NCBI GenBank assembly: GCA_030145055.1
Contig: JAQYWK010000004.1
Location: forward strand, 1-64,000
Source of the DNA: Desulfovibrio sp.
GTDB lineage: Bacteria > Desulfobacterota > Desulfovibrionia > Desulfovibrionales > Desulfovibrionaceae
DNA length: 64,000 bases
Direction of reading: 5' to 3'
Position 1 is the stretch's first letter. Each line of letters starts with the position of its first letter. Below, one piece after another: positions 1 to 64,000 of the stretch. Under the pieces are notes generated by a model. The model did no database searches and was not told the DNA's origin. It was given only the letters and a program-made list of their open reading frames with translations. A program made the translations under genes and the position numbers.

Positions 1-478
1 CATCCGACTTAGAACTGACACCATCACGCTCAAATTCATCATGTAAATCAGCGCCAGTCCCTGTTGTTGGGGAGCTAGAGTCAGTCCGCATAGCTTCTGC
101 CAAAAGATCCTTACCATAGCTGGTCTTCGCTAAATCCTGAGCCAGCTTAAGGTCTGGATTCTCTTGTACAAACTGCGCTCGGGCCATTCTCTCAATGCGA
201 TTATACTTTTCCTTCTGATTCTTAGATTCCTGTTGTTTCATGTCCCAACGTCTTTTTACGTCAGGTTTCATCATGGAAGGGTACATTTTATCCGAAGAGG
301 AAAATTCCGAGAAATCAGTCTCAGCCATATGCAATCTTTCACCTGTGGAGCGAGAAACAACTTCCCACATATTATCAAGCTGCATTTCTGGCGGTTCGCT
401 TGTGCCGTACATTCTTACTGATGAGTTTAAATCTTGCCATCTTTTCTTCTGCAAAATAAAATTACTCTGGGTGCTCAT
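1..478 (-). CDS. Hypothetical protein, 5' part only (runs off left edge)
   Basis: An open frame on the minus strand starts at the ATG at 478-476, preceded at close range by a plausible ribosome site (AGAGGA), and stays open for about 159 codons to the window edge. The visible product begins MSTQSNFILQKKRW and is polar, rich in Met, Lys, Glu and Ser, with no signal peptide or membrane segment. I do not recognise a family. Two shorter plus-strand frames over the same bases lack ribosome sites and look like shadows. The gene lies on the 3' side of tRNA-Val, the usual side for integrated elements, so a mobile-element origin is possible, but nothing seen here proves it. Confidence 0.5.
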   Translation of the reverse strand, partial: MSTQSNFILQKKRWQDLNSSVRMYGTSEPPEMQLDNMWEVVSRSTGERLHMAETDFSEFSSSDKMYPSMMKPDVKRRWDMKQQESKNQKEKYNRIERMARAQFVQENPDLKLAQDLAKTSYGKDLLAEAMRTDSSSPTTGTGADLHDEFERDGVSSKSD

Positions 479-719
479 AAAAAAATCCTCTTATTAAAGT
501 TAATAAATAAATTTTCTCAGGATCATCGATTCTGAAAGAATTCACCACGTCCAATAAGAATAGGATAAGTTATATAGGTGACAGAAGCTGACAGACAGTG
601 GCGCATGGAGGTGTTTTTTTAATTTCGCACAGGCGCTAATTGGGGAGGCTTATAAAGGGGGCATCTCGGGTGGGATTGAAAATCAACGGCTTCTATGTAG
701 ACCAAAGTGTATACCACGT

Positions 720-759
720 AAAAAGCACCGATTAGATTTTATTCTAATCGGTGCTTTTT
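720..759 (-). terminator. Intrinsic terminator of tRNA-Val
   Basis: A perfect 17-bp inverted repeat (720-736 with 743-759, loop 737-742) with A-runs on one flank and T-runs on the other. It lies just downstream of the tRNA 3' end on the minus strand. The symmetric A/T tails could let it act in both directions. Confidence 0.8.
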
Positions 760-770
760 ATTGACTTTTT

Positions 771-845
771 TGGTAGGCACGAGCAGCTTTGAACTGCTGA
801 CCCCTTGCATGTCAAGCAAGTGCTCTACCCCTGAGCTACGCGCCT
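771..845 (-). tRNA. tRNA-Val(GAC)
   Basis: Read on the minus strand, this 75-nt sequence folds as a full cloverleaf. The acceptor stem AGGCGCG pairs with CGTGCCT (one G-U), the anticodon stem CTTGC/GCAAG encloses loop TTGACAT with anticodon GAC, the T-arm AGCAG/CTGCT encloses TTCAAAG, and CCA is encoded at the 3' end (773-771). GAC reads the GUC/GUU valine codons. The gene stands alone with its own promoter and terminator. Confidence 0.96.
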
Positions 846-867
846 ATGTTCGTCTCAACGAAGCGGA

Positions 868-896
868 TTAATACTTGAGACCTATCTCGCTGTCAA
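868..896 (-). promoter_or_regulatory. Sigma-70 type promoter of tRNA-Val
   Basis: On the minus strand there is a perfect -35 box TTGACA (896-891), a 17-bp spacer and a -10 box TATTAA (873-868), ending 22 bp before the mature tRNA 5' end. Its position and quality fit a strong stable-RNA promoter. Confidence 0.8.
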
Positions 897-1069
897 GCTT
901 GAAAAAAAGTTTTTTTAATATTGTGAGCTTCTTTTAAAATAAACATATCTTTTTGTGGAGTTTGAATGGTAAGAAAGTTTTGGCTTTTAAGTTATAATTA
1001 TTAAAAATTACGCATTTAGTAGCGTATTTAGTCTTTTCTAAGAGTGGTCTCTTTGATAGTAAGGTTGCT

Positions 1070-1474
1070 ATGAGCTTACAGTGTGAACAAAAAATATACA
1101 AAATAGGTCAGGCGGCAAAACTTGTCGGACTGAAATCTTATGTGCTGCGCTTCTGGGAAGGGGAGTTTGAACAACTTGAACCTATTCGTACGGCCTCCGG
1201 TCAGCGGTTGTATAATGATGACCATGTGAAGCTGATCAGTCGCATCAAGACCCTCTTGCATGATGAGGGGCTGACTATTGAAGGCGCGCGTAAGCGTCTT
1301 GACTCCTTTGAGCCACAGGCCGAGCAAGAGGTCGTTTCAAAGTCTGCTGACCAACACCCGGCGGAGCAGTTGCCTTTATTTGATATGGAGAAGAAGCAGG
1401 AAATAACTCTTGATAATTCCATATTGAAAGACATTCACGCAGAACTTCTCGCTGTCCGAAAGCTTCTCGATTAA
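1070..1474 (+). CDS. MerR-family (MlrA-like) transcriptional regulator
   Basis: A 134-residue protein. Residues about 10-80 form a MerR-type winged helix-turn-helix: YKIGQAAKLVGLKSYVLRFWE, then a wing with RTASGQRLY and the DVKLI-type second helix (HVKLISRIKTLL). The remainder is an acidic, low-complexity C-terminal tail with no metal-binding Cys cluster, so the inducer is unknown. The ATG at 1070 follows an AAGG about 8 nt upstream. It stands alone. An inverted repeat TACGC...GCGTA at about 1010-1027 in its leader could be an autoregulatory site, but that is inference. Confidence 0.8.
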   Translation: MSLQCEQKIYKIGQAAKLVGLKSYVLRFWEGEFEQLEPIRTASGQRLYNDDHVKLISRIKTLLHDEGLTIEGARKRLDSFEPQAEQEVVSKSADQHPAEQLPLFDMEKKQEITLDNSILKDIHAELLAVRKLLD

Positions 1475-1576
1475 TATCACCGCACCTTACTTTGAAAATA
1501 CCGTTTCAGATATTCTAAACATATTGGCATTTAAGCCCATCTGTCAGTTTCGCACGGGGTTTGAACCGTTTTGTTT

Positions 1577-2377
1577 TTAATTGTCTAAAGTTGATATGTT
1601 CGGAAAAATACGTGTGTCTCTTGAATGCAGATATATGCAAAATGCCGCGAATGCTGCAAGGAATCCCGGTAAAATAGGTTCCCATGGGATTTTGTGAAAA
1701 ACTGGGTTTACCATGGATGCCCCGTATAGAGCTGCGAAACAGGCTATGAATGATAAGTAGAATGACCTTGATAGCGTACCTGCGGCCGCGATTACCATCC
1801 CAGTCCAGAATACCTTTTCGGGCATAATATGTGCTTCATAAGTGTATACCTGCCATGAGATCCACATGGTACTTGTCGCTACAATGGCCTCAAGGGCAGG
1901 TGAAAATTTATTTCCGTCCATAACAAGCATAACTGCGCGGGGAAGTAGAAAGCAGGAATAAACGCATAGTCCCAATGAAAAGGGGAAAATGTAGAAGAAC
2001 GCCTCTGTCATATATGGAAGGTCGGGATCAGGGTGGAGCATATTATCAAGGAAACCTTGGCCGGATGCATACAAAATAAACGATCCAATCAAGACTCCGA
2101 TACTGGGCCATAAGACGATTGCGGGAACCTTTCTATGAGGTTTGAGATCGAATTTTTTTGCTAAACGCAAAGGAATGATAGCGCCAAACACTGCCATGTG
2201 TCCAAGGCAGAAGTATAAAAGAGTAGGGTCGCCCAGTTTGCTTGCAAACTTATGACCTACCATCTCGGGCCAGTGGCCGAAAAGATGGTTTAATATTGTC
2301 GGCAACTCGGCCATAGTGAAGAGGTATGTTGCATATGCCGCAAGGCTTGTAATAGCGAATGACCATTTTTTTTGCAT
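1577..2377 (-). CDS. Unknown polytopic membrane protein
   Basis: The frame is open from 2485 to 1577 (302 codons), but the N-terminal 36 residues are very basic and have no ribosome site. I favour the internal start MQKKWSF at 2377 (266 aa), which leads straight into the first hydrophobic segment. About seven or eight hydrophobic stretches follow (for example AITSLAAYATYLF, LIGSFILYASG, FWTGMVIAAAGTL, FLAAFAAFCIYL). I recognise no conserved catalytic or transport motif. It is convergent with the MerR-like gene, with a weak GC hairpin and T-run near 1553-1580 between them. Function unknown; the start is uncertain. Confidence 0.65.
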   Translation of the reverse strand: MQKKWSFAITSLAAYATYLFTMAELPTILNHLFGHWPEMVGHKFASKLGDPTLLYFCLGHMAVFGAIIPLRLAKKFDLKPHRKVPAIVLWPSIGVLIGSFILYASGQGFLDNMLHPDPDLPYMTEAFFYIFPFSLGLCVYSCFLLPRAVMLVMDGNKFSPALEAIVATSTMWISWQVYTYEAHIMPEKVFWTGMVIAAAGTLSRSFYLSFIACFAALYGASMVNPVFHKIPWEPILPGFLAAFAAFCIYLHSRDTRIFPNISTLDN

Positions 2378-2620
2378 GAAGATTAACTGCCTGAATTGAG
2401 TAATCTTGGCAATAAAAAAGCGAGTAATGCAATCTCTGCGGCCTTTTTTGGGCTTATTTTTGATAATCATCTTATAAATTGACATTTATAGTTGGATTTT
2501 CCCCGCTGACAGGCTATCTTCTATTATAAATGTATGCTGAACGGTTCGTGCTGATGATTTTGTCGCGCATATTTTTAATAATGCGTTGTTATACATAATA
2601 AATAAATGGAGATTGCACTC

Positions 2621-4789
2621 ATGAGTAAATCGATAAAGATAATAGGGGCAGTTTTTGCGGTCCTAATTGTTTTGATTGGTTCTGCAATGGTACTTGCTAC
2701 AATTTTGATTGATCCTAATGATTACAAAGACGAAATATCAAAGGCTGTACTTGATAAGACCGGGAGACAACTTACTTTTGATGGCGATATCAAGTTGTCG
2801 GTATTTCCATGGCTCGGAGTTACTACTTCGGGAGTATCTCTTTCAAACGCAAAAGGATTTGCTGAAAAAAATATGTTCAGCCTGAAATCTGCGAATATCA
2901 GTGTTAAACTTATTCCGCTTCTGTCCAGTAAAATTCATATCCGGCGAATAGATGTGAATGGACTTGCCCTGAATTTGTCGAAAAACAAGTCCGGCGTAAC
3001 AAACTGGGACGATTTGGTTAGTAAAAGCCATGAAACAGAGAAGGCTGCGGACCACAGTAAAAAATCCGATAGCGAAATGGATATCAGTGTGGGTGGGCTT
3101 CTTGTTGAGAATGCTAAGGTCGTTTGGGATAATCGCCAAAATGGAGTGCGTCAGGCTGTTCAAGATTTTGATGCAATGATTGACGGATTTGCTCCAGGTG
3201 AGCCTTTTAAGTTTGAAGTTCACGTGCTTGTCGAATCAACGAAGCCAGAAATCTCCGCAGAAACGCAAACTTCAGGAACCGCAACTCTTTCTGCGGACTT
3301 CAAGACATTTTCAGTCGAGGGATTGTCTGTTTCAATTGATGCTACAGGTGCAGCCGTACCGGGTGGCAAGGGGAAGGTCTTGGTTACCGGTGATGCCGCT
3401 TTGAATCTTGTTGCGAAGACCGCCGATGTTGGAAACCTTGTCCTTGAAGCTTATGGAATGAAGGCTGAAGGGTCTATTAAGGCTGCAGGAATAGGCACTG
3501 ATAAGCTTAATTTCAACGGTGATATGAATGTTCCTGGGTTTGACCTGAGAAGCTCTCTTGAGCAGATGGCAATGGATGTAAAGATGTCTGACAGTAAAGC
3601 TTTAACAAGTGTTGGCCTTAACTTAGCTCTTGCGGGGACTGCAAAGTCTGTTTCGATTTCAAATTTATTGATCAACCTCGATGAAACAACAATCAAAGGG
3701 GCAGGTTCTTTTGCGAATCCTGATCGCCCTAATATAGTACTTACTTTGGATGCAGATAAGATTAATCTTGACGGATACCTTCCGCCGGAAAGTGATAAAA
3801 AAGCTGACACAAAAAAAACAGAAAATAAGGGCGTTAAGAAAGCAGAGAAGACTGAGCTGTTTCCTGTTGAGTTCTTACGCAAGTTGACTCTTAAAACTGA
3901 TATCAGTGTAGATCAGTTGATTGCAGGTAAGGCGGATTTGACCAATGTTGTTTTGAAGGTACGAGCTAAAGATGGAGTTATCAGTATCAAGCCTTTGTCA
4001 CTTAATGCTGCGAAGGGCGCGTTTACTTCCACCGCAGGTCTCAATGTGCGTGGCAAAACTCCAACCATGTCATTCGCGGGTAGCTTGAGTGGAATGGATG
4101 GAGAAACTTTATCAATGCAAATGACAGGAAAGGATAACTTCTCCGGTAAAATGGGATTTAATACCAAACTGGCAAGTAGGGGAAATGATCTAAAAACCAT
4201 TTTTGAGAACCTTAATGGTGATTTGGGTTTCAAGGTTCTGGATGGTTATGTGACCGGATTTGACATTTTGTTCTTGGCCGGAGACGCGTTTAATATCCTG
4301 ACTGGTGGGACATTTGATAAGACAAGCACAAATAAAACCGAGTTCGGCGAAGCTTCGGGATCTGCTGTAATTACTAAAGGAGTCGCTGTTAATAAGGATC
4401 TAGTTCTAAAATCTCCATTATTTAGAGCGGATGGTAAAGGTAATTTGAATCTTAACACCATGATGCTTGATTACGGTGTTGACGCCAAGATTGTAGGGTC
4501 GTTGGAAGGTCAGGGCGGAAAAAGCAGCAATGATCTTGTAGGTTTAACAGTTCCCCTCAATATTACCGGCCCTGTTGCTAATCCTTCTATAATGGTTGAT
4601 CTACCTCGTTTCGCCGTGATTTTGGCTAAGTCGGGGTTCAAGATTGTTAATAGTGTTATCGGCGGAGTGGAAGATGTGCTTGAAGGGCTTGGTAAAACGA
4701 TCACTGGAAAGGGTGGTTCAACTTCTTCTGGGGATCAAAAACCTGATCCTGTGAAAAAAATAGGAGATTCCATAAAAAGTCTCTTCTAA
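2621..4789 (+). CDS. AsmA-family protein
   Basis: A 722-residue envelope protein. The start at 2621 (MSKSIK) was chosen over 2606 because GGAG sits 9 nt before it. Residues about 5-28 form one N-terminal membrane anchor (IIGAVFAVLIVLIGSAMVL), followed by the AsmA hallmark of a domain beginning with DPNDYK and GRQLTFDGDIKLSVFPWLG. The rest is a long beta-rich periplasmic region. The AsmA C-terminal module (NGDLGFKVLDGYVTGFDIL) is visible near residue 535, and a Gly/Ser/Lys-rich tail ends the protein. AsmA/TamB-type proteins act in outer-membrane biogenesis and lipid transport; the role here is inferred from the family. Monocistronic, closed by a strong terminator. Confidence 0.85.
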   Translation: MSKSIKIIGAVFAVLIVLIGSAMVLATILIDPNDYKDEISKAVLDKTGRQLTFDGDIKLSVFPWLGVTTSGVSLSNAKGFAEKNMFSLKSANISVKLIPLLSSKIHIRRIDVNGLALNLSKNKSGVTNWDDLVSKSHETEKAADHSKKSDSEMDISVGGLLVENAKVVWDNRQNGVRQAVQDFDAMIDGFAPGEPFKFEVHVLVESTKPEISAETQTSGTATLSADFKTFSVEGLSVSIDATGAAVPGGKGKVLVTGDAALNLVAKTADVGNLVLEAYGMKAEGSIKAAGIGTDKLNFNGDMNVPGFDLRSSLEQMAMDVKMSDSKALTSVGLNLALAGTAKSVSISNLLINLDETTIKGAGSFANPDRPNIVLTLDADKINLDGYLPPESDKKADTKKTENKGVKKAEKTELFPVEFLRKLTLKTDISVDQLIAGKADLTNVVLKVRAKDGVISIKPLSLNAAKGAFTSTAGLNVRGKTPTMSFAGSLSGMDGETLSMQMTGKDNFSGKMGFNTKLASRGNDLKTIFENLNGDLGFKVLDGYVTGFDILFLAGDAFNILTGGTFDKTSTNKTEFGEASGSAVITKGVAVNKDLVLKSPLFRADGKGNLNLNTMMLDYGVDAKIVGSLEGQGGKSSNDLVGLTVPLNITGPVANPSIMVDLPRFAVILAKSGFKIVNSVIGGVEDVLEGLGKTITGKGGSTSSGDQKPDPVKKIGDSIKSLF

Positions 4790-4878
4790 AGTTGTTATTA
4801 AATGGATTATTAGCAATTAACGAGATTTTTGTGATTAAATGTTAAATTGTTGTTGTTCGTCTATAGTTCAATATAATA

Positions 4879-4918
4879 GGGTGTTAGCTTTTCAATGAGA
4901 AGGCTAGCACCCTTTTTT
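4879..4918 (+). terminator. Intrinsic terminator after the AsmA gene
   Basis: GGGTGTTAGC (4879-4888) pairs with GCTAGCACCC (4903-4912), followed by a run of six T. It lies about 90 bp downstream of the AsmA stop. Confidence 0.85.
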
Positions 4919-5007
4919 GTTTCCACCCGTCACTGTCTGGCAGGATGTGGCGCATTGAAAATGTAGTCTATACTCATCAGTAGATAGTGACTCGGAGGAG
5001 AAAAAAA

Positions 5008-5277
5008 ATGAAAGAGAATATTTTATACGAAGTTATAGTTCGCGAAATGAAAAATGTCAGAATTGGCGAGAAGAGTCCTGAAAGTGCAGCGCTTAATGTA
5101 ATTAAAGAATTCGCCAATGATAGAGTTTACGTATCTAGCCGCTTTGTGGAGCATGTTCAACTAAGTGCAAAAGTTATTAAACTTAAAAATTATGGTGTGG
5201 AAAATGTAGATATCGCAGAAAGGCTGGGGATCTCAGAGAGGCATGTTCGAAGGTTATGGACTAGTGCTCAGAACTAA
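5008..5277 (+). CDS. Small helix-turn-helix protein (Mor-like C-terminus)
   Basis: An 89-residue protein starting at ATG 5008, preceded by a strong GGAGGAG ribosome site. An in-frame GTG at 4987 lies upstream of that site and is not used in my reading. The C-terminal half (residues about 52-85) reads as a helix-turn-helix, AKVIKLKNYGVENVDIAERLGISERHVRRLW, of the kind found in Mor/C-type activators and sigma region 4-like proteins. The N-terminal half is helical and of unknown role. It stands alone between two terminators. Probably a small DNA-binding regulator; its target is unknown. Confidence 0.65.
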   Translation: MKENILYEVIVREMKNVRIGEKSPESAALNVIKEFANDRVYVSSRFVEHVQLSAKVIKLKNYGVENVDIAERLGISERHVRRLWTSAQN

Positions 5278-5330
5278 TTTTGCAGGTCAAAAGACTCTCC
5301 GCTTAATTGAGAGTGTTTTGACCTGCAAAA
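5278..5330. terminator. Bidirectional terminator between the HTH gene and tdh
   Basis: TTTTGCAGGTCAAAA (5278-5292) pairs perfectly with TTTTGACCTGCAAAA (5316-5330), with a second inner pairing ACTCTC/GAGAGT. The U-tract and A-tract are symmetric and the flanking genes converge, so it can serve both. Confidence 0.85.
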
Positions 5331-5352
5331 TTTCACGTTTATGATGTGCTCA

Positions 5353-6387
5353 CTAAGTCCAGTCCAAAATTACTTTTCCGGATTGTCCGCTACTCATTAT
5401 ATCGAACCCTTTTTGGAAATCATCAATTTTGAAATGGTGAGTGATAGTCGGAGATATATCTAAATTTGATTGGAGCATGGAAGCTGCTTTGTACCATGTT
5501 TCAAACATTTCCCGTCCATAAATACCTTTAAGCTTTAATCCCTTGAACACTACCATGTTCCAATCAATTCTGGTTTCTTCTGGTAGAATTCCAAGTAAGG
5601 CAATGTTTCCGCCGTGGTTCATTTTATCCAGCATTTCGCCGAAAGCTACTGGACTGCCGGACATTTCGAGTCCAACGTCAAACCCTTCTGTCATATTAAG
5701 CTCTGCCATGACATCGCAAAGTTTTTCCTTGGTAACATTAACTGTACGTGTAGCTCCAAGTTTATCTGCAATGTTTAAGCGGTAATCGTTGAGGTCCGTG
5801 ATTACTATGTGCCGGGCTCCAGCGTGACGGGCGATAGCTACAGCCATCATGCCGATGGGACCGGCCCCGGTAATCAGAACGTCTTCCCCTACAAGGTTGA
5901 AAGATAAAGCTGTATGCGCTGCATTGCCAAGCGGATCGAGGATCGCACCTACATCATCTGAAATTGTGTCATTGAGTTTGAATACATTTGATGCCGGAAT
6001 GCAGACATATTCTGCAAAACATCCTGGACGATTTACTCCAACCCCTATGGTGTTGCGGCAGAGATGTCTTTTGCCTGCTCTGCAATTACGGCAATGACCA
6101 CAGGTCACGTGTCCTTCAGCGGATACTCTGTCGCCAAGGGCGAGGCCTTGAACTTCGCCGCCTATATTTTCAATGGTGCCGGAAAACTCGTGCCCGACAA
6201 CCATTGGAACAGGAATAGTCTGCTGCGCCCACTTATCCCAGTTGTATATGTGAATGTCAGTACCGCAAATTGCAGTTTTGTTAACTTTTATGAGAACATC
6301 GTTGTGTCCGCACTGAGGGACAGGAACTTCTTCCAGCCAGATACCTTCGCATGGTTTACTTTTAACTAGAGCCTTCATCGTTTTCAT
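5353..6387 (-). CDS. tdh: L-threonine 3-dehydrogenase
   Basis: A 344-residue zinc-dependent medium-chain dehydrogenase that oxidises L-threonine to 2-amino-3-oxobutyrate with NAD+. Visible are the catalytic-zinc region [21 protein letters not shown], the structural-zinc Cys set [15 protein letters not shown], the Rossmann motif GAGPIGMMA and the family-typical [11 protein letters not shown]. It lies 13 nt downstream of kbl, whose product uses its product, so the two form a threonine-to-glycine operon. The first ATG has GAAGG upstream; a second ATG nine bases later (MKALVKS) is an alternative start. An 11-bp direct repeat of GAAGGCTCTAG flanks the start. Confidence 0.95.
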
Positions 6388-6400
6388 TACCTAGAGCCTT

Positions 6401-7591
6401 CTATTTTATTATTTTAAGCTTGCGGCCAACTTTGATAAATGCATCAACGGCCTTATTTACTTGTTCGGTCGTGTGCCCTGCTGACATTTGTGTACGGATT
6501 CTTGCCTGATCGCGCGGGACTACAGGAAAGCTGAACCCGATGACGTAGATTCCTTCTTCCAGTAAACCTTCCGCTACCTGCTGAGCAAGTACTGCATCGC
6601 CTAACATAACCGGAATGATCGCGTGGTGACCCGGTACAAGTTTGAATCCGGCCTCTTCCATGCGTGAACGGAAAAGATCGCTGTTATCATTTAGCCTAGC
6701 TCGCAGCTCTGGGTGATTAGTGATCATGTCCAGCACTGCAATTGATGTGGCTGCGATCACTGGAGCCAAGGTGTTGGAAAAAAGGTAAGGACGCGATCTT
6801 TGGCGCAACCATTCTATGATTTCCTTTCTGCCGGAAGTGTATCCGCCTGATGCGCCGCCAAGTGCTTTACCTAGGGTTCCTGTAATAATATCTACCCGGC
6901 CAAGAACTCCGCAGTATTCAGGTGTTCCTTTGCCGTTTTCTCCCACAAATCCGACCGCGTGAGAATCGTCAACCATGACAAGTGCGTCATATTTATCAGC
7001 CAGATCACAAATGGACTTGAGGTCGGCAATGATTCCGTCCATGGAAAAAACACCGTCAGTTACAATTAGTCTGTAACGGCAGTCGGCGGCATCTTTAAGC
7101 TGCTGCTCCAGATCGGCCATGTCGTTATTTTTATAACGGAACCGTTTAGCTTTGCAGAGCCTGACGCCATCTATTATTGATGCATGGTTCAGCTGGTCAC
7201 TGATGACCGCATCTTCATTGGACAAAATTGTTTCAAATAGTCCTCCGTTAGCATCAAAGCACGATCCATAAAGAATTGTATCTTCAGTTTGCAGGAAGTC
7301 GCTTATTTTTTGCTCCAACTCTTTATGTATATCTTGAGTTCCACAGATAAATCTGACGGAGGACAGGCCAAAACCGTATTTGTCTAATGCTTCCTGTGCC
7401 GTTTTAACAAGTTCGGAATTGTTTGATAAGCCTAGGTAGTTATTAGCGCAGAAGTTAAGGATGCCTTTTTTACCCGCAACAGCTATTTCGGCCTGCTGCG
7501 GAGATGTTATAATTCTTTCATCTTTGTAAAGACCTGTGGCTTTTAGTTCCTCAGTCTGCTCAGAAAGAGTCTGAAATAAATTCTTTTGCAT
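6401..7591 (-). CDS. kbl: 2-amino-3-ketobutyrate CoA ligase
   Basis: A 396-residue PLP enzyme of the alpha-oxoamine synthase family. It cleaves 2-amino-3-ketobutyrate with CoA to glycine and acetyl-CoA. The sequence shows NFCANNYLGLSN, the dehydratase-like VDDSHAVGFVG loop and the PLP-lysine motif GTLGKALGGASGGY, and the length is normal for Kbl. The start has a strong GGAGG ribosome site. It is first in a kbl-tdh operon, and the Lrp/AsnC gene diverges from it, which suggests control by that regulator. Confidence 0.95.
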   Translation of the reverse strand: MQKNLFQTLSEQTEELKATGLYKDERIITSPQQAEIAVAGKKGILNFCANNYLGLSNNSELVKTAQEALDKYGFGLSSVRFICGTQDIHKELEQKISDFLQTEDTILYGSCFDANGGLFETILSNEDAVISDQLNHASIIDGVRLCKAKRFRYKNNDMADLEQQLKDAADCRYRLIVTDGVFSMDGIIADLKSICDLADKYDALVMVDDSHAVGFVGENGKGTPEYCGVLGRVDIITGTLGKALGGASGGYTSGRKEIIEWLRQRSRPYLFSNTLAPVIAATSIAVLDMITNHPELRARLNDNSDLFRSRMEEAGFKLVPGHHAIIPVMLGDAVLAQQVAEGLLEEGIYVIGFSFPVVPRDQARIRTQMSAGHTTEQVNKAVDAFIKVGRKLKIIK

Positions 7592-7740
7592 ATTAGTCCT
7601 CCATATTAATAAATTACTTACTTCGTTTTACTTGAAAAACCATATGATAAACGTTGTCAACCTTAAAATTCAGCTTATAATTTATGCTAAAGCAAAAAAA
7701 AGCAAAGTTTTTTCGGTGCAAGGTCAAATGCTAGCATAGA

Positions 7741-7770
7741 TTGACGGATTTGTCATTTTGTCACTATACA
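7741..7770 (+). promoter_or_regulatory. Promoter of the Lrp/AsnC gene
   Basis: -35 TTGACG (7741-7746), an 18-bp spacer and -10 TATACA (7765-7770) lie 48 bp before the chosen GTG start of the regulator. The upstream TTG of the longer open frame falls inside the -35 box, which argues against translation from it. Confidence 0.6.
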
Positions 7771-7818
7771 TTTCTAGGTCGAAATAAATCTTGTAATTTT
7801 GAAAGCAGGAGATTCCGG

Positions 7819-8280
7819 GTGAAAGATAGAGCTTTAGTACTTGATGATGTAGATCGTAAAATTATTGATGAGTTACAGCGTAATGGGCGTGAGTCCTATA
7901 AAAATATAGCACGGAAACTTGGTGTTTCTGACGGGACAGTTCGTCTGCGCACTGAACGAATGATTAAAAATGATTATTTACGGATTACAGCTTCAGTAAA
8001 TCCTCTTTATTTTGAGAACAGCTTAATAGCTCTGGTTGGAGTAAACTTAGAAGGTCGGGCAAACCGTGAAATAATGGATAGGATTGCCGCGGTTAGTGGT
8101 GTGCAGTCTGTAATAAATGTCTCAGGGCGATATGATCTGCTCGTTGAAGTTTTTGTTCCTTCACGTAACGCATTTAGGCAGTGCCTTGTAGATGATCTGT
8201 CAAATGTAGGTGGGATTAAATCCACTGAAACTTTCATGTTCTTAGATGCGGTGGATAAATGGGCAGAACACAAAAGTTAG
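7819..8280 (+). CDS. Lrp/AsnC-family transcriptional regulator
   Basis: A 153-residue protein. I chose the GTG at 7819 because AGGAG lies 7 nt upstream and the promoter precedes it; the frame is open further up to 7741. Residues about 8-60 form the AsnC winged helix (LDDVDRKIIDELQRNGRESYKNIARKLGVSDGTVRLR). Residues about 65-145 form the RAM effector domain (VGVNLEGRANREIMDRIAAVSGVQSVINVSGRYDLLVEVF). Such proteins sense amino acids as octamers or dimers. Divergence from kbl-tdh suggests it controls threonine or glycine catabolism, which is inference from position. Confidence 0.9.
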   Translation: MKDRALVLDDVDRKIIDELQRNGRESYKNIARKLGVSDGTVRLRTERMIKNDYLRITASVNPLYFENSLIALVGVNLEGRANREIMDRIAAVSGVQSVINVSGRYDLLVEVFVPSRNAFRQCLVDDLSNVGGIKSTETFMFLDAVDKWAEHKS

Positions 8281-8296
8281 TTTTTTAATATTCTAT

Positions 8297-9400
8297 TTAG
8301 AATTTGATTGGTTTCGAAAAAATGACATTGCCATTTGAATACGGGGTGATTTCTATTTGTTTGCCGTATGGTTGAAGTAAGTTGTCCTGATTATTGTTTA
8401 TGCTTTTTTCGTACTGTGATGCTGTTGGAGAGACTTTGTAGCGTCTGGTCTTTTTATTCATAATCATTTTCTCCCAGCGTTTCCAGCGTTCTGACCACTG
8501 TTTGTAAAGGCGATAGGAATGAGCCTGCTCTTCGTAGTTGTCTTCAATTTCTTTACGTTTGATACCGAAGAAACTTAGGACCCGTTCAGCCATGAGCTTT
8601 CGAGGATACATAGTTCTTTTTGACGCTTCTTTTATGCGCTCAAGTTCAATCTCTTCTTTAGAAAGAAGTCCAGATTTTTTGGCAGCCCTTCGTTTGATGG
8701 CAAATATTGTTTGCTGCAGTTCCTTTATTTTCTGAGAGGTCTTGTCAGATTGTATTCTCTTAGACTGCATGAGCGGTTGGTATCCCAGCGAAAGGAATAT
8801 GTCCTGGCCAGTTCGTAGAATTGTGAGGTCATAAATTGAATCTAAGCTGATGTCGGCGTAAGCTTGGTGAAAATATGTCTGCTCATCTTCTTTTACTGTC
8901 GATGTATTATAATTTAAAGATCCATTATGATATGCAGCAAGTACTGCTCGCAATGCAGGGGAGGGGGCGACTCTGTCAGCTGCTGTAGCGTTACCTTGTT
9001 GTTCGATGATTTTTCGGGTCGAGTCAGTTATCCGCTTAGTTCTTTTGTTTTTGTTCGCCTCGGATGCCGTTGGAATAGTCTGGTTTTTTATCCTATCCAT
9101 GATTTCTTTAAGATCTGAAGAGGGCTGTACTTCATCTGCGGTTTGAGGCTTAATGGTCTCATTCGAAATGTCGATGTCTTCTCTTCCTCGTAAAATCTCC
9201 CGCTTAAAATTCTTATCTTCTTCAAAAAAAGAAATTTTAACAGGAGAATTGAGGCTTATATTTGCTTTCATTACTGAATTCTCTTGTGGGAAAATTGAGC
9301 CTGATGCTTTATTTGGTATGCTCAAACAAAAAATTATACTCAGGACAATAATTAAATGTTCTAACGATCCCATTTTTTTGTGTGAGTAAGTAATTTGCAT
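8297..9400 (-). CDS. Unknown exported protein
   Basis: A 367-residue product with an N-terminal hydrophobic segment (LEHLIIVLSIIFCLSIPNKASG) that fits a Sec signal peptide cleaved near residue 35. The mature part has a charged, disordered-looking stretch (residues about 60-160), then YADISLDSIYDLTILRTGQDIFLSLG and a long basic helical region rich in Lys, Arg and Glu, ending with several Asn and Tyr. I recognise no family. The first ATG has no clear ribosome site; a second (MGSLEHL, residue 10) is possible. It is convergent with the Lrp gene and divergent from the histidine kinase, so it is alone. Confidence 0.6.
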   Translation of the reverse strand: MQITYSHKKMGSLEHLIIVLSIIFCLSIPNKASGSIFPQENSVMKANISLNSPVKISFFEEDKNFKREILRGREDIDISNETIKPQTADEVQPSSDLKEIMDRIKNQTIPTASEANKNKRTKRITDSTRKIIEQQGNATAADRVAPSPALRAVLAAYHNGSLNYNTSTVKEDEQTYFHQAYADISLDSIYDLTILRTGQDIFLSLGYQPLMQSKRIQSDKTSQKIKELQQTIFAIKRRAAKKSGLLSKEEIELERIKEASKRTMYPRKLMAERVLSFFGIKRKEIEDNYEEQAHSYRLYKQWSERWKRWEKMIMNKKTRRYKVSPTASQYEKSINNNQDNLLQPYGKQIEITPYSNGNVIFSKPIKF

Positions 9401-9677
9401 GGTAAAGTTTCGTTGAGCTGTGTTTCGTTTTATTTTTTAATTTAATAGCACGTGATGACTTCTTAATAGATAATTCTCATAGAAATGAAACAAGGTCTAT
9501 CTCATAAGAACAAAAAGAGCCGTTCCTATGCTTTTTGACTGAAATTACCGGGCGATTTGTCGTATATAAACTTCCAAATTGTTATTTAATATGTAATCAT
9601 TTGCTTAGTTATTAGTACCCTACAGGCGGCATGATGATTTTATTTCATATATCTAATACGAGATGGGGCTTTAAATA

Positions 9678-11957
9678 ATGATTAAAAAATTTGGCATCAA
9701 GAAAGGTCAGGTTTTACCATACAGGCTTCTTATATATATATTGATATGTAGCTCTTTTTTTACAATTTTAGGTACTAGTATTCAATTATACATGGAGTAC
9801 CGAAGTGATGTCGATGAAATTGGAAAAGCTATGTCGCAGATTGATGACAGCTATGCAAATACCATTGCAGCTAGTCTCTGGGATATAAACATTGAGCATG
9901 TAAGTATACAACTTGATGGCGCTTTAAAATTGCCAGGTATTAGATATTTGGAAGTAACAGATAAAACTGCCGGATTCTCCGAACCAATTGCTGCCGCAGG
10001 CTTTAGGCCTCTCACGACCCGTACGATCGAAAGATCTTTCCCTCTGATCCATCATGTTGACGGTAAAAGTGTTGATGTCGGGCAACTGGTAGTAGTTGCT
10101 GATCTTCAAGATGTTTTGAGCCGCTTGAAACACCGGGTATTCATTGTTTTGACGACTCAGGCTGTAAAGACATTCTTGGTTGCTTTGTTCATTCTCATGA
10201 TCATTCACTACATGGTTACAAGGCATTTGCAGACAGTAGCTGATTATGCGCGGGAAATGGATATCGACAATCTTGAGCGTCCTCTCATACTTAATCGGTT
10301 TGATAGTAATAGAAAAGAAGACGAATTAGACATGGTTGCTAAGGCTTTTAATGAAATGCGTGTCAACTTGATTGGAGATATTGAAGAGCGTAAAAAGACA
10401 GAGGAAGCTCTTCGGCAGTCAAATATGATTGTGGAAAACAGCCCTGTTGTTTTGTTTAAATGGTTTGCGCAAGAGGGATGGCCTGTTGAACTTGTTTCTA
10501 AAAATGTGACTCAACTTGGGTTTACTTCTGAAGAATTTATATCCGGTGAGCGTAAGTTTCTTGATGTAATTCATTCGGATGATAGGGATAGGGTTCAGGC
10601 TGAGGTTCGAGAATATATCCGTTTGGAGGTTGAGAGCTTTAATCAGGATTATCGGATTATGTCTCCTGACGGGCGAATTCTTTGGATTGAAGATAGCACA
10701 ACCATTGTTAGAGATGACGATGGTGAGATAGCTAGCTTTATGGGCATTGTTATTGATGTGTCCGAGAGAAAATCCGTTGAGAACGAGTTAGTTCATTTGA
10801 GAAATTTACTCAAAAATACAATCGACTCAATGCCAACAGTGCTAGTTGGGGTTAACGAGAAAGGGGTAATCATCCAGTGGAATAAATCTGCCGAGGAAGA
10901 AACTGGATTGTCGTGGGAAGAGGTTCAAGGTGTCCCTCTTCTTAGCGTTTTTCCGCAACTTGAAAGTAAGCTTGAATTTATTATGGAAGCTATCAGTAGA
11001 GCTGAGGTTCGGGAAAAAACTAAGGTTCCTTTTACCGTTGGCGGTTCGATCATGTATAAGAATCTGAAAGTATATCCCCTCCTTGATAGTGAAGAAGGAG
11101 GTGGGGCTGTACTTCTTATGGATGATGTTACCATGAAATCTCGTCTCGAAGATATGATGATTCAAACAGAAAAAATGATGTCCGTTGGCGGGTTGGCGGC
11201 AGGGATGGCTCATGAAATTAATAATCCTCTTGGTGCAATATTATCAGGGGTTCAGGGGGCGGAGAGAAGGCTATCTCCTTCGCTACCTAAAAACGTTCAA
11301 GTTGCATCTGAACTCGGGCTGGACCTTAATGTTGTACAGGAATACATGGATAAACGTGGCATTCTTGGATACCTGAGAGGGATAAGTGATGCAGGGCGAA
11401 GGGCCGCTCAAATTGTTCGTAATATGCTAGAGTTTAGTAGAAAGAGTGAGTCAGTCCGCTCTTTGATGGATGTTAAAAGCCTCCTTGAGAAGTCTCTTAG
11501 TCTTGCTGCTAATGATTATGATCTAAAGAAAAAATACGACTTTAAAACGATTGATATCAGGCGTGATTTTGAGCAGGGGCTTCCACAAGTTAATATTACT
11601 GAAACTGAGATTGAACAAGTTTTCCTCAATATATTTAAGAATGCTGCACATGCTATGTCTGAAAAGGATTTTGGTGATGAACGTCCACGTTTGACATTGC
11701 GAACTCGAAAAGATGGTAAGTTCGTTCGAATTGAAGTTGAGGATAATGGTCCGGGAATGGAAGAAGACGTTCGCAAAAGAGTGTTTGAACCTTTTTATAC
11801 AACTAAGCACGTAGGTTTGGGAACTGGTCTTGGTCTTTCTGTCTCATACTTTATTATAGCGCGAAATCATGAAGGTGAGTTCTTGGTAGAGTCTGAACCT
11901 GGGAAGGGAACAAAGTTTGTGATCAGATTACCGGGAATTATTGCTACTGATGTTTAG
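9678..11957 (+). CDS. Membrane PAS-domain sensor histidine kinase
   Basis: A 759-residue sensor kinase. A membrane segment at about 17-37 and another at about 163-183 flank a periplasmic sensor domain of some 125 residues. Then come a HAMP-like linker, two PAS domains (about 250-375, ending with IVIDVSERK, and about 380-490) and the dimerisation/phosphoacceptor helix with MAHEINNPLG, where His512 is the predicted phosphorylation site. The ATPase domain has N-box NIFKNAAHAM, G1 DNGPGM and G2 GTGLGL. There is no receiver domain and no response regulator next door, so its partner is elsewhere. The MCP gene downstream is about 120 bp away, probably a separate unit. Confidence 0.9.
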   Translation: MIKKFGIKKGQVLPYRLLIYILICSSFFTILGTSIQLYMEYRSDVDEIGKAMSQIDDSYANTIAASLWDINIEHVSIQLDGALKLPGIRYLEVTDKTAGFSEPIAAAGFRPLTTRTIERSFPLIHHVDGKSVDVGQLVVVADLQDVLSRLKHRVFIVLTTQAVKTFLVALFILMIIHYMVTRHLQTVADYAREMDIDNLERPLILNRFDSNRKEDELDMVAKAFNEMRVNLIGDIEERKKTEEALRQSNMIVENSPVVLFKWFAQEGWPVELVSKNVTQLGFTSEEFISGERKFLDVIHSDDRDRVQAEVREYIRLEVESFNQDYRIMSPDGRILWIEDSTTIVRDDDGEIASFMGIVIDVSERKSVENELVHLRNLLKNTIDSMPTVLVGVNEKGVIIQWNKSAEEETGLSWEEVQGVPLLSVFPQLESKLEFIMEAISRAEVREKTKVPFTVGGSIMYKNLKVYPLLDSEEGGGAVLLMDDVTMKSRLEDMMIQTEKMMSVGGLAAGMAHEINNPLGAILSGVQGAERRLSPSLPKNVQVASELGLDLNVVQEYMDKRGILGYLRGISDAGRRAAQIVRNMLEFSRKSESVRSLMDVKSLLEKSLSLAANDYDLKKKYDFKTIDIRRDFEQGLPQVNITETEIEQVFLNIFKNAAHAMSEKDFGDERPRLTLRTRKDGKFVRIEVEDNGPGMEEDVRKRVFEPFYTTKHVGLGTGLGLSVSYFIIARNHEGEFLVESEPGKGTKFVIRLPGIIATDV

Positions 11958-12079
11958 ACGTAAATTAGCGTCAAAATTTTCTTTAGTGCACGAGTAAAAA
12001 CCTTCTTTTTACGACTCGACAATCCTGGCAGGGCTTTTTAGTGTGTTGAATTAAACAAATTAAAAGTGGGTGTTAGAAA

Positions 12080-14164
12080 ATGAATATTAAAAATAAGCTG
12101 ATATTGCTGATATTAACAGCAGTAATATTGTCCATCGGCGGACTGTCATCCACAGCATATTTTAAAATGACAGGAATGGCTGAAAGTTTTTTTGTAAGCT
12201 CCTCTTTGAATGAGTTGAAACAAGTAGACAATTTTATTGCTGAGTTTATTAGTGAAGCTCGGCAGAACGCTATGTATATTTCAACTGATGAGACTATGCT
12301 GGCGTCCTATGGAAAAATTCCGAATTTTGTAACTCAGAAAGGCCTTAATCGTATCAATCGTAAGTCCATGACTGAAAAGTCTAAAAAGTCCTTTGATCTT
12401 TTTGGTAAAATGGTATCCAGCCATCCTGCTTACGGGGCAGTTTTTGTAGGTATGGATGACGCTGGTTTTAATATGTATCCTGAAGATTCGATGCCAGAGG
12501 GGTATGACCCCCGTGTACGTCCCTGGTACACGGAGGCTCTTGCTTCTCCCGAAGATACTTCATTCAGCAAAGCGTATAAGTCTACTACAGGAGCTGCAGT
12601 TAGCTCTGTGGTGGCTAAAGTAAGGCAGAATGGAAAAATTATCGGCGTTGTCGGTATTGATATTAACCTCTCTACCTTAACTGATGTTGTTGCAGATATT
12701 AAAATTGGTAGAACTGGTTATGTTATGTTGATGGAAGCGGACAGTACTATTTTATCCGACCCTGCTCATGAAGCTTACTTATTTAAAAAAGCACTCGATG
12801 TCGGAGATGAGGGACTTAAAGCTATTGGCAAAAATAAAAATGGTGTAATTACTGAGATTATTGACGGCAAGGAAAAAATGGTGCGCGTCTATACATCTCC
12901 TTCTTTGGGCTGGAAAATGGCCTTGATGATCGACAAATCTGAAGTTTTGGAAGAAGCATATAGTACTCTTAAAGATACTCTTTTGATTGGTCTTTGTATT
13001 GCCGTAATTTTGTGTTTGATCGGATGGATTGTTGCAAAGTCTATTGCGACACCGATTCAGTTGCTCGTTGGAGCCGCACAGTCTGTTTCCAAAGGTGATT
13101 TTGATGCAATTCCTGATGAAAAGGAATTTAATGGAGAACTACTTACTCTGCAACAAGCTTTGAAAGGCATGGTCTCAGAATTAAGTCTACTGCTCAAGTC
13201 AACCGAGGAAAAGGGGCGTGAAGCTGAAGAGCAGACCCGTCTAGCTACAGGAGCTCTTGCGGAAGCAGAGGAAGCGAAGATCCAAGCTGAAAATGCCAAG
13301 CGCGAAGGAATGCTTCAGGCCGCAGAGCACTTGGAGCAGATTGTTAGTCAGGTAACTGGTGCTTCACAGGAACTTTCTGCTCAGATTGAGCAGTCCAAGA
13401 TAGGAGCTGAACAGCAGCGTGAGCGCACTACAGAAGCCGCTACAGCTATGGAAGAAATGAATGCTTCGGTGTTTGAAGTTGCCCAGAATGCTTCTAGGGC
13501 TGCTGAAAGTGCAGACGATGCTAAAAGGCAAGCTCTAAGTGGCGGGGCAATTGTTCAAAATGTAATTAAGAGTATTGACGAAGTTAGTACTGCTGCTGAA
13601 GAGATGTCTGGAGGTCTTGAAGACCTTGGACAACAGGCGCAAGATATCGGTAGCATTATGAATGTTATTACTGATATTGCTGACCAAACAAATCTTCTTG
13701 CTCTTAATGCGGCCATTGAAGCAGCTAGAGCCGGGGAAGCTGGGCGTGGGTTTGCTGTCGTTGCAGATGAAGTTCGTAAGCTTGCTGAAAAAACTATGGA
13801 CGCGACCAAAAAAGTCGGTTCTGCTGTCTCTTCAATTCAGGCTGGAACTAATAAGAGTATTGGGGATATGGGTAAGGCCGCTACAATGGTTGTAAGTAGT
13901 AATCAATACGCTTCTGACGCAGGGGAGTCATTATCTTCAATAGCTAATATTGTTGAAGATACTGCTGATCAAGTTAGAGCTATTGCGACGGCTTCGGAAG
14001 AGCAGTCTGCTGCTTCTGAAGAGATAAATCGCAATACAGACGAAGTTAATCGCATAGCCTCTGAAACAGCTCAGGCTATGGAAGAATCAGCTCTAGCCGT
14101 TCATGAGTTATCGCGCCTTTCGGAAGAACTCCTTACTGTCATTGATAGTCTAAAGCACGCTTAG
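12080..14164 (+). CDS. Methyl-accepting chemotaxis protein, dCache type
   Basis: A 694-residue chemoreceptor. A first membrane helix (residues about 6-28) and a second near 295-315 ([18 protein letters not shown]) bracket a large periplasmic double-Cache domain; the [12 protein letters not shown] and [12 protein letters not shown] motifs are typical of dCache_1. A HAMP domain and a coiled coil follow, then the conserved signalling tip [32 protein letters not shown], which contacts CheA and CheW. The ligand is unknown; dCache_1 receptors often bind amino acids or other small polar molecules. A strong terminator follows. Confidence 0.93.
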
Positions 14165-14187
14165 TATATAATTGATTCGTTTACTTC

Positions 14188-14220
14188 AGGCCGCCTCTCT
14201 ATGGGGCGGCCTTTGTTTTT
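14188..14220 (+). terminator. Intrinsic terminator after the chemoreceptor gene
   Basis: AGGCCGCC (14188-14195) pairs with GGCGGCCT (14205-14212), followed by TTGTTTTT. It lies about 25 bp downstream of the MCP stop codon. Confidence 0.85.
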
Positions 14221-14507
14221 GTTGTAGGTATTTGCAATGCTAAATCTACTGTGTAGTATATAATCCATGCTACCAACTCTGCAAAACTTTTATTATACGC
14301 AGAAACATACTGTTGAAGTTGGATATTATTCCTATCTTATTGTGAATTGCGTACATCTTTGATAATGGTGCATAATATTTTTTGGAAAAAATGTTTGGGA
14401 CTTGCATTTCGCATAAAAAAAGCTAATGTCATCACTGTAAAAGGCGATGGTGCATCATTACAATGCTTTGGATGTATGTTTTTGCTATACTAATGTGGGG
14501 TTAGCTT
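14221..14507. other. Intergenic region upstream of the GntR gene
   Basis: Nearly 290 bp with no credible open frame. It holds two near-identical 12-mers, ATGGTGCATAAT (14365-14376) and ATGGTGCATCAT (14447-14458). The second is embedded in an inverted repeat GATG-GTG-CATC. Their position before a GntR/FCD gene suggests operator sites for its own product, but this is inference. No clear promoter hexamers stand out. Confidence 0.35.
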
Positions 14508-15143
14508 ATGAGTAACGAAGAAGGTCTTAAGCGGCGTGTTCTAAGAGATGACGTTGTCGAATATATTATTGAAGAAATTTTACGTGGAGATTTACAACCT
14601 GGTGAGAGAGTTATTGAAACTAAGATTTCAAGAGATCTGCAGGTCAGCCAGGGAGCGGTGCGTGAAGCTCTTAGGGATTTAAAGGCTCGAGGTTTTGTTG
14701 AGGCTGAGCCTTACAAGGGTTCTAGAGTCAAAGTGTTTTTAGCAGAAGATTTTGCGGATTACTGCAAGGTTCGTTTGGAACTGGAAGTTTTTGCCGTCAA
14801 GTGGGCTATAGAAAAAGGTACTTCTAACGTTGATGAACTCAGCGCTATTGTAGACCTTATGTTTGAAAGAGCTAAAGAGAATGATGAATTGTTGATCCGT
14901 AAAGCCGATGTGAAGTTTCACGAGATGCTTATTAATTCCGCGGAAAACAAGTCCTTGCGTGGCGCATGGGATGCTCTTGCCAATGATTATTGGATATATA
15001 TCGGGGTTAATGCCGAGATTAAAAATGCCCCTTTGTTGATTGAACAGGCGGACAAGCATCGTTTAATTGTTGAAGCCATATCTGAAGGCAATTTGGATTT
15101 GGTAAGAGAGCAGCTTCAAAGCCATTTCTATGTTCTAGGATAA
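14508..15143 (+). CDS. GntR-family regulator with FCD domain
   Basis: A 211-residue regulator. Residues about 10-75 are the GntR winged helix (YIIEEILRGDLQPGERVIETKISRDLQVSQGAVREALRDL). Residues about 85-205 are the all-helical FCD ligand domain, with the usual spaced acidic and His metal ligands visible in DVKFHEMLI and in the C-terminal DKHRLIVEAI. FCD regulators sense carboxylic acids or related metabolites. No neighbouring metabolic gene indicates the ligand. GGGGTTAG precedes the start and a terminator follows the stop. Confidence 0.9.
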   Translation: MSNEEGLKRRVLRDDVVEYIIEEILRGDLQPGERVIETKISRDLQVSQGAVREALRDLKARGFVEAEPYKGSRVKVFLAEDFADYCKVRLELEVFAVKWAIEKGTSNVDELSAIVDLMFERAKENDELLIRKADVKFHEMLINSAENKSLRGAWDALANDYWIYIGVNAEIKNAPLLIEQADKHRLIVEAISEGNLDLVREQLQSHFYVLG

Positions 15144-15168
15144 TTGGATTTAAGTAGATCTATTTTGT

Positions 15169-15206
15169 GACAGCCGGAATGATATTTAATCAGGCTGTCT
15201 TTTTTT
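15169..15206 (+). terminator. Intrinsic terminator after the GntR gene
   Basis: GACAGCC (15169-15175) pairs with GGCTGTC (15193-15199), followed by seven T. The convergent lipoprotein gene ends just beyond it. Confidence 0.8.
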
Positions 15207-15211
15207 GTCCT

Positions 15212-15880
15212 TTATTTTAAAATAGCAACTTTTTTTCCGTGTAAACGGTATTTATTATGGTTGCTTGAGCGGAGGAAGGACTTCACAGTTTGAACTCCTT
15301 CTATTTGAAATGCTGTCCGCTTTGCTTGTTCTATTTCATTGATATCTCCAACTCTGCCTAGAAGAACAATATTACACTGAACGGACTTCACTGCGATATT
15401 TGTACCCCAGACTGAATCATCATCAAGTAATGCTGCCTTCACTTCTGATTGAAGTATATAGTCTTCCGCTGCGTTACAAGTAGCATCTTCTGACTCGGCA
15501 AAAAGGAAAGTGGTGAGTGAATTTACCTTGCCGGAACTTTTGACAATCATGCGAAGTTTATCGAAATCTTCCTTTTGATCGTATTGCCCGATTATATATA
15601 TATGTCCATTGTATGAATAGGTGCTGACACCAAGAACTTCAAGATCCTTCTGATGGAGTATCTTGGATTGAATGTTGGCTTCAAGAAGCTCATCTTCAAC
15701 GATTGTTTGAAAGCCTCGCTCATCTACGCTTGCAGCATAAGCAGTGTAGAGTGAACCCATCGCAGAAGGGATCATGGTCGGTCCGGGTAAAGGCGGCATG
15801 AGTACGGAAGCTGTACATCCGTTTAAACAGGCAAGGGTGGTGATTAAGAGGCATAGTTTTTTTAATTTCTGCATTCCCAT
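15212..15880 (-). CDS. BON-domain lipoprotein (OsmY/YraP-like)
   Basis: A 222-residue protein with a lipoprotein signal peptide ending in the lipobox LNGC (Cys22), so it is probably anchored in the outer membrane. Two BON-type repeats follow: residues about 50-125 (VEDELLEANIQSKILHQKDLEVLGVSTYSYNGHIYIIG) and about 130-205 (AAEDYILQSEVKAALLDDD...VQCNIVLLGRVGDINEIEQA). Proteins of this family (YraP/DolP, OsmY) guard envelope integrity. AAGGAAG precedes the start; an in-frame ATG two codons later could serve instead. Monocistronic, convergent with the GntR gene. Confidence 0.85.
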   Translation of the reverse strand: MGMQKLKKLCLLITTLACLNGCTASVLMPPLPGPTMIPSAMGSLYTAYAASVDERGFQTIVEDELLEANIQSKILHQKDLEVLGVSTYSYNGHIYIIGQYDQKEDFDKLRMIVKSSGKVNSLTTFLFAESEDATCNAAEDYILQSEVKAALLDDDSVWGTNIAVKSVQCNIVLLGRVGDINEIEQAKRTAFQIEGVQTVKSFLRSSNHNKYRLHGKKVAILK

Positions 15881-15945
15881 ATCTTCCTTGATAAGAGTGT
15901 TTGGAATGATATTGCAGAAAATATGCCTAAAAAATGTTTAAGTAT

Positions 15946-17433
15946 TTAGTTTATGAAATCAAGGATGTTAATAACCCTGTGTTTGTAAGTGTGATCTTTT
16001 AATATTACTTTCTGCCAATTTTTTGAAAGAGCTTTTCGAAGTCTTGGGTTTGCATGAAACTTCTCACAAAGTCCGTGCAAATCATCTGGGGTTGAAAAAG
16101 AACATTCAGCGACAAGATCCGCAGGGAAAATTGAAAGTCCCGGGGTATAGTCTGTCAAAAGAAAGCCGCCAGCACTCCACACATCAAAATTGCGTTGTGT
16201 CAGTCCGTTTGGTAATAATGGGCTTGTCATATTAAGCGTAATAGCCGCATTGGCATATACCGCAGGTAGTACCATAAAGTAATCAATAGGCGGGCGAAGG
16301 TCTGGGTTAGTAAGTAATTCGTTCCAGCCTTGGTCTCCAAAAATTGTGAGATTTGTTCCCGCATTTAGAAGGGCTCGAGTGCGCCATATTTTGCCGGATT
16401 GTTCGGTCTTAAATCCTGTGTCCCGGACATCCTTTTTAGGCCAGAATGAGGTGAGTTCGTCCCGCTTTGCCCACCATTCAAAATCGGGTTTTATGCCATT
16501 TTCAATAGCCAGAATCGCCGCTTGCTCGTCTTGCTCTGAGAAGGTGCATCCTGCAAAGAACGTATCTTTCTTTGGAAAACTTGACCTTCCCGCAAAAACT
16601 GTTCGATTCTCAAGCCCTGTATATGCTGGAACATCTGGATGGAAGAATTCTGGATCGGTTGCGAGTGGTAGGTGGCTGACCTTTTGGGCGCCAAGATCCT
16701 TAAGTGGTTTGATGAACCAGTCGTCAGTAACAAGCGTGGGCACTTCTTTCCAATATTCTGATTTAATGCCGGAGATTATATGGAAGGGGTTGTCCACCAT
16801 CCAAACAACGACTTTAACTCCGGCCTCGCGCAGCATGAAATACGTTTCGCCCGAATTATCCAGTCCGTTAAAGTTTATGCTGAAAACTATTTCCGGCCGT
16901 TCCTGATTTAGAAGGGATAGGAGGTCTCGCTGCATTGCGTCCGGCGCGATAACCCTGTATGTGAAGTCTGCACCAGTGAAGGCGCGCGATAATTCGGGAA
17001 CAAGCAGTGAGTTGTCGGTACCTGGAATCCAAACAGTCTTGCTTTTATTTTTTGAAAAAAAAGTTGTTTTCTGCAGCGCAAGCTTTGATATGATGGGTTC
17101 CCAGAATGAAGGGAATAACCTTTTGTTAGGACTATATAATATCAAGCGAAAATTCTTTTCAGGTAAAGCATCAAATTCGTCTGGGTTAATTCTCGTAACC
17201 TTGTTTGAAATATTTTGCCTTGTAGGAATTTGGTTTTCAAAATCAGGACATTCTATATAGTGGATTTTTTCTTCTTCACTAAATAATTCAATCGCTTGGC
17301 AAGGATTTGGGCCTAGGCCCAGAAAAAGAATATCACCAGCTCCCCCTAGGTCTTGAAAGTATTCTTTACCTTCAGGCAGAGATTGTAATTTTCCAGATTC
17401 GTTTTTTACGCGGATTCTTTGGGGACGTTGCAT
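15946..17433 (-). CDS. CgeB-like glycosyltransferase (DUF3880 plus GT1-type)
   Basis: A 495-residue cytosolic protein. The N-terminal part has an odd QSLPEGKEYFQDL start. The middle (residues about 180-265) matches the DUF3880/CgeB pattern (PEIVFSINFNGLDNSGETY, then VVVWMVDNPFH and SHLPLATDPEFFHP). The C-terminal part (about 385-495) is a GT1-like domain with RNFDVWSAGGFLLTDY and a terminal KHRVINIL. Relatives modify surface structures or flagellin glycans. No glycan cluster is adjacent, so the acceptor is unknown. No strong ribosome site precedes the ATG. It diverges from rlmE. Confidence 0.8.
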   Translation of the reverse strand: MQRPQRIRVKNESGKLQSLPEGKEYFQDLGGAGDILFLGLGPNPCQAIELFSEEEKIHYIECPDFENQIPTRQNISNKVTRINPDEFDALPEKNFRLILYSPNKRLFPSFWEPIISKLALQKTTFFSKNKSKTVWIPGTDNSLLVPELSRAFTGADFTYRVIAPDAMQRDLLSLLNQERPEIVFSINFNGLDNSGETYFMLREAGVKVVVWMVDNPFHIISGIKSEYWKEVPTLVTDDWFIKPLKDLGAQKVSHLPLATDPEFFHPDVPAYTGLENRTVFAGRSSFPKKDTFFAGCTFSEQDEQAAILAIENGIKPDFEWWAKRDELTSFWPKKDVRDTGFKTEQSGKIWRTRALLNAGTNLTIFGDQGWNELLTNPDLRPPIDYFMVLPAVYANAAITLNMTSPLLPNGLTQRNFDVWSAGGFLLTDYTPGLSIFPADLVAECSFSTPDDLHGLCEKFHANPRLRKALSKNWQKVILKDHTYKHRVINILDFIN

Positions 17434-17540
17434 GGTGTTAGACTTGGCTTGCGGGCCGTATTAAGTTAATTTCCTGTCACCTTATACCGCAGTCCTTGGA
17501 AAATGTCTTTTCCTTGGATGGCATAACAAAAAAAGAGACA

Positions 17541-18140
17541 ATGAAAACATATCAAGATCATTACTTCAAAAAAGCGAAAAAGGATAATTATCCTGCTCGT
17601 TCAGTATATAAGCTTATGGAAATTGACAAACGATTTCACATATTTTCACCTGGGCAAAAAGTTTTAGATCTAGGAGCTGCTCCAGGGTCTTGGACGTTGT
17701 TCTCGGCTAAAAAAGTCGGTCTTAAGGGGCATGTACTTGGTGTGGATATTCAGACGACTACAACTGAATTTCCTGAGAACGCGACTTTTTTACAGGCAGA
17801 TGTTTTCGAAGATTCTCCTGTTCTGCTGGATGCAATGGCAGAGCACCTTCCTTATGATCTGATTATCAGTGATATGGCTCCTAAAACAACCGGAGTTAGA
17901 TTTGCTGACCAGCTTCATTCGCTTGAGCTATGCGAGAGAGCTAGAGATTTGGTCCCTCGCAGACTGAAGAAGGGCGGTCATTTTGTTGTAAAGATTTTTG
18001 ATAGCTCTGATGTGAGAGGTTACACTGACTCATTGCGTAAGATGTTTTCAAAGGTGAAAAATTTCAAGCCGAAAAGTTCTAGAGAAGAAAGTCTCGAACT
18101 TTTTATTGTAGCGCTTGGCTTTCGTGGCATTGAAGAGTAA
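17541..18140 (+). CDS. rlmE: 23S rRNA (uridine-2'-O) methyltransferase RlmE/FtsJ
   Basis: A 199-residue AdoMet enzyme that 2'-O-methylates U2552 (E. coli numbering) in 23S rRNA of the assembled 50S subunit. The K-D-K-E catalytic tetrad is visible: Lys in ARSVYKL, Asp in LIISDMAP, Lys in HFVVKIF and Glu in SREESLELF. The AdoMet motif is [11 protein letters not shown]. The frame is open to an ATG at 17496, but I prefer the ATG at 17541 (MKTYQDHYF), because family members begin there and GAGACA lies just before it. Divergent from the CgeB-like gene. Confidence 0.93.
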
Positions 18141-18342
18141 ATGTCCTTTTACACTTAGTTTGGGCTCAGAGCTGAATTTTGTGGGAATTGCATTTTAATA
18201 TAGTATTGGACCCTTTATTATGAGAATGCCTGTCCCTTGGTGAAATTGAAGTCAAGGTTCGTAAAGTGGTATCTCGTGTAAGGAAAATCATAAATTATCC
18301 GTCCATATTTTAGGGCGGAGGCAGATTCTTTCAGGAGGAATA

Positions 18343-19092
18343 ATGGCTGGACATAGTAAATGGGCAAACATTCAGCATAGAAAAGGCAGGCAGGATGCCA
18401 AACGTGGCAAAATTTTTACAAAGATGGCTAAAGACATTATTATCGCAGCAAAGGCTGGCGGTGGCGATGTTAATATGAATGCATCTTTGCGCCTTGCTGT
18501 TTCCAAAGCAAAAGCTGTTAATATGCCGAATGATAAAATTGATACTGCTGTAAAAAAAGGTACCGGCGAACTTGCTGGCGGCGATATCAATGAGATGATG
18601 TACGAAGGTTATGGCCCTGGCGGAGTTGCTTTGCTTATCGAAGCTGCCACCGATAACAAAAACCGTACTGTTGCTGAAGTTCGTCACGCTCTTAGTAAAG
18701 CTGGCGGGTCCATGGGTGAGTCTGGAAGTGTCGCATGGATGTTCGACAAGAAAGGTGTAATGGTTTTCGACAAGGAAGCATACACCGAAGACCAGCTCAT
18801 GGAAATCGGCCTTGAAGGTGGAGCGGAAGACGTTCTCGATGAAGGAGATTCATTTGCCGTTCATTGTGCGCCTGAAGATTTCGCACCTCTCCAGCAGGCT
18901 TTTGTTGAAGCTGAATGTACAAGCCAGAGTGCAGAACTCGCTTATGTTCCTAAGAACCTTGTTGAAGTTGATGTTTCTACTGCTAAAAAAATCATGACTC
19001 TCATGGAAAGATTTGAAGATCTTGAAGATGTAACAGATGTTTTCGTTAATGCGGACTTCCCTGACGAGCTTATGTCAGAAATGGACGGCTAA
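18343..19092 (+). CDS. yebC: YebC/TACO1-family protein
   Basis: A 249-residue protein with the family opening [23 protein letters not shown] and the three-domain YebC layout, including [14 protein letters not shown] and the AWMFDKKGV element. YebC proteins were first described as DNA-binding regulators, and later work on relatives (TACO1, bacterial YebC) supports a role in translating difficult stretches such as polyproline. Which applies here cannot be read from sequence. AGGAGG lies 6 nt before the ATG. It heads the ruvCAB operon; its stop codon is directly followed by the ruvC start. Confidence 0.95.
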
Positions 19093-19599
19093 GTGGGAAA
19101 TTCCGGTATTGTGGTAATCGGCATTGACCCCGGAACTCGTGTAACTGGTTTCGGGATAGTAAGAGAAGTTTCCGGTCAGGTTACTTTGCTTGAAGCCGGC
19201 GCAATCCGGACCAATACCAAAGCCCCCATGTGTGCTAGACTCGGGCAGATTTATACCCGTTTGGCCGAGCTATTAGAAAGCCATAAACCGGATGAAGCGG
19301 CGATAGAGAATGTCTTCGTCGCTTCTAATCCGTCTTCGGCTATCAAGTTAGGACAGGCGCGCGGGGCTGCGATGGCCGCATGCGCAGTGTCTGGTATAGT
19401 TGTTTCGGGCTATGAACCCACAAAGGTTAAACAGAATCTTGTGGGGACAGGTCGTGCAGATAAAAGTCAGGTTGCATTCATGGTGGAGCGCATACTTGGT
19501 GTAAAAGATACTAAGTGGGTTAACGATACTACTGATGCGCTGGCTATAGCTATCTGTCATTTGAATGAACGTAGATTTGCAAGGATGGCTGGGAAATGA
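19093..19599 (+). CDS. ruvC: Holliday junction resolvase RuvC
   Basis: A 168-residue endonuclease that cleaves four-way DNA junctions in the RuvABC resolvasome. All four acidic catalytic residues are in place: Asp in GIDPGTRVTGFG, Glu in AAIENVF and the Asp pair in NDTTDALAIA. It starts with GTG immediately after the yebC stop and ends in an ATGA overlap with ruvA, so translation is coupled through the operon. Confidence 0.96.
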   Translation: MGNSGIVVIGIDPGTRVTGFGIVREVSGQVTLLEAGAIRTNTKAPMCARLGQIYTRLAELLESHKPDEAAIENVFVASNPSSAIKLGQARGAAMAACAVSGIVVSGYEPTKVKQNLVGTGRADKSQVAFMVERILGVKDTKWVNDTTDALAIAICHLNERRFARMAGK

Positions 19600-20210
19600 T
19601 TGCCTATATTCATGGTAAATTGCTTGAGGCGACAGACAAGTCCTGCATAGTGCTTACCTCCGGCGGGGTGGGATATGAACTCTTCCTTACCCTCACAGCT
19701 CTCTCAACGCTTCCTGCGTTCGGCTCTGACGTTACGTTTTACGTTTATACAGTGGTCAGAGAAGATGCCCTTGATCTTTATGCTTTCCCCTGCTTCGATG
19801 ATCGCGAAGTATTTCAGACCCTTATTTCTATAGATCGTCTCGGACCTAAAAAAGCGCTGGCGATTCTTTCGCAGTTTAATCCGAAAGAGTTGCAGGATAT
19901 TGTTTTCCGCGAAGATGTTAAAACTCTATCCGTTGTTCCGGGGATCGGACCTAAATCCGCTCGTCAGATTTTGTGGTCCCTTAAAGATAAGATGGATAAG
20001 CTTTCGCTTGCCACTATCCGCTCTGGAGCTTGCCCTACTGAAGGTGACAGAAGCGAATTTCTTGATGCTCTTTCCGGTCTGCGCAATCTGGGTTATGCGG
20101 ATGACGAAGTTAGAACTTTTCTTAAAAATATTTTTGATGAAGAGCCTGACCTTGACGCGGCTGGTGCAATACGGGTTGCGTTAAAGAAAATTTCACAAAG
20201 TAAAAAGTAG
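19596..20210 (+). CDS. ruvA: Holliday junction branch migration protein RuvA
   Basis: A 204-residue protein that binds four-way junctions as a tetramer and loads RuvB. Domain I (OB fold) starts MIAYIHGKLLEA. Domain II has helix-hairpin-helix motifs (IDRLGPKKALAIL and VPGIGPKSARQIL). Domain III is the RuvB-binding three-helix bundle (FLDALSGLRNLGYADDEV). ATGA overlap with ruvC; ruvB starts 9 bp after the stop. Confidence 0.96.
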   Translation: MIAYIHGKLLEATDKSCIVLTSGGVGYELFLTLTALSTLPAFGSDVTFYVYTVVREDALDLYAFPCFDDREVFQTLISIDRLGPKKALAILSQFNPKELQDIVFREDVKTLSVVPGIGPKSARQILWSLKDKMDKLSLATIRSGACPTEGDRSEFLDALSGLRNLGYADDEVRTFLKNIFDEEPDLDAAGAIRVALKKISQSKK

Positions 20211-20219
20211 TTTAGAAGT

Positions 20220-21200
20220 ATGATCGAGAGTAATCTTCCTGATGATAATATTAGACCGCAGCGACTTGCCGATTTTATCGGTCAGGATGACTTGCGCAGC
20301 AATTTGGATGTATTCATTCAGGCGGCGCGCGGGCGCGGAACTGCGATGGATCATGCCCTATTTTATGGCAATCCCGGCCTCGGGAAAACTACGCTTGCCC
20401 GAATTATATCCTCTGAACTGGGCGTTAATCTGATTTCCACATCTGGTCCTGTTATTGAGCGAAGCGGAGATCTTGCCGCAATTCTCACCAATCTTTCTCG
20501 CAACGATATCCTTTTCATTGATGAAATTCATAGGGTCCCTTCCTCCGTTGAGGAAGTGCTTTACCCTGCGATGGAAGACTTCAATCTTGATTTGATTATA
20601 GGTCAGGGACCGGCTGCTCGCACCGTCAAAATTGACCTTGAGCCGTTTACCCTCGTTGGCGCTACAACTCGGTTAGGTCTTCTCACATCGCCACTTCGCG
20701 ATAGATTCGGATGTATATTCAGATTAGAATTTTATTCTCCCGACGAGCTTGCACATATTGTCACCCGTGCCGCACGTATCTTTGATCTGGAAGTTACGGA
20801 TGAAGGTGCACATATGATCGGTAGAAGGTCGCGCGGAACTCCTCGTATTGCGAACAGACTGCTTCGCCGCGTACGGGACTATGCCACTGTGCATGGCGAT
20901 GGCGTTGTTAATGGAGAGATTGCTGATATGGCGCTCGATCGCCTAGATGTAGATCCTCTCGGTCTTGATCAGATGGATCGTAAGATTCTCTCTGTTTTAA
21001 TTGATCAGTTCGGTGGTGGGCCGGTTGGTATTAAAACCATTGCGGTTGCTTGCTCCGAAGAAGTTAGAACCATCGAAGATATTTATGAACCCTACCTTAT
21101 CCAGTGCGGATTTCTGAAAAGAACTTCACGGGGCAGAGTTGCAACAGCAAAAGCTTATCAGCATCTACAATCTCACGGAAATTCTAAAAAATTATTTTAA
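20220..21200 (+). CDS. ruvB: Holliday junction DNA helicase RuvB
   Basis: A 326-residue AAA+ motor of branch migration. It shows Walker [10 protein letters not shown], Walker B LFIDEIHR, sensor-type GATTRLG, the arginine finger in RDRFG, sensor 2 [15 protein letters not shown] and the C-terminal winged helix ([10 protein letters not shown], with IEPYLIQ-like [17 protein letters not shown]). The opening [11 protein letters not shown] is typical. Last gene of the yebC-ruvCAB operon. Confidence 0.97.
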
Positions 21201-21358
21201 AAAGTTTCAGATGTTTTATGCTTAAAATAGGTAAGAGTTATTTTTAATATGTTTGTTTTACTTTTTTATGTATAAGCGAGTATTAGGTGTTCTCTAGGTT
21301 GGGATTAAGTCTGTTTTTTTTCAAATTTATATTTATGGTCGGGTTTCAGGGGGGGGGA

Positions 21359-22816
21359 ATGTCTTTAAGACTTAAACTAATATCGGCGTTGACAACTATT
21401 TTGGTTGTAGCATTTATTTCGGTATCTTTATTCAACTACAATGTCTCCCGGGATTCCGCCCGTGATGAAATTCAGCATTCCGCACTGCCGTTAACCCGCG
21501 ATAATATATATTCTGAAATGCAATCAGGTCTTATGCGTCCGCTGTTTGTTTCTTCCTTGATGGCAAATGATATATTTTTGAAAGACTGGGTTGCCGAAGG
21601 CGAGACTGATGTCGTAAAAATTATGCGTTATCTCGGAGAAATAAGAGATAAATACGGATTCTTCACTTCGTTTTTCGTTTCTGCCAAAACTAACGACTAT
21701 TATTATTATGATGGAGTTCTGAAGACTGTCTCAAGGCATGATCGGCACGACGTCTGGTATTATGACTTTGTTGATTCTGGGATGTCTTATGATTTTGACG
21801 TTGATTCAAATGAGGCCGCTGATGATATTCTTACTATTTTTATAAATCATAGAGTTGAAGACCGGGCTGGCAATCTTCTTGGAGTTGTCGGGGTTGGCCT
21901 TAAGATGGATCAAGTTGCTGGGCTTCTTAAAACATTTACTGAAAAGTATTCTAAAAATATCTTTCTGGTGGACCCGAAAGGGGTCGTGCAGGCACACACT
22001 GATAAAGAATTAATCGAGAATTTGAACATTAATGATGTTCCGGGTATTGGAAGTATAGCTAGTGATGTATTAGAAATGGATAGAGATAATCCAGCGTTAT
22101 TTAAGTATAAAAATGGCGATGAAACTGTACATCTGACCGCTCGTTTTATTCCTGAATTCCACTGGTTCTTAATAGTTGAGCAGAATGAAAGTATTGCGAT
22201 GAAAGCTGCTCGGGATAACTTTATTAGAACGTTAAGTATCGGCGCGTTGGCTACCTTGCTCATAATATTGCTATCGATAGTATCTATTAACCATTTTCAG
22301 GGACGGCTAGAGGTTCAGGCAAATACTGATGAGCTCACCGGAGTTGCCAATCGCAGGTCTTTTGAGAAAAGAGTTGATTCGGCAATGACCAAATGTACAA
22401 AGGATGGTAGTCCTTTTTCGGTGGTACTACTTGATATTGACGGCTTTAAGGTTGTGAATGATACATGTGGTCATAACGAAGGTGACCGGGTTATTAAAGA
22501 GGTTTGTACCGTTATCAACTCAAGTATAAGAGATAGTGATCTTTGTGCCCGCTGGGGTGGAGATGAGTTCATTATTCTTGTCCATGGCGATAGTGAACAA
22601 GCTGCGATAATCGCTGAACGAATTCGAGAATCAGTCGAAAAAACTAGCGTTTGCGCCGAGATGTCAGATAAAAATGATGGCGGTATAATGGTGACTGTCA
22701 GTTGTGGTGTAGCTCAGTATGTTTGCGGAGACAGTCTTGATTCTCTGAATCTGAGAGCTGATAAAGCTATGTACGAATCTAAGGACCAAGGTAAGAATAG
22801 GGTTGTTATCGCGTAG
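21359..22816 (+). CDS. Membrane diguanylate cyclase with periplasmic Cache sensor
   Basis: A 485-residue protein that makes cyclic di-GMP. I set the start at ATG 21359 because a G-rich tract sits right before it; the frame is open to 21287. A first membrane helix (residues about 5-25) and a second near 290-315 flank a dCache-like periplasmic domain (YYYYDGVLKTVSRHD, GVVGVGLKMDQV). The C-terminal GGDEF domain has an intact active site (RWGGDEF) and, exactly five residues upstream, RDSD, which fits the product-inhibition I-site. It lies about 160 bp after ruvB and probably has its own promoter. Confidence 0.93.
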   Translation: MSLRLKLISALTTILVVAFISVSLFNYNVSRDSARDEIQHSALPLTRDNIYSEMQSGLMRPLFVSSLMANDIFLKDWVAEGETDVVKIMRYLGEIRDKYGFFTSFFVSAKTNDYYYYDGVLKTVSRHDRHDVWYYDFVDSGMSYDFDVDSNEAADDILTIFINHRVEDRAGNLLGVVGVGLKMDQVAGLLKTFTEKYSKNIFLVDPKGVVQAHTDKELIENLNINDVPGIGSIASDVLEMDRDNPALFKYKNGDETVHLTARFIPEFHWFLIVEQNESIAMKAARDNFIRTLSIGALATLLIILLSIVSINHFQGRLEVQANTDELTGVANRRSFEKRVDSAMTKCTKDGSPFSVVLLDIDGFKVVNDTCGHNEGDRVIKEVCTVINSSIRDSDLCARWGGDEFIILVHGDSEQAAIIAERIRESVEKTSVCAEMSDKNDGGIMVTVSCGVAQYVCGDSLDSLNLRADKAMYESKDQGKNRVVIA

Positions 22817-22873
22817 TACTGAGACATTTTTAGCGCGCGAGGATTCGGGGTATTTCTATTACTGATTGAAGTT

Positions 22874-22913
22874 ACGGATGAATTGAAACATTGTTTCTTT
22901 TCATCCGTTTTTT
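22874..22913 (+). terminator. Intrinsic terminator after the diguanylate cyclase
   Basis: ACGGATGAA (22874-22882) pairs with TTCATCCGT, with a second nested stem GAAAC/GTTTC, followed by seven T. It lies about 60 bp downstream of the stop codon. Confidence 0.88.
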
Positions 22914-23307
22914 TGTGCTGAGCCAAAAATGGATGAAGGCCGCCTGAGGACAGAGTTCAGACGGCCTTCGTTCTTACCCTATGATAAGAGGAGGTAGGGT
23001 AGAAATATGTATGATTTTTAGTGTTGAGAATAAGTGTTTAGCGGTAGATCTCATTTAAAGAAACAAAGTCGTGCTTGGACCTGTTTTTACACTAAACACA
23101 CTATTTTAGATTTTTTGGACTTTAGGAAAGGTTGTAGTATGATAGTAATAGGCTGTTTGAGGCTCTTTTTTTTGCATTTTGGTGAATATTCTTTTGTATC
23201 ACTATCGCATGGAATTGCGATAATTTGCCTTGTTTTACGCAACATGCTGGTATTGTGTTGTTTCTATTAAAATATGTTTTATTGTACATAATTAACCACT
23301 AGGTTAA
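22914..23307. other. Gene-free region with two strong hairpins
   Basis: About 390 bp without a believable gene; the one longer frame here (23034-23270) has no ribosome site and odd composition. Hairpin A pairs GAAGGCCG (22935-22942) with CGGCCTTC (22962-22969), extended inside by CTGA/TCAG. Hairpin B pairs TACCCTA (22975-22981) with TAGGGTA (22995-23001) and carries AGAGGAGG in its loop. A very short frame (ATG near 23010, 15 codons) begins after it. A structured RNA or leader is possible; I cannot name one. Confidence 0.35.
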
Positions 23308-23350
23308 GAAAAAACGCGCTACTCCTATTAAGGGGTAGCGCGTTTTTTTC
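23308..23350. terminator. Bidirectional terminator after the transposase-like gene
   Basis: GCGCTACTCC (23316-23325) pairs with GGGGTAGCGC, with A6 on the left and T7 on the right. On the minus strand it lies just past the stop of the transposase-like gene and would end the fdhE-moaA transcript. Confidence 0.85.
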
Positions 23351-23372
23351 TAAATATGATTCTTGATGTACT

Positions 23373-24302
23373 TTAATCTACATCAGGGACTATTTTACAA
23401 ACATAGTTAACTAGAAGTTCAAAAAGATCTTTATTACGGTTGTTGAATCTGAATTCCAACTCTTTAAGGTATAGCGGGAACCTATGCGGAGAAATTCCCT
23501 TGTAGCGCTTGAATCTGTCTCTTGCGAATTTCCAAAATTCTCCATCTGAAGTTTCAATTTCAGGAGTTATTCCTGGATATTTACGGATGTAGTCCAGTGG
23601 CAGTGAGTCGTCTCCGCAAAGGATGAGAGCTGTGTATTTTTGATAACGGTCAGTATGAATGATACTACCATGCCGTACCAATTTAAGATGGAAATTATGG
23701 TTGAAGTGGAAAACAGATTCAGCATTTATATTTTGCATAAGGTCAATAAACACCCATCCATTTTTCTCTAGTACACCGAATACGGGAATTATTTCTGAAC
23801 CCTTTTTTTTGAGTATTCCCGTTAGTTTTTTGTTATTCAGATGCTTGTGGAGGCCTGTTTCGGGACCAAGAAGCTGTACCGCATCAATTGCCTGAGCCAG
23901 AATCGCAAATCTTAAAGATGAAATGGCCTTGTAGGCTGCATTGTATGAAATGCCTAGGTCCAATGAGATGGCATGAGCCGTGTTGTCTTCGGCAAAAAGT
24001 TTAATAAGCTGTATCCACTCTGTACAAGACAACCCTCCGTTATTAATCCATCTACCGCTAAAGTCTTGAAACGTGTATTTGCAGGATGAACAGCGATATC
24101 GGCTGCCGCTAAGGGTGTACAGTTTGTTTTCTCTGCACCTTGGGCAGAATGGTTTCCTGTCTCCAAAGCAATTAGCGATAAGGAATTTCTTGGCTTCCTC
24201 TTCTGAGGAAATCAGTTTTTTAAACATTGCTGCGCGCTCGTCTATTAAGATTTTTCTACCCTCATCGACTATCCTCCGATCGCTGACATCTGTGTTCCGC
24301 AT
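23373..24302 (-). CDS. IS1595/ISXO2-type transposase homologue, probably domesticated
   Basis: A 309-residue protein with the IS1595 layout. There is an N-terminal zinc ribbon (CPRC at 53-56, CSSC at 71-74), a helix-turn-helix-like region (about 90-130), then an RNase-H-like DDE domain with HTDRYQKY (Asp218) and a terminal GEFW...RFKRYKG region (Glu255), ending in ELEFRFNNR. The first catalytic Asp, normally in a DE(T/S)Y motif, aligns with Pro147 (LLGPETGLH), so transposition activity is unlikely. No inverted terminal repeats or target duplications were seen. The ATG overlaps the last 34 bases of moaA, which keeps its conserved Gly-Gly end, and AGGAAG lies before the start. It is therefore probably the last gene of the fdhE-moaA operon, with a role other than transposition (inference). 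Confidence 0.7.
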
Positions 24303-25264
24303 ACGCCTTCACTTCCTGTTCTCTTTTGCAATAGATTATTGCCGAGGGGTTTGTCTTGGGTAGCTTTATCAAGAACTCGTAAGATGTGTTGATTATCGAG
24401 TTTGGGGTTTCGTAATATTTCGCGCAAACGGTAAGATTTATCAGAAAAAAGGCATGTACGGAGATTGCCGTCGGATGTGATCCGAAGTCTGTTGCATGTT
24501 GCACAAAAGTGAGAGCTGACTGGTGATATTAATCCAAGTTTGCCCTTTCCATCTTTAATGGAAAACATTTGAGCAGGACCTCGGCTATTTACGGACCTTT
24601 TAATAGGCGTCAGGGTAGTAAATTGGCGAGCTTGTTCCAGTATTTCGTTTGCCCCCCAGAAGGATTCGTCAGTCCATTTTGTGTCCTGCCCCATAGGCAT
24701 GAATTCGATGAAGCGAAAGTCAACGGGGTTTTCTTTGGCGAACTGTATAAAAGATCCAAGTTCATGATCATTTACTCCCTTCATGGCTACTGCATTAATT
24801 TTAATGCGTATTCCGGCAGAAAGGCATGCTGAAATTGAACTTAAAACTTTATCCAAGTAATCGAAGCCGGTGATGGATTCAAATGTTTCTCTATTCAAAG
24901 TGTCCAACGAGATGTTTAACCTGCTGATGCCCAGTCTCTTTAGCTCCGGTACATATTGCTCAAGCACTGTTCCGTTGGTTGTAATTCGCAAATCCATATC
25001 GGAATGATTATTGACTATGCTCGAAACGAACCCCATGAAGCCGAGTCTGACAAATGGTTCGCCGCCCGTTAATCTAAGTTTTGACACATTGAGTGATGCG
25101 GCAATATCAATGAGCTGCAGCATCTCTTCGTATCTTAAAATATTAGGGTGCGGAGTGTGTTTGAAATCTTTCGTGACACAGTAAGAGCAACGTAGGTTGC
25201 ATCGGTCGGTCACGCTTAATCTTAGATAACTGACACTTCGTCCAAGTTTGTCGATAAGAGTCAT
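24269..25264 (-). CDS. moaA: GTP 3',8-cyclase MoaA (molybdopterin biosynthesis)
   Basis: A 331-residue radical SAM enzyme for the first step of molybdopterin synthesis. The N-terminal cluster motif is CNLRCSYC. The second 4Fe-4S site is CATCNRL, with a further Cys in RTCLF. The C-terminus is the essential Gly-Gly (SAIGG). The start at 25264 ([10 protein letters not shown]) follows GGGGGT and lies one base after the fdhE stop codon; the longer open frame upstream is fdhE sequence. The pterin product is needed for Mo- or W-formate dehydrogenases, consistent with its placement behind fdhE. Confidence 0.95.
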
Positions 25265-25265
25265 T

Positions 25266-26213
25266 TTAGAACCCCCAAGAAGATAGAGTGCCGCGTTTAT
25301 ATCCTTCTTCAACAGCTAGAAAGTCAAGTGGAAGAGATTCTAGGTCGTTAAGCGTCGGAATCGAAACTTTATCCATTTCTCTGAAATCAATAGTTTTGAT
25401 GTAGTTGTTGCAACCGTCGCAAACTTCTACGCGATATCCCGGTTCACCCTCTACATTGAAAAATTTCATTTTAGACTGATCTGTTTGATCGCAGTAAGCA
25501 CATGCCAGCCTGCGCACGCGGTATTCGGTGTGGCAAAATGAACAGTCCGCATACCTGAATCCCTGCTTGTGTCGCAGTTCATGTATGAACGGGATGCTGC
25601 CGCATACTGGGCAATGCCCATGGTTGCGTGCCGCTGGAGGACTTAACTCAATGTTTAGATCTACGCTTGTAGGCGCCTCAACATCCTCTTTTTCAATTGT
25701 CGGGAGGTTCACAGCAATATTCCTGGCGACTACTTTAATTGAAGGAGTTATTGATGATTGAACTAGAAAATTTAATGTACGCGGAGCTTCGGGGGTCTCT
25801 TCTCCGTATTTTGCGAAAAAGCTGTCATCGCCTTCAAGATAGGCTGCGAAAACTTTTTCCAGATCAAGATCGCCATTTTTAATTTGTTCAGTAATCAGCA
25901 CAGTTGCATCAGCGATTGGGCCGGATAAATTGATAAGTATTTTACTGAATGACTCAAATAGTTCGTTTGCCTGTTTGTGGTCGTATGGAAAATCAGCTCG
26001 TGCGAGCAGTGGCCGTCCTTGAATGTTCTCATCCGCTGGAGCAAGGGATGATACCTCGGGCATAGCAGGTGCTGCTTGTTTCTCAGCTTGAAGTTGAATT
26101 TTTGCTACATTTGATATTAGGCTAACCAGTTCAGCCGGAAGAAATTCTTTTTTACCAAGTTCAATAATTTTTTTATCTAACTTGTGCTCTGCATTTGTGT
26201 AGTCAAAAGTCAT
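25266..26213 (-). CDS. fdhE: Formate dehydrogenase accessory protein FdhE
   Basis: A 315-residue cytosolic maturation factor for formate dehydrogenase. The C-terminal half carries the rubredoxin-like Cys pairs of the family: CPVC, CSFC, CAYC and CDGC, with [22 protein letters not shown] typical of FdhE. The N-terminal half is helical. I set the start at [10 protein letters not shown] (26213), where AGGAG lies 7 nt upstream; 29 further open codons precede it. It leads the fdhE-moaA-transposase-like transcription unit and lies downstream of fdhD, separated by a 500-bp control region. Confidence 0.93.
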
Positions 26214-26717
26214 ATTTCTCTCCTGTATTTGCCCGTAGCGCCGGATGACGCACTTAAATTCTGTTGATTCGACGGTAGAGTTAAAAAGACCGTGCTGCAT
26301 CGTCTTAAGTATTGCTTTCGTTTTTACACTAGGTAAGGGCGTAGGCCTTCTTCACGAAAGACGCATAGAAGTGTTACTTGCTTTCGTTCTTGCACAGGTA
26401 ATACCATTTTTGAGTTGCAGTCAACAGTGATTTTCTGGGTTTCCACAGGCGCGATTCAGTCTGTATCGTACGTTATTATACACTGTAATTATGATGATTT
26501 TCACGTAGTTGGTGCCAAAATGAGCAGAGACACAAGAGCAAACGTCTTACCTCATTTATATAATTAATAAGGTAAGAGGCTTTAAAGATTAGTTTTTGTG
26601 GTAGATAGCTCTTTTTCTGTTTAGTTTGAGTGTGGTGGCGTTCTTGGCAATGTTAGTGATATTATGCGAACGATGACATAATTGAGGAGGAAGCGTTATT
26701 TTAATCTAAAGCTAGAG
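26214..26717. promoter_or_regulatory. Long control region upstream of fdhE
   Basis: About 500 bp between fdhD and fdhE with no gene. It contains a 25-bp imperfect direct repeat built on TTGCTTTCGTT...CAC..GGTAA at 26312-26335 and 26378-26401. It also contains an inverted repeat TCTTACCT (26545-26552) / AGGTAAGA (26570-26577). The AGGTAA(G) element thus occurs four times. On the minus strand TTGACT...TATTAC (about 26430-26400, short spacer) could be a promoter beside the inner copy. This looks like an array of sites for an unidentified regulator of formate dehydrogenase maturation. Confidence 0.45.
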
Positions 26718-27551
26718 TTAAAGCCCTTCAATACGGCCTTGATCGTTGTATACCCAGAACCCAGTGTCACTGATATTTCCAATGAGGGTAATGCCTATTT
26801 TTCTTGCTAGTTCGACAGAGAAGCTGGTGGCAACGGCTGTTGAAGCTAGGATGGGAACTCCAATGCGCACGGCTTTTAACAGAATTTCAGAAGCGACTCG
26901 TCCGGTTGAAACAATCATTTTGCCGTTGGTCGGAACTTCTTCAAAGAAGCATTGTCCTACTATCATATCTATAGCGTTATGCCTGCCAATGTCTTCTCTG
27001 AAATATAGCATTTCGGTAGGAGTACACAGAGACGAATTGTGGCAACCTCTGGTTCTTCCATAAAGGGTGGAGCGTTCATGCAGAGTCATAGCGTGTTGTA
27101 AAACTTGGTCAGGTGTCACCTTTAAATCGGAGGATATTGTCTTCTTGGAAATCGTAGAAACATTTCGTCCGAAGTTGGTTCCTTTGCCGCAACCTGAGGT
27201 AATGGAATACTCGAGAACACGCCCTTTCCAAGGATCGTTGTTGGTGGTTACGTCCGCAATGATTCTATCGCCAAGCTCGGTTATTTTAACTGCAGTAACC
27301 TGATTTCGTGTAGAAATGTAGGCATCGGATTTTAAAAAACCTATAGCTAAAAATTTTGGGTATTTTGCAGTGGTCAGTAGTGTGACAACTTCCCGTCCGT
27401 TAAGATTAATGGTTAACGGAATTTCGAGAATGCTTTTAATATGTTTCTCAGTGAACGAACCATTCGAGTATTCTTTAACTGTAAAATCCAAGCTATCTTT
27501 TGTCATTTTTGCACCTATGCCTGTTTCACTCATAGCTAGAGTATGTATCAT
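26718..27551 (-). CDS. fdhD: Formate dehydrogenase sulfurtransferase FdhD
   Basis: A 277-residue protein that transfers sulfur from IscS to the Mo/W-bis-pterin cofactor, needed for active formate dehydrogenase. It shows SGCGKGTNFGR, the loop with the functional Cys (one Cys here rather than the CxxC of E. coli), then RGCHNSSLC, FREDIGRHNAIDMIVG and VSTGRVASEILLKA. The start is uncertain: ATG 27551, MSETG (residue 7) and MTKDS (residue 16, with AGGTG upstream) are all possible. It diverges from tupABC, which supplies tungstate for the same enzymes. Confidence 0.93.
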   Translation of the reverse strand: MIHTLAMSETGIGAKMTKDSLDFTVKEYSNGSFTEKHIKSILEIPLTINLNGREVVTLLTTAKYPKFLAIGFLKSDAYISTRNQVTAVKITELGDRIIADVTTNNDPWKGRVLEYSITSGCGKGTNFGRNVSTISKKTISSDLKVTPDQVLQHAMTLHERSTLYGRTRGCHNSSLCTPTEMLYFREDIGRHNAIDMIVGQCFFEEVPTNGKMIVSTGRVASEILLKAVRIGVPILASTAVATSFSVELARKIGITLIGNISDTGFWVYNDQGRIEGL

Positions 27552-27612
27552 AAAATGATCAAGGTTTTCTTTTCTGCGTCAAGTCCTGCACAGAATGCTT
27601 TTTTTGAAATTC

Positions 27613-27700
27613 ATACTTTACAAGTATAGTAAGATAGTTAGGGTCAAACTGAAAGCATAATTATGCACGTATTGACATAGTTCTTTCTTTCTGGTTTAGC
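27613..27700. promoter_or_regulatory. Shared fdhD-tupA divergent control region
   Basis: Between the divergent starts lie two palindromes, ATACTT-TAC-AAGTAT (27613-27627) and GCATAATTATGC (27655-27666). A -35 box TTGACA (27672-27677) with 17-bp spacing to TTTAGC could be the tupA promoter; its -10 is poor, as expected for an activated or tightly controlled promoter. The palindromes are candidate operators for a tungstate or molybdate sensor. None is encoded in the window. Confidence 0.4.
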
Positions 27701-27792
27701 ACGTAATAGCAATGCTGACACTATTTTACAATGCACTGTGGCGGTGATCTTTTTAAACTTGAAATAATGAACTTTTCCATTCTGGAGGAAAA

Positions 27793-28620
27793 ATGAAAAA
27801 AATTAATGTGCTTCTTTCAACTCTTGCGATTTTAACACTGCTGGTTGCTCCAGGTCTGGTAAAGGCTTCTGACTTTTTGATGATGGCTACCACTACCAGT
27901 ACTGCTAACACAGGACTACTTGACGATCTCGCTCCTAAATTTCAGAAAGAGACAGGGATTGAATTGCGCTGGACCGCTGTCGGTACAGGTAAAGCTCTCA
28001 AAATGGGCCAAAATTGTGACGTTGATGTATTGATGGTTCACGCACCTGCTGCTGAACAGAAATACGTAGACATGGGCGCACTGAAAGATCGCAGAGAAGT
28101 TATGTACAATGATTTCGTTATCATCGGGCCGGCTTCTGATCCTGCTGGCGTAAAAGGACTTCCAGTTGTTGACGCTTTGAAGACTATTGCTGCTCAAAAA
28201 GCTGCTTTTGTAAGCCGTGGCGACAATTCAGGTACCAATAAAAAAGAAATCTCACTTTGGAAAGTAGCAGGCATGGCTGTTCCTGACAAAGACACATGGT
28301 ACATTCAGACAGGACAGGGTATGCTTAAGAGCATCACTGTTGCTGAAGAACGTGACGGTTACATCATGACTGACCGCGGTACATACATTAAATATGAAGC
28401 TAACAAGAACGGTTCCCCTGAACTTAAAGTGCTTGTAGAAGGCGATAAGACTCTCTTCAACCAGTACAGTGTTCTTGCTGTAAATCCTGAAAAATGCAAA
28501 AGTGCGAAGTACGAACTTGCTACAAAGTTCTCTGAGTGGATGGCTTCCCCTAAGACTCAGAAGGAGATTGCTAACTTTAAGCTTCTCGGTAAAAAATTAT
28601 TCATTCCTAACGCAAAATAA
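27793..28620 (+). CDS. tupA: Tungstate ABC transporter, substrate-binding protein
   Basis: A 275-residue periplasmic binding protein. The signal peptide (residues 1-25, ending VKASDF) is followed by the TupA hallmark TTTSTANTGLL, then LRWTAVGTGKAL, DVDVLMVHAP, FVSRGDNSGTNKKE and the typical SVLAVNPEKC near the end. It captures tungstate for uptake by TupB and TupC. A GGAGG ribosome site precedes the ATG. Placement opposite fdhD suggests supply of W for formate dehydrogenases. A hairpin follows the gene and would raise its expression relative to tupBC. Confidence 0.93.
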   Translation: MKKINVLLSTLAILTLLVAPGLVKASDFLMMATTTSTANTGLLDDLAPKFQKETGIELRWTAVGTGKALKMGQNCDVDVLMVHAPAAEQKYVDMGALKDRREVMYNDFVIIGPASDPAGVKGLPVVDALKTIAAQKAAFVSRGDNSGTNKKEISLWKVAGMAVPDKDTWYIQTGQGMLKSITVAEERDGYIMTDRGTYIKYEANKNGSPELKVLVEGDKTLFNQYSVLAVNPEKCKSAKYELATKFSEWMASPKTQKEIANFKLLGKKLFIPNAK

Positions 28621-28646
28621 TTTTGTTTTAGACTAAGTTTATTTTG

Positions 28647-28675
28647 AGGGGATGCATATGCATCCCCTTTTTTTA
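28647..28675 (+). terminator. Hairpin between tupA and tupB (partial terminator)
   Basis: A perfect 22-bp palindrome AGGGGATGCATATGCATCCC(CT) at 28647-28668, followed by six or seven T. It sits inside the operon, between the binding-protein gene and the permease gene. This is a common arrangement that lets much more binding protein be made than permease. Confidence 0.8.
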
Positions 28676-28692
28676 TATAGAGGCAGTATCCT

Positions 28693-29388
28693 ATGGATTT
28701 TATCGCAAATGGTTTTTTGCATGCATTCGTTCTTCTCTTCGGAGGAGATCCTGAGACGTATTCAGCAATATTTACGACACTTGCTGTTTCGACCGTTTCG
28801 ATTTCAATTAGTTTAATAATTGGTGCTCCTCTTGGTTTTCTACTTGGTTATCACAATTTTCGCGGCAAAAAATTTCTTAGAACCTTCGTTGACTCCATGC
28901 TTTCTTTTCCAACGGTTGTAATAGGGCTACTCGTTTATGCCTTCCTTTCCCGCAGGGGACCGCTTGGCGAGATGGGCCTTTTGTTTACCATTCCCGGCAT
29001 TGCCATCGGGCAGGCTCTCTTGGGGCTACCTATTGTTATAGCGATGATGGCAACTGCTGTTGAAGCTCTTGATCAGCGATTGAAAAACACACTCCTAACT
29101 TTGGGCGCTGCCCATAGTCAGATATTACGCACAACTCTCTGGGAGGCCCGCTATAGCTTAGCGCTTGCTGCCGCCGCCGCTTACGGACGCATTGTTTCCG
29201 AGATTGGTATTTCCATGATGGTCGGGGGGAATATCAAGTGGCATACGCGGACCATTACCACGGCGATTGCTCTTGAGACGGGTAAAGGCGAATTTTCAAT
29301 GGGAATAGCGCTAGGAATGGTGCTCATGATTATCGCGTTCGCAGTGAATTTCTCCATGTCCGGTATTAAAAAGAGGGCGGGGCAATGA
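28693..29388 (+). CDS. tupB: Tungstate ABC transporter, permease
   Basis: A 231-residue inner-membrane protein with about five hydrophobic segments (TLAVSTVSISISLIIGAPLGFLLG, SFPTVVIGLLVYAFL, IAIGQALLGLPIVIAMMATA and a C-terminal IALGMVLMIIAFAVNF). The ATPase-contact loop reads TLWEARYSLALAAAAAYGRIVSEIG. It has the TupB/WtpB type of fold. GAGGCAG precedes the ATG; the stop overlaps the tupC start (ATGA). Confidence 0.92.
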   Translation: MDFIANGFLHAFVLLFGGDPETYSAIFTTLAVSTVSISISLIIGAPLGFLLGYHNFRGKKFLRTFVDSMLSFPTVVIGLLVYAFLSRRGPLGEMGLLFTIPGIAIGQALLGLPIVIAMMATAVEALDQRLKNTLLTLGAAHSQILRTTLWEARYSLALAAAAAYGRIVSEIGISMMVGGNIKWHTRTITTAIALETGKGEFSMGIALGMVLMIIAFAVNFSMSGIKKRAGQ

Positions 29389-30035
29389 GTGATGTTTTGT
29401 ACCGACTGTCAAACGTGACCCAGTGTTATGGAGGTAAGACAGTTCTCGACGTGTCCGATTTTTCAATATCAAAAGGTGCTATTGTCGGTCTTGCCGGACA
29501 CAATGGTAGCGGTAAAAGCACCATGATGCGCATTTTGGCGTTTCTAGAAAGTCCCGCGTCGGGCGAAATTTTTTATGACGGTAAACGGGTAGACGTTGCC
29601 AATACAGATTTGCGGCGAGAAGTTTCTCTACTTACCCAAGAGCCATATTTATTGAAGCGTACTGTCGGCAGAAATGTTGCCTACGGGCTAGAACTGAGAG
29701 GCGCGGATAATATTGAATCCACTGTGCGCGATTCTCTTAATATGGTCGGTCTAGATCCAGATCTATTCATGTCACGCCAGTGGTATGAACTATCCGGCGG
29801 CGAGGCACAGAGGGTGGCGTTTGCGGCAAGGTTGGCAATCAACCCACGAGTGCTGCTTCTTGATGAGCCAACGGCTAGCTTAGACCGTGAAAGTACGCTT
29901 CTTATCCGCGAAGCCGCCGCGAAAGTCCGCGATAAATGCGGGACCACTTTGGTAATTGTTAGTCATGACCAGTCATGGTTGGAAGAAGTTTCAGATGTTA
30001 TTTGCAGGTTTTCTATGGGGACTATTAAGCAATAG
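29385..30035 (+). CDS. tupC: Tungstate ABC transporter, ATP-binding subunit
   Basis: A 216-residue ABC ATPase with Walker A GHNGSGKST, Q-loop TQEPYL, signature LSGGEAQR, Walker B VLLLDEPTAS and the H-loop SHDQSW. It is short and lacks the C-terminal molybdate-binding (TOBE) regulatory domain of ModC, as expected for TupC. It overlaps tupB by four bases. Confidence 0.92.
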   Translation: MSDVLYRLSNVTQCYGGKTVLDVSDFSISKGAIVGLAGHNGSGKSTMMRILAFLESPASGEIFYDGKRVDVANTDLRREVSLLTQEPYLLKRTVGRNVAYGLELRGADNIESTVRDSLNMVGLDPDLFMSRQWYELSGGEAQRVAFAARLAINPRVLLLDEPTASLDRESTLLIREAAAKVRDKCGTTLVIVSHDQSWLEEVSDVICRFSMGTIKQ

Positions 30036-30190
30036 AAAATTGTGATGTGTATGTTTTTGAGTTTATTGTACTTTTAGTTGCTATGATTTGTCCCGCAATT
30101 TACCGTGTTCTATTAGATTTACTCATCCTATTCTGCCTTCCAAAATATTTTTTAAAGTAGATTTAGACCATTGAAACTGCTAGGGTGTTT

Positions 30191-30210
30191 ATATTAACGT
30201 TCGTTAATAT
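30191..30210. promoter_or_regulatory. Palindromic site in the glgP leader
   Basis: ATATTAACG-TT-CGTTAATAT, two perfect 9-bp arms around a 2-bp centre, ends just before the AAGGAG ribosome site of glgP. Its position would let a bound repressor block transcription, or let an RNA fold mask the ribosome site. The regulator is unknown. Confidence 0.45.
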
Positions 30211-30222
30211 TAAGGAGCGCCC

Positions 30223-32697
30223 ATGATAAAAAAAAGAAAGTTTACTTTAAAAAAGAAAAACGACCGCAAAAGTCTTGTTCGAGATATCAGCGATCATGTT
30301 GTTTTTTCCCTTAGTAAAGAACTCGGTGATGCTAGTGAGCATGACATGGGAAAAGCGTTGGCTCTTGCCATGAGGGACCGTCTTGTCGAGCGCATGATCA
30401 TGACGCGCGACAGATATCGTGAAACGAAAGCTAAGCGCATGTACTATTTTTCTATCGAGTATCTTCTTGGGCGCTGTCTAGGTAATTCCCTGTGTAATAT
30501 GGAACTTCTGGAACGGTGCGAGGAGCTATTTAAAGAGATCGGTTATGATCTTGACGAAGTTCGTGAAAGTGAGCGAGACCCTGCGCTCGGTAATGGCGGC
30601 CTCGGACGCCTTGCGGCTTGTTTTTTAGATTCCCTTGCAACGCTCGATATGCCCGGCTGTGGTTATGGCATTCACTATGAATATGGACTGTTTCGGCAAA
30701 GTATTCAAAATGGATATCAGAAGGAATTGGCCGATTACTGGATGACCGAAGGCATGCCGCTGGAAATTGCACGGCCAGATCATTCTGTAATTATTCCTTT
30801 ATACGGTAGGGTTGAGAATAGTCTTTCTCCTGATGGTCAATATTTGCCCATGTGGATGGACTGGGAAGATTTGATCGGTATTCCATACGATATTCCTATC
30901 GTTGGTTTTGGCGGAAAAACTGTTAACTATCTCAGATTGTTTGCAGCTAAATCTTCCGAAAATTTTGACATGGAAATTTTCAATCATGGTGATTACATCA
31001 GAGCTGTCCAGCGTAAAGTTGAATCAGAGATGGTCACAAAGGTTTTATATCCGAGTGAATCTGTTTCATTCGGTAAAGAGCTACGCCTAATTCAGGAATA
31101 TTTCCTTGTAGCCTGTGGCTTGAGAGATATTACCCGTAGGTTCTCCGCTCAAAATAAGGATTTCTCACAATTTGCTGATTATGTGGCCATTCAGATGAAT
31201 GATACTCATCCGGCATTGACTGTAGTTGAACTTATGCGCTTCCTCGTGGACGAAAAGCGTATTGAGTGGGGAAAGGCTTGGGAAATAACCACGGCTACCT
31301 GTGCTTTTACAAATCATACGTTACTTCCAGAAGCACTTGAAAGCTGGTCGGTTGAACTGTTTGAAAAGGTTCTTCCGCGCCATCTGCAGCTGATTTACGA
31401 GATTAACAGTCGCTTTCTAGCTGGTGTGGCAAAAAAATATCCCGGTAACGCTGAGAAAATTAAGAGCATGTCGTTAATTAACGAGCATGGTAAAAAAGAA
31501 ATTCGTATGGCGAACCTTGCAGTTATTGGTTCTCATTCGGTAAATGGAGTTTCAGAACTTCATTCTGATCTCGTACAACGCAGGCTTTTCCCTGATTTCT
31601 ATGAAATGGACCCCGATAAATTTAATAATAAAACAAACGGCGTAACTCCTCGCCGCTGGCTTCTTAAGTCTAATCCGGCGTTATCTAAGCTGTTGATAGA
31701 TTCTGTCGGTAAGAAGTGGATCACTGACCTTAGTGATTTGAAACGGATAGAGGAATACGTTGATGATTCTGCTTTCCGCGAAAAGTATACTGCCGCGAAA
31801 CGGACCAATAAAATAATTTTGTCAGATTTCATAAGAAGTACTTTGGATATTAAAGTTAATCCTGACTCAATTTTTGATATCCATGCTAAGCGTATACACG
31901 AGTATAAGCGTCAGTTGCTCAACGTTTTACATATTATACATCTGTATATTGAACTGGTTGATCATGGTAAAGAACCACTTTGTCCGAGAACTTTTATTTT
32001 CGCAGGAAAAGCCGCTCCGGGATATTGGGAAGCTAAACAGATAATCAAGCTCATACATAGCGTTGGTGATGTTGTTAATAAAGATCCGCGCGTTAAGGGG
32101 CTGATAAAGGTCGCCTTTATTCCTGATTACCGCGTGTCACTTGCTGAAAAAATGATCCCTGCTTGTGATTTGAGTGAACAGATTTCAACCGCGGGAATGG
32201 AAGCTTCCGGTACAGGAAACATGAAGTTTGCCATGAACGGCGCTCTGACCATTGGAACTCTGGACGGCGCAAATGTTGAGATGCGTGAGGAAGTCGGGGC
32301 TGATAATTTCTACCTATTCGGACTCAGGCAGGATCAAGTTGAAGAAACTTTGATGGAAAAATCTTATCATCCGCGCGGTATTTACGAAAAATCTGAGGAT
32401 GTTCGTCAGGTTTTGGATGCGTTAGCGTCCAGTAGATTCTCTCCCGGAGAGCCGGGCATGTTCCGCTGGGTTGTAGAGAAGTTGTTGACGGACAATGAAA
32501 AGTATATGCATCTGGCTGATTTTAAGGAATATACTGATACTCAGAGGATAGTCGATATTGAGTATGCTGATCCTGCTATCTGGGTTCGGAAAACAATTTT
32601 GAACACAGCACGTATGGGCAAATTCTCGACGGACAGGACTATGCGCCAATACGCTGAGGATATTTGGAATATTAAGGCTCTAAAAGATATTGAATAG
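30223..32697 (+). CDS. glgP: Glycogen/starch/alpha-glucan phosphorylase
   Basis: An 824-residue GT35 enzyme that releases glucose-1-phosphate from alpha-1,4-glucans; the full family length is present. It shows YFSIEYLLGRCLGNS, DPALGNGGLGRLAAC, NDTHPAL, TNHTLLPEALE, NKTNGVTPRRWLL, and the PLP and phosphate region EASGTGNMKFAMNGALTIGTLDGANVEM. AAGGAG precedes the ATG. It stands alone, with no glycogen synthase beside it; malQ, a partner in maltodextrin use, lies 12 kb away on the other strand. Confidence 0.96.
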   Translation: MIKKRKFTLKKKNDRKSLVRDISDHVVFSLSKELGDASEHDMGKALALAMRDRLVERMIMTRDRYRETKAKRMYYFSIEYLLGRCLGNSLCNMELLERCEELFKEIGYDLDEVRESERDPALGNGGLGRLAACFLDSLATLDMPGCGYGIHYEYGLFRQSIQNGYQKELADYWMTEGMPLEIARPDHSVIIPLYGRVENSLSPDGQYLPMWMDWEDLIGIPYDIPIVGFGGKTVNYLRLFAAKSSENFDMEIFNHGDYIRAVQRKVESEMVTKVLYPSESVSFGKELRLIQEYFLVACGLRDITRRFSAQNKDFSQFADYVAIQMNDTHPALTVVELMRFLVDEKRIEWGKAWEITTATCAFTNHTLLPEALESWSVELFEKVLPRHLQLIYEINSRFLAGVAKKYPGNAEKIKSMSLINEHGKKEIRMANLAVIGSHSVNGVSELHSDLVQRRLFPDFYEMDPDKFNNKTNGVTPRRWLLKSNPALSKLLIDSVGKKWITDLSDLKRIEEYVDDSAFREKYTAAKRTNKIILSDFIRSTLDIKVNPDSIFDIHAKRIHEYKRQLLNVLHIIHLYIELVDHGKEPLCPRTFIFAGKAAPGYWEAKQIIKLIHSVGDVVNKDPRVKGLIKVAFIPDYRVSLAEKMIPACDLSEQISTAGMEASGTGNMKFAMNGALTIGTLDGANVEMREEVGADNFYLFGLRQDQVEETLMEKSYHPRGIYEKSEDVRQVLDALASSRFSPGEPGMFRWVVEKLLTDNEKYMHLADFKEYTDTQRIVDIEYADPAIWVRKTILNTARMGKFSTDRTMRQYAEDIWNIKALKDIE

Positions 32698-32785
32698 TCG
32701 TTTACGTGCTTGCCTTCCCATGGTGTGGAGATGTATATTAAACCTGTGTGGTTGATCTATATTAATGCAAAATGGAGAAGATATC

Positions 32786-33082
32786 ATGAGTGTATTAGTA
32801 GAATTAACTATTTTTCCTACTGATAAAGGTGTCAGCGTAAGTCCTTATGTCGCTCGGGTTGTAGCGATTCTTAGGAGCAGTGGCTTGTCCTGCCAGCTCG
32901 GTCCTATGGGGACCAGTATTGAAGGCGAGTGGGATGATATAATGGCTGCGGTTTCTAAATGTTATCATGAACTGGCGACTGATTGTGATCGCATCTATAT
33001 TGTAATGAAGGCCGATTGCCGCCGTGGCGCAGAGGATAGGCTTCATGGAAAGGTTGAATCTGTTGAGTCTAAGTTAAATTAG
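32786..33082 (+). CDS. MTH1187/YkoF-type thiamine-binding family protein
   Basis: A 98-residue protein of the DUF77/MTH1187 family, which forms ferredoxin-like tetramers; relatives have been found to bind thiamine or similar ligands. The opening SVLVELTIFPTDKGVSVSPYVARVV and the GPMGTSIEGEWDDIM element are typical. The start at 32786 follows GGAGAAG; the upstream ATG at 32765 lies before that site. It probably stands alone, with only a short gap to the lipoprotein gene downstream. Function in this organism is unknown. Confidence 0.85.
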   Translation: MSVLVELTIFPTDKGVSVSPYVARVVAILRSSGLSCQLGPMGTSIEGEWDDIMAAVSKCYHELATDCDRIYIVMKADCRRGAEDRLHGKVESVESKLN

Positions 33083-33153
33083 ACTCGAGTCGAACTAGGT
33101 TAATTACAGGTTGCGGTTAATTTCTGCTACCGGAGAAATAGGTATTCTTTGAG

Positions 33154-33636
33154 ATGAAAAAAATTACCGTAGTTTTATTTGTATTATTCGTTCTGATGTC
33201 CGCAGGGTGCGCTCATCTAGACGTTTCGCATTTGAATCGCGATCATTGGGTGCTTGAAAGTCCCAGCAAGATATCGATGGAATTTATGGATTTTGATTAT
33301 CAGGTGGTTCCGCGCAAAGACAGCTTTGGTATACGCGGCACAGCCTTTATTAAAAAAGATAATGTTCCGGAATGGGCAAGGTGGATCGGTGAGCTTTGGA
33401 TTCAGGGCTACTTAAGTGATAATGACGGGGGCGTATTGGCGCAGGGAATGCAAGTCTTTTCTCCTGAAAAGTTGCAAGCCGGCGTTGGCGTTCCTTTCGA
33501 TTTCGAGCTTAAGCCGGAACAGATAATGTCCGGTCCTCTGTTCATTTCTTTTGGCTATAGAATGGTGCTTCATAGAGATAAGATGGATACCATCAGCCCA
33601 CCATTCATGGCGATACAAGGGGCCGTAAGTCAGTAG
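33154..33636 (+). CDS. Unknown lipoprotein
   Basis: A 160-residue protein with a lipoprotein signal peptide and lipobox MSAGC (Cys19). The mature part looks beta-rich (FGIRGTAFIKKDN, LWIQGYLSDNDGGVLAQG, VPFDFELKP, LFISFGYRMVLH), suggesting a small envelope domain. I do not recognise a family. It converges with the UPF0280 gene, with only a few bases between the stops and no clear terminator. Confidence 0.75.
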   Translation: MKKITVVLFVLFVLMSAGCAHLDVSHLNRDHWVLESPSKISMEFMDFDYQVVPRKDSFGIRGTAFIKKDNVPEWARWIGELWIQGYLSDNDGGVLAQGMQVFSPEKLQAGVGVPFDFELKPEQIMSGPLFISFGYRMVLHRDKMDTISPPFMAIQGAVSQ

Positions 33637-33643
33637 GAGACAA

Positions 33644-34414
33644 TTACAGCGCGATTAACTCAATTGCGCCCCATGCTCCAATTTTGGAATCGTATTGAAC
33701 GAAAACTCCATCTAAACCGTACTTAGTCCCGGATTTTGTCAGTTGCTCTGACAGGATTCGGGCTTTTTCTATTACGAGTGGTACGTCCGCAGGAGATTTG
33801 AGATGATTCGCTAGCGCTGTTGCGGCGGCGTCGGCAAGGCGTGCGTCTTTTGATCTTACCGTGACAAGATCTCCGTTCCCGAGGCTTAGTGAATGCCCTA
33901 TGGTTCCTGATGACGAGCAGATTGCTACGGGGAACTCCTCTGTGTCGATCTTTAAGGCGATCTTCGAGCCTGAGTCTGGATCTGATAGAAGGGCCACTGT
34001 ACGCGGAGTTGTGGAGTTCATATAAATGTCACCACCGTTTTCAACTATAATATTTTCGGATAATGGTGCGAGTCGAATCGCGACCTCTTGTGCCACGGCT
34101 CCAGCCACAGTTGCCATGGGGCCGACTCCGCACAGGGCTGATGTCTCGGCCATTGCTAAAATTACAGGATCAGCACCGTCATGGACTTTGACTGGGGTGA
34201 GGCTTGTGCCGAAAAGCGGGTTAATGAGTATGTGAGCTTTGATAACGGAACGAACCTCGTGAATGATCGCCGCAGCTTCAGCGCTGAGGTCCCTTTCAGC
34301 AATGATAAAAAGATCTGTCTGCTCGACAACGACTTGAAAAGAGGTTTCTGCTTTTGAATGAGTAACGTTTTTTCTGTAATTACGAGTGTGGTCAGTGTGC
34401 TTTTTTCTGGTCAA
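33644..34414 (-). CDS. UPF0280 family protein (ApbE-like fold)
   Basis: A 256-residue protein with the UPF0280 signature: CGVGPMATVAGAVAQ, ENIIVENGGDIY and FPVAICSSSGTIGHSLSLG. The family is distantly related to ApbE flavin transferases; its biochemical role is not established. It starts with TTG (34414). No in-frame ATG lies near, and the homologous part begins at once (NYRKNVTHSK), so the rare start is plausible. Downstream of the LUD gene on the same strand but separated by a hairpin. Confidence 0.85.
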   Translation of the reverse strand: MTRKKHTDHTRNYRKNVTHSKAETSFQVVVEQTDLFIIAERDLSAEAAAIIHEVRSVIKAHILINPLFGTSLTPVKVHDGADPVILAMAETSALCGVGPMATVAGAVAQEVAIRLAPLSENIIVENGGDIYMNSTTPRTVALLSDPDSGSKIALKIDTEEFPVAICSSSGTIGHSLSLGNGDLVTVRSKDARLADAAATALANHLKSPADVPLVIEKARILSEQLTKSGTKYGLDGVFVQYDSKIGAWGAIELIAL

Positions 34415-34461
34415 TGTAGTTCCGTCATTAAAGATAAATAGTGGTCTATGGTTAGAAAATA

Positions 34462-34504
34462 GGGATTACAGGAGTGAACTTTAATTTCATGCCTGTAATC
34501 CCTT
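34462..34504 (-). terminator. Terminator after the LUD gene
   Basis: GGGATTACAGG (34462-34472) pairs perfectly with CCTGTAATCCC (34493-34503). On the minus strand it follows the LUD stop codon and is trailed by TATTTTCT, a weak U-tract. The plus side has TTTTGTTG. Confidence 0.65.
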
Positions 34505-34548
34505 TTGTTGAATATAGACGTGTAGAGAAAATATTCTGTTAAATTAGT

Positions 34549-35199
34549 CTAGTAGCCGAGATCTTCATTAATAAGAATAACGTGAATACGTCCTTTAGGT
34601 GATGACTTTTCGGTAATTCCCCACACGGAACAGATGCGCTCAGGAGAGCTACAGTCAGCGCAAGTTCCGGTTACTGCGCATGGTGTTTTCCTTTTGAGTC
34701 TCATAGCGTTAACTGGTGCGACGTATTCTTTGATGCGGCGAGTTGCTGCATCTAAGTCTCCACAAATTTTATTTCTGCCGACAAGCACGATAACGTTCTT
34801 TGGACCGAATGCCATGGCTGCAACTCTGTTGCCTGTGCCGTCTAGATTAACAATCTCGCCTTCTTCAGTGAGAGCATTGGCGCTGGTGATGAAAAGGTCT
34901 GTGAGTAGTGCTTGTCTGCGGCGCTCAATTCTTTCAGCCATAGGAGGCTGAACGTCATATGTGTCGATCACTTTAACTTTATTAAGTTTTTTTATTTGAT
35001 CGTATAACCCCGTATCAACAACAGTCATGGAACCGCCGAAGCTGATGGAGGAAGGGGAGAGCTGCGGGATTAATTTATCTAGAATCAGCATGGCTGCGGC
35101 TTTTCCGTTGTTCGCAACATAAGTAGTGAAGCCATTGTCTTCGAGTACTTCTTTAAGTTCACCGAGCTTTAAGTTCCAGAAATTTTGAATAACTGACAT
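34549..35199 (-). CDS. LUD-domain protein (LutC-like)
   Basis: A 216-residue protein of the lactate-utilisation LUD/DUF162 family: ISFGGSMTVVDTGLYDQI, DLFITSANALTEEGEIVNLDGTGNRVAAM and VIVLVGRNKICGDLDAA. Additional Cys residues near the C-terminus (CAVTGTCADCSSPERIC) look like a metal or redox site seen in single-domain anaerobe versions. Unlike lutABC, no iron-sulfur partner lies beside it, so its substrate is unknown. AAGGAG precedes the ATG. Confidence 0.88.
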   Translation of the reverse strand: MSVIQNFWNLKLGELKEVLEDNGFTTYVANNGKAAAMLILDKLIPQLSPSSISFGGSMTVVDTGLYDQIKKLNKVKVIDTYDVQPPMAERIERRRQALLTDLFITSANALTEEGEIVNLDGTGNRVAAMAFGPKNVIVLVGRNKICGDLDAATRRIKEYVAPVNAMRLKRKTPCAVTGTCADCSSPERICSVWGITEKSSPKGRIHVILINEDLGY

Positions 35200-35609
35200 G
35201 AATTTCTCCTTTGATATTAGGACTGTCTGTGGTGTAGGCAGTCTTGATTAAAATGATTTATTAGCTGCATAAAATTTTGTCTGCTAAATTTGTCTTAACA
35301 AATGCAACATAACCATGATGAAGATATAAGCCATATATCTCAATCTCTTTTTATTAAAAACAAAATGAAATTGAAATATATGTGTATTATATGCTATTAG
35401 ACTTTGACAGCATGGCAAACATCAGGGTATGCGGTCTTGTTTTCATTTCGAAGGAAGGTAAAATAATCGAAGTGAGATTAAAAGTGGTTTGCAGTAGTTT
35501 AGTTTGAAAAACATTTCTTGACGATGTCCCCCATTGGGGATATATGTTCCCGTTCCTTGTGACCGGAATATTCCGGTAGTATCAAGAAAATAATTTTTGG
35601 AGAAATAGT
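35200..35609. other. Intergenic region upstream of rpmH
   Basis: About 410 bp between divergent genes. The left two thirds are very AT-rich with no reading frame worth naming and no DnaA-box cluster that I can see. The right end holds the rpmH promoter. A short frame on the minus strand (35443-35631) overlaps the promoter and rpmH start and is not a gene. Confidence 0.5.
35518..35546 (+). promoter_or_regulatory. Promoter of the rpmH operon
   Basis: -35 TTGACG (35518-35523), a 17-bp spacer and -10 TATATG (35541-35546), about 64 bp before the rpmH ATG. The spacer contains a small palindrome (TCCCC-CAT-TGGGGA) that may bind a regulator. Confidence 0.65.
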
Positions 35610-35744
35610 ATGAAAAGAACTTATCAGCCAAGTGTAATTAGAAGAAAAAGAACTCACGGATTTCTCGTTCGCTCACGCACAAAAAGCGGTCGTGCAATAA
35701 TTGCAAGACGTCGTGCTAAAGGACGCAAAAGATTAGGTTGTTAA
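35610..35744 (+). CDS. rpmH: 50S ribosomal protein L34
   Basis: A 44-residue, very basic ribosomal protein. It begins MKRTYQPS and contains the family core [20 protein letters not shown] and a terminal [10 protein letters not shown]-type stretch ([11 protein letters not shown]). TTTGGAG lies before the ATG. It is the first gene of the rpmH-rnpA-yidD-yidC-jag-mnmE cluster; its last seven bases overlap the rnpA start. Confidence 0.97.
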
Positions 35745-36112
35745 AGTGGACTAAGGAGCATCGTCTCCTTAAGAAGCCTGATTTCGATCTTTGCTATGAG
35801 CAGGGAAAGAAACACTACACGAAGAATTTTATATTGTTCGTGCTTTGCCATGGTAGCGGCCCCGGCGGGGTTCGTTTGGGCCTTACCGTGAGCAGAAAAA
35901 AGGGGCCTGCTGTTGTCAGGAATCGTATCAAAAGAGTGATACGGGAATTCTTCAGGCTCTATCAAAATCAAATCAAAGTTCAGGCGGACATAATATTTGT
36001 GCCCAAACGAGCTTTGGACGGCAAGAAAATTACTCTTGGTCTTGCTGAAAAAGAACTGAGCACGGTTATTGGTAAGCTAAATAAGCTGGCTGTCGACCGG
36101 ATTCAGGAATGA
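35738..36112 (+). CDS. rnpA: Ribonuclease P protein component
   Basis: A 124-residue protein that binds RNase P RNA and helps mature tRNA 5' ends. It has the RNR motif in [16 protein letters not shown] and the N-terminal [16 protein letters not shown] pattern. It starts with TTG inside the end of rpmH, as no in-frame ATG lies near the conserved N-terminus. It overlaps yidD by four bases (ATGA). Confidence 0.95.
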
Positions 36113-36384
36113 GAAATCAGGGAATGCGGACTCTGTTTCTTTATCCAATACGCTTTTATCAGAAGTTTATTTCCCCGTTATTTCCGGGGTGCTGCCGCTT
36201 TCATCCTACCTGCTCGCAATATGCCATAGAGGCGATTTCCCTTCATGGAGTGATCAGAGGAGGGTTGTTTGCTTTGTGGCGTCTGATGCGTTGTCATCCG
36301 TTATGCAAGGGCGGACATGATCCAGTCCCCGTCCCTAAAAATCTACCACCGCGCAGTCTCGACCTGAATTTAAAGGTCAAATGA
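36109..36384 (+). CDS. yidD: Membrane protein insertion efficiency factor YidD
   Basis: A 91-residue protein of the YidD family: [30 protein letters not shown] and [14 protein letters not shown], with the conserved Cys set. YidD assists YidC-dependent membrane insertion at the inner membrane. ATGA overlap with rnpA; yidC starts 15 bp after the stop. Confidence 0.95.
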
Positions 36385-36399
36385 GTGAGAAATTAAAAA

Positions 36400-38016
36400 A
36401 TGGAAAACAAACGCGTTATCTTAGCTGTTGCCTTATCCTTTGCAGTACTTCTCGGCTGGCAATTCCTTTTCCCTCCCCAGCCGCAACAACCAGCACCGAT
36501 CCAGCAGCAATCCGTTACACAGAATCAGAACTCGAATACAGTTGCTAACGGACCTGTATCTAATCAGTTTCCAGATCCTATAACCACCACTGCGATAGTT
36601 TCTGCTAAAGGAACTAAACTTAAAGTGGAAACACCTCTTTACTCTGCTGTGATTAATTCACAGGGTGGACTCTTAGAGAATTTCCAGCTTAAACGTTACA
36701 AAGAAACAATTGACCCGAACTCTCTTGATGTGGATATGGTCGGGGAAAATGCTCTTAATAAAGCTCCTATGGGGCTTATCCTTAATGGGATTGCCACTTG
36801 GGTTAATGGCGTATGGGCTTTTGAAGGTAAAGATTTGTCTCTTGACGGGGACCAAATCGGAACTCTTATTTTCCGAGGAGACGTGGAAGGGTTCAGAATT
36901 GAACGCCGCCTAACATTTCACGCTGATAGTTACTTGATAGATGAAGACGTTCGCGTCATTAATGTATCCAACCCTAGCGGTCAGGGTCGATTGGCTTTCA
37001 CTACTGCGACCAAGAGTCTAAGTAGTGAAGATGATCAGTACAATCCAACTCGTATTGCATGGTTTGGTCCTGAAGGTCTTGATACAGAAGATAGCCGTGA
37101 TGATTTGAAAGAAACCGGTGTTTCTGTAACTGGAGCATTGAACTGGGGTGCTATTGATTCTAACTTCTTTATTCTTGCTCTTTTGCCTGAGTCCAAAGAA
37201 GTTACCATCAAGGGTAAACTTCAGGATGATATTTTCAGACTTGCAGCAGAAGAGACTATTTCCTTTGATAAAGGAATAGAACGTAAACTTGGCTGCTCTT
37301 ACTACTTTGGACCAATGGATCCCGTTGCAATGGCCAAAGCGCCTGGCGACCTTGGTTCAGCAATTGACTTCGGTTGGTTTGATATTATTGCAAAACCACT
37401 GACAATAGCATTGGAATGGTTTAACCAGTATGTACATAACTATGGTATATCAATCATCCTGCTGACCATTGCGATCAAACTTTTGTTCTGGCCTTTATCT
37501 CAGAAAAGTTACAAATCAATGGAACAGATGAAGCGTTTACAGCCAATGGTTGCTAAGCTTCGTGAAAAATATGGTGATGATAAAGAGCGACTCAACAAAG
37601 AGTCCATGCAGCTCTATAAGACGTATAACGTCAACCCGGCAGGTGGGTGTTTACCCATGGTGCTGCAGATTCCTGTTTTCTTCGGTTTGTATAAGGCTTT
37701 ATTAGGAACGGTTGCCCTGAGGCATGCCGACTTTATTACTTATCTACCTTTTACTGATATCATTTGGCTTGCCGACCTTTCGGCTAAAGACCCGCTTTAC
37801 ATCACTCCGATCGTGATGGGTGCTACCATGTTCCTTCAGCAGAAAATGACACCGTCAGCCGGTGATCCTACTCAGCAGAAAATCATGATGCTTTTGCCTC
37901 TCGTGTTCACATTTATGTTCCTCAACTTCCCTGCAGGGTTGGTTGTATACTGGTTAGTGAACAACGTACTTTCAATTGCCCAGCAGTGGATTATCACTCG
38001 TAAAGTTAAAAATTAG
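36400..38016 (+). CDS. yidC: Membrane protein insertase YidC
   Basis: A 538-residue insertase of the Gram-negative type. An N-terminal membrane helix (VILAVALSFAVLLGWQFLF) is followed by a Gln/Asn-rich linker, the large periplasmic beta domain (residues about 70-320), and the five-helix insertase core. The latter includes YGISIILLTIAIKLLFWPL, the cytoplasmic helical hairpin (MEQMKRLQPMVAKLREKYGDDKERLNKE) and PAGGCLPMVLQIPVFFGLYKAL. It inserts small membrane proteins with or without SecYEG. Part of the rpmH-mnmE cluster. Confidence 0.97.
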   Translation: MENKRVILAVALSFAVLLGWQFLFPPQPQQPAPIQQQSVTQNQNSNTVANGPVSNQFPDPITTTAIVSAKGTKLKVETPLYSAVINSQGGLLENFQLKRYKETIDPNSLDVDMVGENALNKAPMGLILNGIATWVNGVWAFEGKDLSLDGDQIGTLIFRGDVEGFRIERRLTFHADSYLIDEDVRVINVSNPSGQGRLAFTTATKSLSSEDDQYNPTRIAWFGPEGLDTEDSRDDLKETGVSVTGALNWGAIDSNFFILALLPESKEVTIKGKLQDDIFRLAAEETISFDKGIERKLGCSYYFGPMDPVAMAKAPGDLGSAIDFGWFDIIAKPLTIALEWFNQYVHNYGISIILLTIAIKLLFWPLSQKSYKSMEQMKRLQPMVAKLREKYGDDKERLNKESMQLYKTYNVNPAGGCLPMVLQIPVFFGLYKALLGTVALRHADFITYLPFTDIIWLADLSAKDPLYITPIVMGATMFLQQKMTPSAGDPTQQKIMMLLPLVFTFMFLNFPAGLVVYWLVNNVLSIAQQWIITRKVKN

Positions 38017-38066
38017 GGCGTACGTATCTTGGGGCTATGGAGTGAAGAACACTACTAGGAGATAGA

Positions 38067-39698
38067 ATGAGCGAATTCAAAGAATTCCAGGGTAAAAATC
38101 TGGACGAGGCTATTAATACTGCCTGTGATCACTTCAATTTAAATCGTGATAAGCTTGAAATTGAAATACTCAGCGGTGGTTCAACCGGGGTATTTGGACT
38201 TGTTGGTAAAAAGAATGCGAAAGTAAAGGCTCGCCCGAGAGGCGGAGAAGGAAGACCATTACTTAACGATAGAGATGAAAGACCATTAGAAAGACCCGTT
38301 GAAAGGCCAGTAGAAAGACCTGTCGAAACAAGGGTTGAGCGTGCTCCGGAAAGAGTTTCCCGCGAAACTCCCGCAGTTAAAGAAGAAACAGCAATAGCTC
38401 CGCGTCCAGACGCAGTGTCTCCTGCTGTTAAAGAAGATACTACTGTTGCTGTTAGAGAAGAAGCTGCAGCGCCAGCTGTAAGCGCTCCTTCTACTGACAG
38501 AGGAGAAGCCCCAAGGGATTCCGCTCCTGCTGAAGGGTTCAGAGAACGTCGTAGCATAATGGAAGCTGATCCTAAAGATATTGAAGCAGCTGTCCGTGAA
38601 GCACTCGAAAAAATGATCGAGCCGATTGTTCAGCAGGCACCGAATCTTAAAATTGAAGTGGGCGAAGATAGAGTCAACGTTCTCGTTGATGATGAAGAAA
38701 ATTCCGGCCTTATTATTGGTCGTGAAGGTCAGACTCTTTCCTCTTTGCAGTACCTCTGCAACAGGATGGTTTCTAAAAAACTTCAGACTTCTGTCCGTGT
38801 ACAGATTGATACAGGTGACTATCGCGAACGCCAGGACGAAAAACTTCGTCAGCTCGCATGGCATCTTGCCGATAAAGCAATGCATACTGGAAGGGTGCAG
38901 AGTACAAAACCTCTCAGTTCTTATCATCGCAGAGTCGTTCATATGGCTTTGCAGGAAGATAAACACGTTAATACCCGCAGCAAGGGCGATGGTCCTATGA
39001 AGCGCGTATTGATTCTACCTCGTCGCAGCCGTAACGCTGGTGGACGTGGTTCAGAGCGTCCAGAAAGACCAGAAGGTTATAAACCTCAGTCTTCTGATCG
39101 TTATGATAGCCGTAGTTCCGAACGCGGAGCACCACGCGGACCTGAGCGCACTGGAGCACCACGCGGACCTGAGCGCACAGGCGCACCACGCGGACCTGAG
39201 CGCACAGGCGCACCACGCGGACCTGAGCGCACAGGCGCACCACGCGGACCTGAGCGCACAGGCGCACCACGCGGACCTGAGCGTACAGGCGCACCACGCG
39301 GACCTGAGCGTACAGGCGCACCACGCGGACCTGAGCGTACAGGCGCACCACGCGGACCTGAGCGCGCAGGCGCACCACGCGGACCTGGTGGAGCACCTCG
39401 TGGTCGTAACGATAGCTACGGAAGCCGTGGACGTACTGAAGGTTATGCTCCTCGCGGTCGTACTGAGAATAGTGCACCTCCGCGCGGTCGCGATGAAAAC
39501 TTCGGTAACCGCGCTCCTCGTGAGAATGCAGTAAACCGTGCACCTCGTGACGAAAACTTCGGTAATCGTGCACCACGTGATGAGAACTTCGGTAATCGCG
39601 CACCTGGACAAAACAACGACCGCAATGGCAACAGTGATAAAAACGGTAACACTGGTAACGTTGGTAACTACGGCGACGATCGTTACAACCGCTATTAG
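38067..39698 (+). CDS. jag: Jag/KhpB RNA-binding protein with repetitive tail
   Basis: A 543-residue protein, much longer than usual for Jag. Residues 1-57 are the Jag-N domain (EFQGKNLDEAINTACDHF...GVFGLVGKKNAKV). A low-complexity RPVERPVE and Ala/Pro linker follows. A KH domain (about 170-255) has the GxxG loop in LIIGREGQTL, and an R3H domain (about 260-320) has SYHRRVVHMAL. From residue 354 come nine 9-residue GAPRGPERT repeats, then RG-rich and NRAPRDENFG repeats and an Asn/Gly-rich end. Jag/KhpB binds RNA together with KhpA. The basic, Arg-Gly tail would add nonspecific RNA affinity or self-association (inference). Directly downstream of yidC. Confidence 0.93.
   Translation: MSEFKEFQGKNLDEAINTACDHFNLNRDKLEIEILSGGSTGVFGLVGKKNAKVKARPRGGEGRPLLNDRDERPLERPVERPVERPVETRVERAPERVSRETPAVKEETAIAPRPDAVSPAVKEDTTVAVREEAAAPAVSAPSTDRGEAPRDSAPAEGFRERRSIMEADPKDIEAAVREALEKMIEPIVQQAPNLKIEVGEDRVNVLVDDEENSGLIIGREGQTLSSLQYLCNRMVSKKLQTSVRVQIDTGDYRERQDEKLRQLAWHLADKAMHTGRVQSTKPLSSYHRRVVHMALQEDKHVNTRSKGDGPMKRVLILPRRSRNAGGRGSERPERPEGYKPQSSDRYDSRSSERGAPRGPERTGAPRGPERTGAPRGPERTGAPRGPERTGAPRGPERTGAPRGPERTGAPRGPERTGAPRGPERTGAPRGPERAGAPRGPGGAPRGRNDSYGSRGRTEGYAPRGRTENSAPPRGRDENFGNRAPRENAVNRAPRDENFGNRAPRDENFGNRAPGQNNDRNGNSDKNGNTGNVGNYGDDRYNRY
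39126..39386 (+). repeat. 27-bp in-frame tandem repeat array in jag
   Basis: Nine contiguous 27-bp units (39126-39368) plus an 18-bp partial tenth, each encoding GAPRGPERT (last full unit ends in Ala). The units differ only at a few third positions (GGA/GGC, CGC/CGT, ACT/ACA). Such near identity at silent sites points to recent expansion by slippage or unequal recombination. There are no spacers, so it is not CRISPR. Confidence 0.97.
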
Positions 39699-39738
39699 GC
39701 TTTAGTTTACATGCGGTGAATACAGACCTTTTAATTAG

Positions 39739-39770
39739 CCCCGTGGACAATGTCTGCGGGGTTAATTTTT
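39739..39770 (+). terminator. Possible terminator between jag and mnmE
   Basis: CCCCG (39739-39743) pairs with CGGGG (39757-39761), followed by TTAATTTTTT. A moderate hairpin that may partly end the rpmH-jag transcript before mnmE. Confidence 0.6.
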
Positions 39771-39793
39771 TAATCTGTTAATGGAGAAAATTT

Positions 39794-41179
39794 ATGTCAC
39801 TCAGTTCTTCCGGGACAATAGCTGCCATTGCCACACCTCCCGGTGATGGCGGAGTTGGGATTATCCGTGTTTGCGGTGATAACGCTCTGAATATTGCAAA
39901 TGCCATGTTTAAATCCGGGAAAGAATCCTTTTCAGGATTTAAGCGGTATACCATGCATTATGGAACCCTGCTGGATGCAGAGTCCGTTGAACTGGATGAT
40001 GTGCTAGCTGTTTTTATGCCCGGGCCGGGTTCTTATACCGGTGAAGATACCATTGAATTTAACTGCCATGGTGGCAGAGCTATTCTGGCTGCGGTTCTCG
40101 GAGAAATATTGTCGCGCGGTGCAACTCTTGCCCGTCCGGGAGAATTTACTCTTAGAGCTTTCCTTAATGGTAAAATGGATTTGACCCAGGCAGAAGCTGT
40201 CGCGGAAATGATTCATGCTCCATCAAAAGGAGCGGCGCAATTGGCTAGAGTAAAGCTCTCTGGAGTGCTTGGTAAGCGCATAGAAGAACTTCGACTCAGG
40301 CTTGAAGAGCTTCGCGCACATTTATGCGTGGCTGTGGATTTTCCTGAGGATGAACTTGAGTGTCTGCCTCTCGATAAGATGAAAACTGAAGTTACTGACG
40401 CTGTGAAAAATATTTCTGAAATCTTAGCCGGAGTCGAAAGAACTCGCGCTTGGAGAGAGGGCGGTCTTGCCGTTTTATCTGGTAAAGTAAATGCGGGTAA
40501 GTCCAGTCTTTTGAATGCTCTTTTAGGTCGTAACCGTGCAATTGTTACTGACATTCCAGGAACCACTAGAGATTTCATTGAGGAAACTCTGAACCTTGAT
40601 GGTTTGCAAGTGCGGGTAGTAGATACTGCCGGACTTCGCGAAACAAGCGACAAGGTTGAACAAGCCGGGCTTGATATGGGCCGCGAACTTGCTCAGCAGG
40701 CTGATCTTGTTCTTTTGATTATTGATGGGTCAAAGGATTTTGAAATTGAGGAAATTGACCCAGAATTTTCAGCTGAAAGCGGTAAATGTATTGCTGTTAT
40801 AAATAAGACGGACCTTCCGCAATCTATTCCTTCTCCTTCAGATGTTATGGCACAAGCCGGTTATGATGTTGTTGAAATTTCTGCTAAAAAGGGACAGGGT
40901 ATTGACGAACTGGCTTTATCCATTCGTGATCATGTTTTAGCTGGAGCTGGTGAGCCTGATCCTGATGAGCTTGTACCCAATTCTCGTCAGGCGGCTACTC
41001 TTAAAAAGGCTCTATCTGAGCTGGATGGGCTTATTCAAGATATTGAAATGACCATTCCTTATGATTTGCTTGGCGTTAGACTTGAGAGCGCGTGTTCAGC
41101 TCTGTCCGAAATAACAGGTGAGATTACCCCTCAAGAAATTCTTGATTCAATCTTCAGTAAATTTTGTGTTGGAAAATAA
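39794..41179 (+). CDS. mnmE: tRNA modification GTPase MnmE
   Basis: A 461-residue enzyme that with MnmG makes 5-(carboxymethyl)aminomethyl-uridine at tRNA wobble U34. The N-terminal folate-binding domain has [10 protein letters not shown] and [26 protein letters not shown]-like [11 protein letters not shown]. The inserted G domain has G1 [9 protein letters not shown], G2 DIPGTTRD, G3 DTAGLRE, G4 NKTD and G5 SAKKG. The C-terminus is the catalytic CVGK. GGAG precedes the ATG. The next small gene starts one base after the stop. Confidence 0.97.
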   Translation: [461 protein letters not shown]

Positions 41180-41180
41180 A

Positions 41181-41447
41181 ATGAAAAAAGAAAGAGAAAC
41201 TAAAGTTGTTGATATGAGTGGTGTTACCTGTGGGCTTGTTCCCGGAATCGTTGAACAATTAGATGCTACTTCTGCTCGGGTCGTGGATGTCCATATCAGA
41301 ACAGGTATTCGCGAAGAGATCATGAGCGGTTTTGGTTCTGGTGGTGCTTGGAATATTGAAATTATTACCGACTTAGGATTTGATATTTTACGATTTATTC
41401 GTAAAAAACCAAGCAGCTTAGAAAGTCTAAATATAGTTGAATATTAG
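41181..41447 (+). CDS. Small unknown protein downstream of mnmE
   Basis: An 88-residue protein that starts at ATG 41181, one base after the mnmE stop, so it is probably coupled to it. The open frame reaches back into mnmE, but the coupled ATG with GGA upstream is the likely start. No membrane segment. The pattern alternates short strands and turns (VTCGLVPGIVEQLDATSARVVDVHIRTG; WNIEIITDLGFDILRFI). I recognise no family. A role near tRNA modification is suggested only by position. Confidence 0.6.
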   Translation: MKKERETKVVDMSGVTCGLVPGIVEQLDATSARVVDVHIRTGIREEIMSGFGSGGAWNIEIITDLGFDILRFIRKKPSSLESLNIVEY

Positions 41448-41497
41448 TTTAAAATGAGTTTGCACGACTTCTAATATTTAAGCCCGTATCTGTTTTG

Positions 41498-42163
41498 CTA
41501 TTTGAGAGAACTTTTATCTTCAATAGATATTGCGAAGGTACGGGGGCATTCGGTTTGAATGTCCTTATGATTCATGAGCTGAACTAGGTCTTGTGCTGTA
41601 TCAATATCTGCGTGTTTGGGTAAAATCAACGGTTCAAGTCCCGTTGATTTCAGCCTCTGAATGGTTTCTGAAAAAACATTTGGAGTGCTCCATCTCATGT
41701 TAATGAATGGAGCTTTGGTTAGTGCTTCCTTTTGAAATCCAATCAAATAATATCCGCCGTCTTTTGCTGGCCCAATGCAAACAGGGTGCTCTTTTAAACT
41801 TACCATTCCATGATTAATTGCCTGCGCTGTAAGATCAGGCAAATCGCTTCCGATCAGTACGCAACTGTCATATCCAAGGTTAAAAACATTTTTCAACGCA
41901 TTAAACATTCGTTTGCCTAAATCCTTTCCATGCTGAGGGATCATCTTGCGCTTTCCAAGCCAGCCTTCATAATTGTCTATAGAGTGATTTGGCTCGAAAA
42001 AGATCAACGTTTCGATTTGATGGCGATCAATTCTGGCTAATAAATCCAATACAAATGCAGAATAATAACTAGCTGCTAATTCATATCCTATTTCGTCACC
42101 AAGACGGGATTTAACGCAGCCTGCTATTGGAAATTTTACAAAGATAAGTAATGCCTGCTTCAC
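41498..42163 (-). CDS. TIGR04282-type glycosyltransferase (DUF2064)
   Basis: A 221-residue protein of the DUF2064/TIGR04282 family, with a nucleotidyl/glycosyltransferase A fold: LLIFVKFPIAGCVKSRL, CVLIGSDLPDLT and IGPAKDGGYYLIGF. The family is annotated as arsenosugar biosynthesis-associated glycosyltransferase because of its occurrence in arsenosugar gene clusters, but it is also widespread elsewhere. It overlaps its family-2 partner by four bases. No arsenic genes (arsM, arsS) are visible in the window. Confidence 0.82.
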   Translation of the reverse strand: MKQALLIFVKFPIAGCVKSRLGDEIGYELAASYYSAFVLDLLARIDRHQIETLIFFEPNHSIDNYEGWLGKRKMIPQHGKDLGKRMFNALKNVFNLGYDSCVLIGSDLPDLTAQAINHGMVSLKEHPVCIGPAKDGGYYLIGFQKEALTKAPFINMRWSTPNVFSETIQRLKSTGLEPLILPKHADIDTAQDLVQLMNHKDIQTECPRTFAISIEDKSSLK

Positions 42164-42867
42164 TTTAGTTCACCATGATTTTTATACATTTTTTTTAATG
42201 TAAACGGGCTGACTCCACATGTGTGAAGTATGCGGAGTAACCAGTTGCGCAAAAAGCAGCGGATCATACCTGTTTGCTTAAATCTTCTTGCAGACGTTAT
42301 GATAGATTTCTGAAGCAGAATTATTTTTAACTTTCTTTTCTTTATATCTTGAAATAATTCAACGTCTTCCATTATAGGGATAAGTGGAAATCCTCCTATG
42401 GTAACGAATGTTTCTTTCTTAATAAAGGGAGCTTGATCTCCATAAGGCACACGTTCCAGAGTAGTCCGTATGTTTGCCATGTAAGCAATCAGTCTGCTTA
42501 AAAATGATTTGTCATCAAAACTGAGGCTGAAGGCCCCTGCGACAACTCCGGGTTGAACGAGTGCATCGCGAATCAAGCTTGCGGAGTTCAGCGGGAGAGT
42601 TGTATCCGCATGAAGAAAAATTAATATGTCTCCTGTGGCAATCATCGCCCCAGTATTCATTTGTAAGGCGCGTCCAGCTGAGCTTGAAACGGATATGATG
42701 CTTTTATCGCTGATACAGGGGATTGTAGAATTGTCTGGTGATCCGTCAACAACGATTATTTCGTGTTCATTGCCGAGATTTGATTTGATACCTTTAATAC
42801 AAGTATTTATTAGCAATTGTTCATTGAATACAGGAATGATAATTGATAGTGTGGAGTTAGTAGGCAT
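42160..42867 (-). CDS. TIGR04283-type family-2 glycosyltransferase
   Basis: A 235-residue GT2 enzyme. The GT-A motifs are LSIIIPVFNEQ, EIIVVDGSPDN, a DxD-like LIFLHADTTLP and PIMEDVELFQDIKKR; ASSAGRALQMNTGA is typical of TIGR04283, the regular partner of TIGR04282. A short hydrophobic or basic stretch near the C-terminus (MIRCFLRNWLLRI) suggests membrane association. First gene of the pair on the minus strand, with an ATGA overlap to the second. Confidence 0.85.
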   Translation of the reverse strand: MPTNSTLSIIIPVFNEQLLINTCIKGIKSNLGNEHEIIVVDGSPDNSTIPCISDKSIISVSSSAGRALQMNTGAMIATGDILIFLHADTTLPLNSASLIRDALVQPGVVAGAFSLSFDDKSFLSRLIAYMANIRTTLERVPYGDQAPFIKKETFVTIGGFPLIPIMEDVELFQDIKKRKLKIILLQKSIITSARRFKQTGMIRCFLRNWLLRILHTCGVSPFTLKKMYKNHGELK

Positions 42868-42914
42868 TCGCTTTGTTTATACTGTTTGTCTGCTAGAATA
42901 AAGGGGGAGTGTTT

Positions 42915-43385
42915 ATGAGTCATGAAATAAAACTTCGGAAAGGGTTTAGTGATGATGAAGACGTTGTCGCTGAAGTACTGAGCGAAGGGGAAGTTATCCA
43001 TCTCGCACTTAAAGATGGAGATGGTTTATACAGTGTTCCTGTTAACTATGGTTATAATAATGGTACGATATATATACATTCCTCCAAAGTAGGGCGTAAA
43101 ATTTCAGCGCTGGCTTCGGGAGAGGAAATCGGTTTCAGCGTGATTGCTTCATATGCTATTGAGCCAAACGACAAGCCGTGCAAATGGGGCTGTTCGTTCC
43201 GTTCCGTGGTTGGGACAGGAGTTCCTAGATTTCTTGAAGATCAAGAAAAGGTCGGAGCCTTGAACATAGTAATGGAACATTTTAACAGCAAGCAGTGTGA
43301 TATCGACCCTGTTTCCGTTAAGGCTATTGAAGTCGTTGAAATTATGATCACAAGCGCTACTGTGCGTATTGTCGGCAAGAATTAA
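42915..43385 (+). CDS. Pyridoxamine 5'-phosphate oxidase-family flavin protein
   Basis: A 156-residue split-barrel protein of the FMN-binding type: LALKDGDGLYSVPVNYGYNNGTIYIHSSKVGRKISAL, then GFSVIAS and the RSVVGTGVPRFLED region. The same arrangement is seen in NimA-like and PNPOx-like flavoproteins. The start was set at ATG 42915, with GGGAG upstream; an in-frame GTG lies two codons before it. Substrate unknown. Convergent with the DksA/TraR gene. Confidence 0.85.
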   Translation: MSHEIKLRKGFSDDEDVVAEVLSEGEVIHLALKDGDGLYSVPVNYGYNNGTIYIHSSKVGRKISALASGEEIGFSVIASYAIEPNDKPCKWGCSFRSVVGTGVPRFLEDQEKVGALNIVMEHFNSKQCDIDPVSVKAIEVVEIMITSATVRIVGKN

Positions 43386-43405
43386 GTTGGGTTCTTCGCG
43401 CCATA

Positions 43406-43431
43406 ACGGGAGGACCTCATGGTCATCCCGT
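43406..43431. terminator. Hairpin between convergent genes
   Basis: ACGGGA (43406-43411) pairs with TCCCGT (43426-43431), with an inner GACC/GGTC stem, between the flavin protein gene and the convergent DksA/TraR gene. There is no T-run, so termination is uncertain. Confidence 0.4.
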
Positions 43432-43469
43432 GCTCATTATTTGCGTTGCTGGTGGCTTCTGGTAGAGCT

Positions 43470-43826
43470 TTAGCTAACCCATGCGAGCAGTCCTTCTTCC
43501 TCTTCTAAAAGCTGCTGACAGGTTACGCACAGACGGGTTGTCGGGGTAGCTTTAATTCTTGCGATACCGATAGCTTTTTCGCATTCGCTACATATGCCGA
43601 AATCATAATGATCGACGCGGCCTAGAGTTTCCTCTGTTTCGCGGATGAGACTGCTCTCGCGCATGTGGATAGCGAGGTTGATTTTTTGCTCGCTAATGCG
43701 CGAAGCATATTCATTGTCATCCGCACATGTTTCAACAACCGTATCGCGCCTTTCAGTGCGTTGAATTAGGTCTGCAAGTTGATGCTCGAGATGGTTTTTG
43801 ATGAGAATTCTTTGAGTCGTATTCAT
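43470..43826 (-). CDS. DksA/TraR-family zinc-finger protein
   Basis: A 118-residue protein. The N-terminal part (residues 1-75) forms a helical hairpin-like coiled coil. The C4 zinc finger near the C-terminus reads CSECEKAIGIARIKATPTTRLCVTC. It is shorter than DksA. Family members bind in the RNA polymerase secondary channel and modulate initiation with ppGpp; the acidic tip usually needed is hard to place here. CGGAG precedes the ATG. Monocistronic. Confidence 0.85.
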   Translation of the reverse strand: MNTTQRILIKNHLEHQLADLIQRTERRDTVVETCADDNEYASRISEQKINLAIHMRESSLIRETEETLGRVDHYDFGICSECEKAIGIARIKATPTTRLCVTCQQLLEEEEGLLAWVS

Positions 43827-43986
43827 GATTTGCTCCGTGTAATGTTTGAAATCATTTATTGTTTTTTGGACTAAAGGGGTTATACGGTTCCCCCCTTTTT
43901 AAAGAATCTCAGCGTGGTGACAGTTGTGATACAATTTTGCGCCGCCACATTTTATTTAATTAGTTACTATTTAATTGAGAAAAATA

Positions 43987-44631
43987 ATGAAATCAGAGTC
44001 TGATAAATATTCAAAATATTGGGAAGAAAAAGGGTCATTAAAATTTTTTTCGACCCCTGTTCAAATCGCTGAATTAAAAAAGTATGTTTCAAATGGTGCA
44101 AAGATTCTTGATGTGGGGTGCGGCTACGGACGCGTAATGAGTGAACTTCTTGATGCCGGCTTTACTGACGTGAAGGGTGTTGAACCTTCTGTGGCTTTGC
44201 GGAGCAGGGCTACTTCCGAAGACAGGTCTTTAGATGTCCATCCAATGAATCTTGGTATAATCCCATTTGAGGATTCATCCATTGATGCTGCGCTTTTGGT
44301 TGCCGTGCTTACATGCATTCCTGAAGATAAAGATCAAAATTCAGTGTTGAGCGAAATTCACAGAGTTCTTAAGCCGGGCGGACTCATTTATATTAATGAT
44401 TTTTTGCTGAACACAGATGAGCGCAATGTCGAAAGATATGATTATTTCCAGGAGAAGCATGGGACGTATGGTGTTTTCGAATTAGAGGGGGGAGGCATAT
44501 TGCGTCACTTTTCTGATGAGCGGACCAAAGAATTGTTGAGCACGTTTACGGATGTTAAATATAAAAAGGTTGTTTATACAACAATGAACGGGAACCGCGC
44601 CAATGGATTTTATTACATAGGAAAGAAATAG
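43987..44631 (+). CDS. Class I SAM-dependent methyltransferase
   Basis: A 214-residue enzyme with AdoMet motif I GAKILDVGCGYGRVMSELL, motif II in GVEPSVALRSRA, and the IPFEDSSIDAALLVAVLTCIP and VLKPGGLIYINDF motifs of Methyltransf_11/25 proteins. The substrate is unknown. The start was chosen at ATG 43987; a TTG four codons upstream is less likely. It converges with malQ, with a bidirectional hairpin between. Confidence 0.85.
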   Translation: MKSESDKYSKYWEEKGSLKFFSTPVQIAELKKYVSNGAKILDVGCGYGRVMSELLDAGFTDVKGVEPSVALRSRATSEDRSLDVHPMNLGIIPFEDSSIDAALLVAVLTCIPEDKDQNSVLSEIHRVLKPGGLIYINDFLLNTDERNVERYDYFQEKHGTYGVFELEGGGILRHFSDERTKELLSTFTDVKYKKVVYTTMNGNRANGFYYIGKK

Positions 44632-44662
44632 CCCCCATATGGTTGATCATATGAGGGCTGAG
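44631..44662. terminator. Terminator between methyltransferase and malQ
   Basis: AGCCCCCATATG pairs with CATATGAGGGCT around a six-base loop (one mismatch). On the minus strand, just past malQ, it is followed by TATTTCTTT. Confidence 0.6.
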
Positions 44663-44671
44663 TAATCTTGC

Positions 44672-46183
44672 TTAATCTATTCGGCTGGTACGGCCGAATA
44701 GTTCTGTCATTTCTCCTAGACGCTCCCTGATAAGCCTTGTCAGTTGGCCGGGCATAAGTTTCCAGCCCCAGTTGCCATCCGCTTCTCCGGGGACATTCAT
44801 GCGTGCTTCTCCGCCCATATTAAGTATGTCCTGTGCTTGAATGATGCAGAGGCAACCAACACTAGACATCAATATTCTGATAAGTTCCCACGATACCTTT
44901 GATTCATCCATCCAATTATGACCGAGATATGCCAGCATATTTTTTCGGCTAACTTCATCCGCGTCTATATTAAACCAGCCACGATTTGTATTGTTGTCGT
45001 GAGTGCCAGTATATACGACGGAATTGCGCCTGTGGTTGTGCAGCGCATCTCCGCATACTCCTATGTCATTACCAAAGGAAAATTGTAGAATGCTCATGCC
45101 TGGCAATTGAAATCTGTCTCTCAGGTAGGCCACATCAGGAGTTATGTGGCCTAGGTCTTCGGCAATAATTCGCAAACATCCTTCCTCGCAGGAAAGCTTT
45201 TCAAATAACTTGTGTCCCGGAGCGGGAACCCAGTAGCCGTCTATTGCGGATTCCGCATCTGCAGGGACCTCCCAGTATGCGGAAAACCCTCTGAAATGGT
45301 CGAGCCTTGCCCAGTGGTATAACCCAAGGTTGTGCTTAAGTCTGCTGATCCACCAGCCGAATCCGTCTTGCTCAAGTACATCCCAATTAAAGACGGGATT
45401 TCCCCAGAGCTGGCCTGTTTCGCTGAAATAGTCTGGCGGAACACCTGCAACTACTTGCGATTTTCCGCTTTCATCGAGTTTGAAAATATGACGGTTTGCC
45501 CATACATCAGAGCTGTCGTGCGTGACATAAATAGGAATATCTCCGATCAGTTCAACTCCAATTTCAGTTAAATGATCACGAAGTTGCCCCCATTGACGGA
45601 AGAAAATCCACTGACAGAATTTAACAAATAAGATTTCTCGCGCGAGAAATTCGCCCCAGTATTTCATTCCACTTTCTGTGCGGTCACGGATGTCTTCCGG
45701 CCACATGGTCCAGTTGTCACCGTTGAAATGCAGCTTAAGGGCTGTGAAAAGGGCAAAATCATTAACCCAGTGCATGTTGTCCCAAATAAATTGAGAAAAG
45801 ACCGGATCATTTAATAAGTTATTTGCCACGCGAGAGAATGCTTTACGTAAAAGAGTCTCTTTAGCTCGTGCCGCAGCGTCGAAGTCTGCTTTATTTGAGC
45901 CTGGTATTATGAATTCTTCGATTTCATTTGCTTCCAATAGCTCGTACTCAACCATCAATTCTGGGCTGATAAGCAAAGGGCTTGCCGCGAACGCAGAAAA
46001 TCCGGAATATGGTGAATTGCAAAGTTCGCTTGAAGTAGGAGTGATAGGCAGAACCTGCCAGAATCTTTGTCCTGCTTCAGCTAAAAAGTCAGCAAATTTA
46101 TATGCTGCCGGTCCAATATCTCCAACTCCGAATATAGAGGGCAGTGAAGTAAAATGTAAAAGTATTCCGCTGGACCGTTTCAT
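44672..46183 (-). CDS. malQ: 4-alpha-glucanotransferase (amylomaltase)
   Basis: A 503-residue GH77 enzyme that moves maltodextrin segments between glucans and releases glucose. The catalytic residues are in place: the nucleophile Asp in ARLDHFRGF, the acid/base Glu in IAEDLG and the stabilising Asp in TGTHDNNT. MKRSSGILLHFTSLPS is the typical start; ATG 46183 with AAGGAG upstream was chosen over the upstream frame. It lies 124 bp downstream of the TreZ-like gene on the same strand and is probably co-transcribed. With glgP it can break down glycogen or maltodextrins. Confidence 0.95.
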   Translation of the reverse strand: MKRSSGILLHFTSLPSIFGVGDIGPAAYKFADFLAEAGQRFWQVLPITPTSSELCNSPYSGFSAFAASPLLISPELMVEYELLEANEIEEFIIPGSNKADFDAAARAKETLLRKAFSRVANNLLNDPVFSQFIWDNMHWVNDFALFTALKLHFNGDNWTMWPEDIRDRTESGMKYWGEFLAREILFVKFCQWIFFRQWGQLRDHLTEIGVELIGDIPIYVTHDSSDVWANRHIFKLDESGKSQVVAGVPPDYFSETGQLWGNPVFNWDVLEQDGFGWWISRLKHNLGLYHWARLDHFRGFSAYWEVPADAESAIDGYWVPAPGHKLFEKLSCEEGCLRIIAEDLGHITPDVAYLRDRFQLPGMSILQFSFGNDIGVCGDALHNHRRNSVVYTGTHDNNTNRGWFNIDADEVSRKNMLAYLGHNWMDESKVSWELIRILMSSVGCLCIIQAQDILNMGGEARMNVPGEADGNWGWKLMPGQLTRLIRERLGEMTELFGRTSRID

Positions 46184-46307
46184 AGAGAGCTCCTTTTGAC
46201 GCCAATCTGGGCAAGGCATCAGTAACTATACCCTAACAACATCTCAGATCATGGGGGTATGTGTCCAGCAACTTAGTCTATGGAGCTAGCGAGAAACCGT
46301 CTTCTGC

Positions 46308-48122
46308 TCAAATAAATAGCGGGGTATGCATATACAATGCGAAGGATAGCGGAGATAATTCAACTTCACTATTTTTAGGCATTATTCTTTCAAGCGGTGG
46401 ACCGTAGCCCCCGTGTGTTCGTGATGCGCTGTTTAGTTCCATTGTCCATGGCCCATCCGGCAAATATTCTGCAAGGTGATCCCCAGTCGCAACTCTATTA
46501 AAATTGTAAACAATCGCTACGTATCTTTGGTTACATGATGAAGGATTCCGGATCATTAGGATTAAACCTGGTTTAATTTCCTGTACCTGACATCTGCTGT
46601 GACAAGGTTCGTTAAGCGTCGGGTGCTCACGTCTCAATTGTAATAACTTTTTGTAGAAATTAAACATCAACTGACCTTGGTCGGAATCTAATTTGTTCCA
46701 GTTGAGTCGGCTTTTTGTAAATGTGGATTCACTCTCCGGGGGGGCGGAGTTGTTGATGGATACCGGGAACTGGAATTTATTGCTGTCAGAAAAATAATGA
46801 AAAGGAGCTGTTTCCCCATATTCTTCGCCCATGAAAAGCATTGGCGTGTAGGGAGAAAGGATAGTCATTCCGGCGCAAAGTTTGGCCGCTTCATTCCCAT
46901 TTTCCAATATCTCTCTGTTCATGCCATGGGATGTAGTGGTTTGAGTGTGGCTTTGTGAATATACTATAAATTTGCATCCGGGCAGTTCGTGCTTGTTACT
47001 GCCATGAGCTCTTTTGTGAAATTTGGACATTTGTCCCCTGAAAGCAAATCCGTGCTGCATAGTAGCCAGTAGTTTTTCCGGTGAAGTATAGTCACAGAAT
47101 ACTCCATCACTATCGCCGGTCAGGCGGCAATGCATAGCGTGGTGGAAATCATCATTCCATAGCGCGTCAACTCCAAAGCCTCCTTCAGAGATGGGCATTA
47201 CTGGGCGTGGGGAATTATGTTTGTTATCTATAAGCAGGACACATGTTCTATTGTTTTCGTGTTCAAATTTTCTGATAGCTGATGACAGCTCTTCGAGAAA
47301 ATGTACGGGACGTTGATCATTAATCAAGTGACTGTTGGTGATGCGGACACCGTCTGCGTGGTAGTCACTTAGCCATGACAGGGCACAGTTAAGGTAAAAA
47401 CTTCTAACATCGTCACTGTGTTGCTCGTCAAAATTAAGAGCCTTTCCCCAATCTGTATTGTGCGAATCGGTGAAGAACGGTTCATAAGCTTCGATTATAT
47501 CTTCAACAAAGCAGTGCTTGCAAAATGCCACATCTAAAACAATGGCTATAGATCGTTTGTGGCATTCTCTTATTAAAGTTTTGAGATCATCAGGTGTTCC
47601 GTAATTGTTATGAACTGCGTATGGGAAAACAGTGTCATCTCCCCAGCCTCTGGTTCCGGATAATTGGGAGACTGGCATCAGTTGTAAAGTGTTAATGCCA
47701 AGCTCTGATAGGTGATCAAGTTTAGAAGTAATTCCTTCAAAGGTTCCCTCTTCACTGAATGTGCCGACGTGAGCTTCGTATATAACCAAATCTTTCATAG
47801 AAAGGCCGGAAAAATTGTCTCCTTCCCAGTCAAAATTATGATGATTAACAATTGCAGAGGAAGAATTCAGCCCACCAGGTTGCCATGATGAAGCTGGATC
47901 CGGAATATTTTTAGATCCATCAAGTGTATACGAATAATATAAATCAGGAGCAAGATTATCTATTTTAATCTCGTGGAATCCATTTTCTTGGCGATCAAGC
48001 ATAAAATTATTGTTCGGGTCATTATTAAGTGTGATTACAGCGGTTTTTATGTGTGGGGCAAATAGTCTGAACGTGCAATTTCCGTTTTTATCAACATGTG
48101 CGCCAAATTGTTCTTTTTTCAT
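46308..48122 (-). CDS. TreZ-like GH13 protein, probable pseudoenzyme
   Basis: A 604-residue protein aligned throughout with maltooligosyl-trehalose trehalohydrolase. It has an N-terminal CBM48-like domain (FRLFAPH), EAHVGTFSEEGTFEGI near 116, a central barrel, ILSPYTPMLFMGEEYGE at 421-436 and a C-terminal beta domain. The GH13 catalytic residues are changed: the nucleophile Asp of RLDAVHAI is Thr262 (RITNSHLI), the acid/base Glu of AESDLNDPR is Asp299 (IDNKHNSPR), and the stabilising Asp of NHDQ is Thr393 (SHTQ). Region I VYNH has become FCKH. Hydrolysis is therefore improbable. The reading frame is intact and full-length, so it is not a decayed gene. It precedes malQ on the same strand; no treY is nearby. 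The GTG at 48134 is an alternative start. Confidence 0.85.
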   Translation of the reverse strand: MKKEQFGAHVDKNGNCTFRLFAPHIKTAVITLNNDPNNNFMLDRQENGFHEIKIDNLAPDLYYSYTLDGSKNIPDPASSWQPGGLNSSSAIVNHHNFDWEGDNFSGLSMKDLVIYEAHVGTFSEEGTFEGITSKLDHLSELGINTLQLMPVSQLSGTRGWGDDTVFPYAVHNNYGTPDDLKTLIRECHKRSIAIVLDVAFCKHCFVEDIIEAYEPFFTDSHNTDWGKALNFDEQHSDDVRSFYLNCALSWLSDYHADGVRITNSHLINDQRPVHFLEELSSAIRKFEHENNRTCVLLIDNKHNSPRPVMPISEGGFGVDALWNDDFHHAMHCRLTGDSDGVFCDYTSPEKLLATMQHGFAFRGQMSKFHKRAHGSNKHELPGCKFIVYSQSHTQTTTSHGMNREILENGNEAAKLCAGMTILSPYTPMLFMGEEYGETAPFHYFSDSNKFQFPVSINNSAPPESESTFTKSRLNWNKLDSDQGQLMFNFYKKLLQLRREHPTLNEPCHSRCQVQEIKPGLILMIRNPSSCNQRYVAIVYNFNRVATGDHLAEYLPDGPWTMELNSASRTHGGYGPPLERIMPKNSEVELSPLSFALYMHTPLFI

Positions 48123-48249
48123 ACTTGCTCTCACAGAGATTTATTTGTTTTCAAAATTAGTTCGGGTTTTAATGGAGACATATTTGTTTCGGACCGCCTT
48201 TTGCATGTTAATGAGTACTCGCGTCACTCAACATCATAGGAGGCAGACC

Positions 48250-48603
48250 ATGGACAACTTCACTAAGTCTAACACCGCTGAGGAACGGGTGCAGATCGCT
48301 CAGGTTATGTCTGGCGAAGAATCAGTACTCCACGAACTTGACTTTCAGGATGTAGCCATTTCTACAGTCGCAGTTTCTACCTTAAGAAAAGCGGCATCAG
48401 CAGTGATGGAAAGATTTCTACCTGGATCCCGTCCAGAAAAACTTACCGATTCTCAGGCTGTAGCCTTTTTTATAGATCGCGTTTTTTGGGATCAAGATTC
48501 AAAAGGACTGATTCTTTGCGCTGATGTTGCTACACGCAGTTTCTGTATTCCTATCCCCAGCGATCATTGGCATATGAAAACTGATCTAGGTACTATTCAA
48601 TAG
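48250..48603 (+). CDS. Small unknown protein
   Basis: A 117-residue soluble protein starting at ATG 48250, with AGGAGG about 7 nt upstream; the frame extends further back to 48010 but overlaps the start of the TreZ-like gene without any ribosome site. The sequence is mostly helical, with EERVQIAQVMSGEESVLHELDF and AVAFFIDRVFWDQDSKGLILCADVATRSFCIPIP. I recognise no family. It diverges from the TreZ-like gene, so a shared promoter region may control both. Confidence 0.65.
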   Translation: MDNFTKSNTAEERVQIAQVMSGEESVLHELDFQDVAISTVAVSTLRKAASAVMERFLPGSRPEKLTDSQAVAFFIDRVFWDQDSKGLILCADVATRSFCIPIPSDHWHMKTDLGTIQ

Positions 48604-48642
48604 TTATTTTTATACAAATAAGCAAGTAAAAATAGAATAAGC

Positions 48643-48668
48643 GGGGCTTTTAGCCCTGTTTGTTTTGC
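48643..48668 (+). terminator. Terminator after the 117-residue protein gene
   Basis: GGGCT (48644-48648) pairs with AGCCC (48652-48656), followed by TGTTTGTTTTG. A modest hairpin about 40 bp after the stop. Confidence 0.5.
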
Positions 48669-48858
48669 ATTGCAATATAGCATTATCTATTTATAATAGC
48701 TGAATAGTAAGTGTTCGCTGTAGCTTAGCTTTGCAATTATGAACACGCATTTTGGCTTTACAAGATACAGATAGAAATTGTCAGAAATTGTAGTAAACAG
48801 GGGAAGGGCTTAGTCTTTTTTACAAGCAGAATAAACAGTGAGCTGGATTAAGGCTTGG

Positions 48859-50106
48859 CTAGTCGGAGCTGTGGAAATTATAAAAATCTTTTTCAGCTTC
48901 TTTCTGTGCTAAAATTCTGACTTCGTTAAGGTGGTCAAAGTTTGTGATGACAATGTCTGTGATATAACTATCTAAGGCCGATCCTGAAATGTCTATGAAT
49001 ACACCTTGAGCTCGCTCAAAAGTCATCCCTTTGCGGTACGGCCTATCTTCAGTGATGGCCGTAAAAATGTCGGCTACAGCTAGAATCTGGCAGCCTTCTG
49101 AAATTTGGTTTCCAGATATTTGTAAAGGGTAGCCTTGTCCATCAATTCTTTCATGGTGATTGCATGCCCATTTAGAAACTTTTGAAAGAGCCGGAATACC
49201 TGCTAGAATTCGCTGGCAATGTCCAGGGTGCTCTTTCATCGTCTTCCATTCGGAGTCGTTGAGAGGTCCTGATTTCTCGATAATATGATCTGGAACAGCT
49301 AGTTTTCCTAAATCATGCAGATTTCCGGCAATTAGCATGAGATCTTGATCTTGGGCAGAGAAATTCATCAGTTTAGCCAGAGCTGCCGCAGTGGCTGCTA
49401 CTCCGCGTGAGTGCGTTGCGGTAAAGCGACTTCTAAAATCAATTACCTGCGAAAAAAGTTTGGTATATTCAAGCAATTCCTCGTGCAGAAGGATTTCATT
49501 CTCGAGTCTTTCGGGAGCAAGTGTGTATAGGTGGTCAATAGGATTTTCAGCTTTATCTATGAATTCATTATCAGTTGCCAGCGCACGAAACGCCTCTACA
49601 TATTTCGGATTAAAAAATGTTCCAGAGTGCTTTATTATGGCAGTAAGGATACTTTCAATCTGAGTAGAAAACGGTTGGTCCCGTTTAATTAAAACATCAA
49701 TTCTGTCGGCTAAGTTTAAGATGTTGCTTTCAATCGGAATAGTTTCAATAGATTCAGAAATATCAGTAAAAGATGTGTGATGATGGAGGATGTAATTAGC
49801 AACCATCTTAAGTTTGGGGTATGGTCGCACAAGTTTATAGCCTGCTAGAGAGTGAACAATTCCATCCGCTTCAAACTGGAGTGCATCTAATCTGCTTTTG
49901 AGCGAGAGAGCCCCTGCGTCGTGAATTAAGCCTGACACAAGTAAATCGCGTTGTACTTCAGCAGAGGCGTTCAGTTTATGAGCTATGCGCGCTGATAAAT
50001 ACCCAACTCGCATATGATGGTTTGATACTGCTGTAGATATCATATCCATCCCCATGGACAACGATTTAATTAGCTGTATCAGAGTTACATTCAGTTCGCT
50101 GGGCAT
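48859..50106 (-). CDS. Tandem HD-domain protein with C-terminal HD-GYP
   Basis: A 415-residue cytosolic protein with two HD domains. The first (residues about 15-150) keeps HHMRVGYLSARIA, a HD pair in LIHDAGALS, HHHTSF and a late Asp in NLADRIDV, but lacks the GYP loop. The second (about 215-390) is a full HD-GYP domain with THSRGVAA, NLHDLGKL, HHERIDGQGYP and ILAVADIFTAITEDRPYR. HD-GYP domains degrade cyclic di-GMP. There is no receiver or sensor domain. GGAGC precedes the ATG. Monocistronic; a diguanylate cyclase is encoded 27 kb upstream. Confidence 0.88.
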   Translation of the reverse strand: MPSELNVTLIQLIKSLSMGMDMISTAVSNHHMRVGYLSARIAHKLNASAEVQRDLLVSGLIHDAGALSLKSRLDALQFEADGIVHSLAGYKLVRPYPKLKMVANYILHHHTSFTDISESIETIPIESNILNLADRIDVLIKRDQPFSTQIESILTAIIKHSGTFFNPKYVEAFRALATDNEFIDKAENPIDHLYTLAPERLENEILLHEELLEYTKLFSQVIDFRSRFTATHSRGVAATAAALAKLMNFSAQDQDLMLIAGNLHDLGKLAVPDHIIEKSGPLNDSEWKTMKEHPGHCQRILAGIPALSKVSKWACNHHERIDGQGYPLQISGNQISEGCQILAVADIFTAITEDRPYRKGMTFERAQGVFIDISGSALDSYITDIVITNFDHLNEVRILAQKEAEKDFYNFHSSD

Positions 50107-50228
50107 TGGGATTCAGGCTCCGATTTAGAAACAGATATTTTTTGGGATAAATTTAAAAAATAGAGATAATTTATCTATAGCGCAATCTATTTTAAAAATA
50201 ATATATTTTTGGGGTGGGGATTGCTTTG

Positions 50229-51248
50229 TTAGAGAAGCTCTTTTAATGCCAGAACAAAGTTGTTAATATCTTCCTCGGTCGTAGACCAAGAGGTCATCAA
50301 GCGGACTTCACCTGTTGCTTCATCCCAAACATAAAATGGAAACTGAGCTTGCAATTCTTCAACGCATTTTGCGGGTATGATTGCAAAAACTGCATTCGCC
50401 TGAACTGGACGCGTGATTGTTATTTCACTTATTTGTCGTATTTTTTGTTCGAGAATGGAAGCTCGGTCATTGGCTTTGGCCGCGTTTTTAATCCATAGTC
50501 CGTTACTTAGCAGTGCTTCGAATTGTGCTCCCACGTAACGCATTTTGGAAATAAGCTGCATGCCCTGCTTGCGGATAAACTCAAAATTTTTGCCTAGCTC
50601 GGAATTAATGAAAACAGCTGCTTCTGCGCACATGCAACCATTCTTGGTTCCGCCAAAAGACAAAACATCTACACCACAATCAGTTGTCATTTCTTTAAAA
50701 CTGACACCTAGAGCTACGGACGCGTTGGCAATTCTCGCCCCATCCATATGAACCCACAATCCTTTACTATGTGCGTAGTCGCAGATCTCTTTGATTTCTT
50801 CCACAGTATAAAGAGTACCTAGTTCGGTGTTTTGAGTGATTGAAATAACAGACGGCTGACTTTGGTGAACATCTTTTCGACCAGACAGGAGAGGCTCAAT
50901 TGAACTGAGGCTGAGTTTGCCGTTAACTGTGTCAGCATGGACCAGTTTGACTCCTGCAATGGATTCGGTAGAGCCGCATTCGTCAACAGTAATATGTGCC
51001 GTGTTTGTGCAAATTACACTGGACCAGCTGTTTGTTATGTGCTTTAAAATCAGTGTGTTGGTGGCTGTGCCTGTCGCCATGAAAAATACTTTTACGTCGT
51101 CTCCAAAGTGTTCTTTGAATAGTTCTACAGCCGCTTCTGAAACAGGATCCTCGCCGTAAGAAGTCATATGATCATTGTTGGCGTTGACGATTGCTTCCAT
51201 TATAACGGGGTGAACTCCTGCGTAGTTATCACTGGCAAATGAGCGCAT
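50229..51248 (-). CDS. ltaE: Low-specificity L-threonine aldolase
   Basis: A 339-residue PLP enzyme that splits L-threonine or L-allo-threonine to glycine and acetaldehyde. It shows the FASDNYAGVHP start, HVFVDECGS-like AHITVDECGS, HMDGARIANA and the PLP-lysine site SFGGTKNG. The start at 51248 (MRSFASDNY) follows GGAGATA; the upstream frame is not needed. Together with kbl-tdh this gives two ways from threonine to glycine in this window. Confidence 0.93.
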   Translation of the reverse strand: MRSFASDNYAGVHPVIMEAIVNANNDHMTSYGEDPVSEAAVELFKEHFGDDVKVFFMATGTATNTLILKHITNSWSSVICTNTAHITVDECGSTESIAGVKLVHADTVNGKLSLSSIEPLLSGRKDVHQSQPSVISITQNTELGTLYTVEEIKEICDYAHSKGLWVHMDGARIANASVALGVSFKEMTTDCGVDVLSFGGTKNGCMCAEAAVFINSELGKNFEFIRKQGMQLISKMRYVGAQFEALLSNGLWIKNAAKANDRASILEQKIRQISEITITRPVQANAVFAIIPAKCVEELQAQFPFYVWDEATGEVRLMTSWSTTEEDINNFVLALKELL

Positions 51249-51476
51249 TATATCTATCTCCAAAAAAAATGTGTTAAGTAGTAGAAACATTTGCAAAATA
51301 ACGATTACCCGAACGGTGTCAAGTTCGCTTCTCAGAAATGGCGTAAGGTTATTTTGATGTTCTCTGTATTTCAGTAATTAAATTGAATACTTTATTGATA
51401 TATGCGATGATAATTTTTAACTTTTTGTTTAATAGTATGTACTCCGCAATGAGTTTACTGGAGGTAATTACCCATA

Positions 51477-52298
51477 ATGAGTTCTGAAAAGGCTATAAGT
51501 TTTTCAGGTGTCAGTTTCGGATACGGCCCTCACACAGTCATTGATGACGTTAGTTTTGATATACTAAAGGGTGATTATCTTGCCGTGCTCGGGCCTAATG
51601 GCGGGGGGAAAACCACGCTTCTTAAGCTTCTGTTGGGATTGCTTATACCTCAGACAGGTTCAGTGGAAATATTAGGACTTCCACCCGGCAAGCATGGTGG
51701 GCAGATCGGTTATATGCCTCAGTATACATCTGTATCTGAGAGCTTTCCTATTACTGTGCGTGACGCTGTTCTCATGGGTAAAGTCTCACCCGGGATAAGT
51801 GGTGTTTTCGGTATAAAGTTTGGGAGCAATGCATCAATTGCTGTGGAAAAAGCACTTAGCCGCGTGGGCATGCTTAAATATATTGATCGTAGAGTCTCGG
51901 ATCTTTCCGGTGGACAAAAACAGCGAGTGTTTATTGCACGGGCTATCGTTGATGAACCGGAAATACTCCTTCTTGATGAGCCTACAGCAAGCATTGATCA
52001 GGCTGGTAAAAGCAGCTTGTATTGCCTGCTTCTAGAGCTAAATCAAGAGATGACAGTTGTTATGGTCAGTCATGATATTTCTGTTCTAGGGCAAGGTGTT
52101 AAGTCTGTTGCCTGCGTGAACAGGAAGGTTCATCTTCACGATAGGCCAGTTATTACCCGAGAATTTTTGGATGAAGCATATGGCGAGACTGAGCGCGGAT
52201 CATGTCCTATTGAGCTTATTACCCACGGGGATTTGCCGCACAGAGTTCTTGAGCATCACCCCGCCGAGGATGTAGTTGAAGGAGATTGGCATGATTGA
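51477..52298 (+). CDS. Metal (Zn/Mn-type) ABC transporter, ATP-binding subunit
   Basis: A 273-residue ABC ATPase of the ZnuC/MntB group, with Walker A GPNGGGKTTLLK, LSGGQKQR signature, Walker B ILLLDEPTAS and H-loop SHDISV. VNRKVHLHDRP is typical of zinc-type ATPases. The C-terminal end is rich in His and Asp (THGDLPHRVLEHHPAEDV), a possible metal-sensing tail. It overlaps the permease gene by eight bases. No substrate-binding protein or Fur/Zur gene lies next to it, so the metal is inferred only from family. Confidence 0.88.
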   Translation: MSSEKAISFSGVSFGYGPHTVIDDVSFDILKGDYLAVLGPNGGGKTTLLKLLLGLLIPQTGSVEILGLPPGKHGGQIGYMPQYTSVSESFPITVRDAVLMGKVSPGISGVFGIKFGSNASIAVEKALSRVGMLKYIDRRVSDLSGGQKQRVFIARAIVDEPEILLLDEPTASIDQAGKSSLYCLLLELNQEMTVVMVSHDISVLGQGVKSVACVNRKVHLHDRPVITREFLDEAYGETERGSCPIELITHGDLPHRVLEHHPAEDVVEGDWHD

Positions 52299-53103
52299 GT
52301 CACTTAGCTACGAATTCATGCAGAATGCACTCATTGCCGGATTACTGGCATCTATCATCTGCGGGGTTATCGGTGCGCTTGTTGTTGTTAATAGGGTGGT
52401 GCTTCTCGCTGGCGGGATTGCGCACGCTTCTTATGGCGGAGTTGGATTGGCATTTTTTCTAGGTCTTCCCATGTTGCCTGTGACTGCCGCGTTTGCGATG
52501 TGTGCTGCACTTCTCATGGCGCTTGTCACCATGCATGCAAAGGAACGGGCTGATACATTTATTGGTGTCATGTGGGCAGGGGGGATGGCTCTCGGTATTA
52601 TCCTTCTCGATATTACCCCGGGTTACAACGTCGACCTTATGAGCTATCTTTTCGGAGGTATTCTTGCCACTCCAAATTCTGATTTGGTGCTGATGTCCAT
52701 ATTAGCAGTGGTTGTACTTGTGGTAGTTTTTGTTTGTTATAAGGGTTTTTGGGCCATGTCATTTGATGAGGAATTTGCCCGTGCCAGAGGCGTTCCTGTT
52801 ACTTTTCTTTACTTTGTTATGCTGGCTTTGATTGCGCTTAGTGTTGTGATGGTTATTCGTGTGGTTGGCCTTATTCTTGTCATCGCATTACTAACCATTC
52901 CTCCGCAAATCGCGGAGAGCAGGACATCATCGCTCCATACGATGATGTTTCTTTCCATCATATTCAGTACGATTTTTTGCGTGTCAGGTTTGCTTCTGTC
53001 GTACGAGCTTGATATCTCATCCGGCGCAACGATTATCGCTGTAAGTGTGGCGGGATTTGCTATTTCACTACTAGTGAATAAGCTTAAAGGGCGTGTCTCT
53101 TAA
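52291..53103 (+). CDS. Metal (Zn/Mn-type) ABC transporter, permease
   Basis: A 270-residue ABC-3 family permease with about eight membrane segments: ALIAGLLASIICGVIGALVVVNRVVLLAGGIAHASYGGVGLAFFLG is the typical start, followed by MWAGGMALGIILLD and a C-terminal LVIALLTIPPQIAE coupling region. The start at ATG 52291 was chosen for its GGAG six bases upstream. Part of a two-gene unit with the ATPase. Confidence 0.9.
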   Translation: MIESLSYEFMQNALIAGLLASIICGVIGALVVVNRVVLLAGGIAHASYGGVGLAFFLGLPMLPVTAAFAMCAALLMALVTMHAKERADTFIGVMWAGGMALGIILLDITPGYNVDLMSYLFGGILATPNSDLVLMSILAVVVLVVVFVCYKGFWAMSFDEEFARARGVPVTFLYFVMLALIALSVVMVIRVVGLILVIALLTIPPQIAESRTSSLHTMMFLSIIFSTIFCVSGLLLSYELDISSGATIIAVSVAGFAISLLVNKLKGRVS

Positions 53104-53138
53104 TAGAATTAATTATTGGAAAAATATGTTTATAAATA

Positions 53139-53176
53139 AAAGCCGCGTTCCCTGCTAAATGGAAACGCGGCTTTTT
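53139..53176. terminator. Bidirectional terminator between permease and P-type ATPase
   Basis: AAAGCCGCGTT pairs with AACGCGGCTTT around a short loop, with A-rich and T-rich flanks. The flanking genes converge, so it serves both. Confidence 0.85.
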
Positions 53177-53178
53177 GT

Positions 53179-55668
53179 TTACTTCTTATGTCTAGTGAAC
53201 CTGCTGAATATCGGCTCATTTGCAAATCTCAGGAAGTTTTGAGCATGTACGGATTTTCCGTCCATTACTCTGTAAGCTGCGAGCTTAAACACATCCTGAA
53301 CGACCATCCAAACTAAATTGTAGAGCCATACCCATAAAATATGAATCCAAGGGATAGCAGGAACCAGCCAACCCATACCGCAGATTACTGCCGCAAAAAG
53401 CTGAGTACCGGTAATTGCCCAGAATAATTTCGGAGCAGGGTGCGGTGATCTCCAGAAAGCTTTCTTTGTGCGGGTGACAAACAACATTAAATGACCACCT
53501 GCGACTAGTTGCAGGAATAGCATTGTCTGGAGCTGTTCTACCGGGTAGTGCAAGATATCTCGTCCAATCCAAAGCATTCCGAATGTCTCGATTACAGCGA
53601 GGAAGCCGAGTAGACTTGAAATACTGAGCACGCGTCCCATTTGCCATCGAACCGGCTTTGGATCAAGCCAAGTGTTATCGTATGCGATGGTCATAATCGG
53701 AATGTCGTCGAGAAGTGCAAGCATGATGATCATGACCGCTGTTAGCGGGTAGAAGTCAAAGACAAGGATCGCAAGAACCACAAAAGCCATAATATCAATG
53801 GTCATAGCTATGCGGTAAATGGTGTAGCTCATCATCCGTTCAAATATGCGGCGGGCCTCTTCCACTGCTTTAATTATGACCGACAAGCCCGGCTCTGTGA
53901 GGATCAAATCTGCGGCTGCACGCGCTGCGTCAGTTGCGCCGGAAACGGCAATGCCTGCGTCCGCCTGCTTGAGGGCCGGAGCATCGTTAACACCGTCACC
54001 TGTCATGGCAACTATATGACCGCGTTCTTGTAAGGCTTTTACTATTGCGTATTTATGTTCAGGGAAAACTCGCGCAAATCCGTCAGCATTTTCAATCATA
54101 TCAACTTGGCTGTCAGTCAGATGGGACGGGTCTGCATCTTCTCCGATTAATTCTGAAACGGGGAACATATTTGTCCCCATGCCTAGCTGTCCGGCTGTTT
54201 CGCGGCCAATGGCTGTATCATCACCTGTGACCATTTTCACTTGTATGCCGTGCTCACCAGCCTGAAGAATGGTGAGCTTAGAATCGTCACGCGGTGGATC
54301 AAATAGAGATAGTATTCCAAGGAATTCCCATTGTTTTCCATCAGAACTTTTAGCGACTCCAAGTGCACGAAATCCTTTAGACGCAAACTCATTTATCGAA
54401 TAGTTCGCTTTTTCACGCTCAGCTCCGGTTATATTTGCCAAGTCGAGCACTACTTGTGGCGCTCCTTTGGTCACTATGAATTTATCAGCACCCTTGGTGA
54501 TGGTTCCTTCTGTTCTTTTACGGATGGGATCAAATGGCGAAAAGAATGTTTGTTCATATCCGCTGAGTGTAGATTGATCTGTAATTCCTTTAAGTACGGC
54601 AAGATCAATTGCATCACCATTTTCCGCCTTTGACGCCAGCCCCGCCATCAGAATGAGGTTGTCTTTGTCAGGGGCTGAGAAAACAATCGGCTCACCTAGA
54701 TCCAGTTGATTCTTGGTCAGGGTTCCTGTTTTGTCGGAGCATAAAATATCAATTCCAGCCATTTCTTCGATGGCTTGTAGTTTGGACACAATAGCTTTTT
54801 TCTTTGAAAGCGATAGGGCGCCAAGAGCCATGGTTACTGAGAGAACTGCGGGCATTGCAACAGGGATGGACGCCACCACTAGAATCAGAACAAATTGGAT
54901 TAGCTTGATCAGCGGTTCGCCTCTAAGTAGTTCGGTGACTACAAGAATCATTGCAAGTCCGATGGCGATGAAAATTAAAAAATCTCCCACTTTCATTACA
55001 GCTTTCTGGAAGTGTGAAGCTGTACCTGCGCTCTCCACCAGTTTTGCGGTGCGTCCGAAAAATGTGTTAGCACCCGTTGCGGTTACGACTGCTTCCATTT
55101 CTCCTTGTTTCGCTACAGAACCTGAAAACGCCTCGTTTCCAGCTTTTTTATTGACGGGCAGGGATTCCCCTGTAAGAGCGGACTGGTCAACGCTCAGGTA
55201 CTCGCCTTGAGTCAAAACTACGTCCGCTGGTATAACATCACCAAGGCGGATGCGGACAAGATCACCCGGTACAAGGTTTGAAGCGTCTACTTCATTCCAT
55301 TCACCGTCGCGCAGAGCCCTAGCTTTCAAGGCCATTTGATTTTTAAGGGCATCAAGGGCGTTGGACGCTTTTGCTTCTTCCCAGAAACCTATGCCCGCAT
55401 TGAAAATAAGTAGAACTAGGATGATGGAAAAATCTACCCAGTCTTGTACTATAAGTGAGAGCAGCGCCGCCGCTTCGATCATCCACGGTATTGGACCCCA
55501 GAAATAACTGAGTAGTTTTTTTAGTGGGCTGACACTTTCACTCTTTAAAGCATTCTGCCCGTATTTATCGAGCCGAAGACGTATTTCCGGTGACGTTAGT
55601 CCTTCCGGTCCACATTTTAAGTCTGCAAAAATATTTTGAATATCTTGCACTGTTTCGTGTCTACCCAT
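53179..55668 (-). CDS. Plasma-membrane proton-efflux P-type ATPase (P3A)
   Basis: An 829-residue P-type ATPase of the PMA1/P3A proton-pump group. It has the actuator motif LTGES (165-169), the phosphorylation site CSDKTGTLT (Asp312), the nucleotide-binding KGAPQ, MVTGDD, and the hinge GDGVNDAPALKQADAGIA. There are about ten membrane helices, and the LDDIPIMTIAYDN element near residue 650 is typical of this group. It would export protons to build a proton-motive force. GGGGAAAAG precedes the ATG. Monocistronic between two terminators. Confidence 0.93.
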   Translation of the reverse strand: MGRHETVQDIQNIFADLKCGPEGLTSPEIRLRLDKYGQNALKSESVSPLKKLLSYFWGPIPWMIEAAALLSLIVQDWVDFSIILVLLIFNAGIGFWEEAKASNALDALKNQMALKARALRDGEWNEVDASNLVPGDLVRIRLGDVIPADVVLTQGEYLSVDQSALTGESLPVNKKAGNEAFSGSVAKQGEMEAVVTATGANTFFGRTAKLVESAGTASHFQKAVMKVGDFLIFIAIGLAMILVVTELLRGEPLIKLIQFVLILVVASIPVAMPAVLSVTMALGALSLSKKKAIVSKLQAIEEMAGIDILCSDKTGTLTKNQLDLGEPIVFSAPDKDNLILMAGLASKAENGDAIDLAVLKGITDQSTLSGYEQTFFSPFDPIRKRTEGTITKGADKFIVTKGAPQVVLDLANITGAEREKANYSINEFASKGFRALGVAKSSDGKQWEFLGILSLFDPPRDDSKLTILQAGEHGIQVKMVTGDDTAIGRETAGQLGMGTNMFPVSELIGEDADPSHLTDSQVDMIENADGFARVFPEHKYAIVKALQERGHIVAMTGDGVNDAPALKQADAGIAVSGATDAARAAADLILTEPGLSVIIKAVEEARRIFERMMSYTIYRIAMTIDIMAFVVLAILVFDFYPLTAVMIIMLALLDDIPIMTIAYDNTWLDPKPVRWQMGRVLSISSLLGFLAVIETFGMLWIGRDILHYPVEQLQTMLFLQLVAGGHLMLFVTRTKKAFWRSPHPAPKLFWAITGTQLFAAVICGMGWLVPAIPWIHILWVWLYNLVWMVVQDVFKLAAYRVMDGKSVHAQNFLRFANEPIFSRFTRHKK

Positions 55669-55752
55669 GCTTTTCCCCGCTATTTAAGGCTTATGCGAAT
55701 TGATAATTATTTGATCTATAGCACGGAGCGGCAGCTGATACAATCTTATATG

Positions 55753-55788
55753 AAAAAACCCCGACCTTCGTGTGAAGATCGGGGTTTT
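55753..55788 (-). terminator. Terminator after the tandem-Cache chemoreceptor gene
   Basis: AAAACCCCGA pairs with TCGGGGTTTT, with an inner CTTC/GAAG stem and a four-base loop. On the minus strand it follows the MCP stop (55818) and ends in a T-run. Confidence 0.85.
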
Positions 55789-55817
55789 CCTAATGTGTTT
55801 TATCGAGGCAGGTTTTG

Positions 55818-58082
55818 CTAATCGTTAGCTCTAAGTTTTTCAATCAGGTGCTTGAGGTCAGATGCAAGTCTTGCCAGTTCTCCGATGGCTTGATTCGCCT
55901 GCAACATGCCTTCAGCTGTTTCCGAAGAAACAATTTTGATATCGTCAATTGCCCTGTTGATATCTTCGCTGGCATTTGACTGTTCTTCCGATGCTGTTGC
56001 AATTGAGCGAACCTGATCCGAAGTGGAAAGAACCAGAGTGAGTATTTCGCTTAGTGAAGTTTTAGAGTCGTTTGCAAATCCGGTAGCCTTATTTACTGCT
56101 ACAACCGCACTTTCTACTGATTCTATATTCTTGGTGGCTCCGCCCTGAATGTTGCTGATTGCCTGGCCGACTTCCTTTGTCGCGTCCATGGTTTTCTCAG
56201 CCAACTTGCGAACTTCATCTGCAACAACCGCGAAGCCTCGTCCTGCATCTCCGGCCCTAGCGGCTTCGATTGCAGCGTTAAGAGCAAGTAGATTTGTTTG
56301 GTCTGCGATGTCGGTGATGACATTCAAAACAGTTCCAATAGCCTTTGCCTGGCTGCCTAGTTCATCCATATTTGATTTAAGAGTCTCAGAGTGAGAGTTT
56401 ACAGCTAAAATTGAATTAACGGAATTATCTACAATCGCTGATCCCGCCTCTGCATTTTGTCTTGTTTGGTCTGCGCTTTCTGCCGCTTCCGCTGCATTTC
56501 TCGCAACTTCAAGAACTGTTGCATTCATCTCTTCCATTGCAACTGCTGTTTCTGATATGCGTGCCTGCTGAGTATCGGTTCCTCGCGAAACTTCTTCAAC
56601 CTGAGCTGAGAGTTCTTCAGATGCGGATGAAAGGTCGTTTACTAAACCTTCAAGCATATTTGCGGCCTCAAGCATTCCTTCGGCCTTTGCTCTTTCTGCT
56701 TCGGCCTTTGCTTCGTTGGCTTCGACTGTTGCTTCTTGAGCTTTTAAAGTTTCCTCTCGGCTTTTATCGCTTAGTATGTTTGCTTCACTGATCTTTTCTT
56801 TAAGGCTTACAATCATTTGTTCAAGAGAGTCTTTCAGAATAGCCATTTCTCCTGAAAATTTGCCGGTTAGGGATAAGTCCAACTCACCAGCTGCGACCTT
56901 GCTTGAAAAGTCTACAAGGCTGTTTAGTGGTTTATTAAGCCCTTTGCGTATGGTGAAAATGCAGAACAGAGTCGCAAGAATAATGAACAGCACTGTTGAT
57001 AGAGCTGAATTCAGTTCGATACCGTGGATAGTCTTATCGAATTCATTCTTCTGCTTCGAAACCATGGTTTCAATATTATCTACATAGACGCCCATACCGA
57101 TAATCCATCCCCATGGCTTGAAGAGCTTTACGTATGATAGCTTAGGAGAATCTTTGTCGGCTCCAGGCTTGCTCCACCAGTATGAGACAAATCCTGAACC
57201 ATTGTTTTTTTGGACAGTTTCAACCATTTCCACAAATAAATGTTTGCCCTTGGTATCCTTAACTCCAGAAATATCCTTGCCATTCAAGGCTGGCTTGATG
57301 GGGTGCATAATCATGGTTGGCCCGGAATCGTTGATCCAGAAATACTTTTGTGTTCCGAGTCTCATCTTGGCTATTTGCGCAAGGGCTTCTGTTTTCATCT
57401 GAGCAGTAACGTCTTCTACCCATGATCCAGTTCCAATAATCCAACCTAATTCTGGTAGGAGTTTTACATACGAAATTTTTAATTTGGGTTCTTTTTCATT
57501 CGGGCGGGGCCATAGATAGGATACTGTTCCTTCTCCTTTGCTTTGAGCAATTTTAGTCATCTCTTTGATAAAGAAGGTTCCTTGAGAGTCTTTTAGTCCA
57601 GCTAAATCCTTTCCAATAAGAGATCTTTTCGGATGCATAACCATCCGGTTCTCGAGGTCATTTATCCATAGGTAGTTGTCATCGCCATAACGGGCTCCAT
57701 CAACTATGGCTTTAATTCTATCTTGAACAACGTCATCAGGGAGAATCCCATTAAATTTTTTGTATGTGGCTTCGGCTTGCGCAGCGACAGTATCGACAAG
57801 TTGTTTGAGGGATTCTAATTCTTGTTTCTTCAACCCTTCGATATCTTGCGATCTGTCATAGTAGGATTGAACTACGCTGTATGCTAGGTCTATAGAATCT
57901 TTTAGTTTATTTTTTTCTTCATCTTCTATTTCACCGCGATATTCACCTGAACGCTTATCAATGAAATTGTTTAGGTTGTAATTGAAAAAGGATGAAACAA
58001 ATAAACCTTCAATCAATAAAGCGGCAACAATTAAGATCGTAATCCTGACTGCTACAGATTGAAATGGCGAAATTTTTTTCAT
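55818..58082 (-). CDS. Methyl-accepting chemotaxis protein with tandem Cache domains
   Basis: A 754-residue chemoreceptor. Membrane helices at about 12-30 and 350-370 flank a large periplasmic region made of two clearly duplicated Cache_2-type modules ([18 protein letters not shown]...[11 protein letters not shown] and [17 protein letters not shown]...[11 protein letters not shown]). These are followed by HAMP, coiled coil and the conserved MA tip [35 protein letters not shown]. The ligand is unknown. GGAGGACC precedes the ATG. It is followed on the strand by its own terminator. Confidence 0.93.
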
Positions 58083-58260
58083 GGGGTCCTCCGGTTTATT
58101 TTCTGAACTTTATTTCGAAATGATAGTTTATATCATCTTAGTGCTAAAAATTTGTATATTTATATTATTATTCTATTGCAATTAAAGATTAAAGTCACGG
58201 TTAAATCACTTTTTAGGTGTTGTGGAGATGTTATTATCTGTTTAGGTCTTTTTTGTGCAT

Positions 58261-58294
58261 AAAAAAGGCAGACTCCTTTTGAGAGCCTGCCTTT
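58261..58294 (-). terminator. Terminator after the second chemoreceptor gene
   Basis: AAAGGCAG pairs with CTGCCTTT, with an inner CTC/GAG stem. On the minus strand it follows the stop at 58316 and runs into TTTTTT. Confidence 0.8.
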
Positions 58295-58315
58295 GAATGT
58301 CGTATTCTGTTAAAA

Positions 58316-60724
58316 TTAAGACTGCATGTTTCTGATTAAGGTCTTAATTTGGGAAGCAAGATTCGCAACTTCCTCAATCGCTTCTGCCGATTGTTCTGTT
58401 GCCTGCGCAGATTCCGCTGAAATCTGGTTTATCTCTTCAGTGGCTCTGTTAATTTCTTCACTGGTGGCAGACTGCTGTTCTGCTGCTGTTGCGATGCCAT
58501 GTATCTGATCAGCTGAAATTTCTACCATATGCACAATTTCATCTAGTGCTTTTCCTGATTTAGCTACAAGATCAGTTGATTCAACAATGGCCTCAACAGC
58601 ATTGTCAGTTGCTGTGATGTTTGTCCTTGTACTGGTCTGAATAGAAGAGATAGCTGCTCCAACTTGTTTGGTAGCATCCATTGTCTTTTCTGCCAGCTTG
58701 CGGACTTCGTCAGCAACAACCGCAAATCCACGTCCAGCCTCACCCGCTCTGGCCGCTTCAATCGCAGCGTTAAGAGCTAACAGGTTAGTTTGGTCTGCAA
58801 TGTCGGTAATGACATTCATAACTGCTCCGATGGATTCAGTCTGTACGCCAAGTTGTTCCATGCTTATTCGTAACTCTTCGGAGTTAGTTTCAAGAGATTT
58901 GATGGATCCAACAACTTGTTCAACCAGATCTTGTCCTTCAAGAGCTTTATCTTTGGTTAGCTTTGCATTTTCAGAAGCTTCGCTGGCATTGCGAGCTACT
59001 TCTAGAACAGTTGAGTTCATTTCTTCCATTGCTGTAGCTGTTTCACTGGCTCTTGCCTGCTGGGTTTCAGCTCCTCTACGGGACTCTTCAACCTGTGCGG
59101 ACAGTTCGTCAGCAGCTGAAGATAATTGGTCTGAGATTTCGTCAGCTTCGTTGGCAGTCTGCGAAACCTTGTCATTCTGAGCTTGAATCTCTTTTTCATT
59201 TTCCTTGATGGTTGTTACATCGTTCATAATTAAAAATGCACCGATGAGATCTTGGTCAAGGTCGTGGAGCGGAGCGGTGTCAACTACTACATAGAAAGTT
59301 TTACCCTGCTCAGTGGTTGCAGATATTTCTATGTCAGAGAAGCTCTTGCCTTTGCTTATACAATTTGCAATTGAGGACGTTATCTCAACATTTTTCATGA
59401 TATTACGAATAGGTTTACCTATGTAGTCTTTATCTGATCCGGAGTAGCCGAACTGATTGAGCATGTGTTGGTTGATGAATGTTATTTTCTCATCCAGATC
59501 AACAACGACACAGGGCAGAGTCAGTCCATTCAGGAGTCCACTTGAAAAGCCCAGCTTGTTTTTAAGCTCAAAGACCATTGCTTTAACTGAAGTGATGGTC
59601 TGTCCAATAACATCATCAACATCATACTCTAGTTCTGAATCGTAGTCGCCCTCGGATACCTTTGCTGTGAATATTGAAAGGTTTTTCAGGGGGCTTGTGG
59701 TTACCTTAATAAGAAGCATCAGGATAAAAATAGATATTGCTAGAGCGACAACCGCAATAATCACGTTGGTCATGAATATTTTTTTATCCACACCATGGCT
59801 CATTTCAGATTCATCCATGGTGAAAGCGAAAGACCATTTCCACGGAGCAAACTTGGCAATGTATGCAACTTTATCCGTACCTTTATAATTATATTCGACT
59901 AATCCGTGTGTAGTTTTTTTAAAATCATCCCAAAGTGCAAGATCTTTGATTGATTTACCTTTAATTGTCGGGTGAAGGAGTAAATCTCCTTTTTCATTAA
60001 AGATGGTCGCGTAACCTTTTCCTCCCACATTGGCTGCGTTGACAGACTTTTCGAATGCAGGAGTTAAAATTTTTCGTCCGACAAAAATGACACTTACAAT
60101 GTTTCCTCTTAAATCAGTAAGGGGCTTGTATGCAGTGATGTACCATGCATTAACAACGTAAGCAGTGCCGTAGTATGTTTTACCTGACATTACAGATTTA
60201 TATACGCCACTGCTGGAAGGAATGTATGTTCCCGTCGCGCGGTTGCCGTCTGTTTTAAGTACATTTGTGGAAACTCTGAGTAGCTTGCCGGGTAATACTT
60301 GGAAAACTGTAGCTGTTCCACCTATGTCTTTTTGTAGGTCATCAACCAGATCAAAGGAACCATTGATGCCGATGCCTCCAAATTCAAGCGTTGGAATGGA
60401 GACACTTTCACTTTGCTTGGTAATTTGGTTTGTGATGGTCATTTGGGTTGGATCTTTTTTATTCAACTTAGGAAAGCCCATCGAGAAAATTCTTTTGTCT
60501 AAGATATCGATGTCGGATTTTACTTTATCAATAACAATTTCATTCTGCATTTCCATCAGGGATAGGACGCTGTCCGCAATGGACTTCATTGAGGTTTCAC
60601 CAAGATTTTTCAGTTCACTTTTAACTTCAACTAGGTTGACCGTGGTCATCGAGATGATAGTTGCCATAACGATAGCTACAGATCCTAACATTAATTTTGC
60701 TTGAAATGACAACTTCTTAAACAT
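58316..60724 (-). CDS. Methyl-accepting chemotaxis protein, Cache plus PAS
   Basis: An 802-residue chemoreceptor. The N-terminal membrane helix (about 8-28) leads to a Cache_3-Cache_2 type periplasmic domain ([54 protein letters not shown]) and a second helix (about 320-345). HAMP follows, then a cytoplasmic PAS domain (about 395-510, [20 protein letters not shown]) and the MA tip [35 protein letters not shown]. The PAS domain suggests an additional intracellular signal. AGGAG precedes the ATG. No CheR/CheB genes here. Confidence 0.93.
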
Positions 60725-60871
60725 TCACTGCTCCTAATGAAAAGTGTAATTACTGTTAAACCGTTTTCGAAAACTGTAAATTATGGCTAAAGTGTTATGA
60801 TGGGATTGAGGTCCGACCTGCTATATAGGGAATAGTCATCGAGGCTAGTTCAGTTGCAATCGAATTGCTAT

Positions 60872-61300
60872 CTATATTCCTGATCTTGAGAATTTTGCTA
60901 GCATCGTAACTATTGAACTCTCTTTTTCACCTTTTATCCGTGAAATTCTCGGAGCGGCTTTTGCGTAATATACAACGATATTATCTCCGGGAGATAATGA
61001 CTGCCACTTATTGCTACTTACACTTGCTATTTGCTCCCTCGCCTGTCCTAGTGGGTCTGTAAAACGATATAATATTAGTTGTGTTTCAGGTAAGTACGCT
61101 GATGACAGTTCCTTACTTGTCTTTCGGTCAAATTTTTCAATTACTATACCCACAACTTTGTTTTCTCCAAAAGATCTAATTCTTTCTACTCTGATTTCTT
61201 GGTATGGAATGAAAAAAAGTGCGCAAAACACTCCGATTGCTATTAAGCGGCTTATTTTGCGCATTAAAGAAGATGGACGCGATGTGTAAAAGAGGCTCAT
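60872..61300 (-). CDS. Small unknown membrane-anchored protein
   Basis: A 142-residue protein with one N-terminal membrane segment (LIAIGVFCALFFIPY) and a presumably periplasmic beta-rich part (VVGIVIEKFDRK, TQLILYRFTD, SPGDNIVVYY). The latter resembles the single-domain DUF3592 pattern, but the match is weak. The start is uncertain (MSLFY or MRKISRL). Downstream of lysE on the same strand by about 95 bp; no function can be given. Confidence 0.6.
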   Translation of the reverse strand: MSLFYTSRPSSLMRKISRLIAIGVFCALFFIPYQEIRVERIRSFGENKVVGIVIEKFDRKTSKELSSAYLPETQLILYRFTDPLGQAREQIASVSSNKWQSLSPGDNIVVYYAKAAPRISRIKGEKESSIVTMLAKFSRSGI

Positions 61301-61395
61301 GCATAAAGATTATCACTCGCAAGTCTGGCGTGCAAGGGGATAGTCCGTAATAGAGTATGGTCGGTAAATTTTGTAATGAAACGGGTTGCAATGCG

Positions 61396-62019
61396 CTATT
61401 TTGAAATTGCCATTTTTATCCCGAGGGCTATGAATACCACTCCGGAAACTGCTTCCAACCGCTTTTGAAATTTGTTGCCTGTTATAAAATGGCGCATTTT
61501 ACCAAGGGCAATGGCAATAAATCCGAGCCACAGTACTCCCATTGTGATGTGAATCATCAGCAAAATAAAAGATTTCTCAATGAGATTATCTGTCGGAGAT
61601 ATGAATTGAGGAAGTAAAGCTAGGTAGAATACCGCAACTTTGGGATTTAGGACATTAGTTAAAAAGCCTTCTTTAACTGATGCTGTGAGTTTTCGTTTGG
61701 TTTTAAGGGGGGCTGCCTGATATACTTTTGCTTGGGCCCTACTTCTTTTTAGAGATTGTATGCCGAGATATATTATGTAAAGCGCACCAGCAAGTTTAAC
61801 TAATTCAAATGCGGTAGCTGAGTTCATAAGGATTACGGAAAGACCCAGAGCAGAGGCCATTGCATGTACTAAGAGACCTAGATTAACACCTGCTACGGAG
61901 CCGAGCCCATCTGACGTTGAGCGCGTGAGCGTATTGTTAATTACGAGCATTGTGTCTACGCCGGGTGTGATAGTCAGTATCGCAACAATGGGAATAAATG
62001 CCAGAGTAAGTCCGTCCAC
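61396..62019 (-). CDS. LysE/RhtB-family amino-acid exporter
   Basis: A 207-residue inner-membrane protein with about six hydrophobic segments and the family motif PGVDTMLVINNTLTRSTSDGLGSVAGVNLGL near the start, then ALYIIYLGIQ and NPKVAVFYLALLPQF. Such proteins export amino acids or homoserine lactones. It starts with GTG, preceded by AAGGAG, 10 bp after the receiver gene, so the two are probably co-transcribed. The substrate cannot be read from sequence. Confidence 0.9.
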   Translation of the reverse strand: MDGLTLAFIPIVAILTITPGVDTMLVINNTLTRSTSDGLGSVAGVNLGLLVHAMASALGLSVILMNSATAFELVKLAGALYIIYLGIQSLKRSRAQAKVYQAAPLKTKRKLTASVKEGFLTNVLNPKVAVFYLALLPQFISPTDNLIEKSFILLMIHITMGVLWLGFIAIALGKMRHFITGNKFQKRLEAVSGVVFIALGIKMAISK

Positions 62020-62029
62020 TTGGTACTCC

Positions 62030-62440
62030 TTACATGAATCCGAATTTTTTCAATTCATCAATAATTTTTGCAGAGGTGGTCGGTTTAGTCATGTAGGAAA
62101 TGGCGCCACCTTGGAAAAAGGCTCTCGAAGCTTTGGTACTGTCATCAAGAGCTGTGGTTATAATGACTTTTACTTTTTGACTTTCAGTTAGCTGTAAATT
62201 ATTTTCGTGCGCTCTGATTTTTTCTAAAGTTTGAAGCCCATCAATGCCTGGTAGCATGATATCCATAAAGATGAGTTTGAACGGATTATCGGAACTCATA
62301 GCAGTCTTATACTTTTGAAGACCATCCTCGCCCGTGGAAGCGCTCTCGATGGCAATACTGTCTATCCCTCCCATATTTGTGAGGGTTTCATGCAGAAAAA
62401 TCATGCATGCATTGTTGTCTTCGACTACCAAAATTTTCAT
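62030..62440 (-). CDS. Stand-alone response regulator receiver (CheY-like)
   Basis: A 136-residue receiver domain with the acidic pair in VVEDN, the phosphorylation Asp in LIFMDIMLPG, the Thr in IITTALDD and the Lys in YMTKPT. There is no output domain, so it acts by protein contact or phospho-relay. It lies between gmhA and lysE on the same strand (gaps of 29 and 10 bp); no kinase is adjacent. Confidence 0.9.
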   Translation of the reverse strand: MKILVVEDNNACMIFLHETLTNMGGIDSIAIESASTGEDGLQKYKTAMSSDNPFKLIFMDIMLPGIDGLQTLEKIRAHENNLQLTESQKVKVIITTALDDSTKASRAFFQGGAISYMTKPTTSAKIIDELKKFGFM

Positions 62441-62469
62441 AACGCGCTCTTTTTTCTTTGCTATGTTTT

Positions 62470-63087
62470 TTATTCAGCGACCAAAAATGGTTCAAGTTCT
62501 GAAACTGCTTCAAAAAGGAAATGGTCAATGAGTTCGCAGAAAAGGTGGCCCACTGCAATGTGAACTTCCTGTACGATGGCTGTGTCTTTGCTTGGAACAC
62601 TTATGATGTGATTACATATAGGCAGCATTTCACCTGAGCTGAAACCCGTCATGCCGATGGTTACCATCTGCTTGCGCTTAGCTTCTTTTAAGGCATTTAT
62701 CACGTTAGGGCTTGTTCCGGAAGTGCTGATGCCGACAAGAACGTCCCCGGGGGCACCGAGAGCTGCAACCTGTTTTTCAAATATCATATCAAATGAATAA
62801 TCATTTCCGATTGATGTGATTATTGAGGTGTCGGTGGTCAGTGCTATGCCGGGAAGCGGTGGGCGTTCCAGCTTGAATCTATTCACCAGTTCAGCTGCTA
62901 AGTGCTGGCAGTCCGCAGCACTGCCTCCGTTTCCGCAAAAAAGAATTCTGGAACCTTGCGCGAGACGAATAGCCATTGTTCTTGATATTTCAACAACAAG
63001 CTGTGCGTCCTGCTCAAAAAAAGCTTCGCGAACTTCAAGTCCGGAGCGAGCATGATCAAGTACCTTTTGCAGGGCAGACTGTGACAT
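62470..63087 (-). CDS. gmhA: Sedoheptulose 7-phosphate isomerase GmhA
   Basis: A 205-residue SIS-domain enzyme that converts sedoheptulose 7-phosphate to D-glycero-D-manno-heptose 7-phosphate, the first step to the heptose of LPS inner core. It shows GNGGSAADCQHLAAELVNRF, the phosphate-binding STSGTSPNV and the IVQEVHIAVGHLFCELID end with catalytic Glu and His. AAGGAAAA precedes the ATG. It leads an apparent gmhA-receiver-lysE unit. Confidence 0.93.
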   Translation of the reverse strand: MSQSALQKVLDHARSGLEVREAFFEQDAQLVVEISRTMAIRLAQGSRILFCGNGGSAADCQHLAAELVNRFKLERPPLPGIALTTDTSIITSIGNDYSFDMIFEKQVAALGAPGDVLVGISTSGTSPNVINALKEAKRKQMVTIGMTGFSSGEMLPICNHIISVPSKDTAIVQEVHIAVGHLFCELIDHFLFEAVSELEPFLVAE

Positions 63088-63251
63088 ATATTTTCCTTAT
63101 GAATGTTTTACTTTGTACAATATGGAAGTTCCATTTATAGGAAATAAACTCTTGTGGCAATATGTCTAGTTTCTGCCCGCCATGTGAGCTGATCTTAAGT
63201 ATAATAACAAACTAAGCGATTTTGCCAACTAAAATAATGTTCGGGGATAAA

Positions 63252-64000
63252 GTGAATAAATTTAAAACGGTCTTTTTATTGTTGGTGATAGCTTCTTTGA
63301 CTGGTTGTGGGCTGAAAAGTGTGCCGGTAGTGTCTACTGATTTGGACACTATGATAGGGCAGATGATTATGGTCGGTTTCAGGGGGATGAATGCTGACTC
63401 GGGCAGTTTTATTGTTAGGGATATTACTGAATCGAAAATTGGTGGAGTTATTCTTTTCAGTAAAGACTGCGCACTAAATAGTACTGAGCGAAATGTTTTA
63501 AACTATAAGCAAGTGAAGCGGCTTACGGACTCTCTTCAGAGTCATGCTAGTATACCTCTTTTGGTTGCTGCTGATCAAGAGGGGGGGCTTATATGCAGAT
63601 TTGCCCCAGACAGAGGTTTTCCTATAACATCTTCTGCTGGAGAACTAGGCAATAGCGGAGACTTGAAAGCGTCATATAGAACAGGGAAAACCATTGGTGA
63701 GACTCTTCGTTCCGTTGGTGTAAATGTAGATTTTGCGCCTGTTGTTGATGTTAATCGCAACGCTGCAAACCCTGTTATTTCCGCCTTGCAACGCAGTTTT
63801 TCGGATGACTCTAGAATAGTTGCCGAGTTTGCTGAAGCCTTTATTGATGGACTGCATTCTGAGAACATTATTTCCTGCCTGAAACATTTTCCCGGGCATG
63901 GCAGTTCGGCTGCTGACAGTCATAAAGGATTTACCGATGTGACTGGTTCATGGTCACGAGATGAGATAATTCCATTCAGCACGCTGATCAATATTAAAAA
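63252..64000 (+). CDS. NagZ-like GH3 lipoprotein, 5' part only
   Basis: The frame starts at GTG 63252, preceded by GGGGATAAA, or at the in-frame ATG 63237, and is open to the right edge (about 249 codons). A lipoprotein signal peptide ends in LTGC. The GH3 N-terminal barrel is visible: GQMIMVGFRG, GGVILFSKDC, LLVAADQEGGLICRF, VNVDFAPVVDVNRN, and the NagZ hallmark KHFPGHG followed by DSHKG, where the His serves as acid/base. It would cleave beta-N-acetylglucosaminides such as peptidoglycan fragments. Unlike cytosolic NagZ, it is predicted to be exported and lipid-anchored. The C-terminal half is outside the window. Confidence 0.88.
   Translation, partial: MNKFKTVFLLLVIASLTGCGLKSVPVVSTDLDTMIGQMIMVGFRGMNADSGSFIVRDITESKIGGVILFSKDCALNSTERNVLNYKQVKRLTDSLQSHASIPLLVAADQEGGLICRFAPDRGFPITSSAGELGNSGDLKASYRTGKTIGETLRSVGVNVDFAPVVDVNRNAANPVISALQRSFSDDSRIVAEFAEAFIDGLHSENIISCLKHFPGHGSSAADSHKGFTDVTGSWSRDEIIPFSTLINIK

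Follow-up and report, generated by a model that had tools for sequence, protein, structure and literature searches.

A TreZ-derived protein without its catalytic residues is retained by selection in a genus of Desulfovibrionaceae

Throughout one genus of the Desulfovibrionaceae, a relative of maltooligosyl-trehalose trehalohydrolase (TreZ) is retained without the residues with which that enzyme cuts its substrate, and this genus-wide retention suggests that it now serves sugar storage in a new way, other than as an enzyme. The reading preferred here, with a probability of roughly 0.6, is that the protein is a TreZ-derived pseudoenzyme that has taken on an accessory, non-catalytic role in glycogen metabolism. 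The gene lies in a 64,000-nucleotide stretch of a Desulfovibrio sp. genome (contig JAQYWK010000004.1, positions 1 to 64,000), referred to below as the window, and was compared with its counterparts in 16 relatives, giving 17 genomes of the genus. Coordinates of the features discussed are collected in Table 1.

Table 1. Positions in the window of the TreZ-like gene, of selected residues and of associated genes
Feature	Position	Strand	Remark
TreZ-like pseudoenzyme gene	46308..48122	minus	604 codons (604 aa) from the ATG at 48122 to the stop at 46308; alternative GTG at 48134
FCKH, residues 200-203, region I, for VYNH	47514..47525	minus	
Arg260, region II	47343..47345	minus	kept in 16/17
Thr262, codon ACC	47337..47339	minus	at nucleophile Asp, Sulfolobus D252
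Asp299, codon GAT	47226..47228	minus	at acid/base Glu, Sulfolobus E283
His392, region IV	46947..46949	minus	kept in 17/17
Thr393, codon ACT	46944..46946	minus	at stabilising Asp, Sulfolobus D377
C-terminal stretch, residues 496-559	46446..46637	minus	conservation in the genus above that in ordinary TreZ clades
Spacer, TreZ-like gene to malQ	46184..46307	minus	if malQ starts at 46183
malQ, 4-alpha-glucanotransferase (GH77)	44672..46219	minus	catalytic motifs intact
Glycogen/alpha-glucan phosphorylase	30223..32697	plus	TIGR02093, 1120.9 bits; about 14 kb from the TreZ-like gene

A preliminary description of this DNA had reported a full-length, uninterrupted TreZ-like frame, and this was borne out by the TreZ profile TIGR02402, which matches the protein nearly end to end (residues 16-542 against profile positions 1-538 of 545) at 502.8 bits, a score below the curated cut-off of 538.8 bits. 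The closest solved relative is the Sulfolobus TreZ, both in a phmmer search (3vge, E 1e-110; 1eha, E 1.9e-110) and with a profile built from 16 sequences of the genus (E 1.4e-140). Identity with a set of 101 ordinary TreZ sequences, made up of 21 from the same family and the best 80 matches of a wider search, is 29-38%. By these matches, the window gene belongs with TreZ inside GH13.

The catalytic roles in the Sulfolobus enzyme fall to D252, E283 and D377 (PMC3716775, excerpt). Counted along the rows of the phmmer alignment with 1eha, T262 of the window protein stands on D252, D299 on E283 and T393 on D377, and every one of the 101 ordinary TreZ sequences has D, E and D at these three positions. 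The residue numbers first given for the replacements are thus correct, counting from the ATG, and the replacements themselves are confirmed by the alignment. The reported change of VYNH to FCKH in region I is alignment-dependent, in that MAFFT sets VYNH on AFCK (199-202) while phmmer opens a gap and H203 stays on the His. The window protein is very probably dead as a TreZ. The wider statement that all three carboxylates are replaced holds for the window genome but not for the genus, in which the nucleophile alone is gone from every genome. More specifically, the nucleophile column contains Lys in seven genomes, Asn in six, Thr in two and Ser and Ala in one each, with Asp in 0 of 17; the acid/base column contains Gly in nine, Asp in four, Asn in two and Ser and Glu in one each; and the stabiliser column contains Asp in seven, Glu in seven, Thr in two and Arg in one. 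Of the substitutions that might be fixed among relatives, therefore, loss of the nucleophile Asp is, whereas the acid/base Glu persists in one genome and the stabilising Asp in seven.

The distribution of this form is narrow. Each of the 17 genus genomes has exactly one TreZ-like match at E 1e-30 or better, and in the order as a whole 57 of 348 searched genomes have a match at E 1e-60, with 17 matches inside the genus and 51 outside it. Fifty of the latter carry D/E/D, and the remaining one, which is cut before the third column, has D and E. Orders beyond this one were sampled through the best 80 matches of the wider search, all of which are ordinary TreZ. Within what was searched, the columns place the dead form in this genus and nowhere else. 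The genus proteins form one clade (SH-aLRT 100, by a quick method), and the proteins of two further genomes, G014 and G024, branch beside it in the tree on long, unresolved branches.

The substrate of TreZ is made by TreY. Among family members with ordinary TreZ, this partner passed the cut-off in 16 of 18, and among other members of the order in 15 of 17. It did so in none of the 17 genus genomes, where the search returned weak GH13 cross-matches that reached no more than 35.6 bits (cut-off 498.65); three control genomes passed. A TreY-TreZ pathway in the genus is rejected on this count. Nor did a search of the window's genome give a second, active TreZ, the other match there being the branching enzyme GlgB. 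Loss of TreY is not by itself fatal to TreZ, since four genomes whose TreZ is intact likewise had no TreY match: G014 (L157) and G024 (L149) of the same family, and G189 and G191 of another. G014 and G191 are drafts of more than 400 contigs, and it is possible that the TreY-less genomes with intact TreZ are intermediates using another substrate, or simply incomplete drafts. The simplest course of events would begin with the loss of TreY, after which the TreZ substrate would no longer be made; the nucleophile would then have been lost once, before the genus radiated, and non-catalytic residues would afterwards have exchanged freely at the old catalytic sites.

The gene bears the marks of selection. 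Its frame is uninterrupted in 16 of the 17 genomes, the exception being G154, whose draft assembly comprises about 100 contigs and whose copy has one in-frame TGA. Two methods gave dN/dS values of 0.08-0.18 in the three close pairs with unsaturated dS, out of eight TreZ-like pairs in the other five of which dS was saturated or failed. The same three pairs gave 0.04-0.08 for MalQ and 0.11-0.14 for a neighbouring GT2 gene. The TreZ-like gene is under selection that is looser than on malQ and about like that on the GT2 gene, and because the latter is similar, dN/dS shows selection but nothing special. The product is almost certainly a functional protein under selection. Two marks of a GH13 pseudoenzyme are found here, namely membership of an enzyme family without its conserved catalytic residues and maintenance by selection. 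Simple decay is rejected, given that all 17 genomes carry the gene and that the frames and substitution rates are as described.

Constraint on the protein has also been redrawn. Ordinary TreZ has 93 columns with conservation of at least 95%, and in 33 of them the residue is kept by no more than 8 of the 17 genus sequences. Active-site regions account for 23 of these 33 (out of 47 conserved columns there) and the rest of the protein for 10 (out of 46; Fisher p 0.009), the active-site regions, like the regions in the rank comparisons below, being chosen by the analyst. The correlation of site entropy between the genus and ordinary TreZ is r 0.37 (0.34 without G093), compared with 0.82, 0.83 and 0.85 in control clades, although cross-alignment of the two sets, which share about 35% identity, could explain part of the low value. 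The controls were cyanobacterial, same-family and Bacteroidota sets with mean pairwise identities of 0.59, 0.52 and 0.54, respectively, that of the genus being 0.57. Outside the active-site regions, r is 0.45 in the genus versus 0.80-0.84 in the controls. By rank, the active-site regions are relaxed (mean rank 0.59 versus 0.26-0.29 in controls; p 4e-10 to 5e-10) and residues 496-559 are tightened (0.50 versus 0.74-0.76; p 4e-8 to 8e-7). The latter result is less exposed to the alignment caveat because it is based on conservation within the genus. Region VII and the barrel start rank as in controls, the N-terminal domain taken whole has no tightening in the genus, and relaxation of the DDFHH region is not clear-cut (0.39 versus 0.26-0.41). 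These patterns indicate that constraint has moved from the old active site to the C-terminal domain and some other segments. Newly fixed residues include C246, C294 and C507 (16/17) and R510 and N526 (17/17), each present in at most 6% of ordinary TreZ as aligned. The three cysteines, at 1-5% in ordinary TreZ as aligned, could have a metal, redox or structural role. The view in the preliminary description, that this is a retained pseudoenzyme and not a product of simple decay, is well supported by the genus-wide loss, the intact frames, the low dN/dS and the redrawn constraint.

Other explanations of a retained, altered TreZ have to be weighed against the same evidence. The dead barrel might serve as a glucan sensor, its former cleft still taking up a maltodextrin or trehalose that it then signals or delivers in the manner of a lectin. 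Arg260 and His392, which by the GH13 family pattern we take to be -1 subsite residues, are nearly or fully invariant in the genus (Table 1), and the window's own subclade has W225, the -2/-3 Trp, in four of six members. At the +1/+2 subsites, the window protein keeps D324, D325, H328 and F368, with V341 in place of Tyr and H369 in place of Arg, and the DDFHH region, as noted, has not clearly relaxed. His328, which corresponds to the trehalose-recognising H332 of Deinococcus (PMC3716775, excerpt), is present in 6/6 of the window's subclade and 0/11 of the others. Across the genus, however, most contacts are lost or variable: the His of region I is kept in 1 of 17 sequences, W225 in 4, His328 in 6 and the +2 Tyr at position 341 in none, while the loop that in Sulfolobus carries two -3 subsite residues (same excerpt) has shrunk to only four residues in 7 of 17, and the active-site regions as a whole are relaxed. 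By these counts the old cleft is eroding, though the window's own subclade has kept more of it, and for this reason a cleft-binding sensor is treated as a rival to the main reading and is considered unlikely. The maltodextrin binding at the old site that had been suggested earlier is weakened, since much of the pocket ranks among the less conserved portions of the protein, and what speaks for it is the retained Arg and His.

It is also conceivable, if improbable, that another residue took over catalysis, as has been proposed for the amylase BmaN1. Lys-Asp stands at residues 262-263 in 7 of the 17 genomes, with Asp263 in 10, an arrangement described in the available part of PMC5347038. According to the same source BmaN1 retains its acid/base Glu, whereas the genus has lost this residue in 16 of 17 genomes, with Gly in nine; the window protein has Thr-Asn instead of Lys-Asp, and a catalytic role is at odds with a nucleophile site at which members of a single genus carry five different residues. 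A relic of the lost TreY-TreZ pathway, decaying slowly and having no present function, would account for the lack of TreY above the cut-off, the stop in one copy and the faster evolution of the TreZ-like protein relative to MalQ. It is very hard to reconcile, however, with 16 intact frames at protein identities that fall to 0.35 within the genus, with the dN/dS of the close pairs or with the fixation of new residues, and is accordingly thought highly improbable.

The preferred reading, that of a non-catalytic accessory protein, would place the TreZ-like product within the glycogen pathway that the genus encodes. A GT5 glycogen-synthase-type gene is present in all 17 genomes, as are phosphorylase genes, of which there are two strong matches in 16 genomes and one in G093; one of the two in G152 contains a stop. 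At E 1e-5, each genome has two GH13 genes, the TreZ-like gene and a second one, with a third in G140, and the second in the window's genome was identified as GlgB (988.8 bits; cut-off 741). GDE_C debranching enzymes were found in 0 of 17 genomes. With regard to branch removal, searches that covered GH13 and GDE_C gave neither a GlgX/isoamylase-type GH13 nor a GDE_C enzyme alongside GT5 and phosphorylase. The TreZ-like protein could be an adaptor or regulatory subunit of the remaining pathway of GlgA, GlgB, phosphorylase and MalQ. In that role it would be expected to attach to another protein, or to glucan, with the C-terminal domain among the surfaces involved, and the likeliest partner would be MalQ or GlgB. 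That MalQ is the direct partner is plausible but tentative, and it is more speculative still that the protein organises glycogen turnover as a bacterial counterpart of plant ISA2 derived from a trehalose enzyme, for example by attaching MalQ or phosphorylase to glycogen or by restraining GlgB.

The gene neighbourhood is consistent across the genus. MalQ is encoded next to the TreZ-like gene in 17/17 genomes (16 relatives and the window), and its three catalytic motifs are identical in all of them. On the opposite side, each of the 16 relatives has a match to orf48010, although in G150 it is a fragment located where a contig ends. Because orf48010 is as constant a neighbour as malQ, adjacency alone names no partner, and the earlier idea of a scaffold or regulator for malQ may be regarded as a guess. 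Furthermore, a second subclade has a MalQ about 80% identical to that of the window and a TreZ-like protein about 50% identical, so that the two proteins are not evolving in step. The frame at 48010-48603 diverges upstream of the TreZ-like gene, and its homology in many relatives begins well within it; the true gene is therefore probably shorter, with a start near MDNFTKSN. The frame has no Pfam or NCBIfam match, its matched parts are 57-94% identical across the genus, and a conserved block lies between it and the TreZ-like gene.

On the other side, the true start of malQ is probably the ATG at 46183, downstream of the listed start. The window reads MKRSS from this position, after AGGAG, and ATGAAACG stands at the malQ start in 14 of 16 relatives (G007 is readable to ATGAAA and G140 not that far). 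Between the stop codon of the TreZ-like gene and the malQ match there are 74-157 nt, and a pair TGGACA...AATATG/GATATT was seen by eye in many of the spacers. A consensus scan of the window's minus strand at 46184-46307 gave no promoter-like or terminator-like site, and the window spacer stretch has no Rfam match. The spacer of G093 (L139, 8796-8994, minus) contains a hairpin, GAGCCTGCCCTG...CAGGACAGGCTC, followed by a T-rich tail; it is the sole strong hairpin among the 17 spacers, and the stretch folds at -48.7 kcal/mol (z -2.8). It is absent from the output of the terminator scan, and two promoter-like sites were placed in or near this spacer. With so stable a hairpin separating the TreZ-like gene from malQ, their co-transcription in G093 is doubtful. 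In ten relatives (G151, G156, G048, G154, G105, G152, G140, G129, G155 and G117), the spacers conserve arms of the form TTGCYCTGC...GCAGAGCAA-like that could pair beside the malQ ribosome-binding site. Over 8 pairs in these 10 genomes there was no compensatory change, and the window's own subclade has a related left half only.

A literature search gave no match joining 'maltooligosyltrehalose trehalohydrolase' and 'pseudoenzyme', and none for Maridesulfovibrio with trehalose or for Desulfovibrio salexigens with polyglucose. No TreZ pseudoenzyme report appears, by title, among the matches listed, most subscription journals lying outside the search, and the available part of the review PMC11046441 presents TreZ as an active enzyme only. 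A TreZ-like match in this genus should be taken with caution as a sign of trehalose synthesis. The described non-catalytic GH13 protein of storage metabolism is ISA2 of plants, to go by the accessible text on it, and the genus protein would add a bacterial case with a plausible cause in the loss of the partner enzyme TreY, with 17 genomes and with a measured shift of constraint away from the active site and onto other surfaces. The question of how a dead enzyme is recruited becomes directly testable in bacterial storage metabolism.

Compared with TreZ itself (GH13; Sulfolobus 1eha/3vgf, Deinococcus 2bhu), the window protein is related over its whole length but is without the nucleophile and the acid/base residue, its pocket is eroded, its loop is shortened and a search of its genome gave no TreY. 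A scan of the neighbourhoods of ordinary treZ genes (23 loci, of which L146 and L151 gave no result, probably because an overlap filter removed their TreZ frame) identified canonical pairs in G014, where treZ is followed by malQ, and in G211 of another family, where the order is treS-mak, glgB, treZ, malQ. Because both share the gene order of the dead genus, the arrangement may be old. Unlike in the genus, the TreZ proteins of G014 and G211 have all three carboxylates; TreY is encoded elsewhere in G211 and was not found in G014. BmaN1 is an active GH13 amylase with an aberrant triad, in which Lys then Asp stand at the nucleophile and the acid/base Glu is kept (PMC5347038, in part). Seven genomes of the genus have the same Lys then Asp, but Lys262 and Glu299 occur together in none of the 17, and the window protein has neither Glu nor Lys-Asp. 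As described in the excerpt of PMC12510319, ISA2 of green plants and algae is a GH13 protein that has lost its catalytic residues, is kept by selection and forms complexes with ISA1. The genus protein is likewise a GH13 relative without catalytic residues that is retained by selection; ISA2, however, pairs with its active paralogue ISA1, whereas the search of the genus gave no active TreZ paralogue.
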